Positions 1 to 64,000 of a stretch of 64,000 bases of DNA are shown in pieces. The stretch is from Xanthocytophaga agilis. GTDB lineage: Bacteria; Bacteroidota; Bacteroidia; Cytophagales; 172606-1. Every line of letters starts with the position of its first letter. The stretch's first letter is position 1. The notes beneath the pieces are model-generated. The model was not told the origin of the DNA, did not search any database, and was given only the letters and a program-made list of their open reading frames with translations. The translations under genes and the position numbers were made by a program. The DNA lies in contig NZ_JASJOU010000005.1 of the NCBI RefSeq assembly GCF_030068605.1, forward strand, positions 310,001-374,000. Reading direction: 5' to 3'.

Positions 1-3
1 TAC

Positions 4-681
4 TTACTTCTTTTGCCATGGCCATCTGAATTCTTTTTTATCTTTTCCTTTATTTTTCTTCTTCCATTTGAACGTATTATCAATAGGGAAGAAATATCTC
101 AACGATACATAGAACTGATTGTATTCTTTAAATTCTTCATCTCCATTGAAGAAAGCATTATATCCTGTAGTCAAATGAAATCCTAACAGCCTGAAACCAA
201 CAACAGGTGCAACCCCCAACTTCCCTTGTTTAAAGTTAGTAGCATAGACCAGGTTTGCTCCATATGTCAACGCTATTCTTCCTGCTTTGTACCATACACC
301 CACTTTATATTCAGCTGTATTATCCCAGAAATTATATCCGAAAGAACCTCCCACTGAGAACATACGTGGTTTAAACAAACTGATAGTTCTCCAGTGATGC
401 TCAAACCCCATTTCTAAAAAGTTATATGCACCACGCTGAAACCCTAATTGAGCTCCATAATTCCGTTGACGCAATTTACCCAGCAACGAATTACCATCTT
501 TTGGACTGAAAGTAGAATATGAATAGTTGTAAGCTGACAGTAGCTGACTAGTATCTATTGATGAACCAGAAAATGTGTCTGTATAAGCAAGAGAATAATG
601 TGCCAGATGGTCAGATAAAGAAGTGTATTGAGCCTGGACATAAAGAACAGGCAGAAAGAGAAACGCCAATAATAACCGCAT
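4..681 (-). CDS. Predicted outer-membrane beta-barrel protein
   Basis: The 225-residue product begins with a clear signal peptide (MRLLLAFLFLPVLYVQAQ, cleavage after AQA/Q). The rest alternates polar and aromatic residues in the way of short beta strands (for example around residues 135-200: YGANLVYATNF, LGFHLTTGYNAFF, YNQFYVSLRYFF). The C-terminus is a highly basic tail rich in Lys and Trp, which is unusual for a barrel and may lie in the periplasm. I infer an outer-membrane barrel of the kind common in Bacteroidota; no family name can be given. The start ATG is the only one compatible with the signal peptide, and a TAAATTTA element on the minus strand upstream resembles a -7 box. The stop lies at the edge of the window. 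Confidence 0.7.
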   Translation of the reverse strand: MRLLLAFLFLPVLYVQAQYTSLSDHLAHYSLAYTDTFSGSSIDTSQLLSAYNYSYSTFSPKDGNSLLGKLRQRNYGAQLGFQRGAYNFLEMGFEHHWRTISLFKPRMFSVGGSFGYNFWDNTAEYKVGVWYKAGRIALTYGANLVYATNFKQGKLGVAPVVGFRLLGFHLTTGYNAFFNGDEEFKEYNQFYVSLRYFFPIDNTFKWKKKNKGKDKKEFRWPWQKK

Positions 682-824
682 GCAGGATGAGTGAGTTTTA
701 TAAATTTAGACCCGATTGATGGTTGTAACAGGTTAGGGTAGTTCAATGCAAATTGGTAGAAAAGTATGTAATTGTGTAAACGTATCACATAGAATAAGAT
801 GCTCTGCGGTTGGGAAGTGAGATT

Positions 825-1451
825 TTATTGAAGTAAACGCCCATTTTCAAAATGTAGTATATTTCCAAATGATTCGTATTCATACACCTGATTGGAACAT
901 AAAATTACTAAGCGGTTCTGTACCGTTTCTGAAATTAATTTCTGATACCAGGCAATTCCTGTTGTATCAAGGTTAGAAGTAGGTTCATCCAATAACAGAA
1001 TGGGTGTATCAGAATAACAAGCTAATCCTAACTTTAGCCGTGTTTTCATTCCAGACGAAAAATTGCTGATAAACTTATCTTTTGATTTCTGCAATCCAAT
1101 TCTTTCTATAAAAGAATTTACATTCAGATTATCCCTTAATTGCTTAAATCTCAAATGAAATTCTATTACTTCAGTTAATGTCAATTCCTCAATCAATTCC
1201 AGGTATGGCGATGCTACGGAAATGTGCCGGAAAATGTTGTCTTCAGAAACAATTTTTGTTTGTAAGGAATAAGAGATCTTTCCTTCTGTAAGTGGCAAAT
1301 TCCCTGCCAGTATCTGGAGAAAGGTTGATTTTCCACTTCCATTCGGTCCGGTAATGACATAAACATTACCAGATTCAAGCGTAAGATGTATATTTCGGAA
1401 TATCCAGTCCCGATTAAATTTTCTTCCTACATTATCAAGCGTAATACGCAT
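825..1451 (-). CDS. ABC transporter ATP-binding protein, CcmA-like, without a partner permease
   Basis: A single 208-residue nucleotide-binding domain. Walker A is GPNGSGKST (35-43), the signature is FSSGM (131-135, a weak LSGGQ), and Walker B with the D-loop is ILLLDEPTSNLD (151-162). The position that normally carries the H-switch histidine reads ILCSNQ (183-188), so no His is visible there. The short length and the GPNGSGKSTFLQILAG stretch resemble the haem-exporter ATPase CcmA and other ABC-2 type ATPases. No permease gene is adjacent: upstream on the same strand is a dehydrogenase and downstream a barrel protein. Substrate unknown. It could act with a distant permease or be a regulatory ATPase. 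Confidence 0.85.
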   Translation of the reverse strand: MRITLDNVGRKFNRDWIFRNIHLTLESGNVYVITGPNGSGKSTFLQILAGNLPLTEGKISYSLQTKIVSEDNIFRHISVASPYLELIEELTLTEVIEFHLRFKQLRDNLNVNSFIERIGLQKSKDKFISNFSSGMKTRLKLGLACYSDTPILLLDEPTSNLDTTGIAWYQKLISETVQNRLVILCSNQVYEYESFGNILHFENGRLLQ

Positions 1452-1493
1452 TACAACAATTAAAGAGTTAAAAATAAAGATAGACAGGTAATT

Positions 1494-2444
1494 TTATTGC
1501 TGCATCTGGCCATTGCGCACAAAATTACGAATATGATCAATAACAACTTCCATAAGACGTTCCCGAGTTTCTACTGCAGCCCAGGCAATATGAGGAGTTA
1601 GAATTAACTTATGTTTCTTTTGAACAGATAATAAAGGATTTTGAATAGTCAGAGGCTCTTGTTCAAACACATCCAGTCCTGCACCTGCAATCTGGTCTTC
1701 ATCTATAGCCTTTGCCAAATCTGTTTCATTAATTATGCCACCCCTACCAAGATTAAGAAGAATGGCAGTAGACTTCATTTGACGTAATGTCTCGGCATTA
1801 ATCAAGTTTCGTGTTTGCTCTGTTAATGGAGAATGCACAGAAATTACGTCTGATAATTGTAAAAGATCCTCCCAACTGACATGTTTATATTTCTCGGGAC
1901 GTTGCTTACCTGATATGGAATGGTATACTACCTCCATACCAAATGCTTCTGCAATATGTGCAACCCCTCTCCCGATATCTCCTAATCCAATAATACCTAA
2001 ACGTTTTCCTTTCAATAATCTAAATTCCCGCTCCAGATGTGTAAAAGTGCGACTTTGTGTATAGCCTCCTGACTTTACATACTGATCATAATAGAGAATC
2101 TGTTCCTGCAAAGCCAGCAATAATGTAAATGTATGTTGTGCTACACTATCAACCGCATATCCAACAGCATTCTTAACAAGTATATCTCGTTGCTGAGCAA
2201 ATGTAACATCTACATTATTTATACCTGTAGCCGTTACACAAATAAGCTTTAAGTGAGTCGATTTTTCAAGTACAGCACGATCTAATACCACTTTGTTTGT
2301 AAGAACAATATCCGCATCATGTATTCTCGATAGCGTTTGGTCAGGAGTAGTTACAGGATAAATTACAAGATCACCTAATTCCTTCAGGGAAGACAGCAAA
2401 GGAACTTCTCCAAATGTTTCTGCGTCTAAAAAGATAATCTTCAT
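1494..2444 (-). CDS. D-2-hydroxyacid dehydrogenase (glycerate dehydrogenase type)
   Basis: NAD-dependent 2-hydroxyacid dehydrogenase of the SerA/HprA superfamily, 316 residues, the usual length for the short forms. The Rossmann motif GLGDIGRG is at 153-160. The catalytic set is Arg234 (in NLGRGG), Glu263 (in EQEP) and His285 (in TPHIAW). The active-site loop CVTATGINNVD (69-79) is typical of glycerate/hydroxypyruvate reductases. It would interconvert a 2-oxoacid and a D-2-hydroxyacid in the cytoplasm; the exact substrate cannot be read from sequence. Only 42 bp separate it from the downstream ABC ATPase, so the two may be cotranscribed, though no functional link is evident. It is divergent from the DAHP synthase gene. 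Confidence 0.9.
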   Translation of the reverse strand: MKIIFLDAETFGEVPLLSSLKELGDLVIYPVTTPDQTLSRIHDADIVLTNKVVLDRAVLEKSTHLKLICVTATGINNVDVTFAQQRDILVKNAVGYAVDSVAQHTFTLLLALQEQILYYDQYVKSGGYTQSRTFTHLEREFRLLKGKRLGIIGLGDIGRGVAHIAEAFGMEVVYHSISGKQRPEKYKHVSWEDLLQLSDVISVHSPLTEQTRNLINAETLRQMKSTAILLNLGRGGIINETDLAKAIDEDQIAGAGLDVFEQEPLTIQNPLLSVQKKHKLILTPHIAWAAVETRERLMEVVIDHIRNFVRNGQMQQ

Positions 2445-2813
2445 AGTGTATATATTCTTGTTTGGCGCAAAATACTACCTTTTCGGATTATATAGTGTAG
2501 CGACTGGAAGGAAAAGCAGAAAACCTTTAGATATGGAAAGGTTACATTTTAGTCAGTAAGGTTAATTTAGTAGAGACAATTATAGATAAAATAAGTAAGT
2601 AGTTTTGCTTACTGAAAAATATGCAATACATGCTTTGTTAGATGCAAAATCTACGCAGTTATAAAAGTTTTTACCAGATATTTATTTGTATTTAAGACCT
2701 AATCCATTAAATTGCTAATTATATCCAAACTTAAAAGCCAATCTACCTGTTAGTTTAGAAAAACTGATCGCTTGTTTAATCAAAACCGCATATTAGTAAT
2801 CCAGTAATATACA
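2445..2813. other. Divergent intergenic region, no gene seen
   Basis: AT-rich spacer between two divergent metabolic genes. It should carry promoters for both, but I cannot pick a convincing TAnnTTTG element. A small hairpin is visible (AACCTTT at 2522-2528 with AAAGGTT at 2537-2543, 8-nt loop). No open frame with coding character. Confidence 0.5.
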
Positions 2814-3920
2814 ATGTCAAAACAAAAACTAACGTTCAATCCTCTGTCAGCTTGGATCAATAAGGATGAGAAGAAGCCTTTGATCATTTCAGGTCCATGT
2901 AGTGCTGAGACTGAAGAGCAATTGGTAAATACCGGTTTGGCTCTTAAAAAACTTAATGTAAGTGCTATTCGTGCGGGTATTTGGAAGCCTCGTACCAAAC
3001 CTGGTACTTTTGAAGGCAATGGAGCAGCAGCTTTACCTTGGATCAAATCTGTAAAAGAAGCTACAGGACTACCGTTTGCTACTGAAGTTGCCACTCCTCA
3101 ACATATTGAAGAAGCGCTTAAGTATGGTGCAGACATTCTATGGATTGGAGCCCGTTCTACTGTAAATCCTTTTACAGTTCAGGATATGGCAGACGCATTG
3201 AAAGGTGTAGATATCCCGGTTTTGATCAAAAACCCAATCAACCCTGAGCTTGCTCTTTGGATTGGTGCTATTGAACGTATCTATAATGCTGGTATTCGTA
3301 ATATTGCAGCTATTCACCGTGGATTCTCTACTCATCGGAAAACGAAATACCGGAATGAGCCACTTTGGGGGATTGCTATTGAATTAAAGACATTATTCCC
3401 CGATCTTCCAATTATCGGAGATCCAAGCCATATCACAGGAAAAAGAACTGCTATATACGAAGCATCTCAGAAAGCACTCGATCTGAACTATGATGGTTTA
3501 ATGATCGAATCTCACCTGGATCCTGACAATGCATGGAGTGATGCGGCACAACAGGTGACTCCTGCTGCGTTGGAACAAATCCTGGCAGCATTAAAAACCC
3601 GCCAGACTACATCAGATGATGCTATGTTTATCAATCATCTGGAAGATATGCGTCATCAGATTGATGATGTTGATCGCGAACTACTGGAAATCCTGGCTCA
3701 GCGTATGAACATTGTAGAGAAAGCCGGAGAATACAAACGCGAGCATAATGTAACTGTATTTCAGCAGGATCGTTGGTCTGAAATCTTCAAAACACGTCCT
3801 GAATGGGCAGAGAAGATGAAAATCAATAAAGATTTTGTAGCAGAGATGTTTAAACTTATTCATACAGAATCTATCCGTCTCCAGACTGAAGTTTCTGAAC
3901 GCGAGAAAATTAAAGCTTAA
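2814..3920 (+). CDS. Bifunctional DAHP synthase / chorismate mutase
   Basis: Two enzymes of aromatic amino acid synthesis fused in 368 residues. Residues about 20-262 are a DAHP synthase of the KDO8P-synthase-like type (GPCSAE 27-32, AIRAGIWKPRTKPGTFEG 51-68, IGARS 111-115, HRGFSTHRKTKYRN 168-181, GDPSHITGKR 202-211). Residues about 272-360 are an AroQ-type helical chorismate mutase (EDMRHQIDDVDRELLEILAQ, with Arg280, Arg298 and Lys303 placed as in the family). The first makes DAHP from PEP and erythrose-4-phosphate; the second turns chorismate into prephenate. This domain order is common in Bacteroidota. The mutase domain may allow feedback control, which is known for some fusions but not shown here. 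It is monocistronic, ended by a strong terminator. Confidence 0.95.
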   Translation: MSKQKLTFNPLSAWINKDEKKPLIISGPCSAETEEQLVNTGLALKKLNVSAIRAGIWKPRTKPGTFEGNGAAALPWIKSVKEATGLPFATEVATPQHIEEALKYGADILWIGARSTVNPFTVQDMADALKGVDIPVLIKNPINPELALWIGAIERIYNAGIRNIAAIHRGFSTHRKTKYRNEPLWGIAIELKTLFPDLPIIGDPSHITGKRTAIYEASQKALDLNYDGLMIESHLDPDNAWSDAAQQVTPAALEQILAALKTRQTTSDDAMFINHLEDMRHQIDDVDRELLEILAQRMNIVEKAGEYKREHNVTVFQQDRWSEIFKTRPEWAEKMKINKDFVAEMFKLIHTESIRLQTEVSEREKIKA

Positions 3921-3937
3921 TTTAATTGAACAAACAG

Positions 3938-3972
3938 AAAAAACTCCATTCATTCTTGAGTGGAGTTTTTTT
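3938..3972. terminator. Bidirectional terminator between the DAHP synthase and MFS genes
   Basis: Inverted repeat AAAAAACTCCA (3938-3948) and TGGAGTTTTTT (3961-3971) with a 12-nt loop, T-run on both strands. It serves two convergent genes. Confidence 0.85.
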
Positions 3973-3990
3973 ATGTCTGTCAATTACCTT

Positions 3991-5376
3991 TTAATGATTA
4001 TACAAAAGTTGTGAATGTATTTTTATCTGTCGTTGATAAATCCACATCCATCCAATAGCAATCAGAGCATATATAGTTAGCACAGATACAGGTAAAGGAG
4101 TTACAGTTCCTTCCGCATGGCCAATTCGCATACATAGTGCTAATATAGATAGTCCTAATCCTGCTCCCATAAAATATGCAGTGGTAGATACACTAGAACC
4201 TACACCTTGTTTCTCATTTGGAATTTTCTGAATGGCCATGGCTGTCAGGCTGGGAAAACAGATTGCCATACCACTTCCTGTAACACATGCTACAGAGGAT
4301 AAAATGACAAACAGGTTATAATCCAGCCAGAATACTGTTAGTAATAATGAAGCTCCTGTTAGCATTAAGGTCATACCAAGTATTCCAATCTGAACTATAT
4401 TCATCTTCTTTAAGAATACAGGTAACAAAAACTTAGAAATCAGAGAAGATAATATACTGAATGGAACCAATAATAAACCTGACTTTGCCGCACTGAAATG
4501 CATATTTTGTTGCAGTATCAGAGATAAAAGAAATAGATAACCAGAAAAGAAAGCTCCTAATAGCAAACAGGTCCCATTGCCCAAAATGGTAATTGGATGT
4601 TGAAATAAAAAGAATTCAATTAGTGGAGTATTTTGACGTTTGCTTCTATAAACAAACAACCAGAGACCTCCTAAAATTAACAGAAGCATAACTCCTGTAC
4701 TGATAAACTTGTCTTGTATATCTGCAAGGTCATGTACAACATAAGATAATGCAACAATTATTACTGTTAGCAAAACTCCTGACAAGATATCAGGTTTATT
4801 TTTGTCATCAGTAGTCTGATCGTTATCTATATATTGGTAAGCCATGTATAGAGCTACGGCGATAACTGGTACATTAATGAAAAAAATCCACTGCCAGCCA
4901 AAATAGGTGGCAATCAACCCTCCCAGAGAAAGACCACATCCAGAGCCTATAGCTGCAAATGAACTAAAGATGCCCAATGCCTTATTGCGTTCATGACTTG
5001 CTGTAAATGTATTGGTAATGATTGACATAGCAGAGGGCATTGCCATAGCTGCAGCTAACCCCTGTAATGCCCGGAATCCCATTAACCAAGAAAATGAGGG
5101 AGCTAAACCGGCTCCTAATGAAGTAATCAGAAACAAAGCACTTCCAGCCAGAAATATTCTTTTTCTCCCCATTACATCCGACAATGTTCCTCCTACAACC
5201 AGAAAACCGCCATAGAACAACAGATATACAGTTTGTAGCCATTGGATGGTTTCATTAGCTACCCCAAATTCTGTTTTAATCAATGGCATTGCCAGATTTA
5301 AGATGGCAATATCTAATGCTTCAAAGAATATGGCAGTTGAAGCTACTATAAGGATAATATTTTTTCTATTAATCAC
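3991..5376 (-). CDS. MFS drug-efflux-type transporter (DHA2 family)
   Basis: Inner-membrane proton-driven exporter of about 461 residues and roughly 14 hydrophobic segments, the topology of the DHA2 drug:H+ antiporters. The loop motif GGTLSDVMGRKRIFL (motif A) and the motif-C-like GSGCGLSLGGLIATYFGW are visible. The reading frame is open to a TTG at 5400, but that codon lies inside a minus-strand -7 box TAATTTTG (5405-5398). I therefore start at the GTG at 5376, which gives MINRKNIILIVASTAIFFEA. The gene is divergent from an Lrp-type regulator 112 bp away, which suggests control by that regulator. Substrate unknown. Confidence 0.85.
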   Translation of the reverse strand: MINRKNIILIVASTAIFFEALDIAILNLAMPLIKTEFGVANETIQWLQTVYLLFYGGFLVVGGTLSDVMGRKRIFLAGSALFLITSLGAGLAPSFSWLMGFRALQGLAAAMAMPSAMSIITNTFTASHERNKALGIFSSFAAIGSGCGLSLGGLIATYFGWQWIFFINVPVIAVALYMAYQYIDNDQTTDDKNKPDILSGVLLTVIIVALSYVVHDLADIQDKFISTGVMLLLILGGLWLFVYRSKRQNTPLIEFFLFQHPITILGNGTCLLLGAFFSGYLFLLSLILQQNMHFSAAKSGLLLVPFSILSSLISKFLLPVFLKKMNIVQIGILGMTLMLTGASLLLTVFWLDYNLFVILSSVACVTGSGMAICFPSLTAMAIQKIPNEKQGVGSSVSTTAYFMGAGLGLSILALCMRIGHAEGTVTPLPVSVLTIYALIAIGWMWIYQRQIKIHSQLLYNH

Positions 5377-5397
5377 AATACATACATTTGTTCTACA

Positions 5398-5405
5398 CAA
5401 AATTA
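5398..5405 (-). promoter_or_regulatory. -7 promoter element of the MFS gene
   Basis: On the minus strand the bases read TAATTTTG, a full match to the Bacteroidota -7 consensus TAnnTTTG, 22 bases before the chosen GTG start. Confidence 0.55.
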
Positions 5406-5488
5406 CATATTGCCCATATAAGTGCTATATAAAGTATCAAATACAGAATATTTATACATTTATTATATATTAAACAGAACAGATACAC

Positions 5489-5995
5489 ATGTCAAGTACA
5501 TATAATACTACCTTAGCAGAACATATGTCTAATCCGGCTTTGGTATTGGATTCCAAAGACTATGAAATTTTGCGTTTACTGCAGGAGAACGCGAAAAGTA
5601 CAGTAAGAGAAATAGCCGCTAAAGTACACCTGAGTACAACACCTGTGCATGATCGGATCAAGCGGATGGAAAACAATGGAGTGATTAAGCAATATGCTGC
5701 TCTGGTTGATCGTCGTTTGGTACGTAAAGGGATTATGGTTATCTGTTATGTATCCTTAAAGGAGCATACCAAAAAAGTAGGAGGAAGATTTATTGAAGCT
5801 ATTCTTCAAATGAGATCTGTCATTGAATGTTATACTATCTCAGGGGAATTTGACTTTATGCTTAAGATCATTGCAGAGAGTATGGATGACTATCATACCT
5901 TTTATATCAATGAACTCAGTGAAATCAAAGGTATCCGATACATGCAGAGTATTTTTGTGATGAATGTAATCAAGGATACTCATCAGATTATTTGA
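5489..5995 (+). CDS. Lrp/AsnC family transcriptional regulator
   Basis: 168 residues. The N-terminal winged helix (about 22-70) includes DYEILRLLQENAKSTVREIAAKVHLSTTPVHDRIKRMENNGVI, the standard AsnC-type DNA-binding region. The C-terminal ligand-binding/oligomerisation (RAM) domain follows (about 85-160, with SVIECYTISGEFDFMLKI, typical of the family). An N-terminal extension of about 20 residues is present; an internal ATG at residue 12 is an alternative start. TACATTTA (5455-5462) is a likely -7 box. Its divergence from the MFS exporter suggests an exporter-regulator pair, as Lrp proteins often control amino-acid efflux pumps. The ligand is unknown. Confidence 0.92.
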   Translation: MSSTYNTTLAEHMSNPALVLDSKDYEILRLLQENAKSTVREIAAKVHLSTTPVHDRIKRMENNGVIKQYAALVDRRLVRKGIMVICYVSLKEHTKKVGGRFIEAILQMRSVIECYTISGEFDFMLKIIAESMDDYHTFYINELSEIKGIRYMQSIFVMNVIKDTHQII

Positions 5996-6039
5996 GAATG
6001 TATTAAGAAGTTGGATTCTGTAATAGCGAGGACAGTGAG

Positions 6040-6365
6040 TTATCAGGATTCTGGTTATATCTCAAGATTATCAGAGTCCTGATACTTAAATAAAGTAATC
6101 AGATTTCTGATAGTGTGAAATTATAATCAGTAGCTTGATATTTTTCCAAAGTGACTGGAATTCCAGTCATTGGCAGAAGCGACCGAAACTCCAGTTAAAC
6201 AAACTTTTGAACTAAAGTCCAGTCATCTATGAAAGTGAACAGAGTTTAGGTCAATGAAGAAAGTGACCATTATTCGAATATTTCTTGAAAGTGATCGGTA
6301 TTCCAGTCAAACGCAAAAATGATTTGAATAATGGTCAAAAATATTTTTAATTAGAAATCCATTTG
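6040..6365. repeat. 28-bp-period array of degenerate 18-bp palindromes (copy A)
   Basis: Units of 18 bases begin exactly every 28 bases at 6040, 6068, 6096, 6124 (decayed), 6152, 6180, 6208, 6236, 6264, 6292, 6320 and 6348 (decayed). The clearest is the perfect palindrome TGACTGGAATTCCAGTCA at 6152-6169; others include TGATCGGTATTCCAGTCA (6292-6309) and TGATTTGAATAATGGTCA (6320-6337). The first three follow an ATCAG...CTGAT pattern (for example TTATCAGGATTCTGGTTA). The 10-bp spacers often end in AAAG. The array fills the gap between two convergent genes. Related arrays occur at three other sites in the window. Confidence 0.8.
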
Positions 6366-6451
6366 CTTTTGCTGACATCAAGGCCATGAACAGATTTCTG
6401 ATCATCATTTAGATTGTGCATGATTCGTTGCACACTATTATATATCTTGAG

Positions 6452-7372
6452 TTATTGTGCAATTGTGTTTCCTCGCAGAAATTCATCTATCTTCATTCGT
6501 TTTTTTCCTTCTATCTGCAATTCCTTTATTTCAATCCATCCATCTGTAGTCTTGAATCGCAGATACGTTTTATTATCAGAAGAAACAGATCCAGGCTGTA
6601 GAGTTTCTCCATTTGTAGTATAGAATTTCTCTGCCTGAAAAATTTTACACGTTTTTCCATTTACTCTAGTCCACGCACCTGGATAAGGAGAAAGTCCCCT
6701 TATAAAATTGTATATCTTCTCAACTGACTGTTCAAAATTGATTTCACATGTTTCTGTAAAAATCTTGGGTGCCATCTTAGCAGGCTTAGACAGATCCTGA
6801 GGTATCTGAGGATAATTACCTGTATCTACAGCTGTAACAGTTTTAAGGACAAGTTTCGCCCCTTTATGCATCAAACGTTCATAGACAGTTCCCACATTAT
6901 CTGTTTCAGAGATAGGTTCATGGTCCTGAAAGATAATATTACCTGTATCTATCTCATGTTGCAGAAAAAAAGTTGAGGCACCAGTTTCTTTTTCCCCGTT
7001 AATAATAGCCCAGTTAATAGGCGCAGCTCCACGATAATCAGGTAATAAAGAAGCATGCAGATTAAAAGTACCCTTGGGAGGCATATTCCAAACAACTTCC
7101 GGAAGCATTCGAAAAGCAACCACTACCTGCAAATCTGCTTTATAGCTTTTCAATTCTTCTAAAAACTCAGGATTTTTCAGTTTTTCAGGCTGCAGTACAG
7201 GAATACTATGTTTAAGCGCAGCTTCTTTTACGGGTGAAGCCACAAGCTTTAATCCTCTTCCTGCGGGTTTATCAGGAGCTGTAATTACAGCAACTACATT
7301 GTAATTATTCTCTACCAATATTTCCAGGCTAGGTACTGCAAATTCAGGCGTACCCATAAATATGATTCGCAT
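6452..7372 (-). CDS. fmt: Methionyl-tRNA formyltransferase
   Basis: Adds a formyl group from 10-formyl-THF to initiator Met-tRNA. The 306-residue product starts MRIIFMGTPEFAVPSLEIL. It has the formyltransferase core with KPAGRG, HASLLPDYRGAAPINWAII (catalytic His and the SLLPxxRG loop) and the DTGN/ADTG-type region, then the OB-like C-terminal domain (GAWTRVNGKTCKIFQAE). The frame stays open for 25 more codons upstream to 7447, but those residues have no family counterpart, so I start at 7372. It is encoded opposite the greA gene and is not next to def, its common partner elsewhere. Confidence 0.95.
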   Translation of the reverse strand: MRIIFMGTPEFAVPSLEILVENNYNVVAVITAPDKPAGRGLKLVASPVKEAALKHSIPVLQPEKLKNPEFLEELKSYKADLQVVVAFRMLPEVVWNMPPKGTFNLHASLLPDYRGAAPINWAIINGEKETGASTFFLQHEIDTGNIIFQDHEPISETDNVGTVYERLMHKGAKLVLKTVTAVDTGNYPQIPQDLSKPAKMAPKIFTETCEINFEQSVEKIYNFIRGLSPYPGAWTRVNGKTCKIFQAEKFYTTNGETLQPGSVSSDNKTYLRFKTTDGWIEIKELQIEGKKRMKIDEFLRGNTIAQ

Positions 7373-7549
7373 AACAAAAAATGTTAGATATGTAAATAAC
7401 TTGTCCAACTCTTCACCAAAAGTAGTATCCTTCAACTGGCTTCCCAAACTTCTTTTATTAGGAATCTACATTCCATATGTGTAACACAAAATAAGAATTC
7501 TCCTTTTTGAATAAACCCAATAACAAATAATAACTTTCGAAGAAGTCAC

Positions 7550-7580
7550 TTGCTCTATTCAACGAAAATTCGTATTTTAG
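7550..7580 (+). promoter_or_regulatory. Promoter of the RNA candidate upstream of greA
   Basis: TTG at 7550-7552, a 20-bp spacer, then TATTTTAG at 7573-7580, close to the Bacteroidota -33/-7 pattern (TTG ... TAnnTTTG). Transcription would begin near 7587. Confidence 0.55.
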
Positions 7581-7586
7581 CGCTTA

Positions 7587-7776
7587 TCTTACAGACTTCC
7601 GCAAGAGTAGTTGGCTCTTGCGGTTTGTTTTTGTCTATACTAATGCAAGAGATAACGTTCAATTTGATTTCTCCGGATCAGTTTTACTCGTCCGGTTCAG
7701 GATTTGGTTAACAGGTTCTGCAAGGCTATTGGTATACGTTTTGTAGGACGGCTTGTAGTTACAGCCGTTTTTTTTA
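7587..7776 (+). ncRNA. Candidate structured small RNA (6S-like in size and layout)
   Basis: A stretch of about 190 nt with its own promoter and terminator and no reading frame. Visible pairing: a 9-bp hairpin CCGCAAGAG (7599-7607) with CTCTTGCGG (7615-7623) followed by a T-rich run; a long-range stem TATACTAAT (7636-7644) with ATTGGTATA (7728-7736); CCGGA (7673-7677) with TCCGG (7691-7695). A second GCAAGAG (7645-7651) could compete with the first for CTCTTGC. Size and long-hairpin shape recall 6S RNA, but the sequence itself was not recognised. An attenuator or leader of greA is the alternative. Confidence 0.45.
7748..7776 (+). terminator. Intrinsic terminator of the RNA candidate
   Basis: ACGGC/GCCGT with an inner TGTA/TACA stem (7748-7768) followed by eight T. 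It lies 56 bp before greA, so greA needs read-through or its own promoter. Confidence 0.75.
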
Positions 7777-7831
7777 TTGTCATATATACACTGAATTCAA
7801 TTAAAAATAAACAACTTAAACATATAAAAAG

Positions 7832-8305
7832 ATGAGTAAGATCTCGTATTACACGCAAGAAGGATTAACTAGGCTTCGGGATGAATTGATAGAGCTACGG
7901 ACTAAAGGCCGTGCGGATATTGCCAGACAGATTGCTGAAGCCCGTGATAAAGGTGATCTAAGTGAAAATGCAGAGTATGATGCAGCCAAAGATGCACAGG
8001 GCCTTCTGGAACTGAAGATATCTAAGCTGGAGGATCTGGTTGCAAATGCACGTTTAATTGATGAGTCTTCTATCGACACATCTCAAGTATCTATCTTGTC
8101 GAAAGTGAAGATTAAAAATAAGAAAAATGGAACAACTGTTACCTATACACTGGTATCAGAAGAAGAAGCAGACCTTAAAACCGGAAAAATTTCAGTGCAA
8201 TCTCCTATTGGAAAAGGATTGTTAGGAAAGAAAGTAGGAGAAGTTGCCTCCATTACAGTTCCTGCCGGGCAAATGGAATTTGAAGTCGTTGATATCACCC
8301 GCTAA
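7832..8305 (+). CDS. greA: Transcription elongation factor GreA
   Basis: Stimulates cleavage of backtracked RNA in RNA polymerase. At 157 residues it has the normal GreA length. The N-terminal coiled coil includes LRDELIELRTKGRADIARQIAEARDKGDLSENAEYDAAKD, with the acidic tip residues in DLSENAEYD that reach the catalytic centre. The C-terminal FKBP-like domain ends with SPIGKGLLGKKVGEVASITVPAG. It lies downstream of a terminator-bounded RNA candidate and 105 bp before a HIT-family gene. Confidence 0.96.
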   Translation: MSKISYYTQEGLTRLRDELIELRTKGRADIARQIAEARDKGDLSENAEYDAAKDAQGLLELKISKLEDLVANARLIDESSIDTSQVSILSKVKIKNKKNGTTVTYTLVSEEEADLKTGKISVQSPIGKGLLGKKVGEVASITVPAGQMEFEVVDITR

Positions 8306-8314
8306 GAATTTTTC

Positions 8315-8400
8315 GTTTACTGATTATTAGTATAATACAGATATTGTGTTCAAAAAGATACTATTTTTGGAGAACTCATTTATCCTGATAATCAGTAAAC
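8315..8400 (+). repeat. Long inverted repeat in the greA-HIT spacer
   Basis: GTTTACTGATTATTAG (8315-8330) pairs with CTGATAATCAGTAAAC (8385-8400) with one mismatch. It begins 10 bases after the greA stop and ends 10 bases before the next ATG. Confidence 0.75.
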
Positions 8401-8410
8401 ATACTTAAGC

Positions 8411-8806
8411 ATGCCTACCATATTCTCCCGAATCATTGCTGGTGAAATCCCTTGTCACAAAATAGCAGAAAACGAACATTGCTTTGCCTTCCTTGATATT
8501 AGTCCGGTAGCAGAAGGACATGTATTGGTAGTACCAAAACAGGAGACTGACTATCTTTTTGATTTAGACAATACAATTTATACGGAATTAATGCTATTCT
8601 GTAAAAATCTGGCACCAGCTATTCAGCAAGCAATCCCCTGTCTGCGTATTGGGGTAACTGTTATAGGCCTTGAAGTTCCTCATGCCCATGTACATCTAAT
8701 TCCGTTAAATTCCATGAATGACATGAATTTCAGCAAGCCAAAGTTACAGATGAGCCAAGAAGCGTTGGCAGAGACAGCCAAACGGATACATAGCTTTGTA
8801 AAATAG
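8411..8806 (+). CDS. HIT family nucleotide hydrolase/transferase
   Basis: 131 residues with the histidine triad HAHVHLIP (91-98: His91, His93, His95) and the N-terminal signature TIFSRIIAGEIPCHKIAENEHCFAFLDISPVAEGHVLVVPK of the HINT/FHIT-like family. Such enzymes cleave nucleoside phosphoramidates or dinucleoside polyphosphates; the substrate here is not known. The usual GIVTNGxxxGQ segment before the triad is replaced by LRIGVTVIGLEVP, so this is a divergent member. Probably cotranscribed with greA across a structured spacer. Confidence 0.92.
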   Translation: MPTIFSRIIAGEIPCHKIAENEHCFAFLDISPVAEGHVLVVPKQETDYLFDLDNTIYTELMLFCKNLAPAIQQAIPCLRIGVTVIGLEVPHAHVHLIPLNSMNDMNFSKPKLQMSQEALAETAKRIHSFVK

Positions 8807-8936
8807 ACAAAATATTCAGCAGATTACCTTAAAATGACAAACCATAGACCACACTCTCACGTAAGAGTCCTCTGTGGCCATTGCTGCAATACATATACTT
8901 CATCTTCTGAGTCAGACTAAAAAGACATCTACTTCC

Positions 8937-9323
8937 ATGAAAGACAGTTTTCTTGGGCTCCGAACCACTATCTATAAAGTTAATGATATTATCAAAGCAA
9001 AAGAATGGTACTCACAGGTTTTAGGGATCTCTCCTTATTTTGATGAATCCTATTATGTTGGGTTTAATGTAGGTGGCTACGAATTAGGACTACAACCAGA
9101 AGAACAATCTTCCGCCTTTAAATCGGATAATGTTGTTACCTATTGGGGTGTCTCTGATATTGAGCTGTCTTTTTACAAACTTATTGCGGCAGGGGCAGTG
9201 GCTTATGAACAACCAGAAGAAGTTGGAGAAGGAATAAAAACTGCCTCTGTAAAGGATTTGTGGGGAAATGTTGTTGGCATTATTGAGAACCCTCACTTTG
9301 TAGTACAGCCACATATTAGCTGA
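8937..9323 (+). CDS. VOC (glyoxalase/bleomycin-resistance) superfamily protein
   Basis: 128 residues starting MKDSFLGLRTTIYKVNDIIKAKEWYSQVLGI, the typical first half of a VOC fold, with the second half ending in the WGNVVGIIENPHF motif. The frame is open from 8874, but the added residues have no family likeness, so I use the ATG at 8937. Metal-binding positions are not obvious beyond a late Glu and His. Function unknown; members range from glyoxalase I to antibiotic-binding proteins. Confidence 0.85.
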   Translation: MKDSFLGLRTTIYKVNDIIKAKEWYSQVLGISPYFDESYYVGFNVGGYELGLQPEEQSSAFKSDNVVTYWGVSDIELSFYKLIAAGAVAYEQPEEVGEGIKTASVKDLWGNVVGIIENPHFVVQPHIS

Positions 9324-9349
9324 TAGTGTAATATAAGCATAAAATAGAA

Positions 9350-9378
9350 ACTCCCGAAAGTCAGGAACTTTCGGGAGT
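9350..9378 (+). terminator. Strong hairpin after the VOC gene
   Basis: Perfect 12-bp stem ACTCCCGAAAGT (9350-9361) with ACTTTCGGGAGT (9367-9378), 5-nt loop. No T-run follows, so it may stabilise the 3' end rather than terminate alone. Confidence 0.6.
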
Positions 9379-9605
9379 CTGATCACAAAACTCCTCTTCA
9401 CTTCAATCTAATGAAGTTGATTTTGTATACATGACCCAGAAAACAGATAGATGGTTGCATGCACTATAAATTTTTTTTACTTTTTATTCAGTAATTATCA
9501 GCGATGCATTAGTGTGCCTTTTAGTTAAGCTCTTATCTCGCATATTTGATAAGTTAGAAGTAGCCCCTTAACATAAATTGCTATCTTGCAATAAAAACGC
9601 ATTTT

Positions 9606-10397
9606 ATGCTGAAAGTTGAAGCATTTCAAGTTGCCGAACAAATCAATATTAAGTCATTTCGTGCTGAGTTTACAGGCGAACCTTACCTGGCTACTAACTA
9701 TGAAGTGTTTTATGTTCTGGAACATGGAAAGTACTTATATGTACTCAACTATGGAGTAGTTGTATTTGTAGATCACTCAGAGATTGAAAAAAGCGATTTA
9801 ATCCGGTTTTTAAAAAACTTCTGTGAACGCCCTGTTCGTGAAGACTTTAAAGAAGATTTATTAGTAGAGGTAAATTCACAAAAAAAACTCACATTTAATT
9901 ATACCTCTCTCATAGTTCCCGAAATAAATGAGCATGCTGTACGAGTTATCATGTTAAATACAGCTCAATCTGTTGCTCTGGAAACATATGAATCTTTGGG
10001 GGATGATATTTTGGAAGGGACCAAAAGATTTGCAGAAGAATTGGAAAAGGCTGGCAAAGTAAAGATTTCTCCCAAGAACTTATTGCGTTTCATTGGCCGT
10101 ACTATCAATGTAAAGAATAGTATTATAGACAATCTATATGTATTCAACTCACCAGATGTGGTCTGGGAAAGTGAATATTTATCCAAACTAGATCATGGAT
10201 TACGGGAAATGTTTGATATCAACACGCGATTTCGGGCATTAGATTATGAACTTAGAGTAGTACAGGATAACCTGGAACTGTTTACAGACCTATTGCAAAA
10301 CAGAGAAAGTACTCGATTGGAATGGATTGTAATTGGGTTGATCTTTGTAGAGGTATTAAACCTTATCTTTGGCAAGATCTTCGGAAGTGGGCACTAA
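9606..10397 (+). CDS. RMD1/DUF155 family protein with C-terminal membrane anchor
   Basis: 263 residues matching the RMD1 (DUF155) family, known from yeast Rmd1/Sif2-type and mitochondrial MRX10 proteins. The most conserved part is the C-terminal third: NLYVFNSPDVVWE (about 171-183), LDHGLREMFDINTRFRALDYELRVVQDNLELF, then a transmembrane helix at 237-259 (LEWIVIGLIFVEVLNLIFG). Bacterial members are uncharacterised. The layout predicts a cytoplasmic domain tethered to the inner membrane. TATCTTGC (9582-9589) is a weak -7 candidate. It is convergent with an Rrf2 regulator. Confidence 0.85.
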   Translation: MLKVEAFQVAEQINIKSFRAEFTGEPYLATNYEVFYVLEHGKYLYVLNYGVVVFVDHSEIEKSDLIRFLKNFCERPVREDFKEDLLVEVNSQKKLTFNYTSLIVPEINEHAVRVIMLNTAQSVALETYESLGDDILEGTKRFAEELEKAGKVKISPKNLLRFIGRTINVKNSIIDNLYVFNSPDVVWESEYLSKLDHGLREMFDINTRFRALDYELRVVQDNLELFTDLLQNRESTRLEWIVIGLIFVEVLNLIFGKIFGSGH

Positions 10398-10411
10398 AAG
10401 GTAAAAATTAA

Positions 10412-10446
10412 TGAATCCGGAAATTTTTATCAACTTTCCGGATTCA
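10412..10446. terminator. Bidirectional hairpin between the RMD1 and Rrf2 genes
   Basis: TGAATCCGGAAA (10412-10423) and TTTCCGGATTCA (10435-10446), perfect 12-bp stem with an 11-nt loop, between convergent genes. Confidence 0.75.
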
Positions 10447-10462
10447 GTCTTCATTTACACTC

Positions 10463-10903
10463 TTAAATGATCCAGTCCAAGGGCTCTTTTTCCAGACGTA
10501 CGCAATCTGCAAGTGTTGTGCTGTCCAGAATATCAGCAGTGGCATCACGCACCTTACGCATTGTAATCCGAATAGAACAAGTTTCCACATCATTACATTC
10601 ATCACAAGGCTGGTATCCATTCTGTCTGGCACAAGGAACCCAGGCAAGTGGTCCATCTATGATACGTACTACCTGACCCATTGTAATCTGATCTGGACTT
10701 TTTAATAATCCATATCCTCCCGTCTTTCCTCTACGACTAAATAAAATACCATGATTCTTTAGATCTAATAGAATTGCTTCCAGAAACTTTTTAGGAATTC
10801 GTTCTTGCTCAGCAATCTCAGCAATCAAGGTTGCATCATTTCCAAAGTCACGTGCAAGAACAAAAAGCGCCTTAAGGGCGTATTTAGCTTTCTTTGATAA
10901 CAT
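10463..10903 (-). CDS. Rrf2 family transcriptional regulator with a cysteine cluster
   Basis: 146 residues. The N-terminal winged helix has the Rrf2 signature MLSKKAKYALKALFVLAR and RIPKKFLEAILLDLKNHGILFSRRGKTGGYGL. A cysteine group follows at Cys91, Cys100, Cys103 and Cys109. IscR holds an Fe-S cluster with three Cys spaced X5/X5; the spacing here (X8, X2, X5) differs, so cluster or zinc binding is inferred. Possible roles are control of Fe-S assembly or sulfur metabolism, but no such gene is adjacent. Promoter: TATATTTG on the minus strand at 10928-10921. Confidence 0.9.
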   Translation of the reverse strand: MLSKKAKYALKALFVLARDFGNDATLIAEIAEQERIPKKFLEAILLDLKNHGILFSRRGKTGGYGLLKSPDQITMGQVVRIIDGPLAWVPCARQNGYQPCDECNDVETCSIRITMRKVRDATADILDSTTLADCVRLEKEPLDWII

Positions 10904-10920
10904 GTCTATGTATATTTTTA

Positions 10921-10928
10921 CAAATATA
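10921..10928 (-). promoter_or_regulatory. -7 promoter element of the Rrf2 gene
   Basis: Minus-strand TATATTTG, a full TAnnTTTG match, 18 bases before the ATG. Confidence 0.5.
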
Positions 10929-11156
10929 TTAAAAGTCTACAAAATAAGTATAGATTATCTACAAATAGTTAATTTATTACAATGGAGAATATATTTGTTT
11001 CTTACATGTTTCCAAAAGTCAACTTTGTGCGCGTTTTTGGGGCTGGCATGCTGTTTTCTATAAAAATATTTACATAGTAATGAACTATCTATCAGTATTT
11101 TGCAGTTTTGATTTTCGATTTACATACACACACATTTACTTTCTGGAGGAAACTAT

Positions 11157-11164
11157 TAAATTTG
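11157..11164 (+). promoter_or_regulatory. -7 promoter element of accA
   Basis: TAAATTTG, a full TAnnTTTG match, 25 bases upstream of the ATG; predicted short leader. Confidence 0.55.
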
Positions 11165-11189
11165 CACCCCTGCAACAAATTACACACAC

Positions 11190-12137
11190 ATGCTGTTGGA
11201 CTTTGAGAAACCTATAGCAGAACTTGAAGCAAAATTAGCTGATATGAAGCAGCTCGCAGAAGGTTCTGATCCTGAGATGCAATCAGCCGTTAAAACGCTG
11301 GAACAAAACATCTTGAAATTAAAAAGAGAAACCTATCAAAATCTGACGCGCTGGCAACGGGTACAGCTTTCTCGTCACCCTGATCGGCCTTATACCCTTG
11401 ATTATATTTACTCTGTTACCGATCAGTTCATAGAATTGCATGGAGATCGTACTGTTTCGGATGATCCGGCAATGGTGGGCGGATTTGGTACTATAGAAGG
11501 GCAGACAGTAATGTTTATTGGTCAGCAGAAGGGACGTAATACCAAGCAGCGTCAACAACGTAATTTTGGTATGGCGAATCCGGAAGGCTATCGGAAGGCA
11601 TTGCGTCTGATGAAAATGGCAGAAAAATTTGGTAAACCGATCATTACTTTTATAGATACTCCAGGCGCATTTCCAGGTATTGAGGCAGAAGAAAGAGGAC
11701 AGGGTGAAGCTATTGCCCGTAATCTTCGTGAAATGTTTATGCTGAAAGTACCTGTAATCTGTATTATCATTGGAGAAGGTGCTTCGGGAGGAGCCTTGGG
11801 AATCGGTATAGGAGATCGGGTATTAATGCTGGAAAATACTTGGTACTCTGTTATCTCTCCAGAATCCTGTTCGTCAATTCTCTGGCGTAGCTGGAATTAC
11901 AAAGAGCAAGCCGCTGAAGCCCTGAAGTTGACTGCAGAAGATATGAAGCAATTTGGTCTTGTAGATGGCATTATTCCAGAACCTCTCGGTGGTGCGCATA
12001 CAGATACTACAGGTATGGCACAAACAATCAAGCAGGTTATTACTGATACACTGAAAGAGCTTGGTGCTTTAAGTCCACAACAGAGAATTAATCAGCGCAT
12101 TGAAAAATTCGGTTCAATGGGTGTATTCAAAGATTAA
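11190..12137 (+). CDS. accA: Acetyl-CoA carboxylase, carboxyltransferase alpha subunit
   Basis: With AccD it transfers CO2 from carboxybiotin to acetyl-CoA, giving malonyl-CoA. 315 residues, the normal length. The N-terminal helical part ([19 protein letters not shown]) leads into the crotonase-like domain with [57 protein letters not shown], the oxyanion-loop [10 protein letters not shown] and [14 protein letters not shown]. All are standard AccA motifs. The accB and accC genes lie 9 kb downstream; accD is not in the window. Confidence 0.97.
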
Positions 12138-12170
12138 TAGAAGTTCATTTACTGAAAATATCTCCATTGG

Positions 12171-12242
12171 AAAGTCGTTAATAGAGAATGGTAGGTTATA
12201 TGTGAAAAACTAATAACTTGCTTGTAACTCTTTAACGACTTT
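12171..12242 (+). repeat. Long inverted repeat in the accA-metallo-hydrolase spacer
   Basis: AAAGTCGTTAATAGAG (12171-12186) pairs with CTCTTTAACGACTTT (12228-12242) with a 1-nt bulge. The right arm ends 7 bases before the next ATG. Confidence 0.7.
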
Positions 12243-12249
12243 TTCTTTT

Positions 12250-13110
12250 ATGCAGGTTCATGTAATTGATACTGGCTTCTTTAAACTAGATGGAGGAGCA
12301 ATGTATGGAGTTGTACCCAAAAGTATCTGGCAAAAACTTAATCCTTCTGATGAAAATAATTTGTGCAGTTGGGCAATGCGGTGTTTGTTAATTGAAGACG
12401 GCAAGCGTCTGATACTAGTTGATACTGGTTTGGGTAATAAACAGGATGCAAAATTTTTCAGCTATTATTATCTGCATGGTACTGCCAGCCTATTACAGTC
12501 TATACAGAATGCCGGATTTTCTCCAGATGAAATTACAGATGTTATTCTGACTCACTTGCACTTTGACCATGTAGGTGGAGCCGTAAGCTGTGATACAGAT
12601 AAAACGAAATACTTTCCAACTTTTAAAAACGCCCGTTACTGGTCTACACCCAGACATTGGCAATGGGCAATACAACCTAATCCTAGGGAAAAAGCAAGTT
12701 TCTTGAAAGAGAATATTCTACCCTTACAGGAAAGTGGCCAATTGCATTGGATTGAAGAAGGGCAAGCTTCACCTTTTGCCAATATAGACTTTCTGTTTGT
12801 AGAAGGCCATACAGAAGCGATGTTATTACCTAAAATACAAATTGGTAATCAAACAATTGTGTATATGGCTGATCTCATTCCTTCCACAGGCCATATTGCG
12901 TTACCCTATGTAATGAGTTATGATGTAAGGCCCCTACTTACAATGGATGAAAAAGCAACAATTCTAGATCAGGCCGTGGAAAAGGACTGGATTTTATTCT
13001 TTGAACATGACCCTATCACAGAGTGTGCTGTTGTACAACATACAGAAAAAGGTATTCGGATAGAGAAACAAGGAGCACTTATAGAATGGCTTGCACTAAC
13101 AAATCAGTAA
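12250..13110 (+). CDS. MBL-fold metallo-hydrolase
   Basis: 286 residues of the metallo-beta-lactamase superfamily. The zinc motif THLHFDHVGG (101-110: His102, His104, Asp106, His107) is intact; a later GHTEAM and the C-terminal FFEHDP His supply further ligands. The layout (MYGVVPKSIW near the start, LVDTGLGNK at 57-63) resembles the quorum-quenching lactonase-like and AhlD-like subgroup common in soil bacteria. Substrate unknown. It is 31 bp upstream of a patatin gene and probably cotranscribed, which may hint at ester or lipid hydrolysis. Confidence 0.88.
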   Translation: MQVHVIDTGFFKLDGGAMYGVVPKSIWQKLNPSDENNLCSWAMRCLLIEDGKRLILVDTGLGNKQDAKFFSYYYLHGTASLLQSIQNAGFSPDEITDVILTHLHFDHVGGAVSCDTDKTKYFPTFKNARYWSTPRHWQWAIQPNPREKASFLKENILPLQESGQLHWIEEGQASPFANIDFLFVEGHTEAMLLPKIQIGNQTIVYMADLIPSTGHIALPYVMSYDVRPLLTMDEKATILDQAVEKDWILFFEHDPITECAVVQHTEKGIRIEKQGALIEWLALTNQ

Positions 13111-13141
13111 TAAACTATCTTATAAACATCAGGACTAGAAT

Positions 13142-13939
13142 ATGGAAATAGGTTTGGCATTGTCTGGAGGAGGTGCAAGAGGATTTGCACATGTTGGTGT
13201 ACTTCAGGCGTTATTGGAAGAAGGCTTTGTTCCAACAAAGCTGTCGGGAGCAAGTGCAGGGAGTATTGTATGTGCTTTATATGCTAATGGCTACCTGCCC
13301 AAAGATATTATGGATATTTTTCAGAGAGCAAAGATTCGTTCAGTATTTAGTCTCTCAACACAATTAACCGGTTTTCTGAAACTAGGGAAAATAGAAAAAT
13401 TTCTGGAAACATATCTCCCCCATAATTCATTTGAACAACTCAACATTCCACTAACGATTAATGCTACCGAGATACAGACCGGCGAAATTGTTTACTTCAA
13501 TTCCGGACCTCTGATCCAACCTATTCTGGCTTCCAGTTGTATACCCGTTTTATTTGAGCCACTTCGTGTTGGCAATAAGTTGCTGGTAGACGGGGGTATA
13601 CTCAATAATCTGCCCGTAGAACCTCTGCTCAATCAATGCGATTTTATAGTGGGTGTACATAGTAACCCATGTGGAAACACCTTACCAATAATTAACATGC
13701 GTACAGTTATGGAACGCAGCTTATTATTAGCTATCCAAAATAATATCCAAGATAGAATCCTGCGCTGTGACTATTTCATCGAACCACCAGAACTTTGTCG
13801 GTTTACAACACTAGATGCCAGCAAAGCCCAAGAACTCTTTTCGATTGGATATAAATACACAAAAGAAATAGCCCCGCAATTGAAAAACCTGTATGAAGAA
13901 AAACAAAAGGGAAAGGAAATAGGGCACTTGAAACAATAA
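13142..13939 (+). CDS. Patatin-like phospholipase (RssA/YchK type)
   Basis: Lipid acyl hydrolase with a Ser-Asp dyad, 265 residues, no signal peptide. The oxyanion loop is GGGARG (9-14), the nucleophile is Ser38 in GASAG (36-40), and the catalytic Asp150 lies in VDGG (149-152). It belongs to the short cytoplasmic NTE-like group (RssA/YlbK). The substrate is not predictable. Downstream on the same strand is an acyltransferase, so the pair could hydrolyse and re-acylate membrane lipids (inference). Confidence 0.92.
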   Translation: MEIGLALSGGGARGFAHVGVLQALLEEGFVPTKLSGASAGSIVCALYANGYLPKDIMDIFQRAKIRSVFSLSTQLTGFLKLGKIEKFLETYLPHNSFEQLNIPLTINATEIQTGEIVYFNSGPLIQPILASSCIPVLFEPLRVGNKLLVDGGILNNLPVEPLLNQCDFIVGVHSNPCGNTLPIINMRTVMERSLLLAIQNNIQDRILRCDYFIEPPELCRFTTLDASKAQELFSIGYKYTKEIAPQLKNLYEEKQKGKEIGHLKQ

Positions 13940-14018
13940 GTATTTTTTGTATTTGTGAGTCAGGGTCATATATAACTCTTTTTCTCATAAATAAGGATGT
14001 AACAAAACAAAAGGATAG

Positions 14019-14054
14019 AATATGTGTTTTGTTTAAACAGATACAACACATATT
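14019..14054 (+). repeat. Inverted repeat in the patatin-acyltransferase spacer
   Basis: AATATGTGTT (14019-14028) pairs perfectly with AACACATATT (14045-14054), 16-nt loop, 48 bases before the next ATG. Confidence 0.6.
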
Positions 14055-14102
14055 TTCGCAGGAAAAATATCAGCTAGCTGATTGTTGATTTATCCTTATT
14101 GT

Positions 14103-14648
14103 ATGATGCGTTTTATAGCCCGGCTGTATTTCTGGCTTATAGGCTGGAAAGTGAAGAATGAAGTTCCATCAACATTGAAGAAATATGTAATGATAGGTTT
14201 GCCACATACCAGCAACTGGGACTTTCCTATTGCTATGGCAGCATTACTTATTCTTCGTCTCAAGACAAACTATCTTGCCAAAAAAGAACTGTTTCGGTTT
14301 CCTCTTGGTATTATTATGCGCGCCTTTGGTGGAATTCCTGTAGATCGTTCCAAACATGGAGGTTTAGTAGATGCCATGATTGACGAGCTTAACAAGCATG
14401 ATGAAATGATTTTATTAATACCGCCAGAAGGAACCAGAAAATATGTCAAAGACTGGAAAACAGGCTTTTACAGAGTAGCAATGGGGGCTAATGTACCTAT
14501 AGTACTGGCTTATCTTGATTATGGTCGAAAAACAACCGGACTAAAGGCTGTTTTTTATCCAACCGGTGACTATGAAAAAGATGTAGAAGCAATGAAGTCT
14601 TACTATAAAGGCATGAAAGGAAAATATCCTAAGTATCAGAATGTATGA
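14103..14648 (+). CDS. 1-acyl-glycerol-3-phosphate acyltransferase family protein
   Basis: PlsC-like acyltransferase, 181 residues. The catalytic HX4D motif reads HTSNWD; later blocks are FGGIPVDRSKHGG (acceptor binding) and LIPPEGTRKYVKDWKTGFYRVA (the EGTR block). It is shorter than PlsC and lacks an obvious long membrane helix, resembling the small LPLAT-like proteins of Bacteroidota, which act on lysophospholipids or ornithine lipids. The frame is open to a TTG at 14082, but the ATG at 14103 (MMRFIARLYFW) is the better start. Weak codon context for SD, as elsewhere. Confidence 0.88.
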   Translation: MMRFIARLYFWLIGWKVKNEVPSTLKKYVMIGLPHTSNWDFPIAMAALLILRLKTNYLAKKELFRFPLGIIMRAFGGIPVDRSKHGGLVDAMIDELNKHDEMILLIPPEGTRKYVKDWKTGFYRVAMGANVPIVLAYLDYGRKTTGLKAVFYPTGDYEKDVEAMKSYYKGMKGKYPKYQNV

Positions 14649-14921
14649 TTTAAATATAAATATATCACAGTCTGGATTTATAGAGAATTTTCAAAAGAAT
14701 CACTTGGGTGCGAACTATAGGACTTCTATCAACGTCTATTTTCTGATAATTATAGATATGCTGATTTTAAAAGCAATATATTGATTATCAACTTAATATT
14801 CATATAAATTATACAAAACCATCTTATCAGATTAGAAGGTTTACAAGTTATACCCTATTATTTATCCAATAAAATGTAAGAACTAAACAACTATTACGTA
14901 TCTATATTCCCGAATATTAAA

Positions 14922-14929
14922 TACATTTG
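14922..14929 (+). promoter_or_regulatory. -7 promoter element of the LolD-like gene
   Basis: TACATTTG, a full consensus match, 23 bases upstream of the ATG. The rest of the 303-bp spacer from 14649 shows no gene or repeat. Confidence 0.55.
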
Positions 14930-14951
14930 TGCATATACTCCATAATTACGC

Positions 14952-15620
14952 ATGATAGAGGTCAAAAATATCTCAAAGTCTTATAACACGTTACAAGTGT
15001 TGAAAGGAATAGACTTGGTTATTCGTCGCAAAGAAGTTGTTTCTATCGTAGGAGCTTCCGGAGCAGGTAAAAGTACTCTTCTGCATATTATGGGCACTCT
15101 TGATAAGCCTGATACAGGTCTTGTTCGTATTAATGGCCAGGATGTTGTAAATCTTCGCAGTTCAGCACTGGCAGATTTTAGAAATCAGAATATAGGTTTC
15201 ATTTTTCAGTTCCACAATCTTCTTCCTGAATTTACAGCACTTGAAAATGTCTGTATACCAGGCTATTTAAGTAATAAGGACGCTAAAAAAGTACAGGCTC
15301 GGGCCACAGAATTATTGCTTATGCTGGGCCTTAAAAATCGTCTTGATCATACTCCGTCCCGTATGTCTGGTGGTGAACAACAACGTACAGCTGTTGCAAG
15401 AGCTCTTATTAATTCGCCTCTGGTAGTTTTTGCAGATGAACCAAGCGGCAATCTTGACTCCAAAAATGCACAGGAACTTCATCAACTCTTCTTCAGACTC
15501 AGAGATGAGATTGGTCAGACATTTGTGATTGTCACACACAATGAAGATCTAGCTAATATGGCCGATCGGAAACTAGAAATGAAAGACGGAAAAATCCTTA
15601 TTCCTGAAGTATCAAACTAG
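14952..15620 (+). CDS. LolD-like ABC transporter ATP-binding protein
   Basis: 222 residues of the MacB/LolD/FtsE class. Walker A GASGAGKS (34-41), Q-loop Gln86 in [18 protein letters not shown] (the LolD/MacB hallmark), signature MSGGEQQR (138-145), Walker B VVFADEP (158-164) and H-switch His in VTHNEDLA. In lipoprotein export LolD powers LolCE to release lipoproteins from the inner membrane. No LolCE or MacB permease is adjacent, so the partner must be elsewhere. Assignment to lipoprotein release is by family likeness only. Confidence 0.88.
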
Positions 15621-16045
15621 TGTTTTATTCTACATTCCAGACTTATATTCTGCCCTCTATTAACCCCATATATTCCCCATTGATACTGGAAAGTAGCTAG
15701 TCAGTTATTTTTCTTCCATGTATATAGTATATCTTTCCTTGTAAGAAAAATATCTTTTTTACAGAAATATCCCTTTTTCATACCTTTTTACTCTACTCCT
15801 CTGACAATCTATGTTTTTCCAGAAAAAAGAAGCCGTTTAAGGTTTACCTTTTTTTAGCTCAATTATTAATAAGAGAATCAGTAAGTTACATGATGCATAT
15901 GAGCAAATAAACTTAAAAAGGAGTTTTACTATTACGATAACCACCAAAAAACTTACGAATTCATACTCAGGCACACTTTTTTAACTAATACCTGCTCTGT
16001 GTAATTTTTAGCCATTCTTGAATTGAATACCTGTCTCAAAAAGGC
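15621..16045. other. Intergenic region, no gene seen
   Basis: Low-GC spacer rich in T-runs. I see no coding frame, tRNA or strong hairpin except the promoter of the next gene at its right end. Confidence 0.5.
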
Positions 16046-16053
16046 CACCTTTG
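16023..16053 (+). promoter_or_regulatory. Promoter of the small STAS/SpoIIAA-like gene
   Basis: TTG (16023-16025), 20-bp spacer, CACCTTTG (16046-16053): seven of eight -7 positions match. It overlaps the TTG codon at 16051, which rules that codon out as start. Confidence 0.55.
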
Positions 16054-16074
16054 ATACATAAAATAAATAAATAT

Positions 16075-16503
16075 ATGGAATCTTCATATCTATCTGTAGG
16101 TTACAATCGTGAACTGAATGCAGTTATAGCTTCCTGGTCTGGTTACATATCCGCAGATGAGGCTAAAAGTGGATTTGAGAGAATATGGGAAGTATTCCGT
16201 TATTATGAAGCTAACTATGTTATTGCAGATCTGAGAGAATACGAAGGTGGGTTCGGCGCTATTACTCAATGGCTGGATGAAGAATATATGCCTAAAATGA
16301 TCAAAATAGGTTATCAGGCCTGCGCAAACGTAATGCCTGAAGATTTCTTTATGTCTGTTTCATTAAACGATTTTCAGAATAAACAATCCGGAATAGTACC
16401 TTTAAGAGTATTTGCAGACTTAAATACAGCTCAAACTTGGATCAGCCAATTACAAACTAGTAAGAATGAACCAACACCTGATGCTCTTCGGGCAGTAGCC
16501 TAA
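16075..16503 (+). CDS. Hypothetical protein, possibly STAS/SpoIIAA-like fold
   Basis: 142 residues beginning MESSYLSVGYNRELNAVIASWSGYISADEAKSGFERIWEVF. The pattern of a beta strand ending in an aromatic, then SADEAKSGFERIWE helix, then YVIADLREYEG strand resembles the SpoIIAA/STAS-like proteins of Bacteroidota, which are thought to respond to lipid or act in signalling. No catalytic motif is visible. I use the ATG at 16075 since the -7 box covers the earlier TTG. The gene is monocistronic with a strong terminator. Function unknown. Confidence 0.75.
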   Translation: MESSYLSVGYNRELNAVIASWSGYISADEAKSGFERIWEVFRYYEANYVIADLREYEGGFGAITQWLDEEYMPKMIKIGYQACANVMPEDFFMSVSLNDFQNKQSGIVPLRVFADLNTAQTWISQLQTSKNEPTPDALRAVA

Positions 16504-16513
16504 TATTTTATAC

Positions 16514-16561
16514 TATCAATAAAAAAGGAGATACTCTTAAGTATCTCCTTTTTTATTGATA
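16514..16561. terminator. Long perfect inverted-repeat terminator
   Basis: Two 21-base arms (16514-16534 and 16541-16561) match perfectly around a 6-nt loop, with A-run and T-run flanks, so it works on both strands. GGAGATAC/GTATCTCC forms the core. Confidence 0.88.
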
Positions 16562-16598
16562 AGGTATCTAAGTCATCGTGAATCTTAGGAAAAGATAG

Positions 16599-16907
16599 TG
16601 ACCGTTTTTAGAGAAAATTTCCAATTTGTGTATAGTTCACCGCAAACAGTTTTTTGGTAATCGCAAAGCAGTCCTATCTATCGGCTAATGAATTACGTTT
16701 TAATTACGGCAATTTTGCTTTTGACTAGAACTCCGATCATTTCCAGCGGTGCACATAACTAATTGCAGATTTCATTTTGACCGGAACTCTAGTCGTTTTT
16801 TCTCTTGCACATAATTCACAACAATTTTTATTTTGATCGGAATTCACCGCAAACAATTGCTTGTATAGAATTGTGCGCAATAAAACTTTTGATGTGAATT
16901 CCGATCA
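16599..16907. repeat. 28-bp-period palindrome array (copy B, inverted relative to C and D)
   Basis: In-phase 18-mers: TGACTAGAACTCCGATCA (16722), TGCACATAACTAATTGCA (16750), TGACCGGAACTCTAGTCG (16778), TGCACATAATTCACAACA (16806), TGATCGGAATTCACCGCA (16834), TGTATAGAATTGTGCGCA (16862), TGATGTGAATTCCGATCA (16890), each 28 bases apart. Two more in another phase: TGACCGTTTTTAGAGAAA (16599) and TGTGTATAGTTCACCGCA (16627). Read on the minus strand, the unit order from 16851 downward (chimera, Y, X, Y, X) equals copy D. It fills a gap between convergent genes. Confidence 0.8.
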
Positions 16908-16951
16908 GGTACTTAGTGAGACTAGAAAATTCTAAAATTTAGTAAAATATA

Positions 16952-17824
16952 TTAACGACTTGGAACACCGTTATTTCCACCTGCGGAAGAACGGTTCCCC
17001 CCAAACATCCAATGCAACCCTAACTGTACACCAACAAGTAAATTAGCTCTACGTCCAAACAAATCATTAATAGCTTGTTTAGCTGTTTTATCCTTCAATT
17101 CATTTACCAGATCTTCATTTCTCATATCTACAAAGCCATAGTTTGCCCGAACCTGTGTAGATAGATATAGATTATTCCCAAGATCAATATCAGCACCTAT
17201 CCCAAATGCAATCTGGACATCTGTTTTCTTAAATCTTTCTATCGCATTCTTAGCTTCTGTACTAAATATAGTTTGCTTGGTAGCTGGGTATTCATATGTC
17301 CCATCTGAATTTACTTTTACCGGTTCACCCGTATTTGGATCGGTAGGAGCATCTGCGCCTGGAGGTAACTGTAACGTTCCGGCTCTGTACTGATCATAGA
17401 TCTCTTTACCGTTTGTAAGTAATGATAATTGAGGACCAAACATAAAGTTGAAACGTGTACGGGCAGTGCCAGTACCAAAGGAACGTAACAACAGAGGTAA
17501 ATGAATGTAACTCAAATCTACATTTCGTTGTCCTATAACTTGTTTTGCCACATCTATAATTTCAAAAACCTGTCCTTGTTTTGAGAAGATAGACTCTAAT
17601 TGTAAGCCAAATCCTCTTCCAAAGTCTACTCCTGCCGTAAATCCAATAGGAGCAAAATTGTAGGTAGGTTTCGCACTATAACGAGGATCTTCGGATAATC
17701 CTTTGTCCAATACAAATGTTCCGTTATATGCACTGGTGAGCCCCAAATGTAATTTTGTCTGGGCATTTGTTTGGGTGAACCATCCTAAAACAATCAGGCT
17801 GGCAGAAACAAGTACTTTTTTCAT
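16952..17824 (-). CDS. PorT-family outer-membrane beta-barrel protein
   Basis: 290 residues with a signal peptide (MKKVLVSASLIVLGWFTQTNAQ). It then shows the GLTSAYNGTFVLD, FGRGFGLQLESIFSKQGQVFE, LSYIHLPLLLRSFG and FMFGPQLSLLTNGKE pattern of the outer-membrane beta-barrel domain (PorT-like) of Bacteroidota, ending in a strand with aromatic residues (GVQLGLHWMFGG) and a glycine/serine tail. A long insert at about residues 135-190 is rich in Pro, Asp and Thr. PorT itself supports type IX secretion; this member's role is unknown. A -7 box TATTTTTG is on the minus strand at 17887-17880. Confidence 0.85.
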   Translation of the reverse strand: MKKVLVSASLIVLGWFTQTNAQTKLHLGLTSAYNGTFVLDKGLSEDPRYSAKPTYNFAPIGFTAGVDFGRGFGLQLESIFSKQGQVFEIIDVAKQVIGQRNVDLSYIHLPLLLRSFGTGTARTRFNFMFGPQLSLLTNGKEIYDQYRAGTLQLPPGADAPTDPNTGEPVKVNSDGTYEYPATKQTIFSTEAKNAIERFKKTDVQIAFGIGADIDLGNNLYLSTQVRANYGFVDMRNEDLVNELKDKTAKQAINDLFGRRANLLVGVQLGLHWMFGGNRSSAGGNNGVPSR

Positions 17825-17879
17825 ACTAAACGCTGGCTATACGATGTAAAATTCAATTCAATAGTAAACTGTTTTACTA

Positions 17880-17887
17880 CAAAAATA
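17880..17887 (-). promoter_or_regulatory. -7 promoter element of the barrel gene
   Basis: Minus-strand TATTTTTG, a full TAnnTTTG match, 56 bases before the ATG. Confidence 0.5.
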
Positions 17888-18060
17888 CATCAATGTATAG
17901 CGTGATTACCAGCAAGAAATAGGATAAACCTTACTCTCAACCGAAAAGCAGTAAACCTGTATAATCTTTATCGATCTTTTCAACTTTAAGTACAATACCA
18001 GAAATCAACAAAAGTGATAAAATCTTCAAGAAAGATGTTTCTAAATCAAAAATATATATT

Positions 18061-18068
18061 TACCTTTG
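18061..18068 (+). promoter_or_regulatory. -7 promoter element of the yceD-rpmF-plsX cluster
   Basis: TACCTTTG, a full consensus match, 27 bases before the GTG start of the first gene. Confidence 0.6.
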
Positions 18069-18094
18069 CGGTTCTAATTTTTGGAGGGTGTCCC

Positions 18095-18637
18095 GTGAAA
18101 GATCTGAAAGACTTTGATATAGACATTATCGGCCTTAAAGATAAGGCCTATACATTTGATTTTAAGGGAAACAACAGTTTTTTCAAACTATTTGAAAATA
18201 GTCTGGTTGAGAATGGAGTATTTAAAGTGGAGTTGTACCTGGATAAGTCAGCAACAATGATTCAGCTGAACTTTCATATTACAGGTAGTATTGAGTTAAC
18301 GTGTGATCGTTCATTAGAACAATTTGACTATCCTCTAGATATAGAGGAAAAGCATATTCTGAAGTTTGGAGAGGATGATAAGGAACTCACAGATGAGATT
18401 GAAATTATTAATCGTCATACAGCAACCATAAATGTAGCTCAATATATTTATGAGTTTATAGTTTTGGCGATCCCAATGAAAAAGATCCATCCTAAATTTG
18501 CAGATCAGCAATATGAAGAAAATGAGGAAGGCTTGTTAGTTTATAGATCTAAAGAGGAGGAGGAAACTTCAGAAGAGAAGGACGAAGAAAATATAGATCC
18601 GCGTTGGGCAGCATTGCGAAAATTGAATAATAATTAA
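18095..18637 (+). CDS. yceD: DUF177 (YceD-like) protein
   Basis: 180 residues. YceD/DUF177 proteins lie next to rpmF across bacteria and are linked to 23S rRNA maturation. The usual beginning (M/V)KDLKDFDIDIIGLKDKAYTF is found here, with LTCDRSLEQFDYPL in the middle (the family's C-x-R-x-L block) and a charged tail ending DPRWAALRKL, also typical. The frame extends upstream to a GTG at 18014, but the -7 box TACCTTTG lies inside that extension, and a GGAGG precedes the GTG at 18095, so I start there. Confidence 0.88.
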   Translation: MKDLKDFDIDIIGLKDKAYTFDFKGNNSFFKLFENSLVENGVFKVELYLDKSATMIQLNFHITGSIELTCDRSLEQFDYPLDIEEKHILKFGEDDKELTDEIEIINRHTATINVAQYIYEFIVLAIPMKKIHPKFADQQYEENEEGLLVYRSKEEEETSEEKDEENIDPRWAALRKLNNN

Positions 18638-18730
18638 TACAATCAGGGTTTTCTCTTTATTAATTAAGAAGAAAAACTCTATAAAACAATTACCAAATCC
18701 TTTGTAAAAAACAATAAATTAAAATAGAAA

Positions 18731-18925
18731 ATGGCACATCCTAAACGAAAGATTTCCAAAACCCGTCGGGACAAACGTCGTACGCATGACGTAGCTACAC
18801 CTAAAGCTATCTCTATCTGCCAATCGACAGAAACTCCTCACATACGTCATCGTGCATACGTTGTAAACGGAGATCTATACTATAATGGCAAAGTAGTTAT
18901 TGAAAACTACACTGCTATTGCTTAA
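18731..18925 (+). CDS. rpmF: 50S ribosomal protein L32
   Basis: 64 residues beginning MAHPKRKISKTRRDKRRTHD, the invariant L32 N-terminus. The family often carries four zinc-binding Cys; here one Cys is visible (SICQST) and the later pair is replaced, as in the zinc-free C- form. It lies between yceD and plsX, the order seen in many bacteria. Confidence 0.95.
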   Translation: MAHPKRKISKTRRDKRRTHDVATPKAISICQSTETPHIRHRAYVVNGDLYYNGKVVIENYTAIA

Positions 18926-18964
18926 TACACAGAATTGTTGTATTGTTGAGCAAGCAAAATCAAT

Positions 18965-19032
18965 AGGCAAGTAGCAATAGGCAACACGCAGTTGAGTAAC
19001 TTTTATTGCTGATTGCCTATTGCTACTTGCCT
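18965..19032 (+). repeat. Perfect 20-bp inverted repeat in the rpmF-plsX spacer
   Basis: AGGCAAGTAGCAATAGGCAA (18965-18984) pairs perfectly with TTGCCTATTGCTACTTGCCT (19013-19032), 28-nt loop. It lies 33 bases before the plsX ATG. Confidence 0.85.
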
Positions 19033-19065
19033 GTTTTATTTTTCCACCAGCCACTAAACGCCTAC

Positions 19066-20016
19066 ATGAAAATTGCGATAGACGCAATGGGAGGTGATTT
19101 TGCCCCCGAAGCTATTGTCGAAGGTACATTATTAGCCGGTGAAGCCTTGCCCGCCGATGTTGAGTTAATTCTGGTAGGTCAGGAAGATGTAATTCAAGCT
19201 CTTTTACATGTGCCTGCCTTTTCTACTTCTGTTGTTGAAGTAATACATGCGCCTGAAATAATTGCTATGGCCGAACATCCGACCAAAGCACTTACTCAGA
19301 AAACACGATCTAGTATTGCCATTGGCTTTCATCTTTTGAAAGAAGGCAAGGTAGACGCATTTTGTAGCGCGGGTAATACAGGGGCAATGATGGTGGGATC
19401 TATGTTTAGCGTAAAGCCACTCGAAGGTATACTACGTCCTACTATAGCATCTTTTTATCCAAAACAGGATGGAGGACATGGTGTAATACTGGATGTTGGA
19501 GCCAATGCAGATTGTAAGCCTGAAGTGCTGGATCAATTTGCTGAACTGGGTAGTGTGTATGCTAAAAGTGTGTTAAACATTGCTAACCCTCGTGTAGGGC
19601 TGGTTAACATAGGAGAGGAAGAACAAAAAGGAAACCTGATCTCACAACAGGCTCATCAACTTCTTAAAGTAAATAAGAAGATTAACTTTATCGGCAATAT
19701 TGAAGGACGGGATTTGTTTACAGACAAAGCAGATGTCCTAATATGTGATGGTTTTACCGGAAACATTATTCTTAAGATGTCAGAATCATTTTATGACATA
19801 TTCCATCGCCGTGGAATTGAAGATTCCTTCTTAAGTGAATTCAATTATGAAGCGATTGGAGGAAGTCCGATTCTGGGAGTAAACGGAAATGTTGTTATTG
19901 GACACGGAATCTCATCCCCTCTTGCCGTGAAAAACATGATTTCACTTGCAGTTAAAATGGTGGAATCAAAAGTTCTTACAAAGATTAAACAAGCCTTGGA
20001 AAATAAATCTGTTTAA
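19066..20016 (+). CDS. plsX: Phosphate acyltransferase PlsX
   Basis: Makes acyl-phosphate from acyl-ACP, the first step towards phosphatidic acid in PlsX/PlsY organisms. 316 residues starting [20 protein letters not shown], the hallmark N-terminus. Further blocks are [40 protein letters not shown] and [15 protein letters not shown]. The frame extends upstream to 19006, but only the ATG at 19066 fits the family. It ends in a strong terminator before fabH. Confidence 0.97.
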
Positions 20017-20065
20017 ACTGGCTCAAAAAAACTGGTACTCTCCATGCTTTTGAGCCAGTTTTTCT
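20015..20065 (+). terminator. Terminator after plsX
   Basis: AAACTGGCTCAAAA (20015-20028) pairs with TTTTGAGCCAGTTT (20048-20061), then TTCTTTT. fabH may therefore need its own promoter or read-through. Confidence 0.8.
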
Positions 20066-20087
20066 TTTATATACATACTATTTTACT

Positions 20088-20169
20088 AAAAGGTTAAAAG
20101 TTAGAATAAGAGTAATAAAGGCACTAAATTCATTTTTGTGTTCTTATCTCATCTAACTTTTATCCTTTT
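20088..20169 (+). repeat. Imperfect long inverted repeat in the plsX-fabH spacer
   Basis: AAAAGGTTAAAAGTTAGA (from 20088) pairs with TCTAACTTTTATCCTTTT (20152-20169), with ATAAG/CTTAT continuing after a bulge. The right arm ends 25 bases before the fabH ATG. Confidence 0.65.
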
Positions 20170-20194
20170 CTCTATTCAATTTTAACTCATTCGA

Positions 20195-21205
20195 ATGACC
20201 GCCATTAAAGCTGTAATTACAGGTATCCATGGGTACGTACCTGACTATGTGTTGACCAATGCAGAACTGGAAAAGATGGTAGACACTAATGATGAATGGA
20301 TCACTAGTCGCACAGGGATCAAGGAACGGAGAATTTTAAAAGGAGAAAATCAAGGCAGTTCACATATGGGGGCTAAGGCCGTAGAAGGACTACTAAAAAA
20401 GACAAATACAGATCCTCTGGATATTGATTTAATAATCTGTTGCACCACTACCCCTGACTTTGTTTTTCCAGCTACAGCTAACCTTATCTCTGATATGGTT
20501 GGGGCAAAAAAAGCATTTAGCTATGATGTGCAGGCTGCATGTTCAGGATTTTTATTCTCAATGGTGACAGCTTCTCAGTTTATTGAGACAGGACGTTACA
20601 AGAAGATTATTGTAGTAGGAGCGGATAAGATGTCATCTATTGTTGATTATCAGGATCGTACTACCTGTATTATTTTTGGTGATGGAGCTGGCGCCGTACT
20701 AATAGAACCTTCTACAGATCCTAGTTATGGTTTGCAGGATTTTGTACTCAAAACAGATGGATCTGGAGTGGAATATCTGGTTCAAAAATCAGGTGGAAGC
20801 CGTCGTCCACCCAGCATTGAAACAGTAACGAATCGGGAGCACTTTATTCATCAGGAAGGAGCTACGGTATTTAAGTTTGCTGTAAAAAATATGGCTGATG
20901 TTGCGGCAGAAGTAATGGAGCGTAATCATTTAACATCTGACGATATTGCTTGGTTATGTCCACATCAGGCAAACTTACGAATTATCAGCGCTACATCTCA
21001 ACGCATGGGAATTGGGGAAGATAAAGTAATGATCAATATCCACAAGTATGGTAATACGACAGATGCTACATTACCATTGGCTTTATGGGATTATGAGCAT
21101 CTTTTAAAGAAAGGTGATAATATTATTTTTGCAGCATTTGGGGGTGGTTTTACTTGGGGTGCCGCATATATGAAATGGGCGTATGACGGAAGTAAATTCG
21201 CTTAA
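20195..21205 (+). CDS. fabH: 3-oxoacyl-ACP synthase III
   Basis: Condenses acetyl-CoA (or a branched starter) with malonyl-ACP to begin fatty acid synthesis. 336 residues. The catalytic triad is Cys116 (in QAACSGFL), His257 (in CPHQAN) and Asn287 (in KYGNTTD). The N-terminal WITSRTGIKERR and FGDGAGAVLIEP are also typical. It starts MTAIKAVITGIHGYVPD. It sits between plsX and accB, so carboxylation, initiation and acyl transfer are clustered. Starter preference cannot be read. Confidence 0.97.
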   Translation: MTAIKAVITGIHGYVPDYVLTNAELEKMVDTNDEWITSRTGIKERRILKGENQGSSHMGAKAVEGLLKKTNTDPLDIDLIICCTTTPDFVFPATANLISDMVGAKKAFSYDVQAACSGFLFSMVTASQFIETGRYKKIIVVGADKMSSIVDYQDRTTCIIFGDGAGAVLIEPSTDPSYGLQDFVLKTDGSGVEYLVQKSGGSRRPPSIETVTNREHFIHQEGATVFKFAVKNMADVAAEVMERNHLTSDDIAWLCPHQANLRIISATSQRMGIGEDKVMINIHKYGNTTDATLPLALWDYEHLLKKGDNIIFAAFGGGFTWGAAYMKWAYDGSKFA

Positions 21206-21313
21206 TGTATTTGTTCAGGCTTAATTTTCTATAGAGATAATTTCCTGATGAATAACTATCTGTGCAAACTGGCACACTAACCAGATATAACACGACAAAC
21301 GTAAAATAGAAAC

Positions 21314-21805
21314 ATGAAAGCAAAAGAAATCCAAGATCTTATTGACTTTATTGCCAAATCCGGACTTGACGAGGTAAATATTGAAACAGAAAGCTTTAAA
21401 TTAAATGTAAAACGTAGCAGTAGTCTTGTAACCAAGGCAATTGAAACAACCTCTCAGCAAATATTTGCTCCTGTTGCAACTCCAATTGCTCCTGTTGTTC
21501 AGACTGTAGCTACTCAGCCTGTAGTATCTATACCTGCAGCGGAACCTGTAGCTGCATCAAGCAATACTGTTATTGTTCGTTCTCCTATGATCGGAACATT
21601 CTACCGTTCATCTAATCCTGAAACACCTGCTTTTGTAGAAGTTGGGGCAGAAGTCAAAAAGGGTCAGGTAGTTTGCATTATTGAAGCAATGAAGCTGTTC
21701 AATGAGATCGAGAGTGAAGTATCAGGTCGTATTGTAAAAGTATTGGTAGAAAATGCTACTCCTGTTGAATATGATCAGCCTCTATTTATTGTAGAGCCAA
21801 ACTAA
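21314..21805 (+). CDS. accB: Biotin carboxyl carrier protein of acetyl-CoA carboxylase
   Basis: 163 residues: a short N-terminal region ([20 protein letters not shown]), a Pro/Ala/Val-rich linker (about 50-85) and the biotinyl domain with EAMKLF, biotinylated at Lys127. [18 protein letters not shown] is also diagnostic. It carries carboxybiotin from AccC to AccA/AccD. Confidence 0.96.
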
Positions 21806-21827
21806 TTTACTGAATGTGTAAATGAGC

Positions 21828-21900
21828 AATTGAGTAGTTGAATAAATAAGCTTTACAAGATCTGACTTCGTCAGTAGATAGCTTGTTTATTCACTCAATT
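21828..21900 (+). repeat. Imperfect inverted repeat in the accB-accC spacer
   Basis: AATTGAGTAGTTGAATAAAT (from 21828, on to AAGC at 21851) pairs with GCTTGTTTATTCACTCAATT (21881-21900) with a 4-nt bulge. A small CTGAC/GTCAG hairpin sits in the loop. The right arm ends 39 bases before the accC ATG. Confidence 0.65.
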
Positions 21901-21939
21901 ATACTCTTACTTCCTTACCCATTTCTCATCTATTGTTAT

Positions 21940-23283
21940 ATGTTTAAAAAAATATTAATTGCCAATCGCGGTGAGATTGCATTACGTGTTATTCGTACGT
22001 GCCGCGAGATGGGGATCAAAACAGTTGCCGTTTACTCTACAGCAGATAAAGATAGCCTACACGTTCGCTTTGCAGATGAAGCTGTATGTATCGGTCCTCC
22101 TCCCAGCCGACAATCCTATCTGAATATACCCAATATTATTGCAGCTGCCGAAATTACAAATGCAGATGCAATTCACCCTGGATACGGTTTTTTATCTGAA
22201 AATGCAGATTTTTCCCGTATTTGTCAGGAATACAATATTAAGTTCATAGGACCATCACCAGAGATGATTGAATCAATGGGTGATAAATCATCTGCCAAAG
22301 CAACTATGAAAGCTGCCGGAGTACCTACTATTCCAGGTTCTGATGGTTTATTAGGTTCTCTTGAAGAAGGAAAAGAGCTGGCTAAGGCAATCAAATATCC
22401 GGTTATTATCAAAGCAACTGCTGGTGGCGGTGGAAAAGGGATGCGAATCATTCGTGATGAAGATGGATTTGAGAAAGCATGGAATGATGCAAAAATGGAA
22501 GCAGGAGCCTCTTTTGGAAACGATGGTCTCTATATGGAGAAATATATTGAGGAGCCTCGCCATATAGAGATTCAGGTGGTAGGAGATCAATATGGTAAGG
22601 TATGTCACCTGTCAGAAAGAGATTGTTCGATTCAGCGCCGTCATCAGAAGTTGGTGGAAGAAACGCCCTCACCAATTATTACACCTGAATTACGCCGTAA
22701 AATGGGCGAAGCAGCGATCAAAGGTGCTAGTGCCATTAACTATGAAGGTGCTGGTACTATAGAGTTTCTGGTAGACAAACATGGTGATTTCTACTTTATG
22801 GAAATGAATACCCGTATTCAGGTAGAGCATCCTATTACAGAAGAAGTAACAGATTTTGATTTGATTAAAGAGCAAATTAAGGTGGCTGCAGGTGTACCTA
22901 TTTCTGGTAATAACTATGAGCCTAACTTGCATGCCATTGAGTGCCGTATCAATGCGGAAGATCCCGCTAATGGTTTCCGCCCAAGCCCAGGTAAAATTCT
23001 GAATCTACACCTGCCGGGAGGACATGGAGTACGTGTAGATAGTCATGTATATGCAGGCTATACAATACCTCCAAATTATGACTCTATGATTGCTAAATTG
23101 ATCGTAAGTGCTCAGACTCGTGAAGAGGCTATTGTACGGATGAAACGTGCCTTACAGGAATTCGTTATTGAAGGTATCAAAACAACTATTCCATTCCACA
23201 TCCGACTGATGGATGATGAAGGATTTAGAACTGGTAAGTTCACAACTTCTTATCTGGAGACTTTTGACTTTAAAGGATTATAA
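21940..23283 (+). CDS. accC: Acetyl-CoA carboxylase, biotin carboxylase subunit
   Basis: ATP-dependent carboxylation of biotin on AccB. 447 residues starting [25 protein letters not shown]. The ATP-grasp core has [28 protein letters not shown] and [18 protein letters not shown] (catalytic Glu and Arg); RPSPGKI and YDSMIAKLI complete the C-terminal domain. The frame extends upstream to a TTG at 21883, but the family start is the ATG at 21940, after the inverted repeat. Last gene of the lipid cluster, with a perfect terminator. Confidence 0.97.
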
Positions 23284-23296
23284 TAGATAAAATTCT

Positions 23297-23344
23297 TTAC
23301 ATAAAAAGAGCCCTATTCAACAGAGTGGGGCTCTTTTTATGTAA
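23297..23344 (+). terminator. Terminator after accC
   Basis: Perfect 17-bp stem TTACATAAAAAGAGCCC (23297-23313) with GGGCTCTTTTTATGTAA (23328-23344). Confidence 0.88.
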
Positions 23345-23908
23345 GAGGTAAACTCTTTTAAAAACTTTTTGCAGAAAGCTTATGTAAGATTTATAGATAA
23401 AAGCATACAATACTGCTTCGCCTACTTCGTCCATACTGCGGTGATCAAAGATAAAACAGGGCACAAATCCATTTATAAATCAAAAGAATAATTGAAGTCA
23501 TCTCTAAAGGCATAAAAAAAATACATTAAAGGCTCTTCTAAATGTAGTTTATATAACTTTTCCAGATATAAGTAGTCTATTTAAACTATAGTACATATTG
23601 TGCACCAATTCATTTATGACTTTTTCACTAAATGATTAAGCAGATATTATATTTAAAAATATAACTTTTTTAATATCTCACGTCCTGCACATTACTCCTG
23701 TAATATAATACTTAAGAAAATACATGCACTTGTAGTATATCAATTGCAAATCAACTATAGATACAAGTGATTCTAGCGAACTTAGCATAGGCAGAAATAC
23801 AGGCTTAACGAGTAAGAAAATGTATTTTTATACATAAACCTTTAGCTAGGCTTCTACGTAAGACCCTCTATATAAGCCACATTGTCAAGCATATAAATCT
23901 GATCCAGC
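23345..23908. other. Intergenic region, no gene seen
   Basis: A 564-bp AT-rich gap with no coding frame of note, no tRNA and no palindrome array. It holds the promoter of the next gene at most. Confidence 0.5.
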
Positions 23909-24481
23909 ATGAAGATCTTTACATCAACAGTAGTAATGTTATTTTGTGTAGTATCTGTGTGGGCTCAATTGCCTAAAGTAAGATATACTGATACACTTGC
24001 CTATAATGCACGTCTGACACCCGATGCAGCGGTAACCAATGCATGGAATTGGTTTGATAATCATACTAAGCATCCTGTTGATGCACAAGAGGCAAAGATG
24101 CGTAACGAACAAGGTATCTTCAAAGGAGTTGGAGCATTTCAATATGTCAGTAAAGTTACCTCTGGTAATGAATACTCAAAAGGTACTATTTTTTATGTAG
24201 TTGCACTTCGTATTCATGAAGGAGATAAACAATATAGTTATGAAATTACCAATTTTACTCACCAGGCACGTGTTTCTTTAAACGCACTTACAACTGCTGA
24301 TAAATATCCATATCGTGTAGAGGGAGATAAGATGTGGCACAATATGGTTTGGAAAGATATTAAACAGCAAGTAGATCAACATGCGAAGGAGTTGGTAGAG
24401 AGTTTGAATGCAGCCATGCTGGCACCTTCTGTAGTAACACAAGCAAAGAAAGGCCCTGTAGTAATTGTGGTTAACAACTAA
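23909..24481 (+). CDS. Secreted DUF4468-like protein
   Basis: 190 residues with a signal peptide (MKIFTSTVVMLFCVVSVWAQ). The body (LAYNARLTPDAAVTNAWNWFDNH, IFKGVGAFQYVSK, GTIFYVVALRIHEGDKQYSYEITNF) matches the layout of DUF4468 proteins with a TBP-like fold in Bacteroidota: a short helix, a hydrophobic sheet and a later helix rich in charged residues. They are thought to be periplasmic or surface exposed; function unknown. It is convergent with the rhamnosidase. Confidence 0.75.
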   Translation: MKIFTSTVVMLFCVVSVWAQLPKVRYTDTLAYNARLTPDAAVTNAWNWFDNHTKHPVDAQEAKMRNEQGIFKGVGAFQYVSKVTSGNEYSKGTIFYVVALRIHEGDKQYSYEITNFTHQARVSLNALTTADKYPYRVEGDKMWHNMVWKDIKQQVDQHAKELVESLNAAMLAPSVVTQAKKGPVVIVVNN

Positions 24482-24497
24482 GAATATACACCTCGCA

Positions 24498-24534
24498 AAA
24501 AAATAGCCCATATTCTGAATATGGGCTATTTTTT
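24498..24534. terminator. Bidirectional terminator between the DUF4468 and rhamnosidase genes
   Basis: AAAAAATAGCCCATATTC and GAATATGGGCTATTTTTT form a nearly perfect stem between convergent genes. Confidence 0.85.
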
Positions 24535-24547
24535 GTAATGCTCTTTT

Positions 24548-27277
24548 CTATTTCAAAGGATATTCAAATACATATTGTCCTGATCCTACTTCTATTACTG
24601 TTGTATCTTTATCCATTTTTGCTGACTTGTTAGCAGCAGTGAGAGCTTGCCCATTCTCTTTGATATCAGAAGCATTACTTCTTGGCAACCGAATAGTTGC
24701 TGTTGTATTGGCAGGGATAGTGATGGTAACTTTCAATTGTCCGTTTTTCTGTTCCCAACCTGACATAATTTCTCCGTATGGGCTGTTCACGCTGGCCTTT
24801 GCATAGGTAAGTCGGCCATCTGATGGTAATTGAGGCTGGATAAGAATATGTTTATACCCAGGCTTGCCAACTTCAATACCTGCTACAACCCGATACATCC
24901 AATCACCAATAGCACCATACGCATAGTGATTAAATGAATTCATTCCTTCATCCTGAAACGTACTGTCTGGTTTCATTCCATCCCAACGTTCCCAGATCGT
25001 AGTTGCTCCCATTTTAACAGGATAGAGCCATGACGGATAGAACTCCTGTAGTAATAAATCGTAACCTACCTCTGTATGCCCATTGTCTGAAAGCACATGA
25101 CATAGATAGGGTGTACCTAAAAATCCTGTCGATAGATGATTTCTACGACTTTTGATATCATCTACAAGATGCTGAGTAGCCATTGGCTTCAGATCTGCAG
25201 GTAGTAAGTTAAACATTAAAGCTAATACATAGGCGGTTTGCGAGTCGGAAGCAATGCGTCCAGCAGGTGTTACATATTCCTTGATAAATGTCTCCCTAAT
25301 CTGTTCAAACAATTTAGCATACTGACTCTCATCTTCCTGTTTGCCCAGGATATGTGCAGTTTCTTTAAGCAGGTGGGTTGAATAGGCATAAAAAGCTGTA
25401 GCTATGTAGTCATTATTTGTATATCCGTCTGGTTCTGGATGACTATTTATCCCTGGTCTGTAAAAAAGCCAGTCACCAAACACACTTCCTCCTCTCCAGA
25501 TATTTGATTTGCCAGCTTTGGAATGAATATATTCCACATAGGCTTTCATACTTGGATATTGTATTTCCAGCATCTGTTTATCCCCATAAATTTGGTATAA
25601 GGTATAAGGTGTAATCAGGGCTACGTCCCCCCAACCAGCAGAGGTTCCTTTCATCACCTTCTTTAAAACATCCGGAATAACAAACGGAACACCTCCATCT
25701 GAATACTGATCTGCTGCTACATCACGCATCCATTTGGTGAAAAAAGCAGCTACATCCATATTAAATCCAGCAGTGCGACAAAATACCTGTGCATCACCTG
25801 TCCATCCAAGACGTTCATCCCGTTGAGGGCAGTCTGTAGGTACATCCACAAAATTGCCTTTTTGTCCCCATTGAATATTATGTTGTAACTGGTTGACTAA
25901 TGCATTTGAGCACTCAAATGTACCGATAGGCTTCATGTCTGAATGAATGACAATGCCTGTTAGGTTCTCAGGCTTTATATCTCCAGGAAATCCTTCTATA
26001 GCAACAAAGCGGAAGCCCTGAAAGGTAAAATGTGGCTCAAAGGTCTCTTCACCCTCTCCTTTAAGGATATATTCAATGCGTTGTTTAGCCTGACGAAGAT
26101 TAGCTGTATAGAAGTTTCCTTTCTTGTCCAGAATCTCACTGTGACGTAATACGACTTTTGTACCAGCAGAGCCGCTTACTTTTAATCGAATCCATCCTAC
26201 CATATTTTGCCCCATATCGGCAACTAGTGTTCCTTCCGGAGTCCGAAATATATTTTTAGGCTTAATCTCTTGTATTTTTCGTACGGGTACACCAGCAGAA
26301 CCTATCAAATTGGAAAAGGTATGAGTCACTAAGCGTACTTTATGCCAGCTTTTATCATTAAACCCCACAACATTCCAGCCTTTCTTTTCCATACGGGCAT
26401 CATATACCTCTCCGTTGTAAATCTCAGAGCTGCGTACAGGGCTATCCTGAGTTGCCTTCCATGTTTCATCTGTTCCAACAATGGCCTGAGATCCATCCTG
26501 ATAGCGGACGTGTAACTGACATAGCAATGCCAGTTGATTGCCGTAAAAATTCCAGCTATTATCAAAGCCTATCGTTCCCCTGTACCACCCATCTCCGATC
26601 ATAGCACCTACTGCATTTTTTCCCTGTCTGACCTGTTCTGTCACATCATAAACCTGATACTGTAGCCTACTATTATAACTGGTCCAGCCTGGAGTCAGTA
26701 AGTCTTGTCCAACCCGCTGTCCATTCAGATAAAGTTCGTACATACCATAGGCTGTCACATATACCCTCGCAGAAGCGATAGGTTTGTTAATCGTAAATTC
26801 TTTTCGAGCCAATGAAGCAGAACTGGCTTTTAGTGTATCGCCAGGCATTCCAGGTGCTATCCATTTGGCTTTCCACTCAGTTGGCAATAGGATTCCCATT
26901 TCCCAAAAAGCTGCTTCACTCCATGCAGACTCTTTGTCATTCGTATCCCATACACGTACCTGCCAGTAATATCGCTTCCCGGATTCTGTCGCTTTTCCTT
27001 TATAAATTTGTAGTATCGATTCTGATGACTTTACTTTACCCGAACTCCAAACCAGACTCTGAACAGAAAAATCCTGTTTCGTAGCTACTCGAATTTCATA
27101 GGAATCCTGTATAGTATTTCGGGTGTCACTATTCAACTTCCAGCTCAAGCGAGGCTGTCGTACATCTATTCCAATTGGATTGACTTTGTGTTCACATGAC
27201 AAGTCCTTTACTTGAAGAGTTTGTGCTGCTAACGTACCAGCAATAAAGATTAAAAACAGGTAAATAAACGGTTTCAT
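24548..27277 (-). CDS. Secreted alpha-L-rhamnosidase, GH78
   Basis: Releases terminal L-rhamnose from plant glycosides and polysaccharides such as rhamnogalacturonan. 909 residues with a signal peptide (MKPFIYLFLIFIAGTLAAQ). It has the GH78 order: fibronectin-III-like N domain (LRQ-type RVWDTNDKESAWSEAAFWEMG), the LYLNGQRVGQDLLTPGWTSYNSRLQYQVYDVT block, then the (alpha/alpha)6 catalytic domain with DVPTDCPQRDERLGWTGDAQVFCRTA (conserved acidic residues) and ATTIWERWDG (general-acid/base region), ending in a beta-sandwich. It sits 52 bp downstream of rhaT on the same strand, so the two likely form a rhamnose operon. Confidence 0.95.
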   Translation of the reverse strand: MKPFIYLFLIFIAGTLAAQTLQVKDLSCEHKVNPIGIDVRQPRLSWKLNSDTRNTIQDSYEIRVATKQDFSVQSLVWSSGKVKSSESILQIYKGKATESGKRYYWQVRVWDTNDKESAWSEAAFWEMGILLPTEWKAKWIAPGMPGDTLKASSASLARKEFTINKPIASARVYVTAYGMYELYLNGQRVGQDLLTPGWTSYNSRLQYQVYDVTEQVRQGKNAVGAMIGDGWYRGTIGFDNSWNFYGNQLALLCQLHVRYQDGSQAIVGTDETWKATQDSPVRSSEIYNGEVYDARMEKKGWNVVGFNDKSWHKVRLVTHTFSNLIGSAGVPVRKIQEIKPKNIFRTPEGTLVADMGQNMVGWIRLKVSGSAGTKVVLRHSEILDKKGNFYTANLRQAKQRIEYILKGEGEETFEPHFTFQGFRFVAIEGFPGDIKPENLTGIVIHSDMKPIGTFECSNALVNQLQHNIQWGQKGNFVDVPTDCPQRDERLGWTGDAQVFCRTAGFNMDVAAFFTKWMRDVAADQYSDGGVPFVIPDVLKKVMKGTSAGWGDVALITPYTLYQIYGDKQMLEIQYPSMKAYVEYIHSKAGKSNIWRGGSVFGDWLFYRPGINSHPEPDGYTNNDYIATAFYAYSTHLLKETAHILGKQEDESQYAKLFEQIRETFIKEYVTPAGRIASDSQTAYVLALMFNLLPADLKPMATQHLVDDIKSRRNHLSTGFLGTPYLCHVLSDNGHTEVGYDLLLQEFYPSWLYPVKMGATTIWERWDGMKPDSTFQDEGMNSFNHYAYGAIGDWMYRVVAGIEVGKPGYKHILIQPQLPSDGRLTYAKASVNSPYGEIMSGWEQKNGQLKVTITIPANTTATIRLPRSNASDIKENGQALTAANKSAKMDKDTTVIEVGSGQYVFEYPLK

Positions 27278-27329
27278 ATTATAAATGAATTAATCAAGAG
27301 GTATCAGTTCTTGGCAATTTGGTATTGTT

Positions 27330-28364
27330 TTACAGGCTGCTGCCTAATCCTATTAATACAGTTGAAAATACAATCAGAAATAGGCCTATGTAAACAACCA
27401 TAAATGTTTTGGAGCTTGCACCCGCCCATTCTTTCAACAACAATCCCCACAATGTACTAAAGGTAATAATAAATGCCATGTGCATAGTCCAACCAGCAAA
27501 CCGTAAATCACCACTTAAGTAGTTATCTCCCATGCCGTAGAAGAAAAACTGGAAATACCAGGTTGTGCCTGCAAGCATTGCCCAAAAATAATTACGGCTA
27601 AGGGGAGTCTGAGAGTTAGTATAATCACCAAAGGACTTATTACGCTGATTGAGAATCATACACCAGATGAAGTTGGTTGTAAAGCCTCCAAGGAGTAATA
27701 CAGGATAGATTGCATTATTTTGCCATAAAGGATCTGTTCCAAATTCGACAGCTTTCAAGGCGATGGGTTTGCCAGCAGCTAATCCAAAGGCAAAGCAGGC
27801 ACTAAGGATACCCGATATGGTAGCTACCACAATTCCTTTTTTCAGATCAAACTCAGCTATGGTTGCTTTCTTCTGTTCTCCACTCAGTTCTTTCTCTTTC
27901 ATCATACCTGCACGCCCACACACTGCAATTCCCAATAGGCAGACAACTACTCCTGCCAGTGTAAATATTCCTGTACGGGTAGAAATGAGTTCATTAAATT
28001 TACCATCCCAGATAGGAGGGATCAATGTACCAAATGCAGAACAATATCCTAAAGCGATTGCCATACCCAGTGAAATACCCAGATATCGCATAGCTAATCC
28101 GAATGTAAGCCCTCCAATTCCCCACAGTACACCAAAGAAATACGTCCATCCTAAGGTATCTATCGCAGTAGTTGTGATAGAGGCCACCAACTCTTTTACT
28201 GTTAAACTTCCCATTAGCCAGGGAACAATAATCCAGGATGCTACACCTCCAACAATCCATGCACTTTCCCAGGACCATTGTTTGACTTTACGAAAAGGTA
28301 AATAAAAACTACCTGAGGCAAACCCACCTAAAGCATGAAAGAAAACACCGAGAAAAGACCCCAT
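27330..28364 (-). CDS. rhaT: L-rhamnose/proton symporter RhaT
   Basis: 344 residues with about ten membrane helices. The RhaT signature is clear: GVFFHALGGFASGSFYLPFRKVKQWSWESAW at the N-terminus, LGWTYFFGVLWGIGGLTFGLAMRYLGISLGMAIALGYCSAFGTLIPP and TTWYFQFFFYGMG. It carries L-rhamnose inward with H+. First gene of the two-gene rhamnose unit with the GH78 enzyme. The rhamnose catabolic enzymes are not in the window. Confidence 0.93.
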   Translation of the reverse strand: MGSFLGVFFHALGGFASGSFYLPFRKVKQWSWESAWIVGGVASWIIVPWLMGSLTVKELVASITTTAIDTLGWTYFFGVLWGIGGLTFGLAMRYLGISLGMAIALGYCSAFGTLIPPIWDGKFNELISTRTGIFTLAGVVVCLLGIAVCGRAGMMKEKELSGEQKKATIAEFDLKKGIVVATISGILSACFAFGLAAGKPIALKAVEFGTDPLWQNNAIYPVLLLGGFTTNFIWCMILNQRNKSFGDYTNSQTPLSRNYFWAMLAGTTWYFQFFFYGMGDNYLSGDLRFAGWTMHMAFIITFSTLWGLLLKEWAGASSKTFMVVYIGLFLIVFSTVLIGLGSSL

Positions 28365-28603
28365 GAATATAAATTGGATTAGTAAGTGGAGGAAAATCCG
28401 CTTGTATAATTAAAAGAAAATCTTACACTTTATTACTAAAAAACTCTTCTGTCGGTGAACTTTCATCCTGTAGTGTCCTGCATGATTGTAAAAGGATATC
28501 ATACTCAAACATTTACCCAAGATGTACTAATCTCCAGGATTTAAGACTAAATTTGATGTTAGTTACAGATTCAGATAGATAGTGTGAAACAGATGTATTT
28601 ATA

Positions 28604-29245
28604 ATGATGCGATTATTGGTTTTGACCGGGTTTTATAGTTTGACAATGCTTTGCAGTATTTCTAAACCACATGATGTAATCACTCCGTTAGTGCTGGCCA
28701 AACTCAGAGAGGGTGACTTAATTTTTCAAACTTCACTTTCGGAGCAAAGTAAGGCTATTCAGCTAGCCACAAAGTCTAAATATTCTCATTGTGGTATCAT
28801 CTATAAAAACAGAGAGGATTACTATGTATTTGAGGCGGTACAACCTGTAAAGATTACACCTCTGGCCCAATGGATTTTACGGGGTAAAAATGGCCATTAT
28901 GTTGTTAAACGCCTGAGAAATGTAGATTCTGTTCTGACCGAAAATACATTACAACGAATGAAACAGGCAGGAGAACAATTCAAAGGCAAAGACTATGATG
29001 TAGCCTTTAGCTGGAGCGACGACAAGGTATACTGTTCTGAACTTATCTGGAAAGTATACAAAAGTGGTGCAGGAATTGAGTTGGGTCGACTTCAAAAACT
29101 TGGAGAGTTTGACTTAACAAATGATATAGTAAAGAAAATGCTAAAAACACGTTATGGTCATAAAATACCATTGGATGAAACTGTAGTTTCTCCACAATCC
29201 ATATTCTCCAGTTCACAGTTGGTTACAATACAAGAGGTTGAGTAG
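28604..29245 (+). CDS. Secreted YiiX/YebB-like (permuted papain fold) hydrolase
   Basis: 213 residues with a signal peptide or membrane anchor (MMRLLVLTGFYSLTMLCSISKP). The permuted NlpC/P60-like core is GDLIFQTSLSEQSKAIQLATKSKYSHCGIIYK (His of YSHCGI) and later DKVYCSELIWKVYKSG, whose Cys is the likely nucleophile. Members are amidases or peptidases of unknown substrate; cell-wall peptides or lipids have been proposed for relatives. First of three tightly spaced genes (27 bp and 10 bp gaps) with two SRPBCC proteins. Confidence 0.85.
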   Translation: MMRLLVLTGFYSLTMLCSISKPHDVITPLVLAKLREGDLIFQTSLSEQSKAIQLATKSKYSHCGIIYKNREDYYVFEAVQPVKITPLAQWILRGKNGHYVVKRLRNVDSVLTENTLQRMKQAGEQFKGKDYDVAFSWSDDKVYCSELIWKVYKSGAGIELGRLQKLGEFDLTNDIVKKMLKTRYGHKIPLDETVVSPQSIFSSSQLVTIQEVE

Positions 29246-29272
29246 ATAACATATCTATAAAATGATACTCTC

Positions 29273-29758
29273 ATGAAGAATACAATCAAGTTCTCGGAAA
29301 AAATCCTTATCCATGCGTCAGCAACAAAAGTGTTTGACTATACTCAGGATTATACAAACAGACTTAAATGGGATACATTTCTGACAAAAGCAGATTTAAT
29401 AGAAGGTGCCACCAAGGCAGGCAAAGGTGTTAAGGCTTATTGTGTAGCTCGCAATGGTCTGGGTATGGAAACAGAATATGTGACATTTAACAGACCCAGA
29501 GTTACAGCTATTAAAATGACAAAAGGTCCTTTTCTGTTTAAAACATTTCTAGGCTCATGGACATTCAAAGACCTGTCAGCAAGCCAAACCGAGGTAATCT
29601 TTCTGTATTCTTTTGAATTGCGTTTTCCTTTGCAGATTTTAAGTTATTTCATTAAGCGCAATCTTCGAAATAATGTAAGGCAAAGACTAATAGATTTAAA
29701 GACTTGTATAGAGGAAGATGCAGTAACATCAGTCAGAATAGAACCTAAAATCCTATAA
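29273..29758 (+). CDS. SRPBCC family protein
   Basis: 161 residues with a START/Bet v1-like pattern: FSEKILIHASATKVFDYTQDYTNRLKWDTFLTKA, GMETEYVTFNRPRVTAIKM and TEVIFLYSFELRFPLQ. Such domains bind hydrophobic ligands such as lipids or polyketides; ligand unknown. Second gene of the three-gene unit. Confidence 0.8.
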   Translation: MKNTIKFSEKILIHASATKVFDYTQDYTNRLKWDTFLTKADLIEGATKAGKGVKAYCVARNGLGMETEYVTFNRPRVTAIKMTKGPFLFKTFLGSWTFKDLSASQTEVIFLYSFELRFPLQILSYFIKRNLRNNVRQRLIDLKTCIEEDAVTSVRIEPKIL

Positions 29759-29768
29759 ATTAAGGAAT

Positions 29769-30725
29769 ATGCAAACAGTTTTTACTACTCTAAAACCTAT
29801 TGCCATACCTACGGCTTATGCAATTGTAATTCGCTCTCTCTTTGGTGTAGTCAATTGGAATGATCTATTCTCAGTGATGTCTATAGCATTCTTGTTTCTG
29901 GTACCAACTACAGTGGGAGCTTTAGCAGTATATTTACTACCGGTTCATAAAGCCAGACGCACTGCTTACAGAATTTTTACTCCCTGGATACCTATCTTTG
30001 CTTTTTTAGTAATCACACTACTATTTGCATGGGAGGGTTGGGCCTGCTGGTTAATGGTTTTGCCATTATTTTTGTTTGCAGCTACAATAGGTGGAATCAT
30101 TGGTGGCATTCTTAAATCAAGAAAGGAAGATAAGAAGATCTACATTTCTACTTTGATGCTTTTACCATTCCTATGTTCACCATTAGAAAGCTGGATAGGT
30201 TCTCTTCCTGGTACATATACAGCTTACACCTATATCGACATACATGCTCCAGCAGATACGATCTGGAAAAATGTGACTCGGGTAAAAGAAATTTCTCAGG
30301 AGCAAGACAAAGGTTGGTTAACTAAAACACTGGGATTTCCAAGACCTGTGAAAGCAGAACTTAACTATGAAGGAGTAGGTGCTTATCGGGAGGCTATTTT
30401 TACAAATGGTCTTGTATTTCATGAAACTGTACTGGAGTATAGTGATAAAAAGAAAATGGTATTTGCGATCAAAGCCTATCCACATGAAATTCCATCTACC
30501 ACAATGGATGAGCATGTAGTAATCGGGGGTAATTATTTTGATGTGTTAAACGGAACATATGAACTGGAAGAATTAAATAAAGACACTTACAGATTGCATT
30601 TGTATAGTCATTTTAAGCTAAATACAACCTTTAATTTTTATGCAAGCTGGTGGGCACGATGGATTATGCAGGATATTCAGAATAATATTCTACAGGTTGA
30701 AAAGCAAAGAGCAGAACAAGGGTAA
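29769..30725 (+). CDS. Membrane protein with C-terminal SRPBCC domain
   Basis: 318 residues. The N-terminal 140 residues hold four hydrophobic segments (YAIVIRSLFGVV, SIAFLFLVPTTVGALAVYLL, TPWIPIFAFLVITLLFAWEGW and LMVLPLFLFAATIGGIIGGIL). The C-terminal half is a second SRPBCC-like domain (YTYIDIHAPADTIWKNVTRVKEI, GAYREAIFTNGLVFHETVL, YDVLNGTYELEEL) and a final Trp-rich helix. Membrane domain fused to a ligand-binding fold. It follows the soluble SRPBCC gene by 10 bp. Function unknown. Confidence 0.75.
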   Translation: MQTVFTTLKPIAIPTAYAIVIRSLFGVVNWNDLFSVMSIAFLFLVPTTVGALAVYLLPVHKARRTAYRIFTPWIPIFAFLVITLLFAWEGWACWLMVLPLFLFAATIGGIIGGILKSRKEDKKIYISTLMLLPFLCSPLESWIGSLPGTYTAYTYIDIHAPADTIWKNVTRVKEISQEQDKGWLTKTLGFPRPVKAELNYEGVGAYREAIFTNGLVFHETVLEYSDKKKMVFAIKAYPHEIPSTTMDEHVVIGGNYFDVLNGTYELEELNKDTYRLHLYSHFKLNTTFNFYASWWARWIMQDIQNNILQVEKQRAEQG

Positions 30726-30808
30726 TGGCATTGCTTAAGTCAAGGTGTGACCTAAAATTAACAAGGAGAGGTCAATAATCATTACTATCCGATTACTGGC
30801 TTTATAAG

Positions 30809-32116
30809 CTAGTGTACATTACTATCAAAGGTATTTGTGTAAACAATGTCTCCATTTAAACCTTTCAATTCAATAAAATCAATTTCACATAATCCATTGG
30901 ATATAAATCCAATCCCGGTTAAAAGTTTGGAGGTTGTTTTATAGGAAGTTGCAAATACGTCTTTGTTATTTATTCGGATCACAGCTTGTTTATCTTTGAC
31001 TCGTACTTCAAGGTCCATCCAGTGTGTTACGTCAAAACCCAAAGAGGCCAAGTCTGTTTCTTTTCCACTGATGAAGTGTTCTCCAAACTGTACCATAGAC
31101 TCGCTGGAACAACCTTTAAGCGTACTGGTAAAGAACATTGTATACCTTTGACAGAATATTTCGGGCATCAGATATGGACACGAATTTTTTTTCACTTCTT
31201 TTACCCTTATTCTGACTTTTAGAATGTAGTTATCCCCATCAACATGCATTTTGCCAGGAAAATAGGTATACAAATACTCTTTCTCTTTGTATATGTCAAT
31301 GTGACTATTTAGTAGATCATCTTCTGTTATATTCAACATACCATCGTGTATAATCTGACTGGTGTAGATATAATCTGGCTTGCTGCTGGGATTATCTTTT
31401 GCAAAGAAAAACCATCGGTCTGTTGGAATATTTATATCAATAGTCCGGATAACGGAATCATTGGCAATTAATTTGGCAATATGATAGCCTGGTTCGTAAT
31501 AAATATCTGTGAGAGTATAATTATTTTTGGATATACGAACTCTCCGATTTCTATCCCATGACTGTTGAATAAAGAAGCTATCAGCTTGTACTTCATCTAC
31601 ATTATAGGTAAAGACCACTGTATTAGGGATATCATTATTTGTGTTAGTCCGTGCAGATAAAGTTGCTCGATCTACATTGGCAAATGGTTTCTTCTCAGAG
31701 AACTGAATGAATCCCAGTACAGCAGTAACTCCAATAACCAGACACATTACAACGGCTAGTCTGAATCTCTTGTTTGTTAGCGAGGAGGCTTTCTGAACAG
31801 GATTCTCTGTATCAATAGTATCTTCTTTCGCTAACTGATTCTCTTCTTTATCCCTGAAAAGGGCTTTATACTCTTGCCAATTGTGATACCCCAAATATCT
31901 GGAAATGGCATCTAGTGTTGCAATCTGAGGTAAACGACTGAACTCCCCATTCAGCAGCCGTTTGATTGTAATGCCACTAATCAATGTTCCTGTGTTATCT
32001 TCTATGCGTTGGCTAATGTGGTCAAAGTCTCTCTGAGTCAGACGGTCTACTTCTAAATATCCATTCTTTTTAAAGATCTCAAGCAGACATTTTTTAACAA
32101 TGTATTGGTCAGTCAT
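30809..32116 (-). CDS. ToxR-like single-pass membrane protein with N-terminal HTH-like domain
   Basis: 435 residues. The N-terminal 95 residues resemble a helical DNA-binding domain found on many Bacteroidota membrane proteins (IVKKCLLEIFKKNGYLEVDRL, DNTGTLISGITIKRLLNGEFSRLPQIATLDAISRYLGYHNWQEY). One membrane helix follows at about 119-139 (RLAVVMCLVIGVTAVLGFIQF), then about 295 exported residues with a beta-rich, concanavalin-like pattern (DLEVRVKDKQAVIRINNKDVF). The topology is that of ToxR. Ligand and targets unknown. It is divergent from a DoxX-like gene and convergent with the SRPBCC operon. Confidence 0.7.
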   Translation of the reverse strand: MTDQYIVKKCLLEIFKKNGYLEVDRLTQRDFDHISQRIEDNTGTLISGITIKRLLNGEFSRLPQIATLDAISRYLGYHNWQEYKALFRDKEENQLAKEDTIDTENPVQKASSLTNKRFRLAVVMCLVIGVTAVLGFIQFSEKKPFANVDRATLSARTNTNNDIPNTVVFTYNVDEVQADSFFIQQSWDRNRRVRISKNNYTLTDIYYEPGYHIAKLIANDSVIRTIDINIPTDRWFFFAKDNPSSKPDYIYTSQIIHDGMLNITEDDLLNSHIDIYKEKEYLYTYFPGKMHVDGDNYILKVRIRVKEVKKNSCPYLMPEIFCQRYTMFFTSTLKGCSSESMVQFGEHFISGKETDLASLGFDVTHWMDLEVRVKDKQAVIRINNKDVFATSYKTTSKLLTGIGFISNGLCEIDFIELKGLNGDIVYTNTFDSNVH

Positions 32117-32302
32117 ATCTTAAGCAGGCTTTGTCTGTAATTTGGTTTGCTTTTGCAGAGTTTTGATCAGGTTTTGATGATACAATTCGTAACTACCATC
32201 CATAATTTTATGCAGTAGATTATTGCTTTTGCCAGCAACTTCCCAGTAAGCAAACTTGCTGATAGAAAGAAGTTTTGGAGAACGAATATACACACAAAAC
32301 AT

Positions 32303-33118
32303 ATGAAAGAATCTGTTAAAATTGGTCATTTATTTTATGGTGCGGCGTTGATTGTATATGGAGTCCAGCAGTTTATTTATAGTAATTTCCGAAATGTTCA
32401 GTTTCCTGCATGGCAATCCTATCTACCTTTACTATCTATCTGGGCTTATCTGACAGGGATTGGATTAGTATTGGCAGGTGTATCAATTATTATTGGCAAA
32501 AGAGGTAAAGAGGCGGCACTATTAGTGGGTGGGATATTTCTATTTTTGTTTCTGTTTGTTCATATTCCATTCGAACTCTTTGGTGAAGTCAATAGTAGTT
32601 TACATCTGGCCTTGTGGCTGGATGCATTAAAAGAACTTGCCTTGTCAGGAGGTGCATTTGTGATGGCAGGTTCATTTCAGGAGAGCTCTGAACAGGCAAG
32701 AATAGTGGCGCCTCTGCGATTTCTGGAAAAGCTTACACCATTAGGAAGTACACTATTTTCAATTCCTATGATTAGCTTTGGAATTATGCATTTTTTGTAT
32801 GCCGACTATGTAGCTATTTTAGTTCCGGCATGGTGGCCGGATCATTTATTTTGGACTTATAGTACAGGTGTAGCTCTAATAGCTGCTGGAACCGCTATTA
32901 TTTTAAAAATAAGAGAAGGAGTTATTGGGCTGCTGTTTAGTATAATGTTATTGTTCTGGGTTATTTCTCTGCATATTCCCCGAGCGATTGATGAGCCTTT
33001 TGCGGCAAGAGGCAATGAAGTTTCCAGTGCATTTGATGCATTAGCTTTCTGTGGAATTACCTGGGTAATCGCACTCAGAACGTTAAGAAGAGATCTTAAA
33101 GAAATATTTACAAAGTAA
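32303..33118 (+). CDS. Multi-pass membrane protein, tandem DoxX-like
   Basis: 271 residues with about eight membrane helices. Two halves look alike: residues 5-140 (IGHLFYGAALIVYGVQQFIY...FPAWQSYLPLLSIWAYLTGIGLVLAG) and 145-265 (PLGSTLFSIPMISFGIMHFLYADYVAILVPAWWPDHLFWTYSTGVALIAAG). Both share the FPAW/VPAWWP pattern of DoxX/DoxD-type membrane proteins. I infer an internal duplication. Function unknown. Divergent from the ToxR-like gene. Confidence 0.75.
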   Translation: MKESVKIGHLFYGAALIVYGVQQFIYSNFRNVQFPAWQSYLPLLSIWAYLTGIGLVLAGVSIIIGKRGKEAALLVGGIFLFLFLFVHIPFELFGEVNSSLHLALWLDALKELALSGGAFVMAGSFQESSEQARIVAPLRFLEKLTPLGSTLFSIPMISFGIMHFLYADYVAILVPAWWPDHLFWTYSTGVALIAAGTAIILKIREGVIGLLFSIMLLFWVISLHIPRAIDEPFAARGNEVSSAFDALAFCGITWVIALRTLRRDLKEIFTK

Positions 33119-33217
33119 TTTGTTAACTGATACTGACAGATTACTTTGTATCCAATATATTAACACAGAGTGAATAAAAATCAGAGCAAAATAGATTCCT
33201 TAATCAAAGAAATATCT

Positions 33218-34612
33218 TTACTCCCTTTCTCGGTAATAAACAACCTCTCCACGTCGTCCACTGCTACCATTAAAACCAGACATTCCGGGTCTTCCATTGC
33301 TGCCACTTCGGCCACTGGGCTCTCCACTACCACCCCGTCCTCCGCTACCAGCTGAACCTCCGCTACCACCCCATCCGCCAGAACCGCCAACGCTAATAGC
33401 CTTAATAACATGAAGATAGGGTTCGGCTGCTTTAGTATGATATATGTAAATGTTTCCTCCATCTCCACCATGTCCGCCGGGTGCACCATTGCCACCGTCG
33501 CCTCCATTTCCACCATGTGTTCCCGGATGCCGGATTACTTCATCAACATACGTACTGTCATTTATTTTCTTTTTCTTCGTCTCTGTTTTCCCATCAACTC
33601 CGGCACCTCCATCTCCACCATTTCCACCACTCCCGCCACGTCCGCCATCTCCTCCTCTTGCTCTAATAAACAAATTCCCTTGTTCTGCATCAATTCGGTA
33701 AAAGTTACTTCTACCTGTTTGCAAGTCTGTGACCTTAGCATCAACTAGTGTAGTTTGCAGAATATCATCAAAATAAGCATCTACCGTAACTTTTATATCA
33801 TGTCCTGGCTCTCCATTTTCACCTGGACTTCCCCATCCTCCATTCCCTCCATGACACCCGGATGAACCATTTGACCCAGAAGAGCCACTAAAGCCCATTC
33901 TACCATCACTTGATGATGTATTATAAGAATATTTGGCCTTGTAATCGAGTTTAAATGAAACGGCACCACTTTCCGGGATTATAAAGTCTTTACTATATGC
34001 ATAGACGGCTACAGTATGATTGGGAATAGCATAGGCATCTGGCCATATATATAAATGATTGCGTTTGATCTCGCCACCTTCTACTCTGTAGTTGAAATCA
34101 GCGAGTGATATCATGCCTCCTCTTTTCTGATTTACAACAGAAGTAGATCCATCACTCCATTGAAGAGCCAGTGCAAAAGGAGTATTAAATCCAGGAGCTT
34201 TTACAAAATCGTCTGGCAATTCTGGTTTAATAGCAACCGGAAAATGATAAGGAATGGGTATTTCAGAATAAAGAGTTTTTTTCTTTCGGTCATACACCCG
34301 TATGGTAAACGATTTCTGCTTTATTAAAGCCAGATCATGAGGTATATGCAAAACCCCATTTCGAATCCTTGGCTCTATAGTAGATTCAATATATAATTTG
34401 CGCCAGGGAATTTTTCCATTAAGTAGTCCTTTGGTTTGAGAGACCTTCCCTTCTTTTGATACAAAAGAGAACCCTATAGAAAGAGTATTACCAGGAAAAA
34501 CAAGTTTCTCCTTTTCAAGAGAAATCTTTACAGAATCGGAAAACTGAGCATTTGCAGGATTCGCCATGCCTACTATGCATAAGCACAACAGATGAGTAAA
34601 GATACGTTTCAT
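33218..34612 (-). CDS. Secreted collagen-like, glycine-rich protein
   Basis: 464 residues with a signal peptide (MKRIFTHLLCLCIVGMANPANAQ). The first 230 residues form a beta-rich region. Then come four glycine-rich blocks with Gly every third residue: about 237-270, 320-341, 364-386 and 409-455 (for example GGDGGRGGSGGNGGDGGAG). They alternate with short strand-like segments (NLFIRARG, NIYIYHT, HVIKAISVGG). The last residues are charged (RRGEVVYYRERE). A triple helix is unlikely without Pro; a glycine-rich adhesive or polyglycine-II bundle is possible. Two Cys (10, 12) are in the signal region. Function unknown. Confidence 0.75.
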   Translation of the reverse strand: MKRIFTHLLCLCIVGMANPANAQFSDSVKISLEKEKLVFPGNTLSIGFSFVSKEGKVSQTKGLLNGKIPWRKLYIESTIEPRIRNGVLHIPHDLALIKQKSFTIRVYDRKKKTLYSEIPIPYHFPVAIKPELPDDFVKAPGFNTPFALALQWSDGSTSVVNQKRGGMISLADFNYRVEGGEIKRNHLYIWPDAYAIPNHTVAVYAYSKDFIIPESGAVSFKLDYKAKYSYNTSSSDGRMGFSGSSGSNGSSGCHGGNGGWGSPGENGEPGHDIKVTVDAYFDDILQTTLVDAKVTDLQTGRSNFYRIDAEQGNLFIRARGGDGGRGGSGGNGGDGGAGVDGKTETKKKKINDSTYVDEVIRHPGTHGGNGGDGGNGAPGGHGGDGGNIYIYHTKAAEPYLHVIKAISVGGSGGWGGSGGSAGSGGRGGSGEPSGRSGSNGRPGMSGFNGSSGRRGEVVYYRERE

Positions 34613-34988
34613 AGGTATAGCAATAGGTATAGCAGATGTATAAGTGTTTTATCTGCTAGTTCATACAAATAATTATTCTCAAACTATAGATAAAAGCAGT
34701 ATTTTGAGAGCAATTCTCATACCATTTTTGTACATTCTATATAAAAATAAGTATTAAAAAGAGGAGGTTTCGAGCTTTTGGATGAAGGTTTGACAGATAG
34801 GGCTGATCAAATCAGTATTTTAGCAAATACTAATAATTATGCTAATTTAAACCCCATTAAAACCCTTGAAATAACTGCTTTATGCTGATGACTTTGTCAA
34901 CTAAAGAGATGATGCTGCAACTTTCCATCTTGTACAAGTTCTATCTACACACATTTTGTATCGTAAGATTCTTTGATCAATAACGTGC
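34613..34988. other. Intergenic region before array copy C, no gene seen
   Basis: Contains the upstream region of the collagen-like gene. No coding frame or tRNA is evident. No trace of gldG, often adjacent to gldF, was recognised. Confidence 0.45.
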
Positions 34989-35175
34989 CAATTAAAATTC
35001 TTGACAAAGGCATCTTCGTATTGAATGTATAACAGTATGTTTCTTGCGGTGAATTCCGATCAGATTTTGTTTTTACTGTGAATTATACGCAAACATAAAA
35101 ATGATAGGAGTTCCAGTCAAAATAAAATCTGTAGTGAGGCACGCCCAAAAGCAAAAATGCAGGGAATAATATTCA
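34989..35175. repeat. 28-bp-period palindrome array (copy C)
   Basis: Units at 34989 (CAATTAAAATTCTTGACA), 35017, 35045 (TGCGGTGAATTCCGATCA), 35074 (TACTGTGAATTATACGCA), 35102 (TGATAGGAGTTCCAGTCA), 35130 (TGTAGTGAGGCACGCCCA) and 35158 (TGCAGGGAATAATATTCA); spacing 28 or 29. Over 35045-35123 it is identical at 70 of 79 positions (counted by eye) to copy D at 62786-62864. It lies downstream of gldF. Confidence 0.8.
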
Positions 35176-35301
35176 AACTCTCTTTCAGTTTATGAAGCTG
35201 TCTTGCCATTGCTAAAAAAAGTATGCAGTGAACCATGCACAACAAAACAATCACTTTCTTTTGCTTACACTATGAAATAACTCTTGTGATAGATCTTAGG
35301 C

Positions 35302-36030
35302 TTACCACTTACGACTAGCCAGAACAAGTCGGGTTGCCATAAGCATGACCACAATGACACTCAAAAAATAGATTATGTTGCGGGAATCTATCAAACCGTT
35401 ACTAAGGGCCTGATAATGATAATCAAGTCCTAACTGGTTAACAAAATAAGCCAGCTCTCCACCAGATGTAAGTGAGGAAAGAGAGCTAAAGCCAGCAAAT
35501 AAGACAAAGCATAAAAATGCCGCAATAATAAATGATACAATCTGATTTTCACTGATACTGGATGCAAAGATCCCGATTGCACTAAAAACGGCTGCCAATA
35601 ATAACAAACCAATGTATGACCCAGCTACCCCAGCGGAATCAATATTACCTTGAGGGCTCCCCAGATAATATACACTGAAATAATAAATTAATGTTGGTAA
35701 CAGAGTAACAACAATAAGTAGGAAAGAGGCTAGGTATTTGCCTAAAATAATATCCCAGTCTGTCAAAGGACGTGTCAATAAGAGTTCCATTGTCCCTCCC
35801 TTCTTTTCTTCAGCAAATGAACGCATAGTTACTGCTGGAATCAGGAACATGAACACATAGGGAGCTAATCCAAAAAGTGAAGACAGATCTGCGAACCCGT
35901 AATCCAACACATTTGAGTCAGGGAAAACCCAAATAAATAATCCAATGCCTGTCAGAAAAATGACCATAATCAGATAGGCAATTAAGGAATTTAGGAAACT
36001 ATTGATCTCTTTACGTAGTATGGTAAACAT
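35302..36030 (-). CDS. gldF: Gliding motility ABC transporter permease GldF
   Basis: 242-residue ABC-2 permease of the GldA/F/G complex, which in Flavobacterium johnsoniae is needed for gliding. It begins MFTILRKEINSFLNSLIAYLIMVIFL and has about six helices plus the block FLIPAVTMRSFAEEKKGGTMELLLTRPLTDWDIILGKYLASFLLI, characteristic of GldF. Its ATPase GldA is encoded 1.3 kb away, with two unrelated genes between. gldG, usually next to gldF, is missing here. A minus-strand TCAATTTG (36058-36051) is a possible -7 box. Confidence 0.92.
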   Translation of the reverse strand: MFTILRKEINSFLNSLIAYLIMVIFLTGIGLFIWVFPDSNVLDYGFADLSSLFGLAPYVFMFLIPAVTMRSFAEEKKGGTMELLLTRPLTDWDIILGKYLASFLLIVVTLLPTLIYYFSVYYLGSPQGNIDSAGVAGSYIGLLLLAAVFSAIGIFASSISENQIVSFIIAAFLCFVLFAGFSSLSSLTSGGELAYFVNQLGLDYHYQALSNGLIDSRNIIYFLSVIVVMLMATRLVLASRKW

Positions 36031-36152
36031 GCTCTTTGCTGAATGTGAGACAAATTGATTGGTAAAGTTGAGAATTTTTTTCTAAAAACCGTAATCCGAT
36101 CATAAGGTAAGATTTCTGATACAATGGACTATTTTATCTATCCATGCTCTAG

Positions 36153-36160
36153 TATTTTTG
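36153..36160 (+). promoter_or_regulatory. -7 promoter element of the TonB-domain gene
   Basis: TATTTTTG, a full consensus match, 26 bases before the ATG at 36187. It rules out the upstream in-frame ATG at 36124. Confidence 0.55.
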
Positions 36161-36186
36161 TAATGTCATATTTAAATCTATCCGCT

Positions 36187-36795
36187 ATGCAAAAAAACAC
36201 CTCTCTTCTTGGCGTATTTTTCCTGCTTATTTTTTTGTCGGTGCCTGTGTTTGCACAAAAGAAATCAAAATATTCTCCAAAAGCTTCAGGTAAGACGATG
36301 ACAGCATTGCCTGTAGAAGAGAAAAAAGCAGAATCTGCAGCAAAAGAAGATACAAAGCAAAAGGAAGAAGCTACTGTAGTGACCGAAGAAACATTTCCAG
36401 GGCTTGAATCCGTGACCAATGCAGAATCAGAATCTACAGAAGAGGCTGCACCCGCACCTGTTCCTGTAGAAGAAGACCGGGTATATACGGTAGTAGAAAA
36501 AGCTGCGGAATTTCCAGGTGGATCTACAGTGATGCACAAGTATATTGAAGCAAATTTGCACTACCCTAAAACAGCAAAAAAAGCAAATGTTACAGGAAAG
36601 GTATTTACAAAATTCCTGGTTGAGAAGGATGGATCTATCTCAGAAATACATATTGTAAAAAGCCTTGGATCTGGTTGTGATGAAGAAGCAACACGTATCA
36701 TTAAATCAATGCCAGCCTGGAAGCCTGCATCTAGTAGAGGACGTGTAGTACGGTCATTTGTAATGCTTACAGTAGATTTTGCCCCAGCAAATTAA
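36187..36795 (+). CDS. TonB C-terminal domain protein with a signal peptide
   Basis: 203 residues: signal peptide (MQKNTSLLGVFFLLIFLSVPVFAQ), a charged linker rich in Lys, Glu and Ala, then the TonB domain (about 115-200: AEFPGGSTVMHKYIEANLHYPKTAKKANVTGKVFTKFLVEKDGSISEIHIVKSLGSGCDEEATRIIKSMPAWKP). True TonB has an uncleaved anchor. Here the hydrophobic segment looks cleavable, so it may be free in the periplasm and act in an unusual way, or the segment may be kept as an anchor. It lies between gldF and gldA, facing the other way. Confidence 0.85.
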   Translation: MQKNTSLLGVFFLLIFLSVPVFAQKKSKYSPKASGKTMTALPVEEKKAESAAKEDTKQKEEATVVTEETFPGLESVTNAESESTEEAAPAPVPVEEDRVYTVVEKAAEFPGGSTVMHKYIEANLHYPKTAKKANVTGKVFTKFLVEKDGSISEIHIVKSLGSGCDEEATRIIKSMPAWKPASSRGRVVRSFVMLTVDFAPAN

Positions 36796-36796
36796 T

Positions 36797-36824
36797 TCTG
36801 ATATTCAAAATCTGATATTCAAAA
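36797..36824. repeat. Tandem 14-bp direct repeat
   Basis: TCTGATATTCAAAA occurs twice in a row (36797-36810 and 36811-36824), directly before the shared terminator. Confidence 0.7.
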
Positions 36825-36846
36825 GTGCCTGTTGAAAGGCACTTTT
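36821..36846. terminator. Bidirectional terminator between the TonB-domain and DinB genes
   Basis: AAAAGTGCCT (36821-36830) with AGGCACTTTT (36837-36846), 6-nt loop. Confidence 0.85.
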
Positions 36847-36856
36847 GCTTTATATG

Positions 36857-37315
36857 TTAATTCTCCGGTGCTTCCAGAATACGACGAAGATAATTAACCT
36901 GTCCCAGGTGATAGTTGAGATGTGTAGCCAGATGAATCAGGAAATAGCCTGTTTGTATATCATCTCCCCAAACCTGTTCAGGATAGATTTGTTCAAGATC
37001 ACTTTCTGTAAGTTGTTCAAGAACCTGTGTTACCATAGCTTTAGTCTTTAACAACGCATCCAGAATCTCCTGTACTGGAACATCCTTTCTGGAAAACTCA
37101 GCAGCTCTATCCCTAACATAGCCTGTATTGCCTAATTGTTTTCCAAAATAGGTATTCAGATTGCCTATCAGATGAAGACATAGATTACCTGCAGAGTTAG
37201 TAACCCCGGCTTTGGTAAGCCATAGATTCTCAAAATTATTGAATAATGTTACTTCTTTGATTAATCGGTCCAGATCCCGTTCATACAGCTGAATAAGCCA
37301 GGAAGTAGTATTCAT
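36857..37315 (-). CDS. DinB/DUF1572 family protein
   Basis: 152 residues of the DinB four-helix-bundle superfamily. The likely metal-binding His are in LCLHLIGNLNTYFGKQL and HLATHLNYHLGQVNYLRRIL, with a typical QLYERDLDRLIKE start. Related proteins include bacillithiol-dependent transferases. 28 bp downstream of gldA on the same strand, so probably cotranscribed, with no functional link known. Confidence 0.87.
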   Translation of the reverse strand: MNTTSWLIQLYERDLDRLIKEVTLFNNFENLWLTKAGVTNSAGNLCLHLIGNLNTYFGKQLGNTGYVRDRAAEFSRKDVPVQEILDALLKTKAMVTQVLEQLTESDLEQIYPEQVWGDDIQTGYFLIHLATHLNYHLGQVNYLRRILEAPEN

Positions 37316-37343
37316 CTTGATTCTATTTATTTAACAATTTTAC

Positions 37344-38255
37344 TTATTTAGTCAGTTGTCGAAATACATCTTCCAATGTATTCTCTTCCTGTTTCAGGCC
37401 AAGCAAAGGCCAGTTATGCTGAGCCGCAATCTGAAAAATGGACGCCCTTACATCTGTACTGCCATCTGTAAGAATCTCGTATGTATTATTCCCTCGTTCT
37501 GTTATCGATTGCACCCCAGCAAGACCTGCAATAATCTGAGTGTTGATAGCTGAGCCAAACTCTACAATAATACGAACAGCTCCTTGTTGATGGGCCTGCA
37601 GGTCTTTCACTGTGCTATCTGCTACTATTTTACCTAGATTAATAATAATAACCCGATCACATATTGCTTCTACTTCCTGCATAATGTGTGTTGAAAAAAT
37701 TACTGTCTTTTGCTGACCTGCATTTTTGATTACCTGTCTGATCTCTACAATCTGATTGGGATCAAGACCTGTAGTAGGTTCATCCAGAATCAAAACCTGT
37801 GGATCGTGAATAAGTGCCTGGGCTAGTCCAACACGTTGCCTGTATCCTTTTGAAAGAGAGCCTATTTTCTTTTTCTGTTCACGAGTCAATCCACACAATT
37901 CTACCATCTGCTCAATACGTTTTGAAAGAATACTCCCTTTCAATCCATGCAGCGAGCCGATAAACTGCAGATACTCCTTTATATACATATCCAGATACAA
38001 AGGATTATGTTCTGGAAGATAACCGATATTGCGGCGTACTTCAATAGGTTGTGTCAGCACATCATATCCACATACAGTGATTGTACCTTCTGTCGGTGGC
38101 AGATAGCAGGTAATGGTTTTCATTGTAGTAGATTTTCCAGCCCCATTAGGTCCTAGAAACCCCACAATCTGTCCAGGTTGTGTCTGAAAGGAAATATCAT
38201 ATACGGCACGTTGCTCGCCGTATATTTTCGTAAAATGAGAGACGTTTATAGACAT
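37344..38255 (-). CDS. gldA: Gliding motility ABC transporter ATPase GldA
   Basis: 303-residue ATPase that pairs with GldF and GldG. It begins MSINVSHFTKIYGEQRAVYDISF. Walker A GPNGAGKST, the family-specific YLPEHNPLYLDMYIKEYLQFIG, signature LSKGYRQRVGLAQAL, Walker B VLILDEPTTGLDPNQIVEIR and the H-switch FSTHIMQEVEAICDRVI are all present. The C-terminal extension (to NTLEDVFRQLTK) is characteristic of ABC-2 ATPases. Length matches GldA. Assigned by family likeness and by the nearby gldF. Confidence 0.9.
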   Translation of the reverse strand: MSINVSHFTKIYGEQRAVYDISFQTQPGQIVGFLGPNGAGKSTTMKTITCYLPPTEGTITVCGYDVLTQPIEVRRNIGYLPEHNPLYLDMYIKEYLQFIGSLHGLKGSILSKRIEQMVELCGLTREQKKKIGSLSKGYRQRVGLAQALIHDPQVLILDEPTTGLDPNQIVEIRQVIKNAGQQKTVIFSTHIMQEVEAICDRVIIINLGKIVADSTVKDLQAHQQGAVRIIVEFGSAINTQIIAGLAGVQSITERGNNTYEILTDGSTDVRASIFQIAAQHNWPLLGLKQEENTLEDVFRQLTK

Positions 38256-38437
38256 AGAAACAGCACAATAGGTCTATTCTAAAATTATACAAGGTTTGTA
38301 AAGTAAAGTAAAAATAGTTGAACTTTTGTAATAACAGGCGTAGCTCATTGACTTATAGATCTGTTCCTGTTATAATCGATAGAAGAACACGTTCTGTTTA
38401 TGAAACCTAACTCCTTGTTACTTATTTATAATCAATG

Positions 38438-38461
38438 TTTTATACTTTTAAAAGTATAAAA
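38438..38461. repeat. Perfect 24-bp palindrome between gldA and typA
   Basis: TTTTATACTTTT followed directly by its complement AAAAGTATAAAA, no spacer, in the 366-bp divergent gap. Candidate operator or cruciform; AT-rich so chance is possible. Confidence 0.5.
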
Positions 38462-38560
38462 TTCTCTTTATTGACTACAATTTATCTGCTACTGATCATT
38501 TTTCCGCGGGACTTTACAATTAAATAATACACAAAGCAAGGCCTTGTCATTTTTTTTTCT

Positions 38561-38568
38561 TACTTTTG
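38561..38568 (+). promoter_or_regulatory. -7 promoter element of typA
   Basis: TACTTTTG, a full consensus match, giving a leader of about 47 nt. Confidence 0.55.
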
Positions 38569-38589
38569 CGGGCTAATTTAAAACCAACT

Positions 38590-38612
38590 GCTAGTAGCGG
38601 AGAGCTACTAGC
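38590..38612 (+). promoter_or_regulatory. Leader hairpin upstream of typA
   Basis: GCTAGTAGC (38590-38598) pairs perfectly with GCTACTAGC (38604-38612); the loop is GGAGA, which looks like a Shine-Dalgarno sequence held in the loop. It ends 9 bases before the ATG. Possible translational control (inference). Confidence 0.6.
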
Positions 38613-38621
38613 CTTAATCCC

Positions 38622-40433
38622 ATGCAAAATATTAGAAACATTGCGATTATTGCCCACGTTGACCACGGAAAGACAACGCTGGTTGATAAGATGATTCATG
38701 CTGCCAAGCTTTTCCGCGACAATCAAGAGTTTGATGACTTGATTCTGGACAATAACGAGCTGGAACGTGAACGCGGTATTACGATTGTCTCTAAAAACGT
38801 TTCGATTCGTTATAAAGATATAAAAATCAATATTATAGATACTCCTGGTCACTCCGATTTCGGAGGTGAGGTGGAGCGGGTACTGAAAATGGCAGACGGA
38901 GTACTATTATTGGTTGATGCTTTTGAAGGTCCAATGCCTCAGACTCGTTTCGTATTGAACAAAGCTCTTGAGTTAGGTTTGAAGCCAATCGTTGTTGTCA
39001 ATAAAGTTGACAAAGAAAACTGTCGCCCGGATGAAGTACACGAAGCAGTATTTGATCTGATGTTTAACCTAGGGGCAACAGAAGAACAATTGGATTTTCC
39101 AACTGTATATGGTTCTGCGAAACAGAACTGGATGGGATATGACTGGAAAACTCCAACTACTGATATCACAGCACTACTGGATTCAATTATTAAATATATT
39201 CCGGCACCTCCAGCATTGGAAGGCCCTGCCCAATTACAGGTAACATCACTGGATTATTCTTCATTTGTAGGTCGTATTGCAATCGGAAGAGTTCACCGTG
39301 GTACATTAAAAGAAAGCAGCCCTGTTGCTTTGATGAAAGCTGACGGCAGCATTAAGAAAGCAAGAATTAAAGAGATCCAGGTATTTGAAGGACTGGGTCG
39401 TGTAAAAGTTCCGGAAGTAAGTGCAGGTGATATTTGTGCTATTATAGGTCTAGAAGACTTTGAAATTGGTGATACAATTGCAGATGCAGAGAAACCTGAA
39501 GCACTGCCTCGTATTTCGGTAGATGAACCAACTATGAGTATGTTGTTCACTATCAATAACTCTCCATTCTATGGTCGTGATGGTAAATTTGTAACATCCC
39601 GTCACTTACGTGATCGACTGTTGAAAGAAACAGAAAAGAACCTTGCACTTCGCGTTCAGCCTACTGATAGTGAAGATCGCTTCCTGGTATTTGGACGTGG
39701 TATCCTCCACTTGTCAGTATTGATTGAAACAATGCGTCGTGAAGGTTATGAATTACAGGTTGGCCAGCCACAAGTACTTTTCAAAGAGATTGATGGTATT
39801 CGTCATGAGCCAATCGAATTGATGGTAGTGGATGTTCCAGAAGAAAGTGCTGGTAAAGTAATTGAACTGGCGACTCAGCGTAAAGGTGAACTGATGATTA
39901 TGGAGCCTAAAGGAGATCTGCAACACCTGGAATTTAATATTCCATCACGTGGTATTATTGGATTGAGAAGTAATATCCTGACTGCAACCCAGGGTGAAGC
40001 TATTATGACCCACCGCTTCAAAGAATATGAACCTTACAAAGGACCTATCCCTGAACGTATCAATGGATCATTGATTTCAATGGAAACAGGACCTGGTACT
40101 GCGTATACCATTGATAAGTTACAAGATCGTGGTCGCTTCTTTGTTGATCCAGGTGAAGAAGTTTATATGGGTCAGGTTATTGGAGAGCACACTCGTGATA
40201 ATGATATTGTAATCAATATTCAAAAAGCCAAGAAGCTTACCAACATGCGTGCATCTGGTTCTGACGAAGCTGTGCGTATTGCGCCTAAAGTTCAGTTCTC
40301 ATTAGAAGAATGTTTGGAGTATATTCAGAAAGACGAATATGTGGAAGTTACGCCAAAAGCAATCCGTATGCGTAAAATCTATCTGGATGAGAACGAACGT
40401 AAACGTATGTCTAATAAGATTGAGAATGACTAA
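38622..40433 (+). CDS. typA: GTP-binding protein TypA/BipA
   Basis: Ribosome-associated translational GTPase of the EF-G family, linked to ribosome assembly and growth in cold or stress. 603 residues, the normal length. G1 AHVDHGKTT (11-19), G2 region RERGITI, G3 DTPGHSDFGGEVE, G4 NKVDKE; domain II and the C-terminal domain include the BipA-specific region ISMETGPGTAYTIDKLQDRGRFFVDPGEEVYMGQVIGEH. Monocistronic, with a terminator after it. Confidence 0.97.
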   Translation: MQNIRNIAIIAHVDHGKTTLVDKMIHAAKLFRDNQEFDDLILDNNELERERGITIVSKNVSIRYKDIKINIIDTPGHSDFGGEVERVLKMADGVLLLVDAFEGPMPQTRFVLNKALELGLKPIVVVNKVDKENCRPDEVHEAVFDLMFNLGATEEQLDFPTVYGSAKQNWMGYDWKTPTTDITALLDSIIKYIPAPPALEGPAQLQVTSLDYSSFVGRIAIGRVHRGTLKESSPVALMKADGSIKKARIKEIQVFEGLGRVKVPEVSAGDICAIIGLEDFEIGDTIADAEKPEALPRISVDEPTMSMLFTINNSPFYGRDGKFVTSRHLRDRLLKETEKNLALRVQPTDSEDRFLVFGRGILHLSVLIETMRREGYELQVGQPQVLFKEIDGIRHEPIELMVVDVPEESAGKVIELATQRKGELMIMEPKGDLQHLEFNIPSRGIIGLRSNILTATQGEAIMTHRFKEYEPYKGPIPERINGSLISMETGPGTAYTIDKLQDRGRFFVDPGEEVYMGQVIGEHTRDNDIVINIQKAKKLTNMRASGSDEAVRIAPKVQFSLEECLEYIQKDEYVEVTPKAIRMRKIYLDENERKRMSNKIEND

Positions 40434-40458
40434 TCTCAAATTCTATATAGTAAGATTA

Positions 40459-40488
40459 AAAATCCCTGGTAATACTACCAGGGATTTT
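40459..40488 (+). terminator. Terminator after typA
   Basis: AAAATCCCTGGTA (40459-40471) with TACCAGGGATTTT (40476-40488), followed by CTTTTT. Confidence 0.88.
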
Positions 40489-40641
40489 CTTTTTAGAATT
40501 AATGGAATTATAAGTCTATCCGTACTCTGTTTGCACAATATCCTCCTTTTTTATAACAAAGTATAATTAAAAACAACGAAACATTTAGGCAGGTACATAG
40601 TTTGTTAGTGTATACGCTTTGTATACACTAAATAAGTAGCT

Positions 40642-42483
40642 ATGTTGGAAACACAGGCACAAGATTATCAACCTTTAGAAAATTATGGAATTATAGGAAA
40701 CCAGGCTACTGTAGCTCTGGTTGGGCTAAAAGGATCTATCGATTTTATGTCTTTTCCCCGCTATGATTCCCCAACCATTTTTGCTGCATTATTAGATAAA
40801 GATAAAGGAGGCCGTTTCCAGATTGTTCCCCAGTTAAACAATATTGGGTATAAACAAATGTATCTGCCCGATACAAATGTCCTTCTAACCCGTTTCTTAT
40901 CTTACGAAGGATTGGTAGAAATCACAGATTTTATGCCTATTGCAGGTAGTGAATATGAATGTACCCTGATTCGTAAGGTAATGGTTGTACGAGGGGAAGT
41001 AAAAATCCGTATGGATTGTTGCCCTCGTTTTAATTATGCCCGCACACCTCATACGGCCTATCAACAAGAAAATCAGATCATCTTTAAAAGTGAGGAAGAC
41101 AATACATTACTACGGCTTGTAAGTGACTGTCCATTACAACTAAACAATCGAGATGCTTCAGCAGAATTTACTCTTCACGAGAAAGAGGTAGTTCACTTTA
41201 TTTTTCAGATGATACCTCGGGAAGATATAGAAAACGACCTTTTTAAGGATCCAGAGGCGATTGGAAGCCAAGTAGATAAGGCCTTTCTTGAGACTGTACA
41301 CTATTGGAAAGATTGGACCAGGCAGTCGGCTTATAAGGGTCGTTGGGCAGATATGGTTAATAGATCTGCACTGGTGCTTAAAATGCTTACCTCTCGCAAA
41401 TATGGCTCCCCCATTGCTGCAGCTACATTGGGTTTGCCAGAGGCCGTAGGTGGTATACGCAACTGGGACTATCGATACACTTGGATACGGGATGCGGCAT
41501 TCACCATGTATGCATTTATACGTCTTGGCTTTACAAAGGAAGCTGGCGACTTTATGCGTTGGATACGCAAACAGTTTGAAAAAAATATAGAGGAAGGAGG
41601 TGGCCTTCAACTAATGTATGCAGTAGATGGCACCGCTGATTTACATGAAGAAGAACTTACTCATCTGGAAGGATATTTTGGCTCTAAACCTGTACGGATT
41701 GGTAACAATGCACATAATCAGCTGCAACTAGATATTTATGGAGAATTGATAGATAGTATCTATCTATATGATAAGTATGGTGAAGCTATTACCTATGACT
41801 TTTGGCAACAACTTTGCCGACAAATAGAATATGTTTGTCAGAACTGGAATCAGAAAGACCATAGTATCTGGGAGATACGCTCAGAGATGAAAGATTTTCT
41901 GTATTCACGAGTTATGTGTTGGGTAGCTGTAGACCGAGGAATTCGATTAGCAGAATCTCATGCATTTCCTTATCCATTTGAAAAATGGCGTACCATTCGC
42001 ACAGAGATATTTGAAGATATTTACCATAATTTCTGGAATGAAGACCGCAAAGCCTTTGTGCAATATAAAGGGGGAGATGTATTGGATGCAGCAGCCTTAA
42101 TCATGCCATTGGTCCGAATTATTAGCCCTTATGATCCTCGCTGGATTTCAACTTTAGAAGCTATTGAAAATGAACTTGTCTCAGATACATTGGTATATCG
42201 TTACAATACAGAACACTTTGAAGATGGTGTTGGGGGAGGAGAAAGTACTTTCTCCATGTGTTCATTCTGGTATGTAGAGTGCCTTGCCCGTGGAGGACAA
42301 CTGGAAAAAGCCCGTCTTTATTTTGAGAAGATGATGGGGTATGCTAACCACCTTGGATTATATGCAGAACAAATCGGTTTACGTGGTGAACAGCTAGGCA
42401 ACTATCCTCAGGCGTTTACACATCTGGGACTAATCAGTGCAGCCCATTATCTGAACCGGGCACTGGAAAAATCAAAGATTTAA
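40642..42483 (+). CDS. GH15 family glucoamylase/trehalase-like protein
   Basis: 613 residues, no signal peptide, so cytoplasmic. The N-terminal beta domain (YGIIGNQATVALVGLKGSIDFMSFPRYDSPTIFAALLDKDKGG) and (alpha/alpha)6 domain with RNWDYRYTWIRDAAFTMYAFIRLGF and the C-terminal EQIGLRGEQLGNYPQAFTHLGLI are the hallmarks of GH15; Glu residues in the latter are the usual catalytic base. It hydrolyses alpha-glucosides, glucans or trehalose; which one is unknown. Its stop codon directly abuts that of the convergent methyltransferase gene. Confidence 0.92.
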   Translation: MLETQAQDYQPLENYGIIGNQATVALVGLKGSIDFMSFPRYDSPTIFAALLDKDKGGRFQIVPQLNNIGYKQMYLPDTNVLLTRFLSYEGLVEITDFMPIAGSEYECTLIRKVMVVRGEVKIRMDCCPRFNYARTPHTAYQQENQIIFKSEEDNTLLRLVSDCPLQLNNRDASAEFTLHEKEVVHFIFQMIPREDIENDLFKDPEAIGSQVDKAFLETVHYWKDWTRQSAYKGRWADMVNRSALVLKMLTSRKYGSPIAAATLGLPEAVGGIRNWDYRYTWIRDAAFTMYAFIRLGFTKEAGDFMRWIRKQFEKNIEEGGGLQLMYAVDGTADLHEEELTHLEGYFGSKPVRIGNNAHNQLQLDIYGELIDSIYLYDKYGEAITYDFWQQLCRQIEYVCQNWNQKDHSIWEIRSEMKDFLYSRVMCWVAVDRGIRLAESHAFPYPFEKWRTIRTEIFEDIYHNFWNEDRKAFVQYKGGDVLDAAALIMPLVRIISPYDPRWISTLEAIENELVSDTLVYRYNTEHFEDGVGGGESTFSMCSFWYVECLARGGQLEKARLYFEKMMGYANHLGLYAEQIGLRGEQLGNYPQAFTHLGLISAAHYLNRALEKSKI

Positions 42484-43263
42484 TCATTGAAAGCCACGCT
42501 GCCGCATTGCTTCAAATACCAGAATAGCAGTGCTGGTAGACACATTCAAGGAGTCTATTTGCCCACGCATCGGTATCTTGATTTGATCATCCGCTTCTTG
42601 TAGCCACTTATTGCTGAGTCCTGTGGCCTCAGTACCCATCACAACGGCTGATGGTTGCGCCAGATTGACTTCATGGTAAAAATGAGTGGCAGTAAGTGCA
42701 GTAGCATACGTACGAATATTTTTCTGGCGGAGCCAATTTATGGCTTCGTCAGAGGTACAAACCACTACCTGGTTACTAAATAAACAACCAATTCCAGAAC
42801 GGATGACATTTGGATTATAAAGGTCTGTTTGTGGATCACAAATTATAACAGCATCTATATGAGCGGCATCAGCCGTACGAAGGATCGCACCTAAGTTACC
42901 AGGCTTTTCTACGGCTTCCAATACAATTATAAATGGATTGCTGCTCAGTTTCAAATCCTGCAAACGGAGCTTCTTAGGAACGATTAATGCTACTAAGCCA
43001 TCCCGGTTTTCTCGGTAGGCAATTTTATCAAACACAACTTTACTAATTTCCCAACTGTGTTCAGGTGAAAAGTTTAGAGGAGCAGGGTGTAATTCTTTAC
43101 AAATAAAAAGGGTATGTAGTTTATAGCCAGCCCTCAAGGCAAGTTCTATCTCTCTTTCTCCTTCTACTACTGTCAGATTCTGTTCTTTTCGCTCAGAAGC
43201 TTTCTCCAATAATCTGACAACATTTTTAATCTTAGGGTTTTGTGGGCTAGCGATAAGTTCCAT
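42484..43263 (-). CDS. TrmH/SpoU-family RNA 2'-O-methyltransferase
   Basis: 259 residues starting MELIASPQNPKIKNVVRLLEKASERKEQ. The substrate-binding domain (VVEGEREIELALRAG) precedes the SPOUT knot with motif 1 EAVEKPGNLGAILRTADAA, motif 2 VVMGTEATGLSN and motif 3 IPMRGQIDSLNVSTSTAILVFEAMRQR. Relatives methylate ribose in 23S rRNA or tRNA; the target is unknown. An in-frame ATG at 43281 is possible, but the internal ATG fits the family. The 3' end abuts the GH15 gene with no gap. Confidence 0.93.
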   Translation of the reverse strand: MELIASPQNPKIKNVVRLLEKASERKEQNLTVVEGEREIELALRAGYKLHTLFICKELHPAPLNFSPEHSWEISKVVFDKIAYRENRDGLVALIVPKKLRLQDLKLSSNPFIIVLEAVEKPGNLGAILRTADAAHIDAVIICDPQTDLYNPNVIRSGIGCLFSNQVVVCTSDEAINWLRQKNIRTYATALTATHFYHEVNLAQPSAVVMGTEATGLSNKWLQEADDQIKIPMRGQIDSLNVSTSTAILVFEAMRQRGFQ

Positions 43264-43318
43264 ACTATTAGTAAACAACATTCTGACACAAAGATACTAT
43301 ATGAAAGGCAGAATCTCA

Positions 43319-45346
43319 TTAGTCAAACAATGGCCACAGCACTCCGAAGCCCAGTGTACGTCTCTGACCAGGATAATAAGGGGTAGTAAAGTATCCATTT
43401 CCAAATACAAGTCCCTGGTTTATATGTGACATCTTAACAAAGAGTCGCACTCTGCCTACACGAGCATTGGCAAACACATCAATAACAGGATATCCTTTTA
43501 CCAAAAATTCATCCTGAAGATAGAACTGTGCAATGGCAGGCATATAGGCATTGGCATAGTAGTCAGACTTATAATGTGCATCTATACCAATCTGCATAAA
43601 TAATGCTTTTCTGAATAGGAAGCCTTCTGCATACCAACGTGAATTGATAAACCATTGAGGCATCCTGATAACATTTATATTATTGGTGGTTTGTGTAAAT
43701 ACTACCTGATTTTCGGTATGAAATATCTTACCATGCAGGTTCAGTGATGCACCTACGTTAAAAATCTGAAAGGCACTGCTTTGTTGTGGCTTTATATCCT
43801 GATCAAGATAAATATAATTGGCTAGATTACTGATGGAGGCAGATGGTTCAAAAGTTAAGGCTTTGTATTTTAGAGTCAGTTGCCCGGATAGTTGATTCAC
43901 ACTCACAGGACTAAAATCATTGCTCCATCGGAAATGATTGCTGTACATACGTTGCTGTACAACAGTTGGAGAATAGAGCATACTTAGATAGCTTACTTTA
44001 AACCAGGGAGATTCAAACGTTCCGCTTAGCTTATAATCTCTGAATAGTAAAAATTCTGCCTCTGCATATAATTTAATATTCTTTTTAAAGCTATACTGTC
44101 CCCAGGCACCCAGAAAAGTCTCCCCTTTTTTATAAGTCACAGGGTTATATTCTGTATTTGTGGTAGTATATAACCCTGTATAAGTAGCCTTAAAATCTCG
44201 TCTCCGGGCATATAAACGATAATCCCACCCCTGATACTTCCCTTTCAAGCCAATCCGATTCTCATATACTACATAACGCATTACATCATGTGTAGTATCA
44301 TCAGAAAAGTAGTATCTGTAGGCGGTATCCGAAGGAGAAACATCCGGGTAAAAATAGTTTCCAGCACCTCTCACAGATGCATACTCACTATAGGTATTGC
44401 CATTATCATAGTAATCATATCGTTGTGTTTGCCGATCAAAAATATGATATACCTGAAATCCATTGCCAAACTTATATTGGTGGTAAATGTGCCAGTTGTT
44501 TCGATAATCATTGCCTCGCACCATCTGAGTAGGAGGATTACCTGATATGGCTGGAACTAATTGTGAAACAGCATTTTCTGCAAAATTATCCAGCAATGTA
44601 CTCTGATCTGTCCCCAGATTATTCAAAATACCACCTTGTTCATTAACCCAGTGATTTTGATGTGAAAAATGTGCAAGTATATGATAAGAACTATCACTTG
44701 ATATCCATCGGGTGTAGGCACTTACACCATAATGATCTACTTGCCTTTCACTACGTTCTGTATATCCATATTGTTTACCAGAAGTTAGCCGCTGAAAGTC
44801 AAATCCAATGTTCCATCTTGAATTGATATTGCGACTATGTCCAAGATTCAGTAATTGCTGATATAAGCCGCCCTGAACATATTTCAGATAGGTATAAGGA
44901 GATTTTGTATCGTAGTACTTTATTTTATCAGGAGTTAATGCATACAGATCATATACATTCATACCAAAGTATGTACCAATTTGCGCAGGAGGCGCATAGA
45001 AAACAGGTCGTATGGCAGTTCCAAGGTTTCCCAGATCTACATATCGATTGTTATATCGGTTTACAAAATTGTAATTATGAATATTCTCCAGCAAAGTATC
45101 GATAGTATAGGTAGTATCCCGATTGGTAAGCAAGTCGCTTTCAAGTAAGAATCGGGATGTTTCAGGGCCATATACCTGTTTGGTAGAATCGTCCAGAATA
45201 CTACTTCCCGTCCTGGATTTACGATCTTTGGAACCGGATAGTGGCCCACCTTTGCCTCCAGGAACTTGAGCCTGAGCTACATAACCAATAAACAGTAATA
45301 GAACCAGCTTATAGAGAAGCCGTGATAAAGCTTGTAATGAATTCAC
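43319..45346 (-). CDS. Putative porin (large outer-membrane beta-barrel)
   Basis: About 675 residues with a signal peptide (LLYKLVLLLFIGYVAQAQ) and strand after strand of alternating aromatic and polar residues, for example in YHQYKFGNGFQVYHIFDRQTQRYDYY. It ends RRTLGFGVLWPLFD, a typical barrel end. It matches the putative-porin group of Bacteroidota. No ATG start exists: the frame begins with TTG at 45352 or GTG at 45346. A minus-strand TACATTTG (45357-45350) overlaps the TTG, which favours the GTG. Cargo unknown. Confidence 0.85.
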   Translation of the reverse strand: MNSLQALSRLLYKLVLLLFIGYVAQAQVPGGKGGPLSGSKDRKSRTGSSILDDSTKQVYGPETSRFLLESDLLTNRDTTYTIDTLLENIHNYNFVNRYNNRYVDLGNLGTAIRPVFYAPPAQIGTYFGMNVYDLYALTPDKIKYYDTKSPYTYLKYVQGGLYQQLLNLGHSRNINSRWNIGFDFQRLTSGKQYGYTERSERQVDHYGVSAYTRWISSDSSYHILAHFSHQNHWVNEQGGILNNLGTDQSTLLDNFAENAVSQLVPAISGNPPTQMVRGNDYRNNWHIYHQYKFGNGFQVYHIFDRQTQRYDYYDNGNTYSEYASVRGAGNYFYPDVSPSDTAYRYYFSDDTTHDVMRYVVYENRIGLKGKYQGWDYRLYARRRDFKATYTGLYTTTNTEYNPVTYKKGETFLGAWGQYSFKKNIKLYAEAEFLLFRDYKLSGTFESPWFKVSYLSMLYSPTVVQQRMYSNHFRWSNDFSPVSVNQLSGQLTLKYKALTFEPSASISNLANYIYLDQDIKPQQSSAFQIFNVGASLNLHGKIFHTENQVVFTQTTNNINVIRMPQWFINSRWYAEGFLFRKALFMQIGIDAHYKSDYYANAYMPAIAQFYLQDEFLVKGYPVIDVFANARVGRVRLFVKMSHINQGLVFGNGYFTTPYYPGQRRTLGFGVLWPLFD

Positions 45347-45349
45347 ACA

Positions 45350-45357
45350 CAAATGTA
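45350..45357 (-). promoter_or_regulatory. -7-like element overlapping the porin start
   Basis: Minus-strand TACATTTG, full TAnnTTTG match, only 3-11 bases before the GTG. If used, the transcript would be nearly leaderless. Confidence 0.4.
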
Positions 45358-45383
45358 CAGCAGAATTTTAATTTGGTAAGAAA

Positions 45384-45477
45384 TTACCTGGAAAAAGGAT
45401 AGTATTTTTCTGCGCAATTATCATGCCTTCATAAAGTGAAGGCATAACTTTTTTTCGCCGCAGAATTCGTCAGGTAA
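45384..45477 (-). repeat. Nested inverted repeats in the TPR-porin spacer
   Basis: Three nested pairs: TTACCTG/CAGGTAA (45384-45390, 45471-45477), TTCTGCG/CGCAGAA (45408-45414, 45459-45465) and ATGCCTTCA/TGAAGGCAT (45423-45431, 45437-45445). Confidence 0.65.
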
Positions 45478-45513
45478 AATTTGGAGAATAAAATAAGAAT
45501 AAAAATAATGCTA

Positions 45514-46140
45514 CTATAATTTATTCAGTAGTGAGGATGCCTTTTCTTTAAATGGATCTGTAGATTGAGTTAATAATCGTAAATGTTCTTTAGCTTGGTT
45601 GGGCTCACTTTTTCGAAGATGAATTAAAGCCAGATACCATTCAGCCTGAGATACAAAACTACTGTTAGGATGTTTGACAACTTCCTGCATATACGCCTCT
45701 GCTTTATCGAGTTGGTTTACCTCTATACTTGCAATCCCTGCATAAAATAGAAAATCAGTGTGTTCTTTCCCCATCTGTGAAGCTTGTTCAAAATATTTGA
45801 GGGCATCTGCATAGCGTCCCTGTTCATATAGTTGTAACGCTTCTGTTCGTGAAGCAGGTCCTTCAACTGTATTTTGTAATGTATAGCCTATTACATTAGG
45901 ATAGGGTTCATAATATTGGCTAAACAGCTTTTTATTATAGGCTCTAGTATATAGAAAATACCCTGTAGCAAATAAAACAGGCAGTAAGAGAAGAAAACAA
46001 ACTTTCCAATTATTTTTTCGAATACTAGATAATGGAATCTCTGCATATGCCTCTTTTGCCTGGATTTCTGCCTCCAATTGTTGTAGTCGCTGCTTTAATT
46101 CCACACGGGAAAAGTGATTTTTTTTATTTGCTTCATTCAT
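45514..46140 (-). CDS. TPR-repeat protein with a single membrane helix
   Basis: 208 residues. A cytoplasmic N-terminal coiled-coil part (HFSRVELKQRLQQLEAEIQAKEAYAE) precedes one membrane helix at about 46-65 (VCFLLLLPVLFATGYFLYTRAY). About 110 residues of TPR follow (YADALKYFEQASQMGKEHTDFLFYAGIASIEVNQLDKAEAYMQEVVKHP, then AEWYLALIHLRKSEPNQAKEHLRLL). Likely a scaffold exposed to the periplasm. Start chosen at the internal ATG; an in-frame ATG at 46158 is possible. Upstream neighbour of the porin gene. Confidence 0.85.
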   Translation of the reverse strand: MNEANKKNHFSRVELKQRLQQLEAEIQAKEAYAEIPLSSIRKNNWKVCFLLLLPVLFATGYFLYTRAYNKKLFSQYYEPYPNVIGYTLQNTVEGPASRTEALQLYEQGRYADALKYFEQASQMGKEHTDFLFYAGIASIEVNQLDKAEAYMQEVVKHPNSSFVSQAEWYLALIHLRKSEPNQAKEHLRLLTQSTDPFKEKASSLLNKL

Positions 46141-46274
46141 AAAAAAATAGATATCCAAAATACAAAACAGTCTACATTAGTTAGTTACCTTTTTGCGAAA
46201 AAGTAAACGTTAACTATAAACAAACTTGATTATCAATAGTTTATTTTTTTATTGAATTGTTTTTTTGATTCTGC

Positions 46275-46282
46275 TACCTTTA
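46275..46282 (+). promoter_or_regulatory. -7 promoter element of the coiled-coil lipoprotein gene
   Basis: TACCTTTA, seven of eight consensus positions, 50 bases before the ATG at 46333; it argues against the earlier in-frame ATG at 46252. Confidence 0.45.
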
Positions 46283-46332
46283 GCACATCAAAAATTCAAG
46301 CCCTATTTTCAGCTATCTTTATTTACATTTTC

Positions 46333-46923
46333 ATGGTCCGCAGTTGCCTTTTTATTCTTTTGTCTTTTTGTGTTTTTGTTCAGTGCCAGCCAAATAGATC
46401 TGGTAAAGAAACCGTTGAAATCAATAATGATTCTCTTCAAGTTCAGCTTACTACAATTACAGATAGCATGCAGATTAGTTGGAGTACACTGATTGAATCA
46501 GATAATCTGAAAATACAACAAATTAAAGACCTCCTAAAAAATATATCTCAATCCTGTAAATATGACAAGGCTCTTTATACTCAATTACTAAACAAGGAGG
46601 AAACCCTTTTATCCAAACGTTATACAGATCCGGACTCACTAACAAATGATCAAATCGACTTTTATGATAGTGCAACAGATTCTCTACTAACAGACCTTAC
46701 TTTATTTTATGAAAAAACTCATGCCACAACATGCTGTGTATCATGCGATTCACTAGAAAAGAGAATTGATAGCCTTACTAGTGAGGTAGCTACTCTACGT
46801 AGAAAGTATGACAATTATACAGAAGAATACAATGCGCTGATTATTCAACAGAAAGAAGCACTTTCGACTATTAAATCTGAATATAAAAATCTGAAGCCCA
46901 GACAACTTTTTTCCCCTATGTAA
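46333..46923 (+). CDS. Lipoprotein with coiled coil, unknown function
   Basis: 196 residues with a lipoprotein signal peptide: MVRSCLFILLSFCVFVQC, lipobox Cys18. The mature part is charged and helical (SWSTLIESDNLKIQQIKDLLKNI, LEKRIDSLTSEVATLRRKYDNYTEEYNALI), so a coiled coil is likely. Two Cys pairs (CCVSC) sit near residue 140. Not recognised as a known family. Start at the ATG at 46333 because the signal peptide begins there. Confidence 0.7.
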   Translation: MVRSCLFILLSFCVFVQCQPNRSGKETVEINNDSLQVQLTTITDSMQISWSTLIESDNLKIQQIKDLLKNISQSCKYDKALYTQLLNKEETLLSKRYTDPDSLTNDQIDFYDSATDSLLTDLTLFYEKTHATTCCVSCDSLEKRIDSLTSEVATLRRKYDNYTEEYNALIIQQKEALSTIKSEYKNLKPRQLFSPM

Positions 46924-47221
46924 TACAACTTACTTTAGTTAAACACAGACAAGTATAAGAACAGTTTCTACTATCAGGGATGGAAAGTGTATTCTATATT
47001 TTATCTGTATGTCACTTTAATTTTGTTTTAAAACTTACACAAAACTTATCTTTTTAACAGACTACAAACATCTTTATTTGGCTATTACATCTTTAACTCT
47101 GCTTTTATTTTGGACATTGTAAACACAGCCAAATTAATAGTGGGTTTTTCTGATACAAACAACATTTTTCTGAGTATATTTTAAAAATATCTTAGAATAG
47201 TAATATGTTTTTAAAATATTT
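46924..47221. other. Intergenic region before gdhA, no gene seen
   Basis: AT-rich spacer with no coding frame. The gdhA promoter lies at its right end, followed by a leader of about 130 nt. Confidence 0.45.
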
Positions 47222-47229
47222 TACCTTTG
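47222..47229 (+). promoter_or_regulatory. -7 promoter element of gdhA
   Basis: TACCTTTG, full consensus. A leader of about 130 nt follows, long for this window, and may hold control elements. Confidence 0.55.
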
Positions 47230-47365
47230 CAGCATTCTTCCTCAATGGGGAGCAGATAACTATTTATAACCAATACTGCGATACTGCGTATACATTTTTT
47301 AGATTGTTTTATTGCATACTATTCAACTTTCTTCATCAATTAACTCTTTAATTTAAGATCTTCGT

Positions 47366-48640
47366 ATGGCTTATATCGAACCCGCGCCAATCAAAGACAA
47401 GGAAAATCCTCTGGAATCCATGATGTCACGATTTGACGCAGCGGCGCAACTTCTGGGTATAGATGAGCAAATGTATCATATACTCAAAGTACCTGCAAGA
47501 CAGGTAATTGTAGGATTACCTGTAACAATGGATGATGGTACCATCAAAGTATTTGAAGGAATCCGGGTAATACATTCTAACATATTAGGTCCGGCCAAAG
47601 GTGGTATCCGCTTTGATCCGGATGTGACTCTGGATGAAGTACGTGCCTTAGCTGCCTGGATGACCTGGAAATGTGCAGTCGTAGACATTCCGTATGGTGG
47701 TGCCAAGGGAGGTATTGCCTGCAATCCACGTGCAATGTCTTCCGGGGAGATCGAGCGTCTAATGCGTGCTTATACCATTGCAATGCTTGATATATTTGGG
47801 CCGGATAAAGATATTCCTGCTCCAGATATGGGAACCAGCCCACGCGAAATGGCCTGGCTTATGGATGAATATTCTAAAGCAAAGGGTATGACAGTAACTG
47901 CAGTGGTGACTGGTAAACCTCTTGTATTGGGAGGCTCTCTGGGCCGGACAGAAGCCACTGGACGAGGAGTAATGGTAACGGCATTGGCCGCCATGGAAAA
48001 ACTTCGGATTAACCCATATCGTTCTACAGGTGCTGTACAAGGGTTTGGTAACGTAGGCTCTCATACAGCTGCTCTATTACATGAGAGAGGAGTAACTGTA
48101 CAGGCAATCAGTGATTTAAGTGGAGCTTATTTCAATGACAAAGGAATTAATATAACAGAAGCCATGCGGTATCGGGATACTCATGGGGGATCGTTAGAAG
48201 GTTTTGGCGGTGCTGAGAAGATTACCAATGATGAGCTGTTAACGCTTCCTGTAGATGTACTGGTTCCTGCTGCGAAAGAAGATGTAATTACAATGGAAAA
48301 TGCATCCAGAATACAGGCTAAGATGATTATTGAAGGTGCTAATGGACCTACTTCTGCATCTGCTGATGCAGTAATCAACGAAAAGGGAATTCTGGTAGCT
48401 CCAGATATTCTAGCCAATGCAGGTGGTGTAACTGTCTCTTATTTTGAATGGGTGCAAAATCGCCTGGGCTATAAATGGACGCTGGAACGTGTCAATCGTC
48501 GTAGCGACAGAATTATGCGGGATGCTTTTGATAAGGTATATCAGACTTCACTGGATTTTAAAGTTTCTATGCGTATTGCTGCTTATATTGTAGCGATCAA
48601 GAAGGTATCTGATACATACAAATACAGAGGTGGCTATTAA
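47366..48640 (+). CDS. gdhA: Glu/Leu/Phe/Val dehydrogenase
   Basis: Oxidative deamination of an amino acid, most likely glutamate to 2-oxoglutarate. 424 residues, the hexameric length. The catalytic region GPAKGGIRFDPDVTLDEVRALAAWMTWKCAVVDIPYGGAKGGI (Lys residues and substrate pocket) and the Rossmann motif GFGNVGSHTA are intact; EGANGPTSASAD is also typical. Links carbon and nitrogen metabolism. Cofactor choice cannot be read. Monocistronic with a perfect terminator. Confidence 0.94.
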   Translation: MAYIEPAPIKDKENPLESMMSRFDAAAQLLGIDEQMYHILKVPARQVIVGLPVTMDDGTIKVFEGIRVIHSNILGPAKGGIRFDPDVTLDEVRALAAWMTWKCAVVDIPYGGAKGGIACNPRAMSSGEIERLMRAYTIAMLDIFGPDKDIPAPDMGTSPREMAWLMDEYSKAKGMTVTAVVTGKPLVLGGSLGRTEATGRGVMVTALAAMEKLRINPYRSTGAVQGFGNVGSHTAALLHERGVTVQAISDLSGAYFNDKGINITEAMRYRDTHGGSLEGFGGAEKITNDELLTLPVDVLVPAAKEDVITMENASRIQAKMIIEGANGPTSASADAVINEKGILVAPDILANAGGVTVSYFEWVQNRLGYKWTLERVNRRSDRIMRDAFDKVYQTSLDFKVSMRIAAYIVAIKKVSDTYKYRGGY

Positions 48641-48658
48641 TAGAAGCCTTACCATCTT

Positions 48659-48704
48659 AAAACTAAAATGCTCCGGTAGATTTTTACCGGAGCATTTTAG
48701 TTTT
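48659..48704 (+). terminator. Perfect 20-bp terminator after gdhA
   Basis: AAAACTAAAATGCTCCGGTA (48659-48678) pairs with TACCGGAGCATTTTAGTTTT (48685-48704), 6-nt loop. Confidence 0.9.
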
Positions 48705-48718
48705 GGAAGAATTCAACT

Positions 48719-49294
48719 TTACTCTATCAACTTTGCATGAATCTGCATAATCTCTTCATCTCCAAAAAGTATTTTCTTTGTGGTTTTAATTTCATAATTC
48801 GCCAGATAAACATTGTTCTGGTCAGAGGTCTGAAAATCTAATGAAAGAAGCTTTTCAGACTTGTACAGATAATTATTCTGAGCAATAACACCTTCCATTC
48901 TGGCTATCTGAGAAGAACCAGAAGCAAACTGTATCTTCAAATGCTGCACTACCGAGTTCTTTCCAGATTTGAGGGTATATAAACGTACACCAGGTGCAGG
49001 AGACGTCACACTGTAATTATCTTGCAGTCCAGCTTTACTAATATCCAACTCTCTGAAAATAGCTAATTCTTTTCCCCAATCTACATATTTAATGCGCTGA
49101 TTCTCAGTTTGTCCATCTACGAATATTTCCTTGTTTACTACAGGTTTTACAGAATCCAGCAATGAAATCTGCATGTCAATAAGTGTATCAACACTGACAA
49201 ATTCAGCAGAAGAAGGAGAAGTTTTAACAGAAGGACTTCCACAAGCCCACAAACAGCAGGTACTTAACCCAAGAAATATTATCTTTTTCAACAC
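48719..49294 (-). CDS. Hypothetical lipoprotein
   Basis: About 191 residues with a lipoprotein signal peptide (LKKIIFLGLSTCCLWAC, lipobox LWAC). The mature part has two hydrophobic beta-rich regions (KNSVVQHLKIQFASGSSQIARMEGVIAQNNYLYKSEK, NVYLANYEIKTTKKILFGDEEIMQIHAKL). Not assigned to a family. No ATG fits: start at the GTG at 49294, with TTG at 49291 as alternative. It lies downstream of gpmI across a hairpin. Confidence 0.6.
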   Translation of the reverse strand: MLKKIIFLGLSTCCLWACGSPSVKTSPSSAEFVSVDTLIDMQISLLDSVKPVVNKEIFVDGQTENQRIKYVDWGKELAIFRELDISKAGLQDNYSVTSPAPGVRLYTLKSGKNSVVQHLKIQFASGSSQIARMEGVIAQNNYLYKSEKLLSLDFQTSDQNNVYLANYEIKTTKKILFGDEEIMQIHAKLIE

Positions 49295-49341
49295 AGTCAG
49301 TATGATAAATAATATAAGTATTCTATCGGAAAGCTCTGTCG

Positions 49342-49380
49342 AAGGTATACTTTCCAAGGTGAATTCAGAAAGTATACCTT
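49342..49380 (-). repeat. Inverted repeat in the gpmI-lipoprotein spacer
   Basis: AAGGTATACTTTC (49342-49354) and GAAAGTATACCTT (49368-49380), perfect 13-bp arms, 13-nt loop. Confidence 0.75.
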
Positions 49381-49393
49381 TCTATACTATCTT

Positions 49394-50917
49394 TTAGGAG
49401 ATCAGAATATTTCCTGTCATCTCAGCAGGAATATCTACTCCTATAAGTGTTAAAATGGTAGGAGCCAGATCACCTAATTTTCCATCCTTCAGAGTTCCTT
49501 TGAAATCATTGTCTACTAATATACAGGGTACTGGATTTGTAGTATGGGCAGTATTTGGTGTGCCATCAGGATTAACCATACAATCAGAATTACCATGATC
49601 AGCAATAATGATTGACGTATAGCCATTCTCTAAAGCTGCTTTTACTACAGCTTCTGTACACTGGTCTACTGCTTCACAGGCTTTCACTGCTGCCTCAAAC
49701 ACTCCTGTATGACCAACCATATCTGCATTAGCAAAGTTCAGACATACAAAATCTACTTCTTTTTTCTGCAATTCCGGAATGATAGCATCTCTGAGTTCAA
49801 ATGCACTCATTTCTGGTTTCAGATCATAGGTAGCCACTTTAGGAGAGGCACACATCAAGCGTTTTTCACCTTCAAATGGCTCTTCACGCCCACCAGAGAA
49901 GAAGAAGGTAACATGCGGATATTTTTCTGTTTCAGCAATCCGGATTTGTTTTTTGCCCGCTTTTGATAATACTTCCCCCAGTGTATTATTCAGGTTATCC
50001 TTATCAAAAATAACTTTAACATTCTGGAAGGTGTCATCATAATTTGTCATTGTCACATAATACAGATCCAGTTTTTCCATTTGAAAGTCAGGAAAATCCT
50101 GTTGAGTCAATACCTGAGTGATTTCTCTTCCACGATCAGTACGGAAATTAAAGCACAATACTACATCTCCTTTTTCTATCAAGCCTACAGGTTTTTCGTC
50201 TTTATCTGTAAGAATAATTGGCCGGATAAACTCATCTGTTACACCGCTTTCATACGATTTACGAATACCTTCTAACGGATCCTGTACATTTACCCCAACT
50301 CCTTTGGTCATAGCATAGTAAGCTTGTTTTACACGACCCCAGCGCTTATCCCGATCCATTGCATAGTAACGACCCGTAATAGTAGCTACTTTTCCGGTTG
50401 ATGTACTCAGGTGATTTTGGAGATCTTCCATATATGCCAGCCCTCCTTTGGGATCAGTATCCCGACCATCCATAAAAGCATGAATGAATACATCTGAAAG
50501 ACCATACTTGTGAGCAATGCTACATAGCCCCTTCAAATGATCAATATGAGAGTGAACGCCTCCATCAGAAACCAATCCGATAAAATGGACTTTCTTTCCA
50601 TTATTTTTTGCATAATTTAATGCTTCTACCAATACAGGTTCATTGTCTAGTGTATGTTCTTCAACTGCTTTGTTTACTTTTACCAGATCTTGGTAGACTA
50701 CTCTCCCAGCACCAATATTCATATGTCCTACTTCACTGTTTCCCATCTGACCTTCTGGTAATCCTACTTCCAGTCCAGATGTGTTTAACTTGCTATGTTT
50801 ATATTTGGGATAAAGACTATCCATAAATGGTGTTTGTGCCTGGTCAATTGCAGAAACTTTAGAATCAGAGGCAATGCCCCATCCATCAAGAATAATGAGA
50901 ATAACTTTCTTGTTCAT
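49394..50917 (-). CDS. gpmI: 2,3-bisphosphoglycerate-independent phosphoglycerate mutase
   Basis: Interconverts 3- and 2-phosphoglycerate in glycolysis. 507 residues. The alkaline-phosphatase-like domain has Asp11 (LILDGWG) and the phosphoserine Ser61 (GNSEVGHMNIG); SDGGVHSH, FMDGRDTDPKGG and ADHGN near the end give the Mn ligands. Normal length. A minus-strand TATATTTG at 51074-51067 is a possible promoter with a leader of about 140 nt. Confidence 0.96.
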   Translation of the reverse strand: MNKKVILIILDGWGIASDSKVSAIDQAQTPFMDSLYPKYKHSKLNTSGLEVGLPEGQMGNSEVGHMNIGAGRVVYQDLVKVNKAVEEHTLDNEPVLVEALNYAKNNGKKVHFIGLVSDGGVHSHIDHLKGLCSIAHKYGLSDVFIHAFMDGRDTDPKGGLAYMEDLQNHLSTSTGKVATITGRYYAMDRDKRWGRVKQAYYAMTKGVGVNVQDPLEGIRKSYESGVTDEFIRPIILTDKDEKPVGLIEKGDVVLCFNFRTDRGREITQVLTQQDFPDFQMEKLDLYYVTMTNYDDTFQNVKVIFDKDNLNNTLGEVLSKAGKKQIRIAETEKYPHVTFFFSGGREEPFEGEKRLMCASPKVATYDLKPEMSAFELRDAIIPELQKKEVDFVCLNFANADMVGHTGVFEAAVKACEAVDQCTEAVVKAALENGYTSIIIADHGNSDCMVNPDGTPNTAHTTNPVPCILVDNDFKGTLKDGKLGDLAPTILTLIGVDIPAEMTGNILIS

Positions 50918-51258
50918 GAAAAATATAAAGTTAACTATGTGATTATATAGATGTATTTTATGTATACTAGCACTATTTGTCAGTCATTACAAATACATAT
51001 ACTCTGGCAAAATAAAAGCAATAACAATAGTAAAGTTCAATACTCTGCATTTTTTGCAAACGTGCACAAATATAATTAATCTGATATCCTTCCTGTATAG
51101 AAATGATTGTTCAAACCACTACCTTTACATTCTATCGCGCTCCTTGGATAAAAGTAAGAGTAAATATCCTTTCTAAAGGAACTCGATGCATTGGCTATAA
51201 AAAATAGAAGCTTTGGCATAGTTTTAGCGATATACATACAGAACTCCTTATTCTTATT
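50918..51258. other. Divergent intergenic region, no gene seen
   Basis: Holds the probable gpmI promoter (minus-strand TATATTTG, 51074-51067) and the upstream region of the DUF4783 gene. No repeat array or RNA gene was recognised. Confidence 0.45.
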
Positions 51259-51684
51259 ATGAACATGAGCAAAGTAAATAAAATCTTCCTGTGGTCGCTG
51301 GTGGTGAGTCTTATGATTGTAGCTTATGCTAAGCCTCAAGCACAGGATGATGTTTTTAATGGTGCAAAGGTGGCGCTGAAAAGTGGGAATGCAAGAGAAC
51401 TAGCAAAATATTTTAACTCTAATATCGAACTGATTATTGAGTCTGAACATGTAGAGATGGACAAAGTTAGCCAAACTCAGGCAGAACTTATTTTACGTAC
51501 ATTCTTTCAGAAAAACCCTGCCAAAGACTTTGCCTACGTTCACCAGGGAGCATCTCCTGAAGGATCTAAGTATAGCACTGGTAGTTACATGTCTGGCTCT
51601 AAATCATATCTGGTTTATATTGTAGTAAAACAATTTGGAGGAAAATATATGATTGACCGAATTGATTTCAGAGAAAAAGGTTAG
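51259..51684 (+). CDS. Secreted DUF4783 protein
   Basis: 141 residues with a signal peptide (VNKIFLWSLVVSLMIVAYAKPQAQ). The body matches DUF4783, an NTF2-like fold of Bacteroidota: DDVFNGAKVALKSGNARELAKYFNSNIELI, AELILRTFFQKNP, FAYVHQGASPEGSKYSTGSY and IDRIDFREKG. Function unknown, probably periplasmic. A second ATG at residue 3 is an alternative start. It ends before a 50-bp palindrome. Confidence 0.85.
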   Translation: MNMSKVNKIFLWSLVVSLMIVAYAKPQAQDDVFNGAKVALKSGNARELAKYFNSNIELIIESEHVEMDKVSQTQAELILRTFFQKNPAKDFAYVHQGASPEGSKYSTGSYMSGSKSYLVYIVVKQFGGKYMIDRIDFREKG

Positions 51685-51700
51685 TCAAAAAAGCATTTCT

Positions 51701-51750
51701 CATAAAATAAAAAGTCCTCAACCATATGGTTGAGGACTTTTTATTTTATG
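51701..51750. terminator. 50-bp perfect palindrome, bidirectional terminator
   Basis: Two 25-base arms without any spacer (CATAAAATAAAAAGTCCTCA followed by ACCAT, then its exact complement). It separates two convergent genes and has A- and T-runs at both ends. Confidence 0.9.
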
Positions 51751-51761
51751 TGTAGTATTTA

Positions 51762-54700
51762 TCATCGAATTACCTGCAACCATCCACGACAGGATGCACC
51801 ATCAGGAGACGTAAGCTTATAATAGTAAATAGCATTCTTCACATCAGTGGCATGCCAGTCATTCTGATATGATTCATCAGTATACACTGGACGCCCCCAT
51901 TGATCTACAATCTCTACCTTCCAACCTTGTCTATATGTTTCAAAATAGGAATTGGAAGGGTGATTAGTAATAATATTAACAGGTAAGTTGACTGGGTTGA
52001 CAGTTATATTCTTTGTGATGATTTCTTCGCAATGTCCCAGAAAAGCACGCAGAACAATCTGATAGTGAGCTATCTTGTCTTTGATGCCCAACGAAAGAGT
52101 ATCACTGATAGGATGTACTACACCTAAGCTATCTATAAGTTGCCATTCAGCTGTGCTTCCATTAAGTTTATTTATCAATTGAATCCGGGTTTGTCCACCA
52201 CACTCCGAAGAAGTTATAATATCAAAATCAGGTTCAAATGTATTAATACTTACTGTTGTACTCAACGTTTTGGTACAGCCATTCTCATCTGTTATAACTA
52301 CAGTATAAGTGGTAGGTTGCGTAGGTTTTACGGTAGGGTTCGCTGATTGTGGATTATCCATATCTACAGATGGGCTCCATTCATAAGATATTCCTCCACT
52401 TGCACCTAATTTAATACTTTCTCCGGCACATATTACGGAGTCTTTCATTATAGTAAAGAGTGTTCCACTTACAACAACAGATTTACTTAGTGAATCGACT
52501 TTCTTGCATGTAAGTGGATTATAAGCCTTCAATGTAATGGTAAATTCGCCTAATCCATTTAATGTCAATTGAGGTGAAATTGCAGAAGAAACTACCTGAC
52601 CATTTACAAGCCATTGGTATTGGGTAGCCCCTTCACTCAGATTAGCCACCTGTACCAGCCTGGGTGATCCACAAGAATCAGTTGATATAGTAAAATCAGC
52701 CTCCAGGTTGTCTAGGTTAATCTTGAAAGCAGCATTGTTACAACCATTAATGCCATTATTACTATCCAGTTCGCCATGATTCTTTTCAGAATAAGCCCCT
52801 ACTGTCACAGGAAAAGTGTTACCATCCCGACAAGCACAAACTGCATGATAGATTGTTCCATCAGGGCTGAATCTGGAAGTCCCTCCATCTACATGGTTAT
52901 CTCTGGCTGAAGAGCCAAAAAAGGTTCCATACAAAAGCTGTGAAGCGTTCTCATTCAAAATTGCCAGATAAAAAGAGTCTCCTTTTGGTCCATTAAGTGA
53001 ATTAGAGGTAATCGGCATTTTTGAATTATCTGTACTAAGATACTGGTGTTGTATGCCACTTACAAAAAAAGTGTTCACATCACCACCCCAGCCAGCCAGA
53101 TAGATAAACCCACATGCACTTCTCATAAACGCAGTAGGCGTTATTTCTGGTCTACCAATCCCTCCTCCAATAACAGTTGAAAATAAGGTCTTACTAAAAG
53201 TTTTATCTAGTGCATGAATAAACTGTCCACTCAAACGGTTGCTAAATGCACCTTGTGTTATTGTATATTCTCCAAGGGTAAGTCCAAATACATATACATT
53301 CTCATTCGGATCAATATCTATAAGATAACTTTGATCTGAATTACTTGTACCCATATACGATAGATGGGTGAGCTTTTGATTTTGAAAGCTTGCAACAAAG
53401 CCATCTTCTCTCCCGGAAAGAGAACTTTTAATCACACCCTGCGATGATGGTAAGTTGGAGCTACTGGTCCCACCGGTGATATATACAGTACCTGATGGCG
53501 CTATCCGAATACCTCGTGCAGCATCAAACCCATTTCCTCCCAGATAAGTACTCCAAACCAAATTGCTTAATGTAGGATTAAATTCGCATACAACTGCTTC
53601 ATTTAATCCTATGAACTGTGTTTGAGATGCATTTGCCAAAGGGAAGTCACTGGAAAGAGTGGTGCTTGCAATATATATATTCTCCTGAGCATCCAGATTT
53701 ACTTCTCCACGAATCTGATCACCATAATTAAATATATCTAATCCAATGTCATCAAATCGGTCCCGCTGATTTAAGCCATCATTAGATGAGCCACCCAAAT
53801 AAGTTGAACCGACTAGTGTACTTGCAGAAGCATTTAGTTTGACTACAAATAAATCACTCCCGTTATTATAAGGTACTCGCACGGGGTTAGCAAAGGTACC
53901 TCCATTAAAACTCTGATCATATGCATCAGAAGTTACCGGAAAGTCTGTTGAACTGGTAACACCAAGAATTATCAATTCATTGGTACTGGTAGTGATCATA
54001 CTTTCAGGCATTTCTGTTTCAGCACCACCTAGGTAAGTTGCATAAATAAGAGACTCTTCTCCCTGCAAATTTGGATTATATTTCAATATAGCCACATCTG
54101 TCATTCCACTAAATGCTGTTGAAAAGGCACCAATAGTCGCAGGAAACCTAGTTCCAAATTCAATTCCACCTGAGTATAGATTACCATCCTTATCATACGT
54201 AGCAGTATACCCCCAGTTATCGGTATATGATCCGGAATAGGTAGCAAAAACCAATACAGGATCTATTACCATAGCTGATCTCCGATTATAGCCTTTGGGG
54301 AAAGAGAAGGAAACAACACTATTGTTCAGTATAAAAGAAGAAGATACCTCATGTCTGACACCTTTGTTAGTAAACTGATAGGTATAAGGTGGTGTTTCTG
54401 TGACTTTATTTACGGAAGTTTCTGTAAATAAAAACCCATTCTCCAGCTTTAGCTGATTCATTCCTTTATATTTCATCTGGATTGCTTCTGGATTTGCCTG
54501 AGCTGCCACATGAAATTCATACTTGAATGTGCCATTCTGAGCAAACAGGCGCAGGTTTATGCCAGGATAAATATCTTTATAGATAATTTCTGCAAATGCA
54601 GGTACATTAGATGCCCAGCGAGAGTGATCTTTCCCTAAAAAATAATTACGCTTCTCCGTATGTTCTTCCCTGCCTTCAAGTTGTGTACTGGCACTGGCTC

Positions 54701-55010
54701 CCTGGAAACTAACTTCAAATCCATGAGCACGAATTCTATCTTTCTCATTTCCGCCCACTGCAACATCCTGCCGTGATGCCGGTGTGGAATGTTTAATACC
54801 TCCGAGATGCTGGCGTCCTACATCTCCTGTATGATAAAATACATATACAAGTGAATTTTTCTTCAAAAAAAGAAATCCACCTGGAATAGCAGCCCGATAC
54901 AAAATATCTGTATCCCATTGTCCATCATTACGCACAAAACGAGGGGAAAGGGCGTTAGAAGCGAAGCTGGCTATAGAAATAAATAAAAAAAGAGGTAAAA
55001 GAAATTTCAT
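51762..55010 (-). CDS. Giant SBBP/PKD protein with T9SS type B sorting tail
   Basis: 1082 residues with signal peptide MKFLLPLFLFISIASFASNA. The N-terminal DUF7948-like domain (LSPRFVRNDGQWDTDILYRAAIPGG) leads into SBBP beta-propeller repeats (YATYLGGAETEMPESM, GSTYLGGSSNDGLNQ, WSTYLGGNGFDAARGIRIAPSGTVYITGGT). PKD-like segments follow (about 780-1000), then a C-terminal CHU_C/gliding-type sorting domain (WKVEIVDQWGRPVYTDESYQNDW). Such tails target proteins to the surface through the type IX system. A TTG upstream (55028) is rejected in favour of the ATG. Function: probably adhesion. Confidence 0.88.
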   Translation of the reverse strand: MKFLLPLFLFISIASFASNALSPRFVRNDGQWDTDILYRAAIPGGFLFLKKNSLVYVFYHTGDVGRQHLGGIKHSTPASRQDVAVGGNEKDRIRAHGFEVSFQGASASTQLEGREEHTEKRNYFLGKDHSRWASNVPAFAEIIYKDIYPGINLRLFAQNGTFKYEFHVAAQANPEAIQMKYKGMNQLKLENGFLFTETSVNKVTETPPYTYQFTNKGVRHEVSSSFILNNSVVSFSFPKGYNRRSAMVIDPVLVFATYSGSYTDNWGYTATYDKDGNLYSGGIEFGTRFPATIGAFSTAFSGMTDVAILKYNPNLQGEESLIYATYLGGAETEMPESMITTSTNELIILGVTSSTDFPVTSDAYDQSFNGGTFANPVRVPYNNGSDLFVVKLNASASTLVGSTYLGGSSNDGLNQRDRFDDIGLDIFNYGDQIRGEVNLDAQENIYIASTTLSSDFPLANASQTQFIGLNEAVVCEFNPTLSNLVWSTYLGGNGFDAARGIRIAPSGTVYITGGTSSSNLPSSQGVIKSSLSGREDGFVASFQNQKLTHLSYMGTSNSDQSYLIDIDPNENVYVFGLTLGEYTITQGAFSNRLSGQFIHALDKTFSKTLFSTVIGGGIGRPEITPTAFMRSACGFIYLAGWGGDVNTFFVSGIQHQYLSTDNSKMPITSNSLNGPKGDSFYLAILNENASQLLYGTFFGSSARDNHVDGGTSRFSPDGTIYHAVCACRDGNTFPVTVGAYSEKNHGELDSNNGINGCNNAAFKINLDNLEADFTISTDSCGSPRLVQVANLSEGATQYQWLVNGQVVSSAISPQLTLNGLGEFTITLKAYNPLTCKKVDSLSKSVVVSGTLFTIMKDSVICAGESIKLGASGGISYEWSPSVDMDNPQSANPTVKPTQPTTYTVVITDENGCTKTLSTTVSINTFEPDFDIITSSECGGQTRIQLINKLNGSTAEWQLIDSLGVVHPISDTLSLGIKDKIAHYQIVLRAFLGHCEEIITKNITVNPVNLPVNIITNHPSNSYFETYRQGWKVEIVDQWGRPVYTDESYQNDWHATDVKNAIYYYKLTSPDGASCRGWLQVIR

Positions 55011-55219
55011 AGAAGAGCGGTTTAACAACCTAAGTTACTAATAATTCATCAGTTGAGACAATACAAAACAGGAAGAGGAGTCGATTATGAAGTTTACAAA
55101 GTTCTATAAAAAATTGTAGACAAATCTAATCTTTTGATAATTACAGAGATATGAAATTAGCTAAAGTATTTTTTCCTTTCAGTGAATAAAAATATTCCTG
55201 TATAATTTTTAAAACCCTG

Positions 55220-55227
55220 TAACTTTG
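55220..55227 (+). promoter_or_regulatory. -7 promoter element of argH
   Basis: TAACTTTG, full consensus, 46 bases before the ATG. Confidence 0.55.
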
Positions 55228-55273
55228 CGCCCCGGTTTGGCTATTTATCTATCTGAAATAACACATATTCATC

Positions 55274-56611
55274 ATGAAACTCTGGCAAAAAGAAAATACA
55301 AGCACTGCTGAAACTATCGAAAAATTTACGGTTGGCAAAGATCGGGAAATGGATTTGTATCTGGCTGCAGCGGATGTACTTGGTTCCCTGGCACATACAC
55401 AAATGCTGGAGTCTATTGGGCTGCTGACAAAGGAAGAGCTTACTCAAATCCATGCTGCACTTAAACACATTTACCAGGATATAGAAAAAAGGCAATTTAT
55501 CATAGAAGATGGGATCGAAGATGTGCATTCTCAAATCGAATGGCTGCTTACACAAACGCTGGGTGAAACAGGAAAGAAAATACATAGTGGCCGTTCTCGT
55601 AACGATCAGGTTCTTACAGATATAAAGCTCTTCCTGCGGGATCAGGTAACTACTATTGCCAAAGAAACCAAACGGCTCTTTGATATACTTAACACACTGA
55701 GTAATAAGTACAAAGATATTCTGCTACCAGGTTATACTCATTTACAAATTGCGATGCCATCTTCTTTCGGCCTATGGTTTGGAGCCTATGCAGAAAGTCT
55801 GGTTGACGATATGTTAGTCCTTCAATCCTCTTATAAAATCACCAATAAAAATCCTCTGGGCTCTGGAGCGGGTTATGGATCTTCGTTTCCATTGAATCGT
55901 ACATTAACCACACAACTGCTTGGATTTGAAACACTCAATTACAATGTTGTGTATGCTCAAATGACTCGGGGAAAGACAGAATACAGTGTTGCTACTTCTA
56001 TTGCGGCCATTGCCTCTACTCTTTCGCGGCTGGCTATGGATGTTTGCCTGTATAACAGCCAGAATTTCAGCTTTATTACATTACCTGATGATCTGACTAC
56101 AGGCTCCAGTATTATGCCACACAAAAAAAATCCAGATGTAGCTGAGTTATTGAGAGGAAAAACAAATCGTCTGAAGGCTCTACCTCAGGAATTGGCACTT
56201 TTGATGAGTAATCTTCCATCGGGATATCATCGCGAAATGCAGTTGACCAAAGAGATTTTGTTCCCTGCATTGGATGAGATCCTGAATTGTCTGCAGATTA
56301 CTCACTTTATGCTGGAACATATACGTGTGAAAGAAGACATATTACAGGATTCTCGTTATCACTATCTGTTTAGCGTAGAACGGGTTAATGAACTTGTTCT
56401 ACAAGGAGTTGCTTTCCGTGATGCGTACAAACAAGTTGGAAAAGAAATTGCAAACGAAACCTATATCCCCAATCTGAATATTCAACATACTCATGAAGGC
56501 AGCATTGGTAATTTGTGTAATGCTCAAATTGCCAATGAAATGCAGAAAGTAATGGATGGTTTTAACTTTGAGAAAGCAGAAAAGGCAGTAGCAGACTTAC
56601 TCAATGCCTAA
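55274..56611 (+). CDS. argH: Argininosuccinate lyase
   Basis: Splits argininosuccinate into arginine and fumarate. 445 residues. The fumarase/aspartase family signature GSSIMPHKKNPD is intact, as are HSGRSRNDQVLTD, LPGYTHLQIAMPSSFGLW and the N-terminal YLAAADVLGSLAHTQML. No other arginine gene is in the window, so it is not in an arg operon here. Confidence 0.96.
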   Translation: MKLWQKENTSTAETIEKFTVGKDREMDLYLAAADVLGSLAHTQMLESIGLLTKEELTQIHAALKHIYQDIEKRQFIIEDGIEDVHSQIEWLLTQTLGETGKKIHSGRSRNDQVLTDIKLFLRDQVTTIAKETKRLFDILNTLSNKYKDILLPGYTHLQIAMPSSFGLWFGAYAESLVDDMLVLQSSYKITNKNPLGSGAGYGSSFPLNRTLTTQLLGFETLNYNVVYAQMTRGKTEYSVATSIAAIASTLSRLAMDVCLYNSQNFSFITLPDDLTTGSSIMPHKKNPDVAELLRGKTNRLKALPQELALLMSNLPSGYHREMQLTKEILFPALDEILNCLQITHFMLEHIRVKEDILQDSRYHYLFSVERVNELVLQGVAFRDAYKQVGKEIANETYIPNLNIQHTHEGSIGNLCNAQIANEMQKVMDGFNFEKAEKAVADLLNA

Positions 56612-56634
56612 GTTTCAATCTATTTTCATCAGTA

Positions 56635-56668
56635 AAAAAGGGATTCTTTTGCAAAAGAGTCCCTTTTT
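56635..56668 (+). terminator. Terminator after argH
   Basis: AAAAAGGGA (56635-56643) with TCCCTTTTT (56660-56668); the loop itself contains CTTTTGCAAAAG, extending the stem. Confidence 0.8.
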
Positions 56669-56723
56669 GTTTAAATGTTTGATGTGTTTTCTTTGTCACT
56701 AACGACAGAAAAATTGTTGATTC

Positions 56724-57440
56724 TTACATTGTAGGACAAACAAATATGTTTTTATCAATCGGAATATTTGCTTTCATATACGTGTACGTTTTTTTAGCTG
56801 CTGTAGGGCTGCTTCCTGAGTCTTCGACTGTAAATGGGAACCATACACCGTTCACTTGCCGATAATCAGAATAATAGATCTGAGCACCATCCGGACCTGA
56901 AAGATACCTTGTTTGTGACATAACTAACCGATAGGTATCTGCATCAATATAATATAGATCATATGATTTTTTATCTGGTTCTAACTGAACAACAAAGCAT
57001 CTTTTTCCTTCGATTATATCTTCACCCTGTAGAGAAATCTTATATCCATTTTCTTTATATGGAATAAGTTTGTTAGCGAAAAAGTTGGGTTTACCTGAAG
57101 GACGAATAAATTGTAGGCGAAATGAGGTATCTATTCCAACAATTTTTTTATCTGACAAACAAGAGATTCCACTATTATTACACACTTTCACCATTATATT
57201 TGAAGCAGTGTCCGTTAGAAGATATAGTGCCAAACTGGGGCGTGACAAGTAAGCGATCTGCCGTTGTCCTTTTGCATTCACCCATTCCGTCTGCATAGTT
57301 TGAATCGCATCCAGATTTTCTCTTCCACCCAGAGCGGAAATGTACTTAGCATAGACTTCATCAATAGTTTGTCCCGATACATGAGCAGACGTTATAGAAA
57401 TCAAAAACAGAGTTAAACAGAAAGTGAGTTTGTGTTTCAT
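56724..57440 (-). CDS. Secreted LolA-like/outer-membrane lipoprotein-sorting family protein
   Basis: 238 residues with a signal peptide (MKHKLTFCLTLFLISITSAHVSGQ). The body (TIDEVYAKYISALGGRENLDAIQTMQTEWVNAKGQRQIAYLSRP, then KRCFVVQLEPDKKSYDLYYIDADTYRLVMSQTRYLSGPDGAQIYYSDYRQVNGVWFPFTV) matches DUF/LolA-like beta-sheet proteins of Bacteroidota. Likely periplasmic. Start at the ATG at 57440; the frame continues upstream with no signal character. Confidence 0.78.
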   Translation of the reverse strand: MKHKLTFCLTLFLISITSAHVSGQTIDEVYAKYISALGGRENLDAIQTMQTEWVNAKGQRQIAYLSRPSLALYLLTDTASNIMVKVCNNSGISCLSDKKIVGIDTSFRLQFIRPSGKPNFFANKLIPYKENGYKISLQGEDIIEGKRCFVVQLEPDKKSYDLYYIDADTYRLVMSQTRYLSGPDGAQIYYSDYRQVNGVWFPFTVEDSGSSPTAAKKTYTYMKANIPIDKNIFVCPTM

Positions 57441-57853
57441 CGGATTAGACTTGGTAAGATTAAAAAAGAAAAAATGAATGTTTAGATCGTAGTAATGATA
57501 CGCTAACCCTTCTGAATCCACATATCTCATCCCAATACTTACCTAATAATCTTCAACAAATAGAGTTAGTGAGAAATATTAGCACAAATCCAATTATATA
57601 AACGTTACTTTAACTTTTTATTGTATATACTGGTAACTAGTAAAACAGAGATTATTATTTATAAATATATTATCCAACATTACTGTAGTCTATAAAGAGA
57701 ATACGTATTCTAGGCGGATACTTTGTCAATGTGGTTGCCGCATTGTTATTTTTATTTTGATTACACACAAAAAATTCAGATTTCCTTTCGAAATTGCCCC
57801 CCAAACCTGTAATCCTTATTAATTCGTTCACTTTTTAATTCAATAATGCATTT
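57441..57853. other. Divergent intergenic region with a 14-bp palindrome
   Basis: 413 bp without a gene. A perfect palindrome AGAATACGTATTCT lies at 57698-57711 and could be an operator. No full -7 consensus was found. Confidence 0.45.
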
Positions 57854-58759
57854 ATGCCACTTTGGGGAATAGATTTAGGCGGCACAAAGATCGAAGGTGT
57901 AATTCTGGAGTCTGCTAGTGATACAAAAGTTATCAGCCGACTACGCATTGACACAGAAGCTGATCAAGGCTACGAGCACATTCTGGACCGTATTGTATTG
58001 CTTGTGCAAAAATTATCTGCTGAATCAGGCCTTACTCCTGCTACATTAGGAATTGGTACACCAGGTACATTAGATCCTATTACACAAACACTGAAAAACA
58101 GCAATACTACTTGTATGAATGGGAAACCATTCAAAAAGGATCTGGAAGCGAAACTAGGATTTCCGATTGCATTAGCCAATGATGCCAATTGCTTTGCATT
58201 GGCAGAAGCCCGCTTAGGTGCAGCTAAACGTGTAATGCCTGATGCAGAAGTTGTATTTGGCGTGATTATGGGAACCGGTGTAGGAGGAGGTCTGGTTGTA
58301 CATGGCAAAGTAATTAATGGACGTCAGGGCAATGGCGGTGAATGGGGACATATTTTTCTGGATGAATCCGGCGGTCCATGTTACTGCGGGCAAACCGGAT
58401 GCGTTGAAACAGTAATAGCTGGCCCTTCTTTACAACGGTACTATGAGTCGATTAGCGGCAAAAAAGCTACCCTGAAAGAAATAGTAAAAAGTTATGAAGC
58501 AGGCAATGACCCACATGCTCAAGCAACCATCAAGCGCCTTCTTGAAATGTTTGGCAAAGGTATATCTGTGATTATCAATATTATAGATCCGGATATAATT
58601 GTAATGGGAGGAGGAGTCAGCAATATTGACTTGCTATATACTGAAGGTATTGCAGAAGCTAGCAAACATATTTTTAACACCAAGTTGGATACTATTTTTC
58701 TAAAAGCAGAACTAGGTGATAGTGCAGGTGTTTTTGGAGCAGCTATGCTGGTAGGATAA
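57854..58759 (+). CDS. ROK family sugar kinase/regulator
   Basis: 301 residues. ATP site DLGGTKIEGVIL (7-18), catalytic Asp110 in ANDANCFALAE, second GMG loop IMGTGVGGGLVVHGK, and the zinc-binding ROK signature His166 with Cys176, Cys178 and Cys183 (EWGHIFL, GPCYCGQTGCVE). No N-terminal HTH, so a kinase (glucokinase or fructokinase type) rather than a repressor. Sugar not readable. Confidence 0.93.
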   Translation: MPLWGIDLGGTKIEGVILESASDTKVISRLRIDTEADQGYEHILDRIVLLVQKLSAESGLTPATLGIGTPGTLDPITQTLKNSNTTCMNGKPFKKDLEAKLGFPIALANDANCFALAEARLGAAKRVMPDAEVVFGVIMGTGVGGGLVVHGKVINGRQGNGGEWGHIFLDESGGPCYCGQTGCVETVIAGPSLQRYYESISGKKATLKEIVKSYEAGNDPHAQATIKRLLEMFGKGISVIINIIDPDIIVMGGGVSNIDLLYTEGIAEASKHIFNTKLDTIFLKAELGDSAGVFGAAMLVG

Positions 58760-58780
58760 GACTTTTTAATCACAAAAAGA

Positions 58781-58807
58781 AAAGGCATCTGTAAAAGATG
58801 CCTTTCT
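58781..58807. terminator. Terminator between the ROK kinase and S41 protease genes
   Basis: AAAGGCATCT (58781-58790) with AGATGCCTTT (58796-58805), 5-nt loop, between convergent genes. Confidence 0.8.
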
Positions 58808-58840
58808 CATTTATGTTAGGTTTATAAGGGTTTGTTATTT

Positions 58841-60367
58841 TTATTTCTGACCACGAGCAATAGGGCTTGGGGATGCACTTTGATGAACAAGTTCCATCAA
58901 TTGTTTTAATACAGAGTCTCCACCACGAGCATCATCATACACGTCACGACCTAAAGCAATCTGAGGGCGAATGCTGCTTTTTTCCAGATCATCTTCACGA
59001 TTTACTATAGAAGTAGAGATATATACTTTAGTCAATGTATTTGGCAGATCATATTTTACCAGATCACCGAAAGATACTGCCTGACAAGCAGCATTCTCTT
59101 CTCCAACAATAGTACCTACATGTTGATCTTTGCACAATTTTACCAACATACTGGCAGCTGAGAAAGTAGCGCCATTCGCTAGGATATATACTTTACCAGT
59201 GTATTTCTTTTCAGTATTATTGATAAAATGTTGTTTGCTGGTAATTTCAACTAAGGTTCCTGCAGCTGCTCTGTCAATACGTGCAGCATACGAATTACGG
59301 CTTAACTTCTTCATCAATACTTCAATAAAAGAAAGCTTTTTCTGTTCTTTCAGGAATGTACTAGATTTAACCATCACTTTGCTTTCCACATTTACAGGGC
59401 TAATATAGCTGAATAAGCGGTAAGCATTGTGTACCAATCCACCAGGATTATCACGCAGGTCAATTACCAGATTTTGAATGTTTTTAGCGTTCAGTTGTTT
59501 AAAAGCATCAGAAAGAAACTTCTCATACGTAGCATTATCATGCTTATTATCTGCATTATAGAAAGTATTTATATCCAGATAAGCAGTAGAAGTAGCTTCA
59601 TCTATATTCAATTTACGTGTCACTTCGTCAACAGCATTGGCAGTATTGATGGTGCTACCAGTAACAGCATCAATTTTTACTTTATGCACAGACCCATCCT
59701 GCATCCGGTAAGAAACCTCATACATATCTGTAGGTTCATACAAAGACCAGTATAGAATATCAAATGTAAACACGTTCTCCAGTTGACGCCATCTTGCTTT
59801 TTCCAGATTCGCATCTGCACTTAACAAAGGCATCATCTTATCAATGATCTCTTCAATAGCAACTCCGTTTACTGTCAATAACTGGCTACCTAAAGCTGTA
59901 GAATCCAGCATAGTAGAATAATTCTCACGGATATAAGCCTTATTATCTTCAATGGCCAGACTCAGAGGGAAGAATTTACCTCTTTCGGATACATAGTTGA
60001 CCAGCGACTCATTAGACTCTGCATACAGATGGCCATCCTGAACTAACGCAACCAGTTCACGAACGATTGTCAGAAATTCATTTTCTGAAATAGTGGAATC
60101 TTTCTTCTGGTCCAGAAAAGAAATTTTATTGGCAAAAGTCTGATGAAAAGTCAGGCTGTCTGTAAAACAGTACAAACAAGGGTGAGCCTCTTTCATTACA
60201 GACTCAAGTTTACGAAGATCTTCAATACAATCATCTTTTTTGTAACGAACCAAGCTTTTCTGATAAGCAGACGCACTGTAATTCTCAACCCGGTTTGCTT
60301 CAGTTTGTGCAAATCCGACCATCATTCCCAAAAAGGTTACAACAAGAAGTAAAGATTGGCGTGTCAT
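58841..60367 (-). CDS. S41 family (C-terminal processing type) peptidase
   Basis: 508 residues with a signal peptide (MTRQSLLLVVTFLGMMVGFAQ). The S41 core includes LVIDLRDNPGGLVHNAYRLFSYI and the nucleophile region YILANGATFSAASMLVKLCKDQHVGTIVGEENAAC, where Ser in TFSAAS is the likely catalytic residue. The PDZ-like part is short (LLTVNGVAIEEII). Probably periplasmic or secreted; substrate unknown. Related to Tsp/tricorn-core proteases of Bacteroidota. Confidence 0.88.
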   Translation of the reverse strand: MTRQSLLLVVTFLGMMVGFAQTEANRVENYSASAYQKSLVRYKKDDCIEDLRKLESVMKEAHPCLYCFTDSLTFHQTFANKISFLDQKKDSTISENEFLTIVRELVALVQDGHLYAESNESLVNYVSERGKFFPLSLAIEDNKAYIRENYSTMLDSTALGSQLLTVNGVAIEEIIDKMMPLLSADANLEKARWRQLENVFTFDILYWSLYEPTDMYEVSYRMQDGSVHKVKIDAVTGSTINTANAVDEVTRKLNIDEATSTAYLDINTFYNADNKHDNATYEKFLSDAFKQLNAKNIQNLVIDLRDNPGGLVHNAYRLFSYISPVNVESKVMVKSSTFLKEQKKLSFIEVLMKKLSRNSYAARIDRAAAGTLVEITSKQHFINNTEKKYTGKVYILANGATFSAASMLVKLCKDQHVGTIVGEENAACQAVSFGDLVKYDLPNTLTKVYISTSIVNREDDLEKSSIRPQIALGRDVYDDARGGDSVLKQLMELVHQSASPSPIARGQK

Positions 60368-60553
60368 AAGTGCAAGTTCAATTGAGTAATATGAGCTTTT
60401 GTAAATCTATATACGCTTTTCGGAAAAAAAGTCACCCGGATAATGAATTTTTTGCAAATTCGCGGTTACTTTAAATAAACCTCTGAAAATAAGGTAAATA
60501 ACCTTACAAATTTCACTTAACATCTAATCTCTCGAAAAAAAAAGTTTAAAAAA

Positions 60554-61021
60554 ATGTCAAAACCAATGAAAAATATTCACTTGACCCTGCTTTTCTTCCT
60601 ATGTAAGATTTTTTTAGTTTTTGCACAAAACTCAACTTTTGATACAAAGAACGAAATAGAAAAAGAAGTTAGAGCGCTGGAAATGAGGCGGTTCGAAATG
60701 ATGGTACATAAAGACACCAAAGGGCTGAGCGAGATTTTAGGTGAAGATTTGGTGTATATTCATGCAAATGGCGTGTTAGAAAAAAAATCTCAATTTTTAG
60801 AAACTTTAGACAAAGGGAAGACCTTATATCAGTCAATCCAATCTGAAGAAGTAGGAATACGAGTTATCGGAGATGCTGCAGTTATCAATGGAGTAGCTAC
60901 TGTACGAGTATGGACAGTAGGTCAGACGTTGGATATGCACCTGCGTTATACAGATGTATATGTGAGGAGAAATGGAAAATGGCAATTGATTTCCTGGCAA
61001 TCGACACGAATACAATCTTAA
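60554..61021 (+). CDS. Secreted SnoaL/DUF4440-like NTF2-fold protein
   Basis: 155 residues with a signal peptide (MKNIHLTLLFFLCKIFLVFAQ from the ATG at 60566; the ATG at 60554 is the first in frame, so the start is uncertain). The DUF4440 core is EVRALEMRRFEMMVHKDTKGLSEILGEDLVYIHANGVLEKKSQFLETL and WTVGQTLDMHLRYTDVYVRRNGKWQLISWQSTRI. Members include periplasmic proteins of unknown function and some isomerases. No neighbour gives a clue. Confidence 0.85.
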   Translation: MSKPMKNIHLTLLFFLCKIFLVFAQNSTFDTKNEIEKEVRALEMRRFEMMVHKDTKGLSEILGEDLVYIHANGVLEKKSQFLETLDKGKTLYQSIQSEEVGIRVIGDAAVINGVATVRVWTVGQTLDMHLRYTDVYVRRNGKWQLISWQSTRIQS

Positions 61022-61181
61022 ACAATGAGGAATTTTATATAAGGAAGGCTTATAGATAGAATTAAAGCTAAAAAACAAAACCTCCTGCATTCCCTTTCGG
61101 GAATTTTTTCAATCTTTGCGCCTTGAAAATTCTTATCTAACGGTAAAATCCGGAAACAATCAACGGAAAACTATTTTCGTT

Positions 61182-62630
61182 ATGCTGAACCAACGACAAA
61201 TTATTAAAGACTTACTCCAATCTACTGCATTTGATACGGAGGTACATGTAAAAGGCTGGGTACAAACTACCCGTATGAACCCTTATATTGCTTTCATTGC
61301 TTTAAATGATGGTTCTACTATTAATCACCTGCAGATCGTTGCGGATATCTCTATTTTCGGACAAGAGTTTATTGATAAGATCAAAAATACAGGTACCTGT
61401 ATTGCTGTAACAGGTAAATTGGTAGAGTCACAAGGTGCTGGTCAGCGAGTTGAAGTACAAGCTACACAGATAGAATTATATGGAGAGTCAGATCCGGTAA
61501 GTTATAAACTTCAGGCTAAACGCCACTCAATGGAGTTTATGCGTGAGATTGCACACCTTCGCCCGAGAACCCGTACGTTTGGTGCAATATTACGGATACG
61601 CCATACATTGGCTTATGCAGTTCATAAATATTTTAACGATAATGGATTCTTCTATCTACATACCCCTATCATTACAGGGTCAGATGCAGAAGGAGCAGGA
61701 GAAATGTTTCGGGTAACAACCCTTGATCCTGTGAATCCACCACTGACTGAAGATGGACAGGTAGATTACAAACAGGATTTCTTTGGAAAACCAACGAATC
61801 TTACAGTGTCTGGCCAATTGGAAGGAGAACTAGGAGCTATGGCATTGTCCAAGATCTATACTTTTGGACCTACATTCCGAGCCGAAAACTCCAATACAAC
61901 ACGCCACCTGGCTGAGTTTTGGATGATTGAGCCAGAGGTAGCATTTAACGACCTGGAAGATAATATGAATCTGGCCGAAGATTTCGTTAAATATGTTATC
62001 GGATATGCGATGGAACATTGTGGTGATGATCTGGCCTTTCTGGAAAACCGCTTGATTGAAGAGGAAAAGAATAAAAAGCAGGAAGAACGAAGTCCTATGC
62101 CATTGTTGGAAAAACTTCGTTTTGTACTGGATAACCCGTTTGAACGATTAACCTATACAGAAGCCGTAGATATTCTGGTAAAATCCAAACCTGCTCAAAA
62201 AGGGCAGTTTAAGTATCCTGTAAGCTGGGGTATAGATCTGCAATCAGAACACGAACGCTATCTGGTTGAAAAACACTTTAAAAAGCCGGTGATTCTGACC
62301 AACTATCCAAAAGATATCAAGGCGTTTTATATGCGTCAGGATGATGATGGAAAGACGGTACGTGCAATGGATGTGTTATTCCCTGGCATTGGAGAAATCA
62401 TTGGAGGTTCTCAACGGGAAGAACGGTATGAGAAGCTTCATACCAGAATCAAGGAACTACACATTCCGGAAGAAAGTCTTTGGTGGTATCTGGAAACCCG
62501 TCAGTATGGTACAGCTCCTCATGCTGGTTTTGGTTTAGGTTTTGAACGTTTGGTGTTGTTTGTGACTGGTATGACTAACATTCGTGATGTGATTCCATTC
62601 CCAAGAACCCCACAAAATGCAGAGTTCTGA
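61182..62630 (+). CDS. asnS: Asparaginyl-tRNA synthetase
   Basis: Charges tRNA-Asn. 482 residues starting [14 protein letters not shown]. The OB-fold anticodon domain ([25 protein letters not shown]) leads into the class II core: motif 2 [29 protein letters not shown] and motif 3 [31 protein letters not shown]. The frame extends to a TTG at 61116, within a region resembling a -7 box (AATCTTTG), so the ATG at 61182 is preferred. Ended by a strong terminator. Confidence 0.96.
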
Positions 62631-62651
62631 TCCTGACTATTCTATTTATAC

Positions 62652-62697
62652 ATAAAACAAAAAGCGTCTGACATATATCAGGCGCTTTTTGTTTTAT
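62652..62697 (+). terminator. Terminator after asnS
   Basis: ATAAAACAAAAAGCGTCTGA (62652-62671) pairs with TCAGGCGCTTTTTGTTTTAT (62678-62697) with one G-T wobble. Confidence 0.88.
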
Positions 62698-62785
62698 CTT
62701 TATCGAGCTACCTTCTTCTTTTACAAAATACTTGATTGGGTATAATCTCTTAAAGAATAAACTGTACATAACTTTATGCAGAGTT

Positions 62786-63091
62786 TGCGGTGAATTCCGA
62801 TCAGATTTTATTTTTGCTGTGAGTTATGCGCAAACAAAAAAATAATCGGAATTCCGGTCAAAAAATAGTTTGCGATGAGTTATGTGTAAACAAAAAAATG
62901 ATTGGAACTCTGGTTAAAATAAAAAAGTGATTGGATCTATACACAATTTGTTCATGGATCGATGGACCTGCCTTACCTTCTCTAAAAATATTTTGCAAAG
63001 AATAATTAGCAAACATAAAATAATCAGAATTCGGGTCAAACTTTAAAATGATTATTATTTGAATTTTTCAAAGTGATTACTATTCTAGTTA
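62786..63091. repeat. 28-bp-period palindrome array (copy D, most complete)
   Basis: Units at 62786 (TGCGGTGAATTCCGATCA), 62815 (TGCTGTGAGTTATGCGCA), 62843 (TAATCGGAATTCCGGTCA), 62871 (TGCGATGAGTTATGTGTA), 62899 (TGATTGGAACTCTGGTTA), 62928 (TGATTGGATCTATACACA), 62994 (TGCAAAGAATAATTAGCA), 63021 (TAATCAGAATTCGGGTCA), 63049 and 63074. Spacing is 28 or 29 through the first six and less regular later. It shows the alternation of TGAnCGG...CCnGTCA and TGCn...GCA units. The head matches copies B (inverted) and C, the tail (63049-63091) matches copy A at 6264-6309. Confidence 0.82.
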
Positions 63092-63236
63092 AAAACACTT
63101 TTTGTCAGAGATCATCTTGGCTCATTTACTCTTCATCCTGTCACGTGATTAACCCACTGTAATATCTGAATTTCTACTCTAGTACAGGGAACAGGTTTTG
63201 TTTTTGTTAGTAAGTCACTTCCAAAGACTATGTAAT

Positions 63237-64000
63237 ATGAAACAGATAAAAATCTTTGCAGGGCATCTTATGCTCCTTTTAGCTTTATCTTATTGCAACT
63301 CGCAATCCCAACAGAAAGAGAATGAAGCATCTGGTAACACAAGCCGTAAAGAAGAACTGGCAACCCAAACAGTTTCCATGCCTAAACCCTACGAAACCAA
63401 GTCGGTGAAAAACTTTAGTAAAGTACTGGGTTGGTCTGGAAATCAAAAACCAACAGCTCCTCAAGGCTTTACTGTGACTAAGTTTGCCACAGATCTGATT
63501 AATCCACGATGGGTTTATGCTGCGCCTAATGGAGATATATTTGTAGCCGAAGCCAATACAGAATCAGAAGGTGTAAAGAAAATTGCAGATGTAGCGACAG
63601 GTAAGGCCAAGTCGCAACGACTTGGTGCGAGTGCGAACCGTATCACATTGCTTAGAGATACCAACAAAGATGGTAAACCAGATGTGCGAAAAGTATTCTT
63701 AACCGATCTCAATCAGCCATTCGGTATGTTGGTACTGGGTAACTTTTTCTACGTTGCCAATACGGATGGGCTCTGGAGATATCCTTATCAGGAAGGACAA
63801 ACTCAGATGAAGACTAAAGGAGAAAAAATAGCTAGTCTGCCAGCAGGGGGATATAATAACCATTGGACACGTAATGTGATTGCCAACTCTGAAGGATCTA
63901 AAATTTATGTATCAGTTGGTTCTGGTAGTAATGTGGCAGAACATGGTATGGACAATGAGAAACGAAGAGCCAATATCCTGGAAATGAATCCGGATGGTAC
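63237..64000 (+). CDS. L-sorbosone dehydrogenase/PQQ-glucose dehydrogenase-like lipoprotein (partial)
   Basis: Runs off the window; 254 codons visible. Begins MKQIKIFAGHLMLLLALSYC, a lipoprotein signal peptide with the lipobox LSYC. It then gives a six-bladed beta-propeller start (GFTVTKFATDLINPRWVYAAPNGDIFVAEA, NRITLLRDTNKDGKPDVRKVFLTDLNQPFGMLVLGNFFYVANTDGLWRYPY), matching the sorbosone-dehydrogenase-like/GDH-B family. It follows the repeat array D by 145 bp. Substrate and PQQ use are unknown. Confidence 0.85.
   Translation, partial: MKQIKIFAGHLMLLLALSYCNSQSQQKENEASGNTSRKEELATQTVSMPKPYETKSVKNFSKVLGWSGNQKPTAPQGFTVTKFATDLINPRWVYAAPNGDIFVAEANTESEGVKKIADVATGKAKSQRLGASANRITLLRDTNKDGKPDVRKVFLTDLNQPFGMLVLGNFFYVANTDGLWRYPYQEGQTQMKTKGEKIASLPAGGYNNHWTRNVIANSEGSKIYVSVGSGSNVAEHGMDNEKRRANILEMNPDG

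Follow-up and report, generated by a model that had tools for sequence, protein, structure and literature searches.

A dispersed intergenic repeat of 18-bp units on a 28-bp pitch in two species of Xanthocytophaga

MITEs are short, non-coding, dispersed sequences that lie between genes. The BOX repeats of Streptococcus pneumoniae, in those parts of their description that were available to us, occur in excess between convergent genes, vary in module number and move slowly; they have a predicted RNA fold with conserved pairs and are not depleted between divergent genes (PMC3049150). REP/REPIN sequences, in the available part of a second source, carry a GTAG or CGTC foot next to a 20-40-bp palindrome (PMC3733652). 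The repeat described here was found in the window, by which we mean the whole 64-kb stretch that was analysed (bases 310001-374000 of contig C5, in a genome of 9.77 Mb and 66 contigs). Several dozen dispersed, non-coding copies of it, built as strings of 18-bp near-palindromes at a 28-bp spacing near gene ends, are seen in two species of one genus. A first-pass annotation of the window, made from its sequence alone, had named no family that fits, and we can name none either: Rfam returned 0 matches above the gathering score in the whole 64-kb window, and the literature available to us in part held no description of such repeats for this bacterial group.

Anatomy of the copies

The copy at 62786-63091 lies downstream of a terminator-like hairpin and of a gene ending at 62630, which we take from its sequence to be asparaginyl-tRNA synthetase, and the next ORF is on the same strand. 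We scored its 18-bp units with a matrix built from 208 units of 30 copies (consensus TG-M-N-N-N-K-A-R-Y-T-M-N-N-N-K-CA). Unit order and pitch were as first annotated, with a head followed by units at 62815, 62843, 62871 and 62899; the pitch from the head onward is 29, 28, 28 and 28, and the units at 62815-62916 form a repeat of two units with a 56-bp period and 82% identity. The parts of this copy and the other copies in the window are as follows.

62763 to 62780, plus strand: upstream unit TGTACATAACTTTATGCA, matrix score 7.8
62786 to 62803, plus strand: head unit TGCGGTGAATTCCGATCA, matrix score 22.6
62815 to 62916, plus strand: units Y, X, Y and X in that order, scores 21.0, 15.7, 10.1 and 12.8
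62928 to 62945, plus strand: degenerate last unit before the spacer, score 4.5, in a slot conserved in other copies
62946 to 62993, plus strand: conserved spacer from array to tail, from an alignment of 30 copies; a 66/67-bp jump in many of them
62994 to 63011, plus strand: degenerate tail unit, score 6.8, in a slot conserved in other copies
63021 to 63091, plus strand: post-tail units, that at 63021 clear (score 11.0), that at 63074 very weak (score 1.2)
6152 to 6404, plus strand: copy A, 5 units above threshold, spaced by 84, 56, 28 and 67
16627 to 16907, minus strand: copy B, 8 units called
35045 to 35241, plus strand: copy C, 5 units called, 88% identical over 78 bp (BLAST) to the copy at 62786-63091

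The identity of copy C agrees with an earlier count by eye of 70 of 79 shared bases, and matches to the head 18-mer, unit spacing and clusters, and gene context bear out the proposal that the four loci are one element, present in both orientations, between genes and near their 3' ends. The Y form had also been taken for a palindrome, which needs correction, since its inside is not symmetric and the symmetry is confined to the TGC...GCA ends and the centre. Units of the symmetric TGA...TCA type make up 117 of the 676 oriented units, a count that leaves out 10 of 118 copies with unclear orientation. As a separate observation, the window holds a tandem repeat at 33322-33380 with an 18-base unit present in 3.3 copies (consensus CTCCACTACCACCCCATC).

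Across copies the units keep a common order, namely (often) an upstream unit, then the head and a first linker rich in T, next Y, X, Y, X and a last unit, followed by the jump of 66/67 bp over the conserved spacer to the tail unit. The build is modular with a variable number of middle units: 3 to 11 units were called per copy, most commonly 6 or 7 (30 copies each, n = 118), and at 11 of 35 orthologous loci the length difference between the two species is 27-30 or 56 bp, which corresponds to whole units. Most copies have no coding capacity; by mechanical ORF calls, 8 of 118 overlap an ORF of at least 90 codons by more than 100 bp.

Some copies carry TTTGGGATGACTCATG about 40 bp past the last unit, and its reverse complement precedes the first unit. 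The same 16 bases bound another set of repeats, mostly 320-470 bp long and with a different interior, and we built the end-motif matrix from 19 end pairs of this separate repeat, 17 of which hold no unit and two of which hold one. The downstream motif was found in 20 of 118 copies, whereas a control position gave 2 and the wrong strand 1; the upstream motif was less clear (13 of 118 copies, compared with 5 and 2, respectively). At least one motif is present in 29 of 118 copies and both are present in 4, in inverted orientation, among them one orthologous pair; neither exceeded the threshold in 89 of 118. These motifs are probably terminal inverted repeats, most of which have decayed.

The second, MITE-like family has ends CATGAKTCATCCCRAA and a strongly folding interior. 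Its end motifs, allowing up to 2 mismatches, number 82 in this genome and 50 in the congener (5 and 4 in a backward control), and for two of its members in the congener, the corresponding place in this genome holds no counterpart. Its members include the following.

C5:431758-432114, C5:433173-433512, C5:445399-445743 and C13:149854-150219, besides other places in this genome: second MITE-like family

Number, place and history of the copies

BLAST of the 306 bases of the copy at 62786-63091 against its own genome gave 57 matching pieces, the best non-self match being 82% identical over 163 bp (E 1e-37), and the head 18-mer, when up to 2 mismatches were allowed, matched 58 times in this genome and 56 times in the congener. 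The reversed 18-mer, used as a control, matched 0 times in both and once in another genome (G004). Single unit matches at a score of 8 were in moderate excess over the 574 kb of C5 (105 compared with 65 in a first-order resampled control). The distances between them peak at 28, 56, 84 and 112 and, across the spacer, at 95, 151 and 179, and the one resampled control of C5 held no unit pair within 200 bp. When copies were called as clusters of at least three units in phase, the fetched sequence yielded 63 in this genome and 55 in the congener, compared with 0 in 1 Mb of resampled sequence; these numbers are not densities, since stretches outside C5 were picked for holding a head or a match. The 28-bp phase noted at first is thus kept across genomic copies, and their number exceeds the control.

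A head profile covering 85 positions, built from 29 copies (the thirtieth, with a shifted match, was left out), gave 117 matches in 73 places of this genome at E 0.01, of which 20 places have no called copy in the fetched sequence. Together with the 63 called copies, these bring the known copies to about 83, and more may exist because the profile misses 2 of the 12 copies on C5. The contig of the window is rich in copies, with 12 called in 574 kb compared with about 83 known in 9.77 Mb. The dispersed repeat is therefore real.

The copies are unevenly distributed relative to genes. Among 62 usable copies of this genome (1 of 63 was unusable), 37 lie in tandem, 21 in convergent and 4 in divergent gaps, compared with 153, 28 and 105 in a background of 286 copy-free gaps of 200 bp or more, delimited by mechanical ORF calls. 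The 54 usable copies of the congener (1 of 55 was unusable) fall into 26 tandem, 26 convergent and 2 divergent gaps, against a background of 111, 33 and 83 (227 gaps). Both the deficit in divergent gaps (Fisher p 6e-7 in this genome and 3e-7 in the congener) and the excess in convergent gaps (p 7e-6 and 4e-7) are seen in each genome, the two genomes not being independent. Within tandem gaps, orientation along or against the genes showed no significant preference (20 and 16 in this genome, 17 and 8 in the congener).

A search for the head in named genomes matched only Xanthocytophaga flavus YF14B1, in 7 stretches. With up to 2 mismatches, the head 18-mer had 0 matches in the other genome of the same genus (72% complete) and 1 in total among five other genomes of the family. 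A profile search of 194 genomes under stricter filters, in which a genome was scored by 23 candidates among the matches listed, left 191 without a match; the three that matched were this genome, the congener and, once, genome G046, a single match at E 5e-4 among 194 genomes that we took as chance. Weak short DNA matches in five genomes outside the genus (best E 2e-4) were likewise rejected as signs of a wider spread, as none of the seven loci inspected held an array. Plasmids and phages gave no match at E 1e-5 in a search from which near records were possibly missing.

Of the 63 copies called in this genome, 50 have a counterpart in the congener. Orthologues on both flanks were present in the fetched congener stretches for 36, and 14 more counterparts came from a flank search or one flank, one of them degenerate and three judged by one flank. 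Six copies have no counterpart, one of these loci keeping a single unit, and the remaining 7 were not assessable. Over 35 loci the flanks diverge by 5.3% (the 36th was dropped for its gappy alignment), and non-self matches longer than 60 bp within this genome are 71-93% identical. Since copies within the genome differ much more than the flanks of orthologues, the spread of the copies is older than the split of the species. Among the loci compared we found neither a target-site duplication nor a clean empty site; the six loci that lack a counterpart include a 327-bp insertion or deletion with no ends that could be recognised, and others resemble replaced intergenic DNA.

Two further observations concern this part of contig C5. 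At the place of copy C (C5:345045), the congener retains a single unit, next to other repeats of an AACCTG...CAGGTT type. A 150-kb inversion relative to the congener extends from 276 kb to 426 kb of C5 with array copies at both breakpoints; recombination between copies was considered as its cause and rejected, as both junctions lack an array in the congener.

Readings of the repeat

We favour, with a probability of about 0.6, a non-autonomous, BOX-like modular interspersed repeat that was once mobile and whose units are predicted protein-binding sites. A mobile origin is supported because unit types follow a single order in the dispersed copies, and of the three readings first offered (a mobile repeat, a protein-binding array and a row of RNA hairpins) it fits best, given this fixed order and the inverted ends on a subset of copies. 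Between a fixed head and a tail, the element has 28-bp units in variable number followed by a fixed spacer, and short terminal inverted repeats probably once bounded it. Transposition in trans would have spread it before the split of the two species, and it would have survived mainly where harm is small, downstream of genes and seldom between divergent genes; it now changes by the gain or loss of whole 28-bp units. It has the look of an old genetic hitch-hiker, by now mostly immobile. The copies, their unit order and spacing, the gene context, the age relative to the split and the gain and loss of units are shown by the data; transposition, an enzyme acting in trans and protein binding are inferred.

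Among the transposase families tried (DDE_Tnp_1, DDE_3 and Y1_Tnp), no enzyme with these ends was found. This genome gave 9 DDE_Tnp_1 matches and 1 DDE_3 match, and the ten loci had no flanking end pair; a single motif resembling an end (2 mismatches) lies near a broken DDE_Tnp_1 fragment; it was counted in two overlapping loci and had no partner within the stretch examined.

The most likely role of each 18-bp unit is that of a dyad site bound by a dimeric DNA-binding protein, either a transposase (lost or unfound) or a host protein, with predicted contacts at the TG and CA of the rim and at the A and T flanking the centre; the sites may still be read by such a protein. The protein-binding array first proposed is compatible with the mobile repeat and is favoured by position-specific constraint between orthologues. 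In 209 units aligned between the species, the outer TG/CA differ at 27 of 836 positions, compared with 166 of 2090 for the inner variable positions (p 1e-6) and 251 of 3593 for the linkers (p 2e-5), so that the rim changes about half as often as the linkers. With both ends pooled, differences amount to 2.2% at positions 1/18, 4.3% at 2/17, 6.7% at 3/16, 11.0% at 4/15, 7.9% at 5/14, 6.2% at 6/13, 7.9% at 7/12, 4.1% at 8/11 and 6.7% at 9/10, compared with 7.0% in linkers. Losses in this genome are under-counted because the units were picked from it (of the 209, 12 pass in this genome alone and 2 in the congener alone); by our estimate, adding one rim change for each of ten possibly unseen units would give about 37 of 846, which is still lower. 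G/C and A/T positions mutate at different rates, and the rim bases still fall below the same bases in linkers. This low divergence favours molecular contact at the rim, as judged from sequence comparison.

The best-surviving alternative, which we consider somewhat unlikely, is that an old mobile repeat is now functionless and the symmetry is a relic of how the unit arose. Orthologous copies drift as fast as their flanks or faster (linkers 7.0%, the mostly coding flanks 5.3%), unit number is unstable, and 6 of 56 assessable copies lack a counterpart, all of which an inert repeat would explain; it would not explain why the rim and near-centre bases change more slowly than linkers, a difference subject to bias from the choice of units in this genome. 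In the opposite direction, the mobile repeat could have become a chromosomal platform, in which, in this genus, some 80 gene-end arrays would be bound by a dedicated dimeric protein that insulates or organises transcription, above all convergent transcription, and reads discrete half-site types (TGATCGGA, TGCSGTGA and TGCGCATA) in a set order. Taken jointly, this proposal is unlikely.

The array could instead act as structured RNA, transcribed from the neighbouring gene, with a row of hairpins that stabilises, processes or ends the mRNA. Compared with 100 shuffles, the plus strand folds better than all of them (z -2.65) and the minus strand better than 97. Among 117 X units, G-U mispairs outnumber A-C mispairs by 99 to 33 and standard pairs number 275 compared with 255 +- 6 in shuffled halves; the 77 distinct X units give 63 to 25 and 167 compared with 154 +- 6, and three double compensatory differences occur at two orthologous loci. 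However, the pooled wobble excess may descend from one ancestor, and orthologue data outweigh pooled data, since the pooled copies have a common ancestor. Differences of the Watson-Crick/G-U kind between orthologous X units (11) are not clearly above those of the Watson-Crick/A-C kind (8). RNAalifold on 12 copies gave a covariation term of about zero (-0.31 and +0.4 on the two strands), with double changes at 2 of 35 and 8 of 31 pairs, and variability peaks at the fourth stem pair. The pooled data thus lean towards RNA and the orthologue data do not, so that the evidence overall is mixed and weak. The row of 7-bp hairpins first suggested is further disfavoured because only X units can form them and neither orientation relative to genes is significantly preferred, and we judge a role as RNA distinctly unlikely.

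More doubtful still is an array made by the host and never mobile, in which sites of a chromosomal protein spread by duplication and gene conversion and were selected at gene ends. Such an origin would agree with the position-specific constraint, with the failure to find a transposase or target duplication and with the 89 of 118 copies that lack end motifs. It is harder to reconcile with a fixed order of unit types and a conserved spacer at unlinked places, with end motifs common to another short repeat, and with a strong avoidance of divergent gaps like that of other parasitic repeats in the available part of their description (PMC3049150). Finally, a REP/REPIN array moved by a Y1 (RAYT) transposase shares the clustered extragenic palindromes in tandem and convergent gaps, but we rejected it as highly improbable, since PF01797 has 0 matches in this genome and matches in 5 of 14 control genomes, and since the units, whose consensus starts with TG and ends with CA, have no GTAG or CGTC foot beside the palindrome as described in the available part of PMC3733652.

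The two sister genomes share about 50 copies and show whole-unit indels and a regular array of sites, which makes them a good test case. Should a protein bind the array, it would exemplify a parasitic repeat becoming a distributed system of sites; should none bind, it would be a well-dated fossil of a copying burst.

Comparison with described systems

The repeat resembles REP, BIME and REPIN sequences, as far as the available part of their description goes, in forming clusters of extragenic palindromes in tandem and convergent gaps (PMC3733652), and differs from them in its regular 28-bp pitch and its fixed order over some 250 bp. With MITEs it shares being short, non-coding, dispersed and intergenic, and a subset of copies has 16-base inverted ends common to another short repeat; in contrast to MITEs, most copies have no recognisable ends, and no target duplication or partner transposon was found. 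We file it as a variant of MITE-like modular repeats, its membership in MITEs proper being unproven.

The likeness to BOX, on the portions of the BOX description available (PMC3049150), extends to a modular build whose middle module varies in number, to size steps of whole modules, to an excess between convergent genes, to restriction to close relatives and to slow movement. In contrast with BOX, the middle module here consists of two alternating 28-bp site units, covariation is absent in the 12 copies compared while BOX has a predicted fold with conserved pairs, and the repeat is depleted between divergent genes where BOX is not (PMC3049150). We liken the architecture alone, not the boxA-boxB-boxC sequences, and a relation in sequence is neither seen nor expected. 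The repeat is not claimed as a member of the BOX family; by build, number, place and behaviour, BOX is nevertheless the nearest known system.
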